This document shows positions 1 to 23,905 of a stretch of DNA of 23,905 nt, one piece after another. The stretch is from positions 1 through 23,905 of IMG/VR virus record IMGVR_UViG_3300046010_002608; one strand, given 5' to 3'. Each line of letters begins with the position of its first letter. Positions within the stretch are counted from its first letter, which is position 1. The DNA comes from a virus. The position numbers and the translations under genes were made by a program. The notes below the pieces were generated by a model. The model ran no database searches. It was not told the origin of the DNA and was given only the letters and a program-made list of their open reading frames with translations.

Positions 1-962
1 AAGTTAATGTACTCCAGAAAGCTTTCACCATAGGTAGATAAAATCTTACTAACCTCTCTGTACTTTTGTAAGGTGCCAAAGAATGCGTGTTTAGGCGCTA
101 ATCTTGTAAGCTCTCTATCATCTGTAGACTCAACAGGAAATCCTAACTCTTTAGCAATGTTTTTAATCTGTAAAGGTGAGCCGTAGTTAATCTCCAAAGC
201 TCTTTCCTTAAACCCAAAAAGATTTCCTTGAGTAATTCCAGGATTATACTTTTTAAGTTTAGCCTCTTGCATTACAATATTGTCTAAGTTTTCTTGAATT
301 TCCTCCTGTTCTTTTGATTTAGTGTCTGAAATCTTTAACCAGGATTCTCTATCAAGCAACAAACCATTGTACTCAATGTCACCAAAAGCCTTAACTGCCT
401 CACATTCTAAATTAATGCAGTAAGCTAAGTCATATTGCTGAGCTAACAAATCTTGTTTTTCTTTTATGTCCTCAAGATATGTAACGTCAAGAGCGCCATA
501 ATTAACCTGTGCTAAAGTAAATTCCTTAGCGCCTACATTTAAAAATGAGGCTCGTTCTGTTTTACTAAGATCCACTTGTAAGTATCTATTAACCAGGGAA
601 TCTAACCCATAGCCCCAAGAAGAATAACCACAGAATAATACACATTCTGCAAGCATTGTATCATAAATCTTGTCAAGTATAATACCTGCTTTCTTAAACA
701 TCTTGTAGTCAAACTTTGCATTCTGTAGAATACAAAGTTTAGACTCAATAAGTTCCTTAAAGATAAGGATATCTACTTTTCTGCAGTCAATAAACCATTG
801 ATTGTGTTTATCGCCTAGCTGTAATGATATAATCTTGCTAGAATGTGGATCAACTCCTGTAGTTTCTGTGTCAACTTGGATTTGAGTTTTGTCTTTAAAA
901 TAGGACAGGCAATCCTCTATTGTAGATTCATTACCTACCTCGCATCCAATTGTGTAAATCAT
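1..962 (-). CDS. Family A DNA polymerase, N-terminal 3'-5' exonuclease part (partial)
   Basis: The gene starts at 962 and runs off the left edge, leaving about 320 residues. I translated it by hand. It has the three DnaQ/DEDDy proofreading motifs: VDTETTGVDP near residue 30 (Exo I, D and E), LQNAKFDYKM near residue 80 (Exo II) and NYGALDVTYL near residue 155 (Exo III, Tyr-x3-Asp). A linker follows, and the visible part ends in TYGESFLEYIN, which looks like the start of a family A polymerase domain. The polymerase catalytic motifs should lie outside the window. By family knowledge this is the replicative phage polymerase with proofreading. It begins only 3 bases after the stop of the 5'-3' exonuclease gene, so the two activities that sit together in bacterial Pol I are here separate, adjacent genes. 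Exonuclease identity is secure; family A assignment is likely. Confidence 0.88.
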   Translation of the reverse strand, partial: MIYTIGCEVGNESTIEDCLSYFKDKTQIQVDTETTGVDPHSSKIISLQLGDKHNQWFIDCRKVDILIFKELIESKLCILQNAKFDYKMFKKAGIILDKIYDTMLAECVLFCGYSSWGYGLDSLVNRYLQVDLSKTERASFLNVGAKEFTLAQVNYGALDVTYLEDIKEKQDLLAQQYDLAYCINLECEAVKAFGDIEYNGLLLDRESWLKISDTKSKEQEEIQENLDNIVMQEAKLKKYNPGITQGNLFGFKERALEINYGSPLQIKNIAKELGFPVESTDDRELTRLAPKHAFFGTLQKYREVSKILSTYGESFLEYIN

Positions 963-965
963 AAA

Positions 966-1817
966 TTAGTAATTTTGTAGCTCAAGCCTGTACTGCTCAT
1001 CTGAAAACTCAACCTCTACGCAATCGTAGCATGTAGGTTCAGGAATTTCAAAGGTAACACCTTCAGGAAGATCTTCCAAGGTCTCAAGCATTTTTAACAA
1101 TCTTTTTTGCTTTTCAAATCTATCTTTACCTTCTTCTTCTCCTAACTCTCTTATAAAGATTTTAAGAGCAGTTTCTTCTAAAGTAGTATCAGTAGAAGCC
1201 AGCAATTCTTTTTCTGCTGTTTTTGGGCCATAGCCTTTCTTTACATTAGGAATACCATCAACTGCGTCACCTGTTAAAATAGACTTAACAAAGGCAAAAT
1301 TAGCCTGTGCCTCAGTAACTGTAACAAAATGACCTTGTCCTTTTCTAGCATCAAAATGAGTACCTGGTACACAATTCAACAAATCTTTATCAACAGCTAC
1401 AATAAAACTGTTCTCCAAAGAATTGCGTATTATGATTACCATATCATCTGCTTCAATACCATCTACTTGAATAGCTTCCCAAGAGTCTATCATGTGCTGC
1501 CTTACTTCTTTAAACCATTTAGGTTTTTCTAGCCCTACTCTATTAGATTTATAGCTAGGATCGACCTCATACCTAAAGTTCTTTTTACCTGTTAGACATA
1601 AAATATAACTATCTACCCGGCATAAGTGAAGTAAATCATTCATGTAAGATTCAAATGTATTAATAGCTTGTTCTAAAGTTTTGTCCTCATAAACAAATTT
1701 ACCATCTGTTTTTTTAGGGACTCCATTCTCTATAACTTTGTTTGGATTACAAGCTATATAAAGAATGAAGTCCGCATCTATAATTGCTGTACTCTTGTAT
1801 TTGTTAGGTTTCTTCAT
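966..1817 (-). CDS. 5'-3' exonuclease / flap endonuclease (PIN and H3TH domains)
   Basis: A 283-residue protein with the acidic metal-binding residues of the Pol I 5'-nuclease and T4 RNase H superfamily. These are D14 in IDADF, the YKxxR helical-arch motif at residues 89-93, EADD at 122-125, VDKD at 142-145 and TGDAVDG at 182-188. GYGPKTA at 195-201 forms the helix-3-turn-helix that binds duplex DNA. Length is typical for stand-alone phage enzymes. It should remove RNA primers and 5' flaps. It sits between the RusA-like gene and DNA polymerase A in the same transcription direction. The start is preceded by an AT-rich leader ending TTTTAA directly before ATG, with no Shine-Dalgarno. All catalytic carboxylates I looked for are present, so I expect an active enzyme. 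Confidence 0.92.
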   Translation of the reverse strand: MKKPNKYKSTAIIDADFILYIACNPNKVIENGVPKKTDGKFVYEDKTLEQAINTFESYMNDLLHLCRVDSYILCLTGKKNFRYEVDPSYKSNRVGLEKPKWFKEVRQHMIDSWEAIQVDGIEADDMVIIIRNSLENSFIVAVDKDLLNCVPGTHFDARKGQGHFVTVTEAQANFAFVKSILTGDAVDGIPNVKKGYGPKTAEKELLASTDTTLEETALKIFIRELGEEEGKDRFEKQKRLLKMLETLEDLPEGVTFEIPEPTCYDCVEVEFSDEQYRLELQNY

Positions 1818-1847
1818 TTAAAATTACTATCGTTGTCATTGTAAAAG

Positions 1848-2579
1848 TTAATTAAAACCCATATTATCCCTGTTATCAGGAATGCTACGATTATTAGATT
1901 CATAAGTTTGTAAATTTAAATCAATAAAATGTTGACAAGCCTTCTCAATACTAAAATCTTCAGTTACTTCGTAAAGACTAAATTCTAATTTTCTGTCTTT
2001 TTCGTCATTAATGTTAGTAAACTCATACATAATATGAGGAATAAACTTTAACTTATCGTCAGGAATAATTCCTAGTTTATGAGTATAAGAACCTTGCTTT
2101 ACTTGATTAGGATTGTCAGCAGTAGTTAAACAATCAATGCCACATTTCACAAATAAGTTAGCCAAGTTATCTAAATCAGGAAGCTTACTAGTATAGATAT
2201 CGTAAAATCTTAGGCCTATCATAATCTTTTTACCTGTTGTATCTATCTTAGCAGGCAGTTGTTTTTCAAATGCATTGTGAAACAAAGTGTGAAGTTCTTT
2301 TACTATTTTACTCCTAACAGAATGATGAATACCTACATAAATCTTTTGAGCATTAATAGACATCATTCTTGGTTTGCCTGCAGTTTTAGAATTTTTAACA
2401 ACTCTTTCTCCTAGGCTATCCAAAAGAATTCCTTCTGGGCTGTAACTATATTTAGTAGTATCTTTGTATTTTTTAGGAACATCATCACTTGAATACCAGT
2501 ATTGGGCCCTTCTTTGCTCGCTTACCTTAATTTCAGTAGGATAATTTTTAATTACGCAAGTCCATTTTTTTAAAATCAT
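1848..2579 (-). CDS. RusA-like Holliday junction resolvase
   Basis: A 243-residue protein when started at 2579. An ATG exists at 2591, but the 2579 ATG overlaps the TGA of the upstream reductase gene as ATGA, the coupling used repeatedly in this window, so I prefer it. The centre carries the RusA active-site layout: LPDLDNLANLF at about 133-143 (D135, D137, N138), K145 and D149, then IIPDDKLKFI at about 171-180 (D174, D175). RusA dimers cut four-way junctions symmetrically, and phage versions act before packaging or in recombination. The protein is about twice the length of E. coli RusA. The first 115 residues are an extension I do not recognise, with basic and aromatic stretches that could bind DNA. 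The neighbours (exonuclease, polymerase) fit a recombination and repair role. RusA fold is likely; substrate is inference. Confidence 0.72.
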   Translation of the reverse strand: MILKKWTCVIKNYPTEIKVSEQRRAQYWYSSDDVPKKYKDTTKYSYSPEGILLDSLGERVVKNSKTAGKPRMMSINAQKIYVGIHHSVRSKIVKELHTLFHNAFEKQLPAKIDTTGKKIMIGLRFYDIYTSKLPDLDNLANLFVKCGIDCLTTADNPNQVKQGSYTHKLGIIPDDKLKFIPHIMYEFTNINDEKDRKLEFSLYEVTEDFSIEKACQHFIDLNLQTYESNNRSIPDNRDNMGFN

Positions 2580-4549
2580 AGAACCGTACATTTATCTGTA
2601 TCGCAAAATAACTCTGGCTTGCTGTCTTGATTAACTGTTCCTACATTAAAAGGCTTAATGCTTGAATTACGTTTGTTGTATTCCTCCTCAGTAATAGCCT
2701 CATAAGGCATTTGCTTGTAAGCGCCTGCTTCTGTTTTAGGCAAGAATGAAATTGCTTTTAAGTCGTACTTGTAGTAATCTAAAATAGCAGGAATTTCTTT
2801 AGCTTCTTCTGGTCTAAATGTTACAGTACAGCTTACCTGATTATCTGCCCACCATTTTTGAATAAATGCAGCTAAAGCTACTTGTTCCCAAATACTAACT
2901 TGCTCAATAGTTTTAGAGGCAATACTTACAGGAATTTCAACTACCATAGAACTAGGGTCATAAACATCTACTTCAATAGGGTAACCTGCATTTTCACAAG
3001 CTTTTAAAAGAGGAGAGTTTACTCCAATTCTTATTCTACGAATATAGTAATTGTTCTCTGGGTAATGCATGCCTGGAGTTGCTCCTGCTAATAAACTAAT
3101 AGTGCCACTAGGTTTAATACTTGTAGTCTTAATAGACTTAGGAATACATAACCAGTTAGAATAGATTTCATCATATTTTTGAACAGTTTTATAACCCTCA
3201 TCACACCACTGTCTGTAGGTTTCTAAGGTGTTATTTTCCAAAAACTGCGCAATACCTGTTTGAGATAATCCGATTCTTCTGTTTTTAAGAAGCACTCTAT
3301 TAGTGTCCTTATTATGTGTTTTAAGTAAGGTAACTGATTTTCCATACAGATAAGCAAATTTTAAAGTTCTCTTATAATCCTCAAGATTTTCGTGATTATG
3401 TGGAAATGTTTCTACTAGACAGCAAAGCTCTTTATCTTCCAAAGTTTGTTCAGCGCAAGGGTTGCAACCTACAGCTTTAGAATCTTTATTATTTACACCA
3501 TCTATCAGTCTTCCATACTTTTGAGCATTCTCTAGCCAAAAATAACCAGGCTCTCCATTAATTGCAGTTCTTTTAGCAGCCTCATTATAATTAGTTTTAA
3601 GGTCACAAAATACACTATTATTAGAAGTCCATCCATAACTAGCTCTACTAGGATTTATTTCGTAATTTTTTAAATCTAAGTACTCTTCATTATTTGCCTC
3701 TCCAAACATAATCTGAGCTGAACGTCTAACATTACCTGACACCACACATACACCTATAAGATTCATTATATCTGCAATATCAGTAGCAGTTAAAGTTCTA
3801 CCTTCTGCTTTGTTAAGAATAGATCTTAATTCTATATGCAATTTAATAAGAGGATCTGGTCCAGAGCTTATTCCTCCAAATGTTTTAATAGGTTCACCTG
3901 CTTTTCTAATTAGAGAGTAATCAAAATGAACAGTAAAAGCATCCATATCTCCTTGCTTAAAAGCATAAGATTCTAATAAAAGCTTTAAACTTTCTACCCA
4001 ACCTTCTCGTGTATCAGGAATTTGATAAGTAAACATTTCATTAGGTGAACTAGGCAAAGGACTTACAATTCTTAATTTTCCAGCACCTTTTACATCAAAT
4101 CCTACGCCTACACCAAGCATAGACATATCCATCATAAAACAGAAAGGTTTAGCAAAATCTTTATCTATATCTTTAGTAGATACAAATCCGCAGTTATTAG
4201 CTGCAGCTCCTAATCCCTTTTCAATAATAGGAGTACCTATTGCCCAAAGACCTCTACCTGGAGGTAAAAATTTAAAAGTAAATATTCTTGTAAACATTTC
4301 CTGCGCAGATTCTTGAGCTTTAAAATCATTCCAGCCCAACTCTTGGTTAAGAATATGTTTTTTTTGAATAGAGTAAATACCATTGACTACTCTTTCTACA
4401 GTTTCATGCCATCTTTCGTTTGTTCCATCTTCTTTTAGGCGTGAATAAGTCCTGTAGTAGGTAAGCTCTCCTAAGCCATTAAACCCAAAATTAACAGGTT
4501 CAGTAGAATACTTTTCTACAAATTTTTTGTCCAGTTGAAATTTTTCCAT
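2576..4549 (-). CDS. nrdJ: Class II (adenosylcobalamin-dependent) ribonucleotide reductase, monomeric RTPR type
   Basis: A 657-residue reductase that converts ribonucleoside triphosphates to dNTPs with a cobalamin-generated thiyl radical. The motifs follow the Lactobacillus leichmannii enzyme: C120 in NNCGFVS and C376 as the redox pair, N363, C365 and E367 in NPCAEQ as the radical cysteine and its partners, and a C-terminal CxxxxC (C649, C654) that recharges the active site. The 11-residue gap between the radical and second redox cysteines matches the family. It is somewhat shorter than the roughly 740-residue reference. No small (beta) subunit or activase gene is nearby, as expected for class II. 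The gene starts directly after the rIIB terminator and ends coupled to the RusA-like gene. Being cobalamin-dependent, it would work with or without oxygen but needs host B12. Confidence 0.92.
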   Translation of the reverse strand: MEKFQLDKKFVEKYSTEPVNFGFNGLGELTYYRTYSRLKEDGTNERWHETVERVVNGIYSIQKKHILNQELGWNDFKAQESAQEMFTRIFTFKFLPPGRGLWAIGTPIIEKGLGAAANNCGFVSTKDIDKDFAKPFCFMMDMSMLGVGVGFDVKGAGKLRIVSPLPSSPNEMFTYQIPDTREGWVESLKLLLESYAFKQGDMDAFTVHFDYSLIRKAGEPIKTFGGISSGPDPLIKLHIELRSILNKAEGRTLTATDIADIMNLIGVCVVSGNVRRSAQIMFGEANNEEYLDLKNYEINPSRASYGWTSNNSVFCDLKTNYNEAAKRTAINGEPGYFWLENAQKYGRLIDGVNNKDSKAVGCNPCAEQTLEDKELCCLVETFPHNHENLEDYKRTLKFAYLYGKSVTLLKTHNKDTNRVLLKNRRIGLSQTGIAQFLENNTLETYRQWCDEGYKTVQKYDEIYSNWLCIPKSIKTTSIKPSGTISLLAGATPGMHYPENNYYIRRIRIGVNSPLLKACENAGYPIEVDVYDPSSMVVEIPVSIASKTIEQVSIWEQVALAAFIQKWWADNQVSCTVTFRPEEAKEIPAILDYYKYDLKAISFLPKTEAGAYKQMPYEAITEEEYNKRNSSIKPFNVGTVNQDSKPELFCDTDKCTVL

Positions 4550-4557
4550 TAGTTATA

Positions 4558-4595
4558 AAAATAAAAAAGGTCCCCAAGATACCTTCCTGGGGACC
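4558..4595 (-). terminator. Rho-independent terminator after rIIB
   Basis: An inverted repeat at 4569-4595 pairs GGTCCCCA with TGGGGACC, 8 GC-rich base pairs with one internal mismatch and a further pair, around a short loop. On the minus strand it is followed by a T-rich tract at 4558-4568. It lies 17 bases beyond the rIIB stop at 4612. The T tract ends 8 bases before the nrdJ start codon. Confidence 0.9.
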
Positions 4596-4611
4596 ATAGT
4601 TAAAAAATAAA

Positions 4612-5736
4612 TTATCTGTTTTCAAAGTGAGAATAATCATACCAAGATTCTTCTCCCTGATCATCTACTACACAAACTGATTCACCATCAATGTTAGTTA
4701 CATAATAAAGGTTATTTTCAGTAATTTCATCAAGAGTACTAACTGCTCTGATAATATCTCCTTCTTCAAAAGGGTTTTCAATGAAATCATCATCCTCAAA
4801 ATCTCCATTAGCTATTTCTTGCTCTTCCTTAGTAAGGTTTACAAGAAGTTGAGTTATCTCAGTTGAAGAATCTACAAAAGATACAATCTGATATTTACAA
4901 GTTCTAAGCTTTTGATGCTCAGGATTGCAAGCAATAACATCCTCAGGCATTACTTTGCAAAGAACTCTTACATTACCACCAAAGGAATAACCAAAAGAAC
5001 CTATATGCAAACCATACCCACAAGCTTCACGTCTTGCTTCCTCGTCAAACTTAATCCTGTCAATACGTACCACATCACCTATTTTTTGTTTAATAGTACC
5101 AGACCATACATCCTTCATAGTAGGATTATTAGCCTCACTGATAAAATTAAGATAAGATGTAGCAACTTCTTGATCAACTAATTTGCCTCCAATTGTACGT
5201 ACAGATCCTGATGTATCTACAAAAAGTTCACCAAAGTTTTCAGGCAAATCTACTCCGCCTACAAAGTTTAGTTTTTTGTAACCAAGGAAACCGCCATCAT
5301 CTGTAATAGGTAAATTATTGGTTTCTAAGAAGTTAAACAATTCTTGAACTGCTATAAAATGAGGATTACGAAGACAAGAAATCCAGAACTTAATTAAAGG
5401 CTCTACGCTTAGGCCGTTATCAAGAAAATCTATAATCTTAGTAGCTAAACCTGGTTCAATAGGTGTTGTAGTTCCTGACAAGAATAGTTTGTTACCATCA
5501 ATATCTATCTCTAAACGGTTATCAGATTCTAGTATAATTCTTTTAACAGGAGCTAAAAATACATCTAGCTCTTCAAAATCTTTTTCAGTTTGCTCTGATT
5601 TTTTATACTTTTCTAATGCTTTAATAACATCATTTCTCTGAGTTTTTGATCTTACTTGAATAGTTTTGTATTTACCATTCAAAATTACTGTAATAGTAGT
5701 TTCTGTTGCAATGTATGCAAGGTTGTTAGTCGCCAT
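4612..5736 (-). CDS. rIIB: rIIB-like protein
   Basis: A 374-residue protein with the core of phage rIIB. DDGGFLGYKKL lies at 147-156, and a conserved block runs from about 208 to 290. That block includes GDVVRIDR (220-227), CGYGLHIGS (239-247) and HQKLRTCKYQIVSF (274-287). About 85 residues follow the core, with an acidic linker (GDFEDDDF) and a small beta-rich segment at about 325-372 that may be SH3-like. In T4, rIIA and rIIB are membrane-associated, block superinfection by other phages and affect lysis, but the biochemistry is unsettled. Here rIIB follows rIIA and appears to have its own promoter (5760-5791) and terminator (4558-4595). It can therefore be made at a different level from rIIA. 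Family call is firm; exclusion activity is inferred. Confidence 0.87.
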   Translation of the reverse strand: MATNNLAYIATETTITVILNGKYKTIQVRSKTQRNDVIKALEKYKKSEQTEKDFEELDVFLAPVKRIILESDNRLEIDIDGNKLFLSGTTTPIEPGLATKIIDFLDNGLSVEPLIKFWISCLRNPHFIAVQELFNFLETNNLPITDDGGFLGYKKLNFVGGVDLPENFGELFVDTSGSVRTIGGKLVDQEVATSYLNFISEANNPTMKDVWSGTIKQKIGDVVRIDRIKFDEEARREACGYGLHIGSFGYSFGGNVRVLCKVMPEDVIACNPEHQKLRTCKYQIVSFVDSSTEITQLLVNLTKEEQEIANGDFEDDDFIENPFEEGDIIRAVSTLDEITENNLYYVTNIDGESVCVVDDQGEESWYDYSHFENR

Positions 5737-5759
5737 GTTTTTAGCTTTTTTTTGTGTTA

Positions 5760-5791
5760 CAAATTTAATTAATTTTTACTATTATACCAAA
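5760..5791 (-). promoter_or_regulatory. Candidate Bacteroidetes-type promoter for rIIB
   Basis: On the minus strand there is TTTG at 5791-5788, a 20-base spacer, and TAAATTTG at 5767-5760. This matches the Bacteroidetes sigma-ABfr consensus TTTG, 19-21 bases, TAnnTTTG. The -33 element lies inside the last codons of rIIA. Transcription would start close to 5755, giving a short leader before the rIIB ATG at 5736. No experimental support is available from sequence alone. Confidence 0.65.
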
Positions 5792-7947
5792 TCTTTTTCA
5801 GAAAGATTGGTTTTCAAACCTTTAAATTGAAGATACTCTACAAGTTCTTTTTCGCAATTTCTTACCTCGTCTATGCAAGAAAGCAAACCAGCATTTTCAA
5901 AATAAGTTTTAACTTCTGCCATTTTGTCATTAATTACCTGGTTGCTAAGCTTATGCGTAGTGCAAAACTCTAAAATTTCTTTTTCTGCGCCCCAATAAGG
6001 ACTAATTCCATTTTCTGAAACAAAATCAACAAGTTCTTGGTAAGTCTTTTTAATATGAATGTTAATAGCGCCAAACTGCTTAAACAACCTGTAAGTCTCT
6101 ATGTTTTCGTTAATTTTAATAGCAGAATAAATATCAGCCATTTTTTTATTTAGGCTTGTTTTACCTTCAAGAAAATCAGTTACATGATGAGCATTAGTCA
6201 TAAGCTTAAATTGCTTAATATTTGACTGGCTAATTTTGTAAATTTTTAAATTTTTAAAAGTAGTATGTCCATAAAAAGGTTTGTGATAACATAACATAGC
6301 AGCTGCTTTATACAACTCAGTGGTATTCTCTTGAGTACCATAAATAATAGTAAAGTCTTTTTGTTCCTCAAGTTTACCCTCATACATATTAAAAGTTAAA
6401 CTATCTAGATAATTACGACCAAAGTTATTAGCTATATTTACTATTCTTGCAGTAAACTTACCTTGTAATTTACGCTCAGCAAGGATTTTCTTGTAAGCTT
6501 CTTTGTAATCTACATCACTTGTTTCAGTAAATTCATCATCAGGAACTTCTATTAAATCAAAATCCTTCAAAGTATCAAACCAAGTAAGACCTTCGTTATA
6601 ATAAGGAAGTGCAGATTTCTTGTCTTCAACATCCTCTATCCCATAATTTCTTACAACAATAAATCCTTTAGGATAAGTTTTAAACAAAAACAAGGCTTTT
6701 CTTGCTGACAATGTGCCTGCATAAGAGTAAATAGGAAGATCCTGTAAATCATGATAACTTGGGTTAGATGTTGAATACTCTAGATTTTTAGAAATTTTAG
6801 TTTTACTTCTTCTAGAATAATTACGATAAGGCGTAACTAGTTTTAAACCAAATCCTACAAACCAATGATCTAAACGACTTTTAATCTGAAGGGTTTCACC
6901 TGAAGCTGTAGTAAACGTAGCCTTTTCACCAACATTAGCAAAACTCCATTGATTAGAAAAAGTTTTAGAAACTTTATTACTTACGCAAACATACCATTTT
7001 GCATAGTCTTTTTCATTAGAAATTTCTTTTTCAATTTCTTTTCTAATACTTACTTTAGCTTTTTCTAGTTTTGTTAGAACTTTTTTCTTTACAGAATCAT
7101 TCCAAAACAAACTCTCACGGCTTAAGGTAGGTTGTAATTCACCTACATTAAATTTTAAACCTACATAGCAATTTAAAAAGGCATAACGATTTAAACCAAG
7201 TGCGTCAAAATCTATAGGGTAAGCAACTGTACCAAGCACAATATGTAAGTTTGAATGAGTACTTTGATTGGCTATAATGCAATGCTCATTCTCAAATTTT
7301 ACTTCAGCTTTAGGTCCATTAATGTTAATGTAATTAAAGTTCTTGAAATAAGTAAGCTGAGCAAAAATTGAATGTTGAAATGTACTTTTGTCATACTGCA
7401 TTTTAGCAGGTACAATAATTTCAGTTCCATTCTGGCGAGTAGTTTCTTTCTTTTCTAGTAAAGAAATTGCGCCTAGCTGAGTTTCATCAATATAGCAAAG
7501 ATACTTGTACTCAGTGCCTTCAAATACAGTTTTTACAAAGAAACTGTCTGTATAGGCAAAAGGTACCTTACTACCCAATCCGAAGCCTCCAGTCTGGTCA
7601 TTACTATCTCTCTTAGTAGAGCTCAAGTAATTACCATAAACAGTTTTCATTCTTTCAGGACTAAGGCCTACGCCAAAGTCCCGGATAATAAGCTGAGCAT
7701 CTACGCCTAGCAATCTATTTTCATTAATCCACTCAATCTCACCTACAGCATCAGGCTTCCCTGCTTCTATATGAGAATCCATTACATTAGAGGCTATTTC
7801 TCTAATGATTGAACCATAAATGTCTGAATACAAATTGGTTCGTAACATTTGAAATAACAATGGTAAGTTATCTGTGCTTACACCATAGTTTACTGTTTCA
7901 AATTCTTGGCTTTTCTTAACGTCTGTTTTAATTGTTTGAATTTTCAT
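5782..7947 (-). CDS. rIIA: rIIA-like GHKL ATPase
   Basis: A 721-residue protein whose first 140 residues form a Bergerat (GHKL) ATP-binding fold. EIASNVMDSH at 50-59 is the N-box (E50, N54), RDFGVGL at 89-95 is the DxGxG box and TGGFGLGSK at 119-127 is the ATP-lid glycine box. A QPTLSRES motif near residue 272 matches the second GHKL subdomain, where a lysine or arginine contacts the gamma phosphate. The rest is beta-rich and then charged and helical, as in other rIIA proteins. Size is close to T4 rIIA. It lies directly upstream of rIIB, the canonical pairing, and 2 bases after a small unknown gene. All ATP-site residues appear intact, so ATPase activity is likely. Its cellular partner is unknown. 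Confidence 0.88.
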   Translation of the reverse strand: MKIQTIKTDVKKSQEFETVNYGVSTDNLPLLFQMLRTNLYSDIYGSIIREIASNVMDSHIEAGKPDAVGEIEWINENRLLGVDAQLIIRDFGVGLSPERMKTVYGNYLSSTKRDSNDQTGGFGLGSKVPFAYTDSFFVKTVFEGTEYKYLCYIDETQLGAISLLEKKETTRQNGTEIIVPAKMQYDKSTFQHSIFAQLTYFKNFNYININGPKAEVKFENEHCIIANQSTHSNLHIVLGTVAYPIDFDALGLNRYAFLNCYVGLKFNVGELQPTLSRESLFWNDSVKKKVLTKLEKAKVSIRKEIEKEISNEKDYAKWYVCVSNKVSKTFSNQWSFANVGEKATFTTASGETLQIKSRLDHWFVGFGLKLVTPYRNYSRRSKTKISKNLEYSTSNPSYHDLQDLPIYSYAGTLSARKALFLFKTYPKGFIVVRNYGIEDVEDKKSALPYYNEGLTWFDTLKDFDLIEVPDDEFTETSDVDYKEAYKKILAERKLQGKFTARIVNIANNFGRNYLDSLTFNMYEGKLEEQKDFTIIYGTQENTTELYKAAAMLCYHKPFYGHTTFKNLKIYKISQSNIKQFKLMTNAHHVTDFLEGKTSLNKKMADIYSAIKINENIETYRLFKQFGAINIHIKKTYQELVDFVSENGISPYWGAEKEILEFCTTHKLSNQVINDKMAEVKTYFENAGLLSCIDEVRNCEKELVEYLQFKGLKTNLSEKDLV

Positions 7948-7949
7948 AA

Positions 7950-8216
7950 TTAGTTATTTTTAAGAGTTAATTTTAAGGTATTAAATGTTTCTATTTCTTT
8001 TTCTAATACTTCAGCAAATTTTTTAGCGCTTACTTTGTTTTCTTCTTTATAAAACTGTAAATAAATCTGAGGCATTTTTGTTGACCATAAGTAGCTATCA
8101 TTTACACATACTCCTTGATCTTCACTTAATATTCCATACCAAATACCTGTTTCTGATTTAAAAAACAAAGGAAGTTCTACCTCTACCTTTGATTTATGAA
8201 TTATCTCTGCCACCAT
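7950..8216 (-). CDS. Small protein of unknown function (88 aa)
   Basis: I do not recognise this protein. It starts at 8216, 23 bases inside the end of the preceding gene, and stops 2 bases before the rIIA start, so it is probably translated by coupling in the same message. The N-terminal half looks like beta strands (VEVELPLFFKSETGIWYGIL). The C-terminal third is a charged helix (KVSAKKFAEVLEKEIETFNTLKLTLK). There is no signal peptide, membrane segment or cysteine cluster. Its position in front of rIIA could mean a related role, but nothing in the sequence shows that. Confidence 0.7.
   Translation of the reverse strand: MVAEIIHKSKVEVELPLFFKSETGIWYGILSEDQGVCVNDSYLWSTKMPQIYLQFYKEENKVSAKKFAEVLEKEIETFNTLKLTLKNN
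7954..7963 (-). promoter_or_regulatory. A-rich translation-start element before rIIA
   Basis: The minus strand reads TTAAAAATAA six bases before the rIIA ATG. It is one base different from the element at five other starts, at the same distance. There is no Shine-Dalgarno. Confidence 0.55.
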
Positions 8217-8493
8217 CTATATAATTTTTTATCTTGTTATACCATTCTAAATTTTCAACTCCTAACTCTGTAGGCTGTATTTTTACTACTCTTGCATAAG
8301 GATCTGAGCCATAAATGTAATAAACGTTAGGCTTTTTTTTTGAACCCAAATGATTAAAAGACCACTCATTAAGTCCTATAAACTGTAAAGTTCCTTGACC
8401 AGTACCCCAAAAAATACTTGGGTATAATTTTCCTAAATACCCTGAATATACAACAAGGTCTCCTCTTTGAAAATTTCTTGATAAATTTGACAT
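8194..8493 (-). CDS. Small protein of unknown function (99 aa)
   Basis: Not recognised. The protein opens with FQRGDLVVYSGYLGKLYPSI, which resembles the first strands of a small SH3-like or KOW-like barrel (GDxVxxSG-type turn), followed by a tyrosine-rich middle and a polar C-terminus. It starts at 8493 with an A-rich element at the standard distance, and overlaps the next gene by 23 bases. It follows the UDG-like gene by 19 bases. A nucleic-acid-binding barrel is possible but only a guess. Confidence 0.7.
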   Translation of the reverse strand: MSNLSRNFQRGDLVVYSGYLGKLYPSIFWGTGQGTLQFIGLNEWSFNHLGSKKKPNVYYIYGSDPYARVVKIQPTELGVENLEWYNKIKNYIDGGRDNS

Positions 8494-8499
8494 AATTAT

Positions 8500-8509
8500 T
8501 AATTTTTAA
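8500..8509 (-). promoter_or_regulatory. A-rich translation-start element
   Basis: The minus strand reads TTAAAAATTA six bases before the ATG at 8493. The same decamer at the same distance precedes several other genes here. Confidence 0.6.
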
Positions 8510-8512
8510 GTT

Positions 8513-9241
8513 TTAAAATGGCGCTGGTTCAAAATCTACATAAAATTTATCCCAAGCAATTGCTTCTTTTCCTGATTTCTCTAATTGTTCATTTACTTTT
8601 GTAAAAAGCTTATCATGTTTCCAAGAACCTCCTCTATAAGCAGCTGCTGCTGGGTGTTCTCTTTCAAATACTATATGTTTTGTTTTATCTACTCTAGTTA
8701 GTAACTCATTAGCTACTTTACCAAAGCCACAGAATATAATGCCTTCCTGTTTATTTAAAACGTCAATAACATTTAAAATAAAAGGTTGCCATATTTGTAG
8801 GTGACTATCTGGATTACCATAAGTAGTAGTCAAGGCAGAGTTTAACAATAATACGCCTTGATTAGCTAAAAAAGTGAGGTCATTATTTCTCAGTAAATAC
8901 AAATTCATACCTCCGTGTTCATCTGATTCATAACCTTTGTAAAGTTGAAATAAACTAGGCGGTACTGAGTGTTTTGTATCTGTGCTAAAAGCCAAACCAT
9001 CTGCTACATTCTTTTTTGTATAGCTATCAGTAGTATAATAAGGACTTAATCCTAGCCATACTACTTTAAGACTATCCTGATTACATTCTTTAAAAGCTTT
9101 AAACCACACATCTATTTCAGGTGTAGTCTTGCTAAAGTCAGGTTTAATTTGTTCTTTTATCTTTGCCCAAGCATCTGATTCAAAGAAAGGGTACAAAGAT
9201 TCCCAACTATCTAACTGAATTTTAAGTTTTTCACTAATCAT
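8513..9241 (-). CDS. Uracil-DNA glycosylase-like protein (family 1 fold, altered catalytic motif)
   Basis: A 242-residue protein that follows the family 1 UDG order. DGLAFSTD at 81-88 is the uracil-stacking Phe motif. PPSLFQLYKG at 94-103, ANQGVLLLNSALT at 126-138 (N134, uracil specificity) and EHPAAAAYRGG at 195-205 (H196, DNA-intercalation loop) follow. WKHDKLFTKVNEQL comes near 207-220. However, the water-activating motif GQDPYH reads GLSPYYT at 64-70, so the catalytic Asp is Ser66, with Leu for Gln and Tyr for His. In family 1 the equivalent Asp mutants lose most activity. The protein may have weak activity, a different mechanism, or act as a uracil or DNA-binding factor; poxvirus D4, also a processivity factor, is a precedent for a second role. 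It is ATGA-coupled to the gene before it. Fold call is firm, activity is not. Confidence 0.82.
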   Translation of the reverse strand: MISEKLKIQLDSWESLYPFFESDAWAKIKEQIKPDFSKTTPEIDVWFKAFKECNQDSLKVVWLGLSPYYTTDSYTKKNVADGLAFSTDTKHSVPPSLFQLYKGYESDEHGGMNLYLLRNNDLTFLANQGVLLLNSALTTTYGNPDSHLQIWQPFILNVIDVLNKQEGIIFCGFGKVANELLTRVDKTKHIVFEREHPAAAAYRGGSWKHDKLFTKVNEQLEKSGKEAIAWDKFYVDFEPAPF

Positions 9242-9453
9242 GTTATTATACCTATGTTGTTTTGAATTATAAAATTGCTACATTTGCCAGCTATTACAAA
9301 TCTAGGCTGTGTTTTTCTTAATCTCCCTTTAGTAGGAACTTCACACTCGATGTTATCTACAATATGACAACATCCTTTGTAATGAACTGTAATTTGCTGC
9401 TTGCCGGTTTTTAAACTTGCTGGCTTATTGTAGTGAAAGAAAAATGTTCTCAT
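9238..9453 (-). CDS. Small protein of unknown function (71 aa)
   Basis: Not recognised. It is linked by ATGA overlaps at both ends, to the primase gene upstream (9450-9453) and the UDG-like gene downstream (9238-9241), which strongly supports it as real. The sequence is basic and beta-rich (ITVHYKGCCHIVDNIECEV, then KGRLRKTQPRFVIAG), with cysteines at about 28, 29, 37 and 58 that are not spaced as a standard zinc finger. It could be a small DNA-associated factor working with the primase or the UDG-like protein. That is inference from position only. Confidence 0.75.
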   Translation of the reverse strand: MRTFFFHYNKPASLKTGKQQITVHYKGCCHIVDNIECEVPTKGRLRKTQPRFVIAGKCSNFIIQNNIGIIT

Positions 9454-10466
9454 AAAATGCCTTTCTTTTTCATCTCTTTAATTAAAATTTTACTACCTTC
9501 TTCCCATCCAAAATGTTTAACAACATCACTTGGATCCTTAAGACCTAGATTTTCGTATAAATGATTAGGAATGTTTATCCATTTATAACCTCTGTGATTT
9601 AATTTTCTGTTAGCATTTTTACCTGGCTCATCAGAATCAAACCAACAATACTTAGAAGGAAAATGAGAAAAAGCTTCATCATTTTCTTTAGGTATAGCTG
9701 CCTCTGACTCATTTTGACTAGATACAACATTATGATATAGTTTAGATAGTACTATCCTGTCTTTTCTGGATTTTGTAATAATCACAGGTTTATCTACATA
9801 CATAGTCTTTTCTAAAGCTTCCATCTCATAAGTGCTAACATTGCCAAACCACTTATAATCTTTGTCAAATGGACTATAAATTTTCCATTTGTCTGTAGTA
9901 GGAAAATAATAAGCAAAATGTAATGTAGGACTTAAATGCATCAACCTTTTGTTAATCCATAGTTTATCTATAGCAAAAATGTTATTGGACTTAAGATCTT
10001 CTTTATCAATGTTATACTGAGCCCAATAATCAAGCTCTTCTTGATCCATAGGTCTGCGAGCTACCTGAATAAGATATTCTTTTTTCTGAAACTCTTCTTT
10101 AAATGCTCTGGCTTCTTGTATTTGTTTCTTGGTTACAGTAGGCTGTCCTTTAATTAGGCCAAAATCCATAGCAACTTTCTCAACTGCTTGAGGGTAAGTT
10201 AATCCATAAATTTTGCCTACAAGACTAAAACAATCACCTGAATCGCCTGTAGCAAAATCCTTCCATAAAAGCTTTAAAAGCTTACTACCAAAAAATATAC
10301 TAAAGCTAGGATGATTGTCCTTCCTAAAAGGATTTTTAACTTTTCCTCCTAAGGTAAAAATTCCAAGATACTGTCTATAAATTAACAAGTCATCTACCTG
10401 ATTGAGGACAATCTCTGCTGTTATTTGCATAGGAGCCTCATACTCACTAAGATCAAAGTTTGTCAT
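9450..10466 (-). CDS. DnaG-type primase with cysteine-free N-terminal domain and TOPRIM domain
   Basis: A 338-residue protein when started at the ATG at 10466. A TTG nine bases upstream is also in frame but sits in the terminator T-tract, so I reject it. Residues 16-105 align with the DnaG zinc-binding domain (NPFRKDNHPSFSIF at 45-58, KDFATGDSGDCFSLV at 69-83), but the zinc cysteines and histidine are missing, as in several phage primases. The TOPRIM region has VIITKSRKDRIVL at 228-240, where the usual catalytic Glu is replaced by Thr-Lys, then CWFDSDEPG at 274-282 with the DxD pair, and KDPSDVV at 310-316. The protein is short, lacking a helicase-binding tail I can recognise. It would lay RNA primers for replication. 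It lies between the SSB-like gene and the UDG-like gene. Confidence 0.85.
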   Translation of the reverse strand: MTNFDLSEYEAPMQITAEIVLNQVDDLLIYRQYLGIFTLGGKVKNPFRKDNHPSFSIFFGSKLLKLLWKDFATGDSGDCFSLVGKIYGLTYPQAVEKVAMDFGLIKGQPTVTKKQIQEARAFKEEFQKKEYLIQVARRPMDQEELDYWAQYNIDKEDLKSNNIFAIDKLWINKRLMHLSPTLHFAYYFPTTDKWKIYSPFDKDYKWFGNVSTYEMEALEKTMYVDKPVIITKSRKDRIVLSKLYHNVVSSQNESEAAIPKENDEAFSHFPSKYCWFDSDEPGKNANRKLNHRGYKWINIPNHLYENLGLKDPSDVVKHFGWEEGSKILIKEMKKKGIL

Positions 10467-10473
10467 AGTATAC

Positions 10474-10513
10474 AAAATAAAAAGCCACCCAGGATTGCTC
10501 CTAAGGTGGCTTT
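10474..10513 (-). terminator. Rho-independent terminator after the SSB-like gene
   Basis: The arms at 10481-10489 and 10505-10513 pair perfectly (AAAGCCACC with GGTGGCTTT). A nested 4-bp stem AGGA/TCCT lies inside the loop. On the minus strand a TTATTTT tract follows at 10480-10474. The SSB-like stop is at 10529 and the primase ATG at 10466, so the T-tract ends only 7 bases before the next start. Confidence 0.9.
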
Positions 10514-10528
10514 GGTTAAAAGGGTATC

Positions 10529-11167
10529 TTATAAATCGTCCAAGGTTTTGGTGTCTGCTATGGCACCTGCTCCTGCTGGAGCTCCTTCTGTTTTTCTTTT
10601 CTGAACAGCGTATTTAAACTCTGAATCAGTAAAATCACGCTCTTCTTTGTATCTACAAAGGTTACCTTGTCGGTCTGTGTAGTATAAAAATCCTGAATAG
10701 GTAAGTTTTGTATAAACTCTACCATCCTCAGTCTCTTCACCGCCTACTTTAAACATTGCTGTCTTACCAGAACATTTTTTGTTCAGATAGTCACAAAGTT
10801 CGCTGGGATTAGGAATAGTAAATTCTGTAGAAGTACCATTCATCTCTTTCTTTGTATAGGTATACGCAGTAGGTTTAATGGTCATTTTATCACCAGTTAA
10901 GCCTTTAAACAACTCCTGAAGTCTTACTACAGAGCTCATTACATTGTTTTTGTTAAGCTTACCGCTAATGTAAAGATTCTCAGAAAACTCTAACTCGTTA
11001 CCATCAACGTCTGTACCTGTACAATTCATTACAATTAAAGGCGTTTTACCCTCATCTTCTTTTGTGTACTCGAAATTTTTTACTGTAAGTTTTCTAAAAC
11101 CTGGTTTAATGTAAACTTTTTCCTTGTTTTCTGGTGCATCAAGTTCTCCTAAATTAAATTCTGACAT
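10529..11167 (-). CDS. Single-stranded DNA-binding protein-like
   Basis: A 212-residue protein, probably SSB. It has a beta-rich body with alternating hydrophobic residues (YIKPGFRKLTVKNFEYTK near 19-36, TPLIVMNCTG near 43-52, AMFKVGGEE near 137-145) consistent with an OB-type fold. A flexible Ala/Gly/Pro stretch (EGAPAGAGAIADT) follows, and a short acidic tip TLDDL. That tail resembles the acidic C-terminal tail with which bacterial and phage SSBs recruit partners. The neighbours are a Sak4-like annealing ATPase, an HTH-like protein and primase, the usual company of phage SSBs. It ends in a strong terminator, so it may be the most abundant product of its operon. I see no direct family signature in the core, so the call rests on tail, composition and context. 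Confidence 0.6.
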   Translation of the reverse strand: MSEFNLGELDAPENKEKVYIKPGFRKLTVKNFEYTKEDEGKTPLIVMNCTGTDVDGNELEFSENLYISGKLNKNNVMSSVVRLQELFKGLTGDKMTIKPTAYTYTKKEMNGTSTEFTIPNPSELCDYLNKKCSGKTAMFKVGGEETEDGRVYTKLTYSGFLYYTDRQGNLCRYKEERDFTDSEFKYAVQKRKTEGAPAGAGAIADTKTLDDL

Positions 11168-11184
11168 AACATTTTATTTTTAGA

Positions 11185-11457
11185 TTAATTAAATACTGGT
11201 GATTCGATTGGTTCTTTTGCTACTTTAGTTTCCTGAACAATTTTGTCAGTATCTACAAGTGTAACTGTATAAGCTTTTACTGGAGTTGTAGGCTTTTCTT
11301 CATTTTTTCTGATGGTAAATCCGTATGAACGCAAAGCTGCCTTCATATCTGAATAATCAATACCATAATGAGTTGCCAATACTGCTACTGATTGTTTGTC
11401 TACATTGTAGGCAATGTTTAGGTCTCTCCAAGAGAGTTGTACTTCTGTTTGTGACAT
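11185..11457 (-). CDS. Small helix-turn-helix-like protein (90 aa)
   Basis: Residues 12-50 (VDKQSVAVLATHYGIDYSD then MKAALRSYGFTIRK) read as a helix-turn-helix: an SxxxLAxxYGIxxxxMKxALRxYGF pattern like sigma region 4 or small phage regulators that scan DNA. The C-terminal 40 residues are Thr/Val/Lys-rich and probably unstructured. It sits between the Sak4-like ATPase and the SSB-like gene, with the A-rich start element overlapping the end of the gene before. It might regulate the local promoter or be a DNA-binding accessory factor. Target is unknown. Confidence 0.6.
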   Translation of the reverse strand: MSQTEVQLSWRDLNIAYNVDKQSVAVLATHYGIDYSDMKAALRSYGFTIRKNEEKPTTPVKAYTVTLVDTDKIVQETKVAKEPIESPVFN

Positions 11458-11462
11458 TGTTT

Positions 11463-12125
11463 TTAATTTTTAAATTTGTGAATGTGTTCTAAAATTGTTT
11501 GTACATCATTAGGAATTTGGTAAACATCTTCTCCAAAGATTGCAGGAGGACATTTAGCTGAAGTATTTTCTTCTACAAGTTTGAAGAAATAATCTGGTTT
11601 ACCATTTTCTTTAAACTTACTATCGCCAAACAATACTATAGTAAATTCTTTTTCTACAACGCCCTCCCATTCTTTACCCTTAACTTTAACTCTTTTTTCA
11701 GGAGCGCCTTCAATACCTAAAATTTCATAATGAGCAGTCAAAACAACTTCTTTTTTAATCTTCTTAACTAAGTCAAAAAACTTAGCAATGTTGTCATTGT
11801 AGAAGTTAAAAATGTCGTAACCTTTTTGGGTTTGTCTTGCCTCTGCCATTACTAAATCTGTATACGCAGAGAATGAATCTACGCCTATAGCTGTAATTTC
11901 AGGATTTTTTGCATACTCTACAAGAGTGTTAAAAGCTTCTACTCTGGAAGTAGGCCTTGCATGATACTTAAAATTGTTTTTGAAGGGTAAAGGTTTATTC
12001 TCGATATTAACAAACCCAAACGTATCTGGGTCTACGTTTCTAAACGAAAATGTCTTACCTTTTCCTGATGGACTTACTAACAAAATTTTGTAGAAATCCC
12101 CTGTTGCTTTTTGTGCTTCTGCCAT
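11463..12125 (-). CDS. Sak4-like / AAA_24 phage ATPase, probable single-strand annealing or recombination factor
   Basis: A 220-residue RecA-core ATPase. Walker A is SPSGKGKTF at 18-26, and the Walker B strand is ITAIGVDSFSAY at 77-88 (D83). VVLTAHYE at about 127-134 resembles the sensor strand of Sak4 and AAA_24 phage proteins, which usually end the motif with a polar residue after a TxH or SH. Sak4 proteins are short RecA/Rad51 paralogues that anneal or pair single strands with the help of the phage SSB, and an SSB-like gene lies just downstream. The gene is the first of a unit with a candidate promoter and perfect inverted repeat directly upstream (12142-12184). No C-terminal DNA-binding domain is obvious. 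ATPase is secure; annealing role is inferred from size and neighbours. Confidence 0.8.
   Translation of the reverse strand: MAEAQKATGDFYKILLVSPSGKGKTFSFRNVDPDTFGFVNIENKPLPFKNNFKYHARPTSRVEAFNTLVEYAKNPEITAIGVDSFSAYTDLVMAEARQTQKGYDIFNFYNDNIAKFFDLVKKIKKEVVLTAHYEILGIEGAPEKRVKVKGKEWEGVVEKEFTIVLFGDSKFKENGKPDYFFKLVEENTSAKCPPAIFGEDVYQIPNDVQTILEHIHKFKN
11464..11473 (-). promoter_or_regulatory. A-rich translation-start element overlapping the previous stop codon
   Basis: TTAAAAATTA on the minus strand lies six bases before the ATG at 11457. It overlaps the last codons (Phe-Lys-Asn-stop) of the Sak4-like gene, so coding and start signals share the same bases. Confidence 0.6.
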
Positions 12126-12141
12126 AGGTAAATTTGAAATA

Positions 12142-12184
12142 CAAATATAGGTAAAATACCTGAAATTTCCAAGTATTTTACCTA
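12142..12184 (-). promoter_or_regulatory. Candidate promoter with embedded perfect inverted repeat (operator)
   Basis: On the minus strand, CTTG at 12173-12170 and TATATTTG at 12149-12142 are separated by 20 bases, close to the Bacteroidetes promoter consensus. A perfect 12-bp inverted repeat (arms 12148-12159 and 12173-12184, TAGGTAAAATAC and its complement) brackets the spacer and touches both elements. A third partial copy, TAGGTAAA, lies at 12125-12132 over the start codon. A dimeric regulator bound here would cover the promoter. It is AT-rich and lacks a T-tract, so it is unlikely to be a terminator. Confidence 0.6.
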
Positions 12185-12207
12185 CTAATTAACAATTAAA
12201 ATAAGGT

Positions 12208-12795
12208 CTATTTTACATTATAAACCTGACCACCAATACTAACCTTTTTCAAAGTATGTAAATCAAAACTTCTAATAGGATTAGGGTCTTTTGATCTTAC
12301 AAGACATGCTTCCTTTACCTTAACTACCCCTAAATTCACTACTTGACCTGGCAAATACTGACAGTTCATAGTTCTTAAGGTTTTATCAGCTTTTTTAACA
12401 AACTGAACACTAAAGAAACGACCTTTGTTATTCATCATCATACCCAAAGCCTTAGTTTTGCTTATTCTTGCTGAAGTAGACCACTTGTCTTTTTTAGTTT
12501 TAGTAGATTTAGTAGTTTTGCTAGGCTTATCTACATTTGGTTTATAGCTACATTCTTTTGTAGGATTGTAGTATATACGACACAAAGGATCTAGACAAAT
12601 TTTGTAAGAAATAACGCCTTTTAAAACAAATTCTATCAGCCATTCGGAAACAAAAATACTTTCCCAATTTGATTTAGGATATTTTTCTGCAAGAATATCT
12701 TTTAATTGAAGGGCTGTAATTTTGTTGTCTTTTTCTAATAACTCTAAAACAGTGTTTAAAACTATTCCTTTCATTTTTTTCTGTAAGTTTTCCAT
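12208..12795 (-). CDS. WYL_2 / DUF2693-like protein with winged-helix-like N-terminus
   Basis: A 195-residue protein in two parts. Residues 1-75 are helical (VLNTVLELLEKDNKITALQLKDILAEKYP then SEWLIEFVLKGVISY) and resemble a winged helix. After a Lys/Ser/Thr linker (about 85-105) comes a beta-barrel-like segment at about 108-195. It has GRFFSVQFVKKADKTLRTMN, VVKVKEACLV, SFDLHTLKKV and GGQVYNVK, the pattern of the phage family once called DUF2693 (Sm-like or SH3-like barrel). The family is common in phages of Bacteroidetes, and its role is unknown. It lies upstream of the promoter and inverted repeat at 12142-12184. If it binds DNA, that repeat is an obvious place to test, but this is a guess. 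Confidence 0.6.
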   Translation of the reverse strand: MENLQKKMKGIVLNTVLELLEKDNKITALQLKDILAEKYPKSNWESIFVSEWLIEFVLKGVISYKICLDPLCRIYYNPTKECSYKPNVDKPSKTTKSTKTKKDKWSTSARISKTKALGMMMNNKGRFFSVQFVKKADKTLRTMNCQYLPGQVVNLGVVKVKEACLVRSKDPNPIRSFDLHTLKKVSIGGQVYNVK

Positions 12796-12802
12796 AACTT
12801 TT

Positions 12803-12812
12803 TAATTTTTAA
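12803..12812 (-). promoter_or_regulatory. A-rich translation-start element
   Basis: TTAAAAATTA on the minus strand lies seven bases before the ATG at 12795, one base further than at the other copies. It lies in the 92-base gap between the ligase and the WYL_2-like gene, which holds nothing else I recognise. Confidence 0.55.
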
Positions 12813-12888
12813 TTTATAACTAGCTTTTACTTAGATTATTACTGTAAACTTTGTCCCAACCACAAGACGTTAAAGTTACTATAAAATC

Positions 12889-13956
12889 TTACTTGTCTTC
12901 CCGGACTCCTACCATTACAGGAAATCTTGGAATACCTTCATCTGTGTACTCAAAAAATCTCACCTCAGCTGTTTTTCCTATATAGGATTCTTTGTTTTTA
13001 AGAAACTCCTCTCTTGCTTCGTGAGAATATTTTAAGCCAGCTCTGAAAGTTTTACCATCAGGAAGTTGTAATACAGGAACACCCCAAACAGGCCTTTGTT
13101 CTGCAGGTTCTATATCTATAATGGAAACTGCTATATCCTGAAAATCTTTGTATTTGAGTAAACTGCTACTCCTTCCATTAATTTTGTAAGGATCATCTCC
13201 ATGTCTAACAATAGTACCTTCATATCCATCAGCCAGATTTAACTGGTGTTCTTGTTTAAGCTCGTCTTCAGATTTAATCTTAGTAGTTTTTACTATGACT
13301 ATGTGGTTTATACCCTCTAAAGAATACCTTGTAAAAGCTCTATCTTTGTAAGGATTGTTTTCTACAACATCATAGCAATGAAACTTTACCTGAATACTTC
13401 CACTTTCTCCTTCACGCCATTTTTTAATAAACTCCATATTTTGTTGAAATGTATACCCATGAGCATACAATTCACCATCATAGGTACCATCAACAGCGTA
13501 ACTAAAAGCTTCTGCAATATGTTTCATAGTAGTAATGTCTCTACCATCTCTAGATTTTAAAGTTACTTTACCGCTATTTACAGTAATTAAACACCTCATA
13601 CCATCTAGTTTAGGCTGAGCCCATACCCAATAATTCCAATCAATTTTCTTTTTCTCCTTGCCATAATCTTTAGCTAGCATAGGAAATAAAGTTTCAATAG
13701 TTTTAGCCTCCTCTATTGTATAAAAATAGCCTTCTTTAAGCTTTTCAGCAATTAAAGATTCCATTTCTTTTTCAGCTTGGTCTTCAGGTCTTGTTTCATT
13801 AGACCTTCCTATGTTTTTTCCCTTACAAGTTTTCCTATGTGTAATAGGACTTTCTGTATCTAAAAGGCCTGACTCCTGAATTAAATCAGCGTCTTCTGTA
13901 TAAGCTTTAAGATATCTAATTTTATTTTTAGTATCTGTTTTATACAATGTTGTCAT
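12889..13956 (-). CDS. ATP-dependent DNA ligase with WGR-like N-terminal domain
   Basis: A 355-residue ligase that seals nicks in duplex DNA with ATP. The adenylation motif AQPKLDGMR at 113-121 carries the nucleophile K116. DGELY at 160-164, FHCYDVV at 192-198, EGTIVRHG at 246-253 and LLKYK at 266-270 are the other nucleotidyltransferase motifs. The last 85 residues form the OB-fold lid. The first 80 residues, with ITHRKTCKGKNIGRSNETRP and AEKEMESLIAEKLKEGY, look like the WGR-type domain fused to some phage ligases, which probably helps hold DNA. The start at 13956 overlaps the metallophosphoesterase stop as ATGA. Everything needed for activity appears present. Confidence 0.92.
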   Translation of the reverse strand: MTTLYKTDTKNKIRYLKAYTEDADLIQESGLLDTESPITHRKTCKGKNIGRSNETRPEDQAEKEMESLIAEKLKEGYFYTIEEAKTIETLFPMLAKDYGKEKKKIDWNYWVWAQPKLDGMRCLITVNSGKVTLKSRDGRDITTMKHIAEAFSYAVDGTYDGELYAHGYTFQQNMEFIKKWREGESGSIQVKFHCYDVVENNPYKDRAFTRYSLEGINHIVIVKTTKIKSEDELKQEHQLNLADGYEGTIVRHGDDPYKINGRSSSLLKYKDFQDIAVSIIDIEPAEQRPVWGVPVLQLPDGKTFRAGLKYSHEAREEFLKNKESYIGKTAEVRFFEYTDEGIPRFPVMVGVREDK

Positions 13957-14693
13957 AGATTGATAATTAAAGGTTTAATTACTATTTGAGTATAATCCTC
14001 ATTTAATATAGAACCGTTAGAAAATAAAATTTCCCTACTGTTAGACACAGGATGTTTTATAACTCCATAATGATTATGCAAATGGCCAAAACAATGAAGT
14101 TCAAGATTTATTAAACGTTTTTTTATAACATTTAATAAATCCTGGCATCCTCTGTGAATATCTTCATCAGGCGTCTGTTTGTACTTTAAAGGTATAGTAT
14201 CCATAATACCATAAGGCGGTCCATGAGTTATTAATACATTAACATCACTAGGTATTCTAGCCCAATACTTTTTAATTTCTTCACCTCTGTCTGCATTAAA
14301 AGCCCAATTCTGTCTGTGAAAACTAGGAGTTATAGGCGAGCCATAAAACTTAATACCTTCATAGACATAATCTGTATTTTCTAAATAAGTTATTCCTGGA
14401 TATTTGTCTAGCATAGCTTTAGCCTCCTTATAAACCTGTATTCGCACATCATTTATAACAGAATCTGCAGGTGCATTAGCCCACTTTTTATCTAAACATA
14501 AATCATGATTCCCGGCTATCCAAATCTTTTTCTTTGCAGGCTGCGTATCAAACCAAGATAAAAACTCAAAAAGTTCTAAATTAGTTGTACGTCCACCTAT
14601 ATCTCCAGAATGTATTAAAACATCACACTCAGGAATTATTAATTTTGAATGATACTTAGGACTATGTGAGTCACTAATGTGTACTATCTTCAT
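13953..14693 (-). CDS. Calcineurin-like metallophosphoesterase (MPPED-like)
   Basis: A 246-residue enzyme with the complete two-metal motif set: DSH at 8-10, SGDIGG at 29-34 (D31), GNHD at 61-64, THGPP at 156-160 (H157) and GHLHNHYG at 203-210. The spacing and the THGPPYGIMD motif resemble the small MPPED-type or YfcE-type phosphodiesterases rather than the nuclease SbcD, which is longer. Substrate cannot be read from sequence; cyclic nucleotides, nucleic acid ends or a signalling nucleotide are all possible. It is directly upstream of, and coupled to, the DNA ligase, so an end-processing role before ligation is an attractive guess. A counter-defence role against cyclic-nucleotide signalling is an equally untested alternative. 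Confidence 0.85.
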   Translation of the reverse strand: MKIVHISDSHSPKYHSKLIIPECDVLIHSGDIGGRTTNLELFEFLSWFDTQPAKKKIWIAGNHDLCLDKKWANAPADSVINDVRIQVYKEAKAMLDKYPGITYLENTDYVYEGIKFYGSPITPSFHRQNWAFNADRGEEIKKYWARIPSDVNVLITHGPPYGIMDTIPLKYKQTPDEDIHRGCQDLLNVIKKRLINLELHCFGHLHNHYGVIKHPVSNSREILFSNGSILNEDYTQIVIKPLIINL

Positions 14694-14711
14694 AAATATT
14701 TATTTAAAAAA

Positions 14712-14966
14712 TTATTTTTTATTGTCAGCATATCTTTTCATAATAATTCCATTGTACTCTTTACCTAGAAATTCAAATGCTCCTTCTTTTGTCCAACCTT
14801 TAGGTGTAATAGTTTTACTAAGTTTTACACCTTTCCAAGAATTATCTATTTTATTAGACACTTTCTTTTCATAGATCAAACTTAGGATATACTCCTTATA
14901 AAAAGAGAGCCACCAAAATAGCCCTCTTTTTCTTGTTGTCGTTAAAAATTCTTTTAATGTACTCAT
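14712..14966 (-). CDS. Small protein of unknown function (84 aa)
   Basis: Not recognised. The N-terminal half has an aromatic hydrophobic stretch (GLFWWLSFYKEYILSLIY at about 15-32) after a basic start (TTRKRG), which could be a membrane-associated helix or simply a buried helix; it contains Lys and Glu in the middle, so a clean membrane span is doubtful. The C-terminal half is polar and basic and ends in YADNKK. It stops 18 bases before the metallophosphoesterase start. Confidence 0.6.
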   Translation of the reverse strand: MSTLKEFLTTTRKRGLFWWLSFYKEYILSLIYEKKVSNKIDNSWKGVKLSKTITPKGWTKEGAFEFLGKEYNGIIMKRYADNKK

Positions 14967-14984
14967 AATTATTTAATTAGTGTT

Positions 14985-15011
14985 ATTATTTCTTTTTAAA
15001 TTGTTCAAACC
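14985..15011. repeat. 27-bp direct repeat, copy 1 (fossil gene tail)
   Basis: Identical to 15108-15134. In copy 2 the bases encode the last residues (WFEQFKKK) and stop of the 137-residue gene. In copy 1 the same reading exists but is attached to no gene body, so it looks like the remains of a duplicated 3' end. Confidence 0.85.
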
Positions 15012-15107
15012 TTAATCACATAAAAACAAACATAATAACAAACATAATAAAGGTATTAGTATCATTATCCATACTATTATATGTTGTTGAGTGTCATATT
15101 TATTCAT
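15012..15107 (-). CDS. 31-residue single-span membrane peptide
   Basis: A short open frame read by hand. It starts at 15107, one base after the stop of the 137-residue gene, and stops at 15012. The peptide begins MNKYDTQQH and then has an unbroken hydrophobic run of about 20 residues (IIVWIMILIPLLCLLLCLFL) before a final Cys-Asp. This is the expected length for one membrane helix with the N-terminus polar. The close coupling and the hydrophobic composition support it as a real gene, although AT-rich DNA can produce such runs by chance. It lies exactly between the two copies of the 27-bp repeat. Function is unknown; small phage membrane peptides include holin-like, antiholin-like and exclusion proteins. 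Confidence 0.5.
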   Translation of the reverse strand: MNKYDTQQHIIVWIMILIPLLCLLLCLFLCD

Positions 15108-15134
15108 ATTATTTCTTTTTAAATTGTTCAAACC
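15108..15134. repeat. 27-bp direct repeat, copy 2
   Basis: Second copy of the repeat at 14985-15011. It covers the 3' end of the 137-residue gene and the base before the start of the 31-residue peptide. The copies are 123 bp apart, so the unit is a whole number of codons (41). Confidence 0.85.
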
Positions 15135-15522
15135 ATTCTTTAAAATGTTCTTTAGTTCCGTGATTAACTGTAGTTCCCCACCTATAAGCATTTCTTAAAT
15201 CATCCTCACTATACATTCTTTCGGCTTGCCATTTAGCACCTACTTCTATGCCTTCTTTATAATCGGTTGTGCAATAACCATAATAAGGCTGTGATTTAAT
15301 AAATTCTTCAAGTGTTTCTTGTTTATATAAAACAGAATCAGATTCATCATCTAAGCAACTTATCCAAAAATCACCAAGAGTTTCATCATTAGCATAAGAT
15401 GCACATTTATTCTCTAATTTAAGTTCACAAGCTTTTTCAGCACTATTATTAGTGTTGAATAAATTACACGTTTGACAACTTCTGTTTGAATAGTCTCTCA
15501 CAAGTGTTTCTTTATTTTCCAT
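15109..15522 (-). CDS. Cysteine-containing protein of unknown function (137 aa)
   Basis: Not recognised as a named family. The N-terminus has C16-x2-C19, C32 and C40 (SCQTCNLF, KACELKLENKC), which could hold a zinc ion. The C-terminus (MYSEDDLRNAYRWGTTV, then HFKEWFEQFKKK) is a helix-rich tail of a kind often found at the end of small proteins in Bacteroidetes phages. The tail portion is repeated as a fossil 123 bp downstream. The middle contains TTDYKEGIEVGAKWQAERMYSE. It starts at 15522 with an A-rich leader. It is an accessory gene; no function can be assigned. Confidence 0.7.
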   Translation of the reverse strand: MENKETLVRDYSNRSCQTCNLFNTNNSAEKACELKLENKCASYANDETLGDFWISCLDDESDSVLYKQETLEEFIKSQPYYGYCTTDYKEGIEVGAKWQAERMYSEDDLRNAYRWGTTVNHGTKEHFKEWFEQFKKK

Positions 15523-15570
15523 TATTCAATTTTTGCGTTTAAAGTTGTAAATAAAATTTTAATCTTAAAT

Positions 15571-16122
15571 CTACTCAGCAGCATATCCAAAAAATACCCA
15601 TTCGCCATCTTTTTCTTCTGATGATTTCTTATATGTAATTTTAGCCACTTCACTAGAACCTTTTTCTAATTTCTTTTCCATTGAAATGGTTGTACGATTG
15701 GTTGTCTTTTCTGTATGTGCTCTAGCAACTTTAACAGCTTCTCCTTTTGTATCATAAGAACCTAAACGTCTATCGTTATTATAATCATACACAACGTATT
15801 TCAACACCCATTTCTTTGTACCAGGAGTAACAATGTGCTCCACTTGTGTTTTAATTTTATTATTATTAACAACAGGTTGATGTGTACATATAGCAAAGCA
15901 ATCATACTTACGTGCATCATCTAATCTTTCTCTAATAAAACGACCAAGGTCTTTCTTACTTGTTTTCCATTCGCTAGTAAGATCACGAAATCCTGGTACT
16001 GTACTTATGGTGCCATTATATATATCATCACCATATTCTCTTTGTGCTGCATTCTGTAATTTTGTAAATACATCTTTTGCAGATTTACCTCTGCCTGAGT
16101 TTTCAAATTGACATGCTCCCAT
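15571..16122 (-). CDS. Conserved phage protein of unknown function (183 aa)
   Basis: The opening MGACQFENSGRGKSAKDVF and REYGDDIYNGTIST resemble a widespread phage family that starts MGAxxF...GKxAxxAF and continues YGxxxYxGTIxxK. I know no established function. The middle has a possible helical region (SKKDLGRFIRERLDDARKYDCFAIC). The second half is beta-rich (KWVLKYVVYDYNNDRRLGSYDTKGEA), looking like a small alpha-beta domain with basic residues. It follows the DnaB-like helicase by 24 bases in the same direction. The N-terminal glycine-rich motif is not a P-loop. Confidence 0.7.
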   Translation of the reverse strand: MGACQFENSGRGKSAKDVFTKLQNAAQREYGDDIYNGTISTVPGFRDLTSEWKTSKKDLGRFIRERLDDARKYDCFAICTHQPVVNNNKIKTQVEHIVTPGTKKWVLKYVVYDYNNDRRLGSYDTKGEAVKVARAHTEKTTNRTTISMEKKLEKGSSEVAKITYKKSSEEKDGEWVFFGYAAE

Positions 16123-16146
16123 ATTTAATTATTTTGATATTGTTTT

Positions 16147-17280
16147 TTACAATCCTTTAGATGTTTTAACAATGTTATAAAATGTTTGAAGATCTTGAAT
16201 TTCACTTGGTTTAGGCAACTCTTTATACAAGCCGTTTTCACCATAAAATAAATTACCAAAGGCAATGTTATCAGCACCAAATGAATTTTTTAAAACGTAT
16301 AAAGCTCTAAATCTGCTGGCGCCATTAAAAGAACTTGTAAATTCATGAATGTCATAGCCTAAATGCTTATAATCCTGATACTTGTAAGGATTTATCATGC
16401 CTATAGCTACATCACAAGAGTCATAAGGTCTTGAGCTATCACGAAAATCACTTTCTTGAGGCGCTAAATCTATATCACCTGTACGTCTAGACATTGCATG
16501 TGACTCACGATTAAATTGAGATACCCAAAATAACATACAACCAAACCTGTCTCTCAAGGTTATATTATAATCATCTTGAGTATCAACTAATTCTTTTTTA
16601 GTTAAGGATACGCCTTTTCTACTTTCACCTTTAAGAACCTGAAAGTGATCACCTCCTATGCAAACTATTTCTTTTTCATTCCGTGGCTTATATTCTTTTT
16701 TGAAAATAGTTCCTTCATCATTTAATGGAATAGGTTTGCCTTGGTCATCTAAAGAGTTTATTAAATCTCCATGATTGTCTAATAATACTTTTTTTGCTCT
16801 GCTATAAATACCTGTAGGATTATCCCTTTCAAATACTTCTATCATATCTCCCATCTCATCAATTTCTTGTGAGAGCTCCATGAATTTATCATAAACTTCC
16901 TGAGACATACGATTTCTTTGAGAATTCATAGTAAGCAACAGCTCTACATCCATTAGGATACCATACTTTTGAAATAATCTTTGGCATACCCATTTAGCAT
17001 ATCTGTGCTCTTTCTTTCTTTCCATAGCCCATAAATACACCTTATATTTTACATCTGTGTTTCCCTTGGCTCTTTCTTGCATTAACCACCTGATAGGATT
17101 CAAAATGTAGAAATTATCAGCAAAAGCTGATTTTCCTGCACCTGAATTTGACCCTATCAAATGATATGAATGCTTTCTAATAGATACGTGTAAGCCAAGT
17201 TTTTTAAACCCAGTATATAATGAAGGTGTTTGTAGAGTTAATCCTGCGTCAACCGCTTTTTTAATTTCTTCAAACTTCAT
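16147..17280 (-). CDS. DnaB-like replicative helicase (RecA core)
   Basis: A 377-residue ATPase. Walker A is IGSNSGAGKSAF at 42-53 (K50, S51). A conserved KVYLWAMER at about 80-88 provides the catalytic Glu region seen in DnaB (the strand ending in xxSLEM/E). VCIGGDHFQVL at 206-216 is Walker B (D211), and MLFWVSQFNRES at 249-260 is motif H3 with the Gln sensor. The large N-terminal DnaB domain is absent, as in some crAss-like and other phage helicases; the enzyme starts almost directly with the core. It would unwind the fork 5' to 3' as a hexamer. Its start overlaps the last base of the gene before it, a possible loader or partner. The primase is a separate gene at 9450-10466. Confidence 0.85.
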   Translation of the reverse strand: MKFEEIKKAVDAGLTLQTPSLYTGFKKLGLHVSIRKHSYHLIGSNSGAGKSAFADNFYILNPIRWLMQERAKGNTDVKYKVYLWAMERKKEHRYAKWVCQRLFQKYGILMDVELLLTMNSQRNRMSQEVYDKFMELSQEIDEMGDMIEVFERDNPTGIYSRAKKVLLDNHGDLINSLDDQGKPIPLNDEGTIFKKEYKPRNEKEIVCIGGDHFQVLKGESRKGVSLTKKELVDTQDDYNITLRDRFGCMLFWVSQFNRESHAMSRRTGDIDLAPQESDFRDSSRPYDSCDVAIGMINPYKYQDYKHLGYDIHEFTSSFNGASRFRALYVLKNSFGADNIAFGNLFYGENGLYKELPKPSEIQDLQTFYNIVKTSKGL

Positions 17281-17993
17281 TATTGTACAGTTATGTTTGT
17301 TTTTGCTGGTTGATTAATTACATCTTGATAGCCTTGTTTAGTTGCTATAAGCTCATCAGATAATACAGATTTTTCATTCTTTTGAATGAAATAGGATGAA
17401 GTTACCATAAACTTATAACCATTCTTAGCATAGCGGTCTATGTAATTTTTGGTTACATCAAGAATATCTTGGTCTGTAATCTTAATCTCATATTCTTTTT
17501 TGAACATAGGCTTATTGACTTTTAACCAAGCTTTCATCTTTTTTTCAATCTCAAGAATAGATACTCTTGCATATTTTTGTGAAGGTAACTTTACTTTAGG
17601 CCATAGTTCTAAATAATCCTGGCACAGCTTTTTAATATTTTGTTCTTGACTTGGTTCTTCATTACCTGTCAAATCATGAATTTTTTCAACAAATTCTTTA
17701 CCTTTATTGCTGATTTTAAATAAAACAGCTTCTTCACAGTCTTCAAGAAAACCATGAATGACTAAATCCTCATAATCAAAAATAATAACTTCATCATCAC
17801 TAGTTTTATTGTCATAAATATCTAGTAAATCATTCGCTTCATAGTAAGCACTAAACAACACAAAAAGTTGATTAATGCTTATTTTTTCTTTTTTGAGTTC
17901 TTTAAGAATTTCTAGGTTAAGAGTAAGTTGAATTTTTTCTACAGTAGGAGCTAGATTCTCTACTACTTGTACACCTGTTTGGTTAGTTTCCAT
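17280..17993 (-). CDS. Unknown protein, possible replication or helicase-loader factor (237 aa)
   Basis: I do not recognise a family. Residues 20-110 (LNLEILKELKKEKISINQLFVLF...SNKGKEFVEKI) look like a winged-helix region of the kind found at the front of replisome-organiser proteins. A helical middle (LCQDYLELWPKVKLPSQKYARVS) and a longer helical part to about 215 follow, ending in a polar tail. It overlaps the DnaB-like helicase start by one base, and phage replication initiators or helicase loaders are often placed exactly there. No Walker motifs are present, so it is not a DnaC-type ATPase loader. A candidate -7 box (TATTTTTG, 18019-18012) lies 19 bases upstream, but I found no matching -33 element. 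Confidence 0.62.
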   Translation of the reverse strand: METNQTGVQVVENLAPTVEKIQLTLNLEILKELKKEKISINQLFVLFSAYYEANDLLDIYDNKTSDDEVIIFDYEDLVIHGFLEDCEEAVLFKISNKGKEFVEKIHDLTGNEEPSQEQNIKKLCQDYLELWPKVKLPSQKYARVSILEIEKKMKAWLKVNKPMFKKEYEIKITDQDILDVTKNYIDRYAKNGYKFMVTSSYFIQKNEKSVLSDELIATKQGYQDVINQPAKTNITVQ

Positions 17994-18049
17994 AAGCTAA
18001 ATTTAGTATTGCAAAAATAATAGTTTTTTGGCTTATTCTTGTTTGAGGT

Positions 18050-19153
18050 CTAAATTATTTTTACGTATTTAACCTTACTTTGATCAAAAAACTCTAACGC
18101 TTTTGAAAGCCATCTTTTTTCTACTGTGTCAGTACAGATAATGTATACCTTAGCCTTTTTATCAGGATTATCATACTCAAAACCTGTTAGTCTGCTAATT
18201 CGTTGAGACAAGTTTTCTGGATTACTATCAAAGCTATTGATTATAGCTCTGTTAATAGGTTTTACAGTTACTCCGGCCTCAAACATATCTACAGTTGCTA
18301 GGTGATTACCTATGCCTGCACAAAAATCTTGTTTAAGCTTTTTGTCCTTATTTTTACTGTGATAAACAGGAATTCCTAAACTATTAGCAATATCTGTTAA
18401 ACCACAAAATACAAGAATACGTTCTTCTTTAAATCTATCTATTAGCCTTTTAGTCATTTCTAATTTGGCTACAGATCTTTTAAGAATGTGCATACGCTGT
18501 ATTCGTAGTAAACCAGGATCGCCTAAATTACTAGATATATCTTCTATCTTTTTAGTAATAGCAAAATAAGCCTGCTTCTCAGTCAATAAAGATTTACTTG
18601 CCTTGTACATTTTACAATGTTGTATTTTAGCATCAAGCTCAGTCATAATTACAGTAATCTCATAATCTGTGATTACTTTTTCTTTGATTGCTTGTTCTAT
18701 AGGATATTCTGCAAGTACGCTTAATCCTGTTTCATTGTAAACTTCCTGCTCAGTAGCTATAGATATTGTACCACTTAGAGCTAACACAACCTTGTTTCCA
18801 AAGTCTATCAGTTTTTTAAGTTCCTGTAAATTGGCATAAGAAAAAGCATGTATTTCATCTGCTATAATAACATCAAATTTTTCAGGAGTTTCTGCAAATT
18901 TCCATAAAGAGGCGGTTGTCACATAAGTAACTTCCGCCTCTTGATATTCCCATTTGTTAAAATCCTCAATCCAAGAAGTTTTGATTGTTTCTATAGGATA
19001 GATAATCAATACCTTTGGATTTTTAAAATGTCTTAGACAATTAATACTTGTTTTAATCTTACCAAACCTAGGACATAAATACAATATGCCAAACTTAGTT
19101 TTTAACCAGGCATCTGAAAATTCTTTTTGTCGTTGTTCTCTAAGATTCGTCAT
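18050..19153 (-). CDS. SF2 (SNF2/DEAD-like) helicase with altered P-loop
   Basis: A 367-residue two-domain superfamily 2 helicase or translocase. LREQRQKEFSDAW at 4-16 serves as the Q-like N-terminal motif and CPRFGKIKTS at 27-36 is motif I. VLIIYPIETIKTSW at 48-61 is Ia, IIADEIH at 96-102 is motif II (DEIH), and ALSGT at 125-129 is motif III. EERILVFCGL starts the second domain and LSQRISRLTGF is motif VI with the arginine finger pattern QRxxR. In motif I the Thr after the lysine is Ile (GKI rather than GKT), with a Thr two residues on. Similar compact SNF2-like helicases occur in crAss-like phages, probably for recombination or fork remodelling. It overlaps the NinB-like gene by 14 bases. 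Confidence 0.85.
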   Translation of the reverse strand: MTNLREQRQKEFSDAWLKTKFGILYLCPRFGKIKTSINCLRHFKNPKVLIIYPIETIKTSWIEDFNKWEYQEAEVTYVTTASLWKFAETPEKFDVIIADEIHAFSYANLQELKKLIDFGNKVVLALSGTISIATEQEVYNETGLSVLAEYPIEQAIKEKVITDYEITVIMTELDAKIQHCKMYKASKSLLTEKQAYFAITKKIEDISSNLGDPGLLRIQRMHILKRSVAKLEMTKRLIDRFKEERILVFCGLTDIANSLGIPVYHSKNKDKKLKQDFCAGIGNHLATVDMFEAGVTVKPINRAIINSFDSNPENLSQRISRLTGFEYDNPDKKAKVYIICTDTVEKRWLSKALEFFDQSKVKYVKII

Positions 19154-19496
19154 ATCCTAATGGTAATGTGATGTTATAACTTCCTGCTAATGCTAGTACT
19201 TTAGACATAAATTCTGACCAACCAGCAGTATCTAAACCTTTGGTAGATTTGCCATCATTATATGTATTTTTTAGGTAATCATGCATTTTAATGTTGTCCC
19301 AACCAAATTCTTCAGCAAGAATATCACGCCATTTAAAGTAAAGCTTCTGTTGATCAGAGGCTTTTATTCCTAAAGGCGCCACATTAAAACTAAACCATTG
19401 ATCTTCAGGAAATTGAGATAACCATTTAATAAATTGATCTCTAGTTTGGATAAGTGGTTTAGAGCCATCCCAATAAAGTTTGCCTTCGTATTTCAT
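19140..19496 (-). CDS. NinB-like recombination protein (tentative)
   Basis: A 118-residue protein whose order of elements recalls lambda NinB (Orf), a single-strand-binding recombination mediator. There is a beta segment (QWFSFNVAPLGI at 33-44), then SDQQKLYFKWRDILAEEFGW at 47-66. A helix (MHDYLKNTY) and a region of small polar residues (GKSTKGLDTAGWSEFMSKV) follow, then ITLPLGYDES at the end. NinB-type proteins show the same S-x-Q-x2-L-x-W and Gly-Trp pattern and end near a LP. I am judging by eye, so this is moderate at best. It precedes and overlaps the SF2 helicase, which fits a recombination pair. Confidence 0.5.
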   Translation of the reverse strand: MKYEGKLYWDGSKPLIQTRDQFIKWLSQFPEDQWFSFNVAPLGIKASDQQKLYFKWRDILAEEFGWDNIKMHDYLKNTYNDGKSTKGLDTAGWSEFMSKVLALAGSYNITLPLGYDES

Positions 19497-19508
19497 ATTA
19501 CTGTTTTT

Positions 19509-19643
19509 TTAAGAGCAGTCTGAAATAAATTCAAGGCTCGTGTTAACAATCATTGCTTGTTTGTTTCGTTTAAAAATTTTTTTAATACACATCCAACTCT
19601 TAAAAAGGTATGTTCCTACTAATTTTCTTTTTAATACATTCAT
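19509..19643 (-). CDS. 44-residue basic protein (unknown)
   Basis: Read by hand from the gap between the tRNA-like gene and the NinB-like gene. It begins MNVLKRKLVGTYLFKSWM, continues with a basic run (IKKIFKRNKQ) and ends with EFISDCS. ATG at 19643 is preceded by an A-rich stretch (AAACCAAAACAATT). The stop is 12 bases before the next start. The length and spacing fit a real small gene, but no homology can be judged from memory. Confidence 0.5.
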   Translation of the reverse strand: MNVLKRKLVGTYLFKSWMCIKKIFKRNKQAMIVNTSLEFISDCS

Positions 19644-19659
19644 AATTGTTTTGGTTTAG

Positions 19660-19731
19660 CACACCAGATGGGACTCGAACCCATAACCTCTCGATCAAAA
19701 TCAAGGCTCTACCAATTAGAGCTACTGGTGT
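19660..19731 (-). tRNA. tRNA, probably tRNA-Gln(UUG), with a 6-base anticodon loop
   Basis: A cloverleaf of 72 bases without CCA. The acceptor ACACCAG/CTGGTGT pairs fully, the D-arm is GCTC-loop-GAGC with GG in the loop, and the T-arm is ATGGG TTCGAGT CCCAT. The region between D-arm and T-arm is only 21 bases. The anticodon stem CTTGA/TCGAG forms, but encloses six bases (TTTTGA) instead of seven. Placing U33 normally gives anticodon TTG. The discriminator base is G, and the gene is followed by CTA where CCA might be. It lies 10 bases after the 19742-20218 gene and is probably cut out of the same transcript. One missing base in the anticodon loop makes normal decoding uncertain. Confidence 0.78.
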
Positions 19732-19741
19732 TACCACAAGA

Positions 19742-20218
19742 CTATGTTAAATCTTGTAGACTTGTAGGACTTTCAACCTGGATGGTTAAAGGTCTGTCAA
19801 GATTTTGCGGTGCAGTAATTTCACCTGAATTAGGATCAATTACGCTTGCATAATTATTTTTTAATTGACGATTAGCATAAGTTACACCAATCTCACCTTT
19901 AAATACTACACAAGTATACGAACTTATAGGCTGTTGGAAACCTTCAGGTTGATACGCAGTTGTTTGAAAGCTCTGGATAGAACCTTCAACTAAAGCACCT
20001 GATTTAACTTTTCCTGATACTACTTCTTCAAATAAAGGGTCTGCTTTAATATCTCCATTAGCTCCAAAAAGAGTTCTTGTTTTTTCTTTTTGATTACTAA
20101 ATACTTCCATACCGTTAGGAAGCATAGTCAATGGACGAAATCCTACTGATACGTATTTTAGACCTTTTGAGTTTTCTTTTAGTTCGCTGATACTTGTTAC
20201 TTTTAAAAAATTGTACAT
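19742..20218 (-). CDS. Unknown phage protein (158 aa)
   Basis: Not recognised. Largely beta-structured by inspection: LKYVSVGFRPLTMLPNGMEV, then a Lys-rich turn (NQKEKTRTLFG) and VVSGKVKSGALVEGSIQSF near 66-84. YTCVVFKGEIGVTYANRQL follows near 101-119, and the tail TLQ-like end reads SPTSLQDLT. The segment SGKVKSGALVEGSI resembles an OB or beta-barrel turn, so a nucleic-acid-binding or SSB-like role is possible. It sits upstream of the tRNA and NinB-like/helicase genes. Without homology evidence I leave the function open. Confidence 0.65.
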   Translation of the reverse strand: MYNFLKVTSISELKENSKGLKYVSVGFRPLTMLPNGMEVFSNQKEKTRTLFGANGDIKADPLFEEVVSGKVKSGALVEGSIQSFQTTAYQPEGFQQPISSYTCVVFKGEIGVTYANRQLKNNYASVIDPNSGEITAPQNLDRPLTIQVESPTSLQDLT

Positions 20219-20223
20219 TTTGA

Positions 20224-20472
20224 TTAATTTTTAATTTGATTAAATACTGAGTTATGTAATTTTTGAGGATCTTGGACATACCCTGAAAGCTTAGATCCTA
20301 AGAAAAGCTTACAGGCGGTTTTTAGTACCTTCATGTGATGAGGTATATAGTTAGGCGGAATCCTATAGGTAACAGGTTTAGGATTCTTAAACACCTGCCA
20401 TTTTTGTTCCTTTTGGAACTTGATTGCGTAGCCATATCCATTGCTGGTAGCTACTTTTTCTGCTTTACGCAT
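20224..20472 (-). CDS. Small basic protein of unknown function (82 aa)
   Basis: Not recognised. The protein is rich in Lys and aromatic residues: MRKAEKVATSNGYGYAIKF, then QKWQVFKNPKPVTYRIPPNY, then HHMKVLKTACKLFLG. The last part is polar. A small DNA- or protein-binding factor is plausible. It is placed between the zinc-finger-like gene and the 158-residue gene and shares its stop region with the start element of the latter. Confidence 0.6.
   Translation of the reverse strand: MRKAEKVATSNGYGYAIKFQKEQKWQVFKNPKPVTYRIPPNYIPHHMKVLKTACKLFLGSKLSGYVQDPQKLHNSVFNQIKN
20225..20234 (-). promoter_or_regulatory. A-rich translation-start element overlapping the previous stop codon
   Basis: TTAAAAATTA on the minus strand lies six bases before the ATG at 20218. 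It overlaps the last codons (Lys-Asn-stop) of the preceding gene, the same arrangement as at 11464-11473. Confidence 0.6.
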
Positions 20473-20504
20473 AGTGGTTGGTTTTAATTGTTTACAATAT
20501 TTTT

Positions 20505-20681
20505 TTAAGTATTTTCATTACATTCAGGGCATTTATCTAAACATAAATGCTCTTTACATACAGGACATAATGCATAATCTTCATCTACAGGATCGCCTGT
20601 ACAACAAGAAAGCATTACTTCACCTACTCCATGACAAAGATAACATGTATCTTTTTCTTTAATCTTCGTAATCAGGCTCAT
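20505..20681 (-). CDS. 58-residue cysteine-rich zinc-finger-like protein
   Basis: Read by hand. The start at 20681 lies 23 bases inside the end of the preceding gene; the stop is at 20505. It has nine cysteines in 58 residues: C13 and C16 in CYLCHGVGE, C26 and C27 in SCCTGD, C39 and C42 in CPVCKEHLC, C47, C51, and C54 in KCPEC. The CxxCxGxG motif at 13-20 is like one finger of the DnaJ central zinc domain, and the CPVC...CPEC part is like a rubredoxin or zinc-ribbon pair. Two zinc sites are likely. This density of paired cysteines would not arise by chance in a noncoding gap. Role unknown: it could be a transcription or protein-folding factor. Confidence 0.72.
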   Translation of the reverse strand: MSLITKIKEKDTCYLCHGVGEVMLSCCTGDPVDEDYALCPVCKEHLCLDKCPECNENT

Positions 20682-20898
20682 AAGCTATTAATTTTTCAAG
20701 AATTTTTTCTTCTATCTCTTTAAATCCATTACCAGAGGAAGCCCAATCTATAAGATTGCTAATATCATCTTGGTATTTGCAATAAATTGCTCCAATTTCA
20801 AAAGATGCTTTAAATCCTACATCAGGTTCTGCCTTGTTATAAATGCCTCTAACTTCAAGGACAGCCCCTTCAATTTCAATTTCAATTGTTTGTACCAT
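20659..20898 (-). CDS. Small acidic phage protein of unknown function (79 aa)
   Basis: Not assigned. The N-terminus is a clear beta hairpin (MVQTIEIEIEGAVLEVRGIYN), then a turn and a second strand (VGFKASFEIGAIY). The C-terminus is helical and acidic (FKEIEEKILEKLIAYEPDYED). This layout matches short phage proteins that start with a beta-hairpin and end in a charged helix, seen often in Bacteroidetes phages and of unknown role. It overlaps the zinc-finger-like gene by 23 bases and starts 6 bases after the A-rich element at 20905-20914. Confidence 0.65.
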   Translation of the reverse strand: MVQTIEIEIEGAVLEVRGIYNKAEPDVGFKASFEIGAIYCKYQDDISNLIDWASSGNGFKEIEEKILEKLIAYEPDYED

Positions 20899-20904
20899 TG
20901 TAAT

Positions 20905-20914
20905 TAATTTTTAA
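20905..20914 (-). promoter_or_regulatory. A-rich translation-start element
   Basis: TTAAAAATTA on the minus strand lies six bases before the ATG at 20898, in a short intergenic gap. Confidence 0.6.
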
Positions 20915-20938
20915 GTGAAAAAAAATCTTGTTTTTGTA

Positions 20939-21259
20939 TTATATTACCTTTTCCCAATCATCAACATCATCCATTAATTCAATTTTTCCTTGGCTTTGTT
21001 CTATTAGTTTATTTAGAACGCCTAATCCATAAGAAGTTGCTATTCCGTATGCTTTTTTGTAACATTTATAACAACTTCCGCTAAATCCAATAAAATGATA
21101 AAAGTCTTCGTCTTGTTCTACTTTATCAATGCCAGAGTTTAATTTCCATCTATCGCTATCTAGATAACCGCCTGACCAAGTTCCAAAAACTTTATAATCA
21201 CTGTCTAAAATTTTTAGTATTACCCATTTTTCAGGAGTTTCGCTTATAACTATTTTCAT
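20939..21259 (-). CDS. Unknown phage protein (106 aa)
   Basis: Not recognised. The start reads MKIVISETPEKWVILKIL followed by FGTWSGGYLDSDRWKLNSGI, then FIGFSGSCYKCYKKAYG with C63 and C66 (CxxC), and an acidic end (MDDVDDWEKVI). The middle part looks like a compact alpha-beta fold with a strand-turn-strand start. It starts 2 bases after the stop of the 124-residue gene and belongs to the same run of accessory genes. Confidence 0.65.
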   Translation of the reverse strand: MKIVISETPEKWVILKILDSDYKVFGTWSGGYLDSDRWKLNSGIDKVEQDEDFYHFIGFSGSCYKCYKKAYGIATSYGLGVLNKLIEQSQGKIELMDDVDDWEKVI

Positions 21260-21261
21260 AA

Positions 21262-21636
21262 TTATTTTTGTTTTACAATCTCAATTAACTTTTTAAGACA
21301 TTCAAGTTCTGCTTCTTCGTATGTAAGTTGGTCATTACCACTGTTACATTTATTGTAGATACACCAATGGTATGTGTCATCAGTTCCATCTAAATACTCA
21401 ACTGGTGAAATAAATCCTTTAAGGTTATACTTCTCTCTAAACCATCTAAATGCTTGTTGGTATAGTGGTGCAGTACAATAAGTCCCATGCATTCCTAATT
21501 TGTTGCAATTAGAGTTCATTTTACCTTCTTCCCCAATATAGTTGCCTTGTCCATTGTAATACCCAAAACAAGGTTCATCAAATCCTAATTCTTTAAGTGA
21601 TAATGCTTGTTCGTAAGGAATAAATTGATCTTTCAT
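21262..21636 (-). CDS. Tandem paralogue A, unknown accessory phage protein (124 aa)
   Basis: Member of a family common in Bacteroidetes phages: FIPYEQALSLKELGFDEPCFGYY at the start, LYQQAFRWFREKYNL in the middle, and a C-terminal TYEEAELECLKKLIEIV helix. The neighbouring gene at 21639-21995 has the same three blocks (FVPYEIALELKKLGFDEPCLGVY, WQQAFDWFRIEHNLY, TYEEARLDCLQKLIEVV), so these are tandem duplicates that have diverged. A middle loop with TYHWCIYNKCNSG differs. I know of no experimentally proven function for the family. Confidence 0.75.
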   Translation of the reverse strand: MKDQFIPYEQALSLKELGFDEPCFGYYNGQGNYIGEEGKMNSNCNKLGMHGTYCTAPLYQQAFRWFREKYNLKGFISPVEYLDGTDDTYHWCIYNKCNSGNDQLTYEEAELECLKKLIEIVKQK

Positions 21637-21638
21637 TT

Positions 21639-21995
21639 CTATCGGTTTTTAACGACTTCTATTAACTTTTGTAAACAGTCTAATCTGGCTTCTTCGTAAG
21701 TATTATATAATTCAGACCAAACTGCATCTATGACATATCCATTTTTAGCTTCTAATATTGAATAATATAAGTTATGCTCAATTCTAAACCAATCAAATGC
21801 TTGTTGCCAAAGTGGTACTGCATATTGTTTACCTAATTTTACATAAGAGTTTTTGTATACTTCTATACTATTTTCATCTTCTTGAGTCATTAAGATAAGC
21901 TGACCTTGGTGGTTATAAACTCCTAAACAAGGTTCATCAAATCCTAGTTTTTTAAGTTCTAACGCAATTTCATAAGGTACAAATTCTTTTTCCAT
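21639..21995 (-). CDS. Tandem paralogue B, unknown accessory phage protein (118 aa)
   Basis: The second member of the tandem pair with 21262-21636. It lies 2 bases upstream of it and shares the LGFDEPC, QQAF-WFR and C-terminal YEEA-L-CL-KLIE blocks. The central region (LILMTQEDENSIEVYKNSYVKLG) is different in sequence and length from its neighbour. The duplication is old enough that only conserved blocks remain. Function unknown. Confidence 0.75.
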   Translation of the reverse strand: MEKEFVPYEIALELKKLGFDEPCLGVYNHQGQLILMTQEDENSIEVYKNSYVKLGKQYAVPLWQQAFDWFRIEHNLYYSILEAKNGYVIDAVWSELYNTYEEARLDCLQKLIEVVKNR

Positions 21996-21996
21996 C

Positions 21997-22203
21997 TTAT
22001 TCTGATTTAAATGTTTCGTTGTAGTAATCTATTGGTGAATTTCCATTATCTCTATAACCATCAGCATAACCTTGATTATGTGCTTCCATTATCTGCTCTT
22101 TCTCCATTTCTTTGGCTTTGCTTAGTATAGTATTCCAAGTAAGTTTATCTTTAGGCGTTTCCCATAACTGCTCAAATAACCATTCTACTGATGTTTGTAT
22201 CAT
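21997..22203 (-). CDS. Small phage protein of unknown function (68 aa)
   Basis: A short helical protein starting MIQTSVEWLFEQLWETPKDK, with AKEMEKEQIMEAHNQGYADGYRDNG and a polar end. The pattern SVEWLxEQL...AKEMEKEQI is shared by many small proteins of Bacteroidetes phages, with no known function. It lies 1 base from the genes on both sides, so it is translated in the same operon as the glucosaminidase-like gene. Confidence 0.7.
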   Translation of the reverse strand: MIQTSVEWLFEQLWETPKDKLTWNTILSKAKEMEKEQIMEAHNQGYADGYRDNGNSPIDYYNETFKSE

Positions 22204-22204
22204 C

Positions 22205-22726
22205 TTAGTTTATCTTTTGTTTTAGTTTAACAATATAACTTCCATCTTCTGCATAAATCTGTCCTAGAAATTGTAAATATTCTTGTTTGCTTAGGTTTCT
22301 AGCATAGCTAGCTTGCCACAATGCATAATCCCTAATACAATCTTGCCAAGATTTATATTTAGCATGACCAAAATCTTCACCTACAGCAGTTGTAGGTCTT
22401 GATTTTGCTAATTTCATACCAAGACAATTGTTATTGTTCTTGAAGATATTAGATGTGAAGTTACCACTTTCTATAAGACATTGAGCATAAACTACATCTG
22501 GATGATCCAAATTTAGCTTAACAATCTCTTCTCTTACTTCTTCAGGAGTAAAACTATTATTTAGTCTTATGATTACAGGTATCTTTTCTACAAAATTGTT
22601 AAGCTTAATTGCTCCTGTAAATCCTAAAGAACTAAATAAGAACCCAATAACTAAAAACCCTAAAACATATTGTCTTAGGGATATTTTTTTGAATTGTAAC
22701 CTTTGTTTGTCATATTTGTAATACAT
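22205..22726 (-). CDS. Membrane-anchored glucosaminidase-like (GH73/FlgJ-like) peptidoglycan hydrolase
   Basis: A 173-residue protein. Residues 18-40 (RQYVLGFLVIGFLFSSLGFTGAI) are one hydrophobic span after a basic start, so it is anchored in the inner membrane with the rest in the periplasm, or released as a SAR-type endolysin. The C-terminal domain begins HPDVVYAQCLIESGNFTSNIF at about 75-95 with the probable catalytic Glu at 86. NNNNCLGMKLAKSR and YKSWQDCIRDYALWQASY follow, then YAEDGSYIVKLKQKI, all as in GH73-type glucosaminidases. It should cut the glycan strands of peptidoglycan. It may be the lysis enzyme or act at entry. The gene is coupled to a small helical gene downstream and a 43-residue gene upstream. 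Confidence 0.75.
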   Translation of the reverse strand: MYYKYDKQRLQFKKISLRQYVLGFLVIGFLFSSLGFTGAIKLNNFVEKIPVIIRLNNSFTPEEVREEIVKLNLDHPDVVYAQCLIESGNFTSNIFKNNNNCLGMKLAKSRPTTAVGEDFGHAKYKSWQDCIRDYALWQASYARNLSKQEYLQFLGQIYAEDGSYIVKLKQKIN

Positions 22727-22730
22727 AAGT

Positions 22731-22862
22731 TTAATTTAGGTAATAATCCGAAGGATTAAAATAACGATCATACAGTATTTCATAAGCTTTTTTCTTATTT
22801 TTAGCTAAAATATGTATTTTTTTATTTACCAAAAGGTAATGAACAAATTTGAAATGTTTCAT
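22731..22862 (-). CDS. 43-residue basic protein (unknown)
   Basis: Read by hand in the gap between the glucosaminidase-like gene and the tmRNA. It begins MKHFKFVHYLLVNKKIHIL, then a basic helix (AKNKKKAYEILYDRY) and ends FNPSDYYLN. The stop is 4 bases before the next start, and ATG at 22862 is 16 bases after the tmRNA 3' end. The tight spacing supports it. No family recognised. Confidence 0.55.
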   Translation of the reverse strand: MKHFKFVHYLLVNKKIHILAKNKKKAYEILYDRYFNPSDYYLN

Positions 22863-22877
22863 TTTTAAAAAATTTAG

Positions 22878-23240
22878 TGGAGATGGGGAGAATTGAACTC
22901 CCGTCTTGCTCAGTATTAATCAAATGTTTTGTTTATAGCTTAGGATAATTCAAGGTTTAATCTTACTACCTTAGAATTCCAATAAAGAAGGGGCTAATCG
23001 GAAAAACCAATTAACTAATCCACCATCCTATTAGCTGGAATAGGAACCATTTCTTTGCAACTTTCTGTTACTAAGCAGTTGCAAGCTCTTCTGAAGACAC
23101 AAAGTTCATTGCATCTTCAAATGTGAAGTTTGATACTTCTACGTTTGTTTGTTTCCTATTAATTCATTATACAGAGTAAAATAGAAATCCTCTGTGCTAA
23201 ACATTTGCTAATAATCTGCCAATCTATACCTGTCATCCCC
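22878..23240 (-). ncRNA. ssrA: Transfer-messenger RNA (tmRNA)
   Basis: A complete one-piece tmRNA, which rescues stalled ribosomes by adding a degradation tag. The 5' end GGGGATGACAGG at 23240-23229 pairs with the 3' acceptor CATCTCC at 22885-22879. The T-arm is GGGAG TTCAATT CTCCC next to it, and CAAATGTTT/AAACATTTG supplies part of helix P2. Pseudoknot 1 is visible: ACAGAG/CTCTGT with loop TTTCTATT pairing AATAGGAAA at 23160-23152. About nine bases later an open frame starts at 23142 and ends in TAG at 23073-23071. The stop lies in the loop of a helix formed by TTGCAACT and AGTTGCAA, the usual P5 position. The tag reads VEVSNFTF...EELATA, about 23 residues, ending in LATA rather than LAA. 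The discriminator is followed by CTA, not CCA. A phage-borne ssrA is uncommon. Confidence 0.93.
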
Positions 23241-23247
23241 TATAATT

Positions 23248-23592
23248 TTATTCGTAAAAATATCTTATCAAGAAATCATCATACATTATTCCTATAAGAC
23301 TTTGACCTTGTAAAGAAGTAAAATAAACAATACACTTTCTGTTCTTTTCATCCCAAGCATAAAAAGAATTTTCATCTTTTTCTTTATAGCAGTAATAAGA
23401 ACTCTTAGCTTGATCGGTGATCAATGCAGTTCTACCGTGAACTATTAACTTCATATCGTTTTCTTTTTCTTCACCATATACCCATATTGAGCCATTCCAA
23501 TCTGCTGATTGGGTTGCATAAATGGTAAATTGTTTTTGTGCTGATACAACAGTAGTAAACAACACCATTAAAATAAGAATTAACTTTTTCAT
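23248..23592 (-). CDS. Sec-exported small protein of unknown function (114 aa)
   Basis: The reading frame continues upstream to 23655, but that would run through the tRNA-Arg gene. The ATG at 23592 gives MKKLILILMVLFTTVVSAQK, a textbook Sec signal peptide with likely cleavage after VSA. The mature part (about 96 residues) is beta-rich: FTIYATQSADWNGSIWVYG, then LIVHGRTALITD, and it has two cysteines near 70 and 90 that could pair in the periplasm. It ends 8 bases before the tmRNA 5' end. An exported phage protein between RNA genes could alter the cell envelope, for instance to block superinfection, but no family is recognised. Confidence 0.75.
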   Translation of the reverse strand: MKKLILILMVLFTTVVSAQKQFTIYATQSADWNGSIWVYGEEKENDMKLIVHGRTALITDQAKSSYYCYKEKDENSFYAWDEKNRKCIVYFTSLQGQSLIGIMYDDFLIRYFYE

Positions 23593-23619
23593 TGTTTGGT
23601 TTTTAATTGTTAAAAATAG

Positions 23620-23693
23620 TGATCTCAACAGGAGTCGAACCTGTAACCTACACATTAGAAGTGTGTTGCTCTATCCAATTGAGCTATGAAATC
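23620..23693 (-). tRNA. tRNA-Arg(UCU)
   Basis: A full cloverleaf of 74 bases. The acceptor is GATTTCA/TGAGATC, with one G-T pair. The D-arm is GCTC AATTGGATA GAGC. The anticodon arm is ACACA CTTCTAA TGTGT, with anticodon TCT for AGA codons. The variable loop is AGGTT and the T-arm is ACAGG TTCGACT CCTGT. The discriminator is A, followed by CTA and a T-run. AGA is used freely in the AT-rich phage genes, so it would supplement the host. Confidence 0.95.
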
Positions 23694-23767
23694 AATTACC
23701 CGTCTTTCCGAGTAGTCACTTATTCTTCTTCTAAGTTGTCAACCCATTATGGCTAAATAGGATTTAG

Positions 23768-23905
23768 TAGTCAGGACAGGATTCGAACCTGTATTCTCAT
23801 AGGTCGACCAATCCTATTTGTACTGAGAATCTACGTTGTTTTTGAGTTTGTACTTCACTCTAAACAACAGCTACCCCTCTGCCTTGTCATAACGCTCGTG
23901 AGGTT
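23768..23905 (-). ncRNA. Unclassified tRNA-like RNA (T-arm and D-arm-like hairpin, no recognisable anticodon arm), runs off window
   Basis: The 3' end is tRNA-like: T-arm ACAGG TTCGAAT CCTGT at 23792-23776, then CCTGACT, discriminator A and CTA. Upstream of it is a 7-bp stem ATTCTCA/TGAGAAT (23824-23830 with 23793-23799) enclosing TAGG ATTGGTCGA CCTA, which has the GG of a D-loop. Further upstream is a second long hairpin, GTTGTTT...GAGT / ACTC...AAACAAC at 23835-23868. I find no 5' strand that pairs well with CCTGACT before the window ends. It may be a tRNA with an insertion, a processed tRNA-like domain of a longer RNA, or a degraded tRNA. Confidence 0.45.

Follow-up and report, generated by a model that had tools for sequence, protein, structure and literature searches.

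Does an environmental phage carry a tmRNA of its own in IMGVR_UViG_3300046010_002608, and what might the long peptide tag encoded there do beyond releasing ribosomes? The DNA under study (hereafter the window) comprises positions 1–23,905 of this IMG/VR record, a 23.9-kb fragment. Phage tmRNAs have been described in mycobacteriophages Bxz1 and Wildcat and Bacillus phage G (PMC4131195), in the Melnitz methylophage (PMC9004378) and in huge phages (PMC7162821). Ideas put forward on why phages carry them are that host proteins are recycled and that hijacked ribosomes are maintained (PMC9004378). The minus strand of the window from 23240 to 22878 almost certainly encodes a one-piece tmRNA with a 23-residue tag (Table 1). 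The best overall explanation, which we consider probable, is a functional phage tmRNA with a docking element in its extended tag.

An earlier note, made from the letters alone, had placed a tmRNA here, and the Rfam model RF00023 matched the window at 23240–22875 (−) from end to end (model positions 1–374, 44.1 bits, E = 2.5e-16, 551 bases searched). This match was seen at a permissive threshold and lies three bits below the gathering score (44.1 versus 47), which is a curator's threshold and not a biological feature; relatives score 54.7–98.6 bits. Because the score is just below 47, the default Rfam scan of the window was silent on the tmRNA and returned the same two tRNAs that were the only calls by ARAGORN. 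The check proposed in the earlier note thus held for Rfam, at a sub-cut-off score, and failed for ARAGORN, which finds no tmRNA. The complete architecture described there was borne out, with full pairing in the acceptor (7/7) and T stem (5/5), a pseudoknot 1 (PK1) of 6 + 8 bp, and the stop codon in the loop of an 8-bp P5. In an H-type pseudoknot search, the PK1 score of 19.2 was matched by none of 200 shuffles, and its layout is common to the relatives. The gene does not encode CCA, its 3′ end being A-CUA. The acceptor has the G3-U70 wobble, which is the alanine identity element and a mark of alanine tRNAs and tmRNAs. With this acceptor, the T arm, P2, PK1, the A at −4 and the P5 stop loop, the RNA resembles canonical one-piece tmRNA (RF00023, Bacteroidota form); it differs in falling just under the Rfam cut-off and being missed by ARAGORN.

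Table 1 Coordinates of the tmRNA gene and its parts in the window
Feature	Position	Strand	Evidence or detail
tmRNA gene	22878..23240	−	5′ G 23240, discriminator A 22878; RF00023 full length
Acceptor stem, 5′ strand GGGGAUG, with G3 of G3-U70	23234..23240	−	7/7 pairs with 22879–22885
Acceptor stem, 3′ strand CAUCUCC	22879..22885	−	7/7 pairing with GGGGAUG
T arm GGGAG-UUCAAUU-CUCCC	22886..22902	−	5/5 stem pairs
P2, 5′ strand CAAAUGUUU	23199..23207	−	Pairs with AAACAUUUG at 22921–22929; read directly off the sequence
Pseudoknot 1	23153..23195	−	PK search score 19.2
PK1 S1, 6 bp	ACAGAG 23190–23195 / CUCUGU 23171–23176	−	PK search
PK1 S2, 8 bp	UUUCUAUU 23180–23187 / AAUAGGAA 23153–23160	−	PK search
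10-nt spacer ACAAACAAAC ahead of resume codon	23143..23152	−	A at −4 (A86 equivalent), C at −5
Tag coding sequence, GUA resume codon ... GCU UAG	23071..23142	−	Encodes (A)VEVSNFTFEDAMNFVSSEELATA
Second in-frame stop UAA after tag	23068–23070	−	Directly follows UAG
Conserved tag core FTFEDAMNFVS	23095..23127	−	Alignment of nine tags
P5 helix UUGCAACU/AGUUGCAA, 8 bp	23055..23084	−	Stop codon in its loop

The tag depends on where translation resumes. Rfam's own alignment sets UAAUA directly before GGA at the resume site, which would yield GNKQT-stop, five residues ended by an early UAG. Judged against its relatives, this placement is wrong and the resume codon is GUA (23142–23140), because PK1, the 10-nt spacer, the A at −4 and the aligned relatives all agree. 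With GUA, S1 keeps 6 bp and S2 8 bp ahead of the 10-nt spacer, at the full PK score of 19.2, whereas GGA itself sits within S2, so that S2 drops to 4 bp and the score to 13.9; in relatives, 8–12 nt separate PK1 from the resume codon. The A at −4 occurs in 27/27 tmRNAs listed, the window's among them. In E. coli tmRNA this base (A86) is essential and a change of U85 to C is harmless (PMC2481249); the window has C at −5. L126, the relative with the nearest tag, likewise resumes at GUA (UAAAC, then GUA GAA AAA UCU ..., giving VEKSTFTFEDAMAFVSSEELVLA). Rfam's GGA comes close to the displaced resume codon that the earlier note had named as one finding against its reading, but the room for PK1 and L126 speak against it. 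The GUA frame is open for 23 codons, up to a UAG inside the P5 loop, and gives (A)VEVSNFTFEDAMNFVSSEELATA-stop, in line with the predicted tag of about 23 residues ending in EELATA. A −1 frameshift that would link a start at GGA with the ELATA frame was dropped, as direct reading shows no plausible slippery heptamer.

Relatives were gathered independently of the tag, using a SNF2-like helicase profile built from four sequences, which gave 80 loci; endolysin and single-helicase queries had yielded no or few relatives. Among 50 helicase-profile records, RF00023 identified nine full-length tmRNAs, six of them distinct, and all carry tags of 26–33 residues (AKTTSERVAEGEAILASLFADVAIAA, AKTRSQRVAEGEAILASIFQTEAVAA, AKTQSQRVSEGEAILASLFSDVAVAA, VKSQSERVAEGASIIAMAFASEVAVAA, AKTKSERVAEGGAIIASLFAGRVAVAA and GNNNEAKVVSLGAMTFNDAIAMVSNTVEFELAA). 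No tmRNA was found in 31 shorter records from the same profile, mostly small fragments. Nor was a tmRNA detected in two isolate phages akin to the carriers, Leptolyngbya phage Lbo-JY46 and Flavobacterium phage immuto (of whose 160-kb genome the first 150 kb were scanned), and a tblastn search of the phage collection with the tag, a search of little power at 23–33 residues, returned no match. ARAGORN made no call for L114, L115 and L119. A further tmRNA, in L131 at about 5934–6330 (tag ATELSAFTFDDAMNFVSQDELVEAAI), escaped both ARAGORN and an Rfam scan at E 0.001. The annotation of phage tmRNAs is probably incomplete.

The tags fall into two classes defined by internal cores. In class A, the core is [FM]xF[END]DA[MI]xxVS, in which F, D, A, V and S never vary among nine aligned tags (the window, L115, L125, L126, L131, L132, L134, L189 and L192) of 23–33 residues, carried by crAss-like phages and a T4-like phage. 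The core of sister class B is S[EQ]RV[AS]EGxxI[LI]A, where S, R, V, E, G, I, A and F keep fixed positions. A first pattern of degenerate codons, built on the class A core, had 10 viral matches, seven of them in tmRNAs, and a second class A pattern placed nine of its 10 viral matches there; in 84,980 cellular (bacterial and archaeal) genomes, the first pattern matched 28 times, never in a tmRNA. For class B, 23 of 25 viral matches were short tag frames, 19 of these with a T arm and acceptor downstream, and the other two lay inside one 540-residue protein. Such patterns fix the core residues, and core conservation among their matches is partly by construction; this does not apply to the high tmRNA fraction, to the absence from cellular genomes or to the synonymous-site variation. 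Uncorrected pS and pN are 0.58 and 0.35 for class A and 0.35 and 0.19 for class B, a pN/pS that is only moderately low, and the closest pair (L189/L192) differs by four synonymous changes versus one nonsynonymous change. Outside the tmRNA, the peptide of the tag is absent from every phage genome tested. The conserved internal core suggests an added recognition element.

The C-terminus is kept more loosely. The window tag ends in EELATA and its same-class relatives in VLA (L126), AAI (L131), VAA, EAA or LAA; class B tags end in AVAA, AIAA or ALAA. The LATA end, which the earlier note had taken as the key feature, did not hold up as such, since the last residues vary between relatives and ATA is one variant among them. 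The same note's statement that Bacteroidota tags are of the GENNYALAA type was sound: calls in Bacteroidota genomes (30 in one set, one an evident mis-frame) give 8–10 residues (GENNYALAA, ANDYSYAMAA, DNNYSYRLAA), and the comparison of hosts with related phages that it had proposed sets these coreless tags against phage tags of 23–33 residues with the core. Bacteroidota tmRNA tags end in ALAA, AMAA or RLAA; the window tag differs from them in its 23 residues and internal core. Sequences in the PDB include none matching the core. A helix of 8 residues is weakly predicted for the tag (pLDDT 69), and an amphipathic-helix explanation was dropped, the hydrophobic moment being no better than that of shuffled tags.

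The carrier would be an environmental phage with replication genes like those of crAss-like phages of Bacteroidota. Primase, DnaB, SNF2 helicase and UDG are common to the window and its relatives, and head genes are absent from the fragment. Its helicase has 40 phage matches, mostly to Flavobacterium (29) and uncultured phages; in relative G007, the terminase matches crAss-like, Bacteroides, Flavobacterium and Cellulophaga phages. Unlike the helicase, the ribonucleotide reductase at 2579–4549 (−) has its best match (49%) in actinobacterial phages, and these differing affinities suggest gene exchange across hosts; given this match, a Bacteroidota host is no more than likely. The record of L126, G083, encodes a T4-like portal and capsid whose genes are close to those of Flavobacterium phage immuto, and another carrier of the core, G084, is crAss-like; with T4-like head genes in G083, the tag class therefore crosses phage lineages.

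Other RNAs were also observed in these records. A tRNA gene in the window (19659–19731, −) cannot be named by ARAGORN because its anticodon loop has only six bases (UUUUGA), and a tRNA in L125 (5314–5385) likewise received a two-letter anticodon call. The window also shows, at 23760–23905 (−), a T arm and an acceptor end that resemble those of a tRNA (CAGGTTCGAATCCTG TCCTGAC), with long insertions upstream; this element is recognised neither by ARAGORN nor by Rfam at E 0.1 and could represent an intron-containing or a degenerate tRNA. A group I intron-like match (42.6 bits, cut-off 50) lies in L119 at 2538–2711, about 1.2 kb downstream of a class B tmRNA.

We propose ribosome rescue as the underlying activity because of the tmRNA anatomy. 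During infection, host AlaRS would charge the phage tmRNA with alanine and host SmpB would bind it, and the charged RNA would enter ribosomes that have stalled on mRNAs that are cut or lack a stop codon; alanine plus 23 residues would be added before release of the ribosome at UAG-UAA. SmpB was found in 0/28 tmRNA-bearing phage records, while the same search found it in 10/14 controls, so the phages presumably borrow host SmpB; an SmpB-like match in G033 was dropped (19 bits, below the cut-off, with seven stops). The tag would have two parts: a loosely conserved C-terminus, short and hydrophobic as is usual for SsrA (LATA; LAA, VAA or AVAA in relatives), and the upstream core, lacking in host tags. 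That the core is a docking element has, in our estimate, a somewhat better than even chance. It would most probably dock a specific partner (a protease, adaptor or chaperone), giving the phage control over the destination of tagged products. More tentatively, and a little short of an even chance, environmental phages, mostly crAss-like, may have evolved a distinct class of tags of 23–33 residues, in which the class A or B core is a phage-specific docking signal to a partner outside the SsrA route.

As candidate partners for the core we infer a chaperonin or, from the host, a protease or an adaptor. Phage ClpP as a general partner was dropped, occurring in 1/28 records; G083, which has 23 tRNA genes, encodes a ClpP-family protease at 26849–27355 (E 1e-30), away from its head genes. 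In L194 (38–2225), a class A tmRNA lies between phage groEL (Cpn60) and groES (Cpn10) genes, and the records of L189 and L191, which have the same tag as L194, also hold a Cpn10 gene.

The strongest competing explanation, although an unlikely one, is an ordinary degradative tmRNA, in which the extra length is a tolerated spacer and host ClpXP needs the C-terminal hydrophobic residues alone. An LAA-, VAA- or AVAA-like end in most relatives and a tag length that differs between them, from 23 to 33 residues, would fit such a spacer, but a spacer would not be expected to retain F-x-D-A-[MI]-x-x-V-S across crAss-like G084 and T4-like G083 or RV-x-EG across the sister class, and 8–10 residues suffice in host tags. 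Somewhat less likely still, the tag could, as the earlier note had suggested alongside a possible replacement of host ssrA, divert or protect rescued peptides, its ATA end escaping ClpXP and its core routing them elsewhere, for example to GroEL. Nonstandard ends in the window, L126 and L131 are consistent with diversion, as are the position of the L194 tmRNA and a Cpn10 gene in 4/28 tmRNA-bearing records; against it, most relatives with the same core have a tail ending in AA, and the chaperonin linkage is restricted to few records. A decayed or frameshifted tmRNA that resumes at GGA, with the long frame a relic, is very improbable: Rfam's alignment and resumption at GGC in relatives L115, L125, L132 and L134 favour it, but it would leave just 14 nt between S1 and the resume codon versus 22–28 nt in relatives and weaken PK1, it forgoes the GUA match to the spacer, the A at −4 and the L126 resume codon, and the long frame is open and conserved up to the stop in P5.

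A docking role for the core has a parallel in cells. Gur and Sauer in 2008 and Ge and Karzai in 2009 reportedly found that the extended Mycoplasma/Mesoplasma SsrA tag is read by Lon. Like that tag, the window's is longer than usual and has a nonstandard end, with recognition extending past the last residues there and proposed to do so here; by this analogy with the Lon-specific tag, the conserved core suggests a second contact in the window tag. The Mycoplasma tag ends in NYAFA and the window's in EELATA, and in the window the gene is a phage's and the partner a candidate. Cellular Mollicutes evolved the Lon tag after loss of ClpXP, and two papers describe the move of the Mycoplasma tag to Lon (PMC9382460; PMC3985003). 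As in known phage-borne tmRNAs, a tailed phage carries the gene. Other phage tmRNAs called by ARAGORN differ in having tags of 8–16 residues without cores; these came from a T-arm/acceptor DNA pattern, dropped as a route to relatives, that fetched short-tagged and often permuted tmRNAs. Melnitz-type tmRNAs are two-piece and the window's is one-piece.

By its architecture, the window RNA belongs to the tmRNA family; what is new is its tag. Such tmRNAs are overlooked or wrongly framed by the tools in use, ARAGORN passing over those of the window, L114, L115 and L119 and Rfam setting the wrong frame in the window. The tag is conserved across unrelated phages and was not found in host tmRNAs, which makes a testable question of what binds the core. 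Such a tag would also mean that selection in phages acts on the tag itself, beyond ribosome release.
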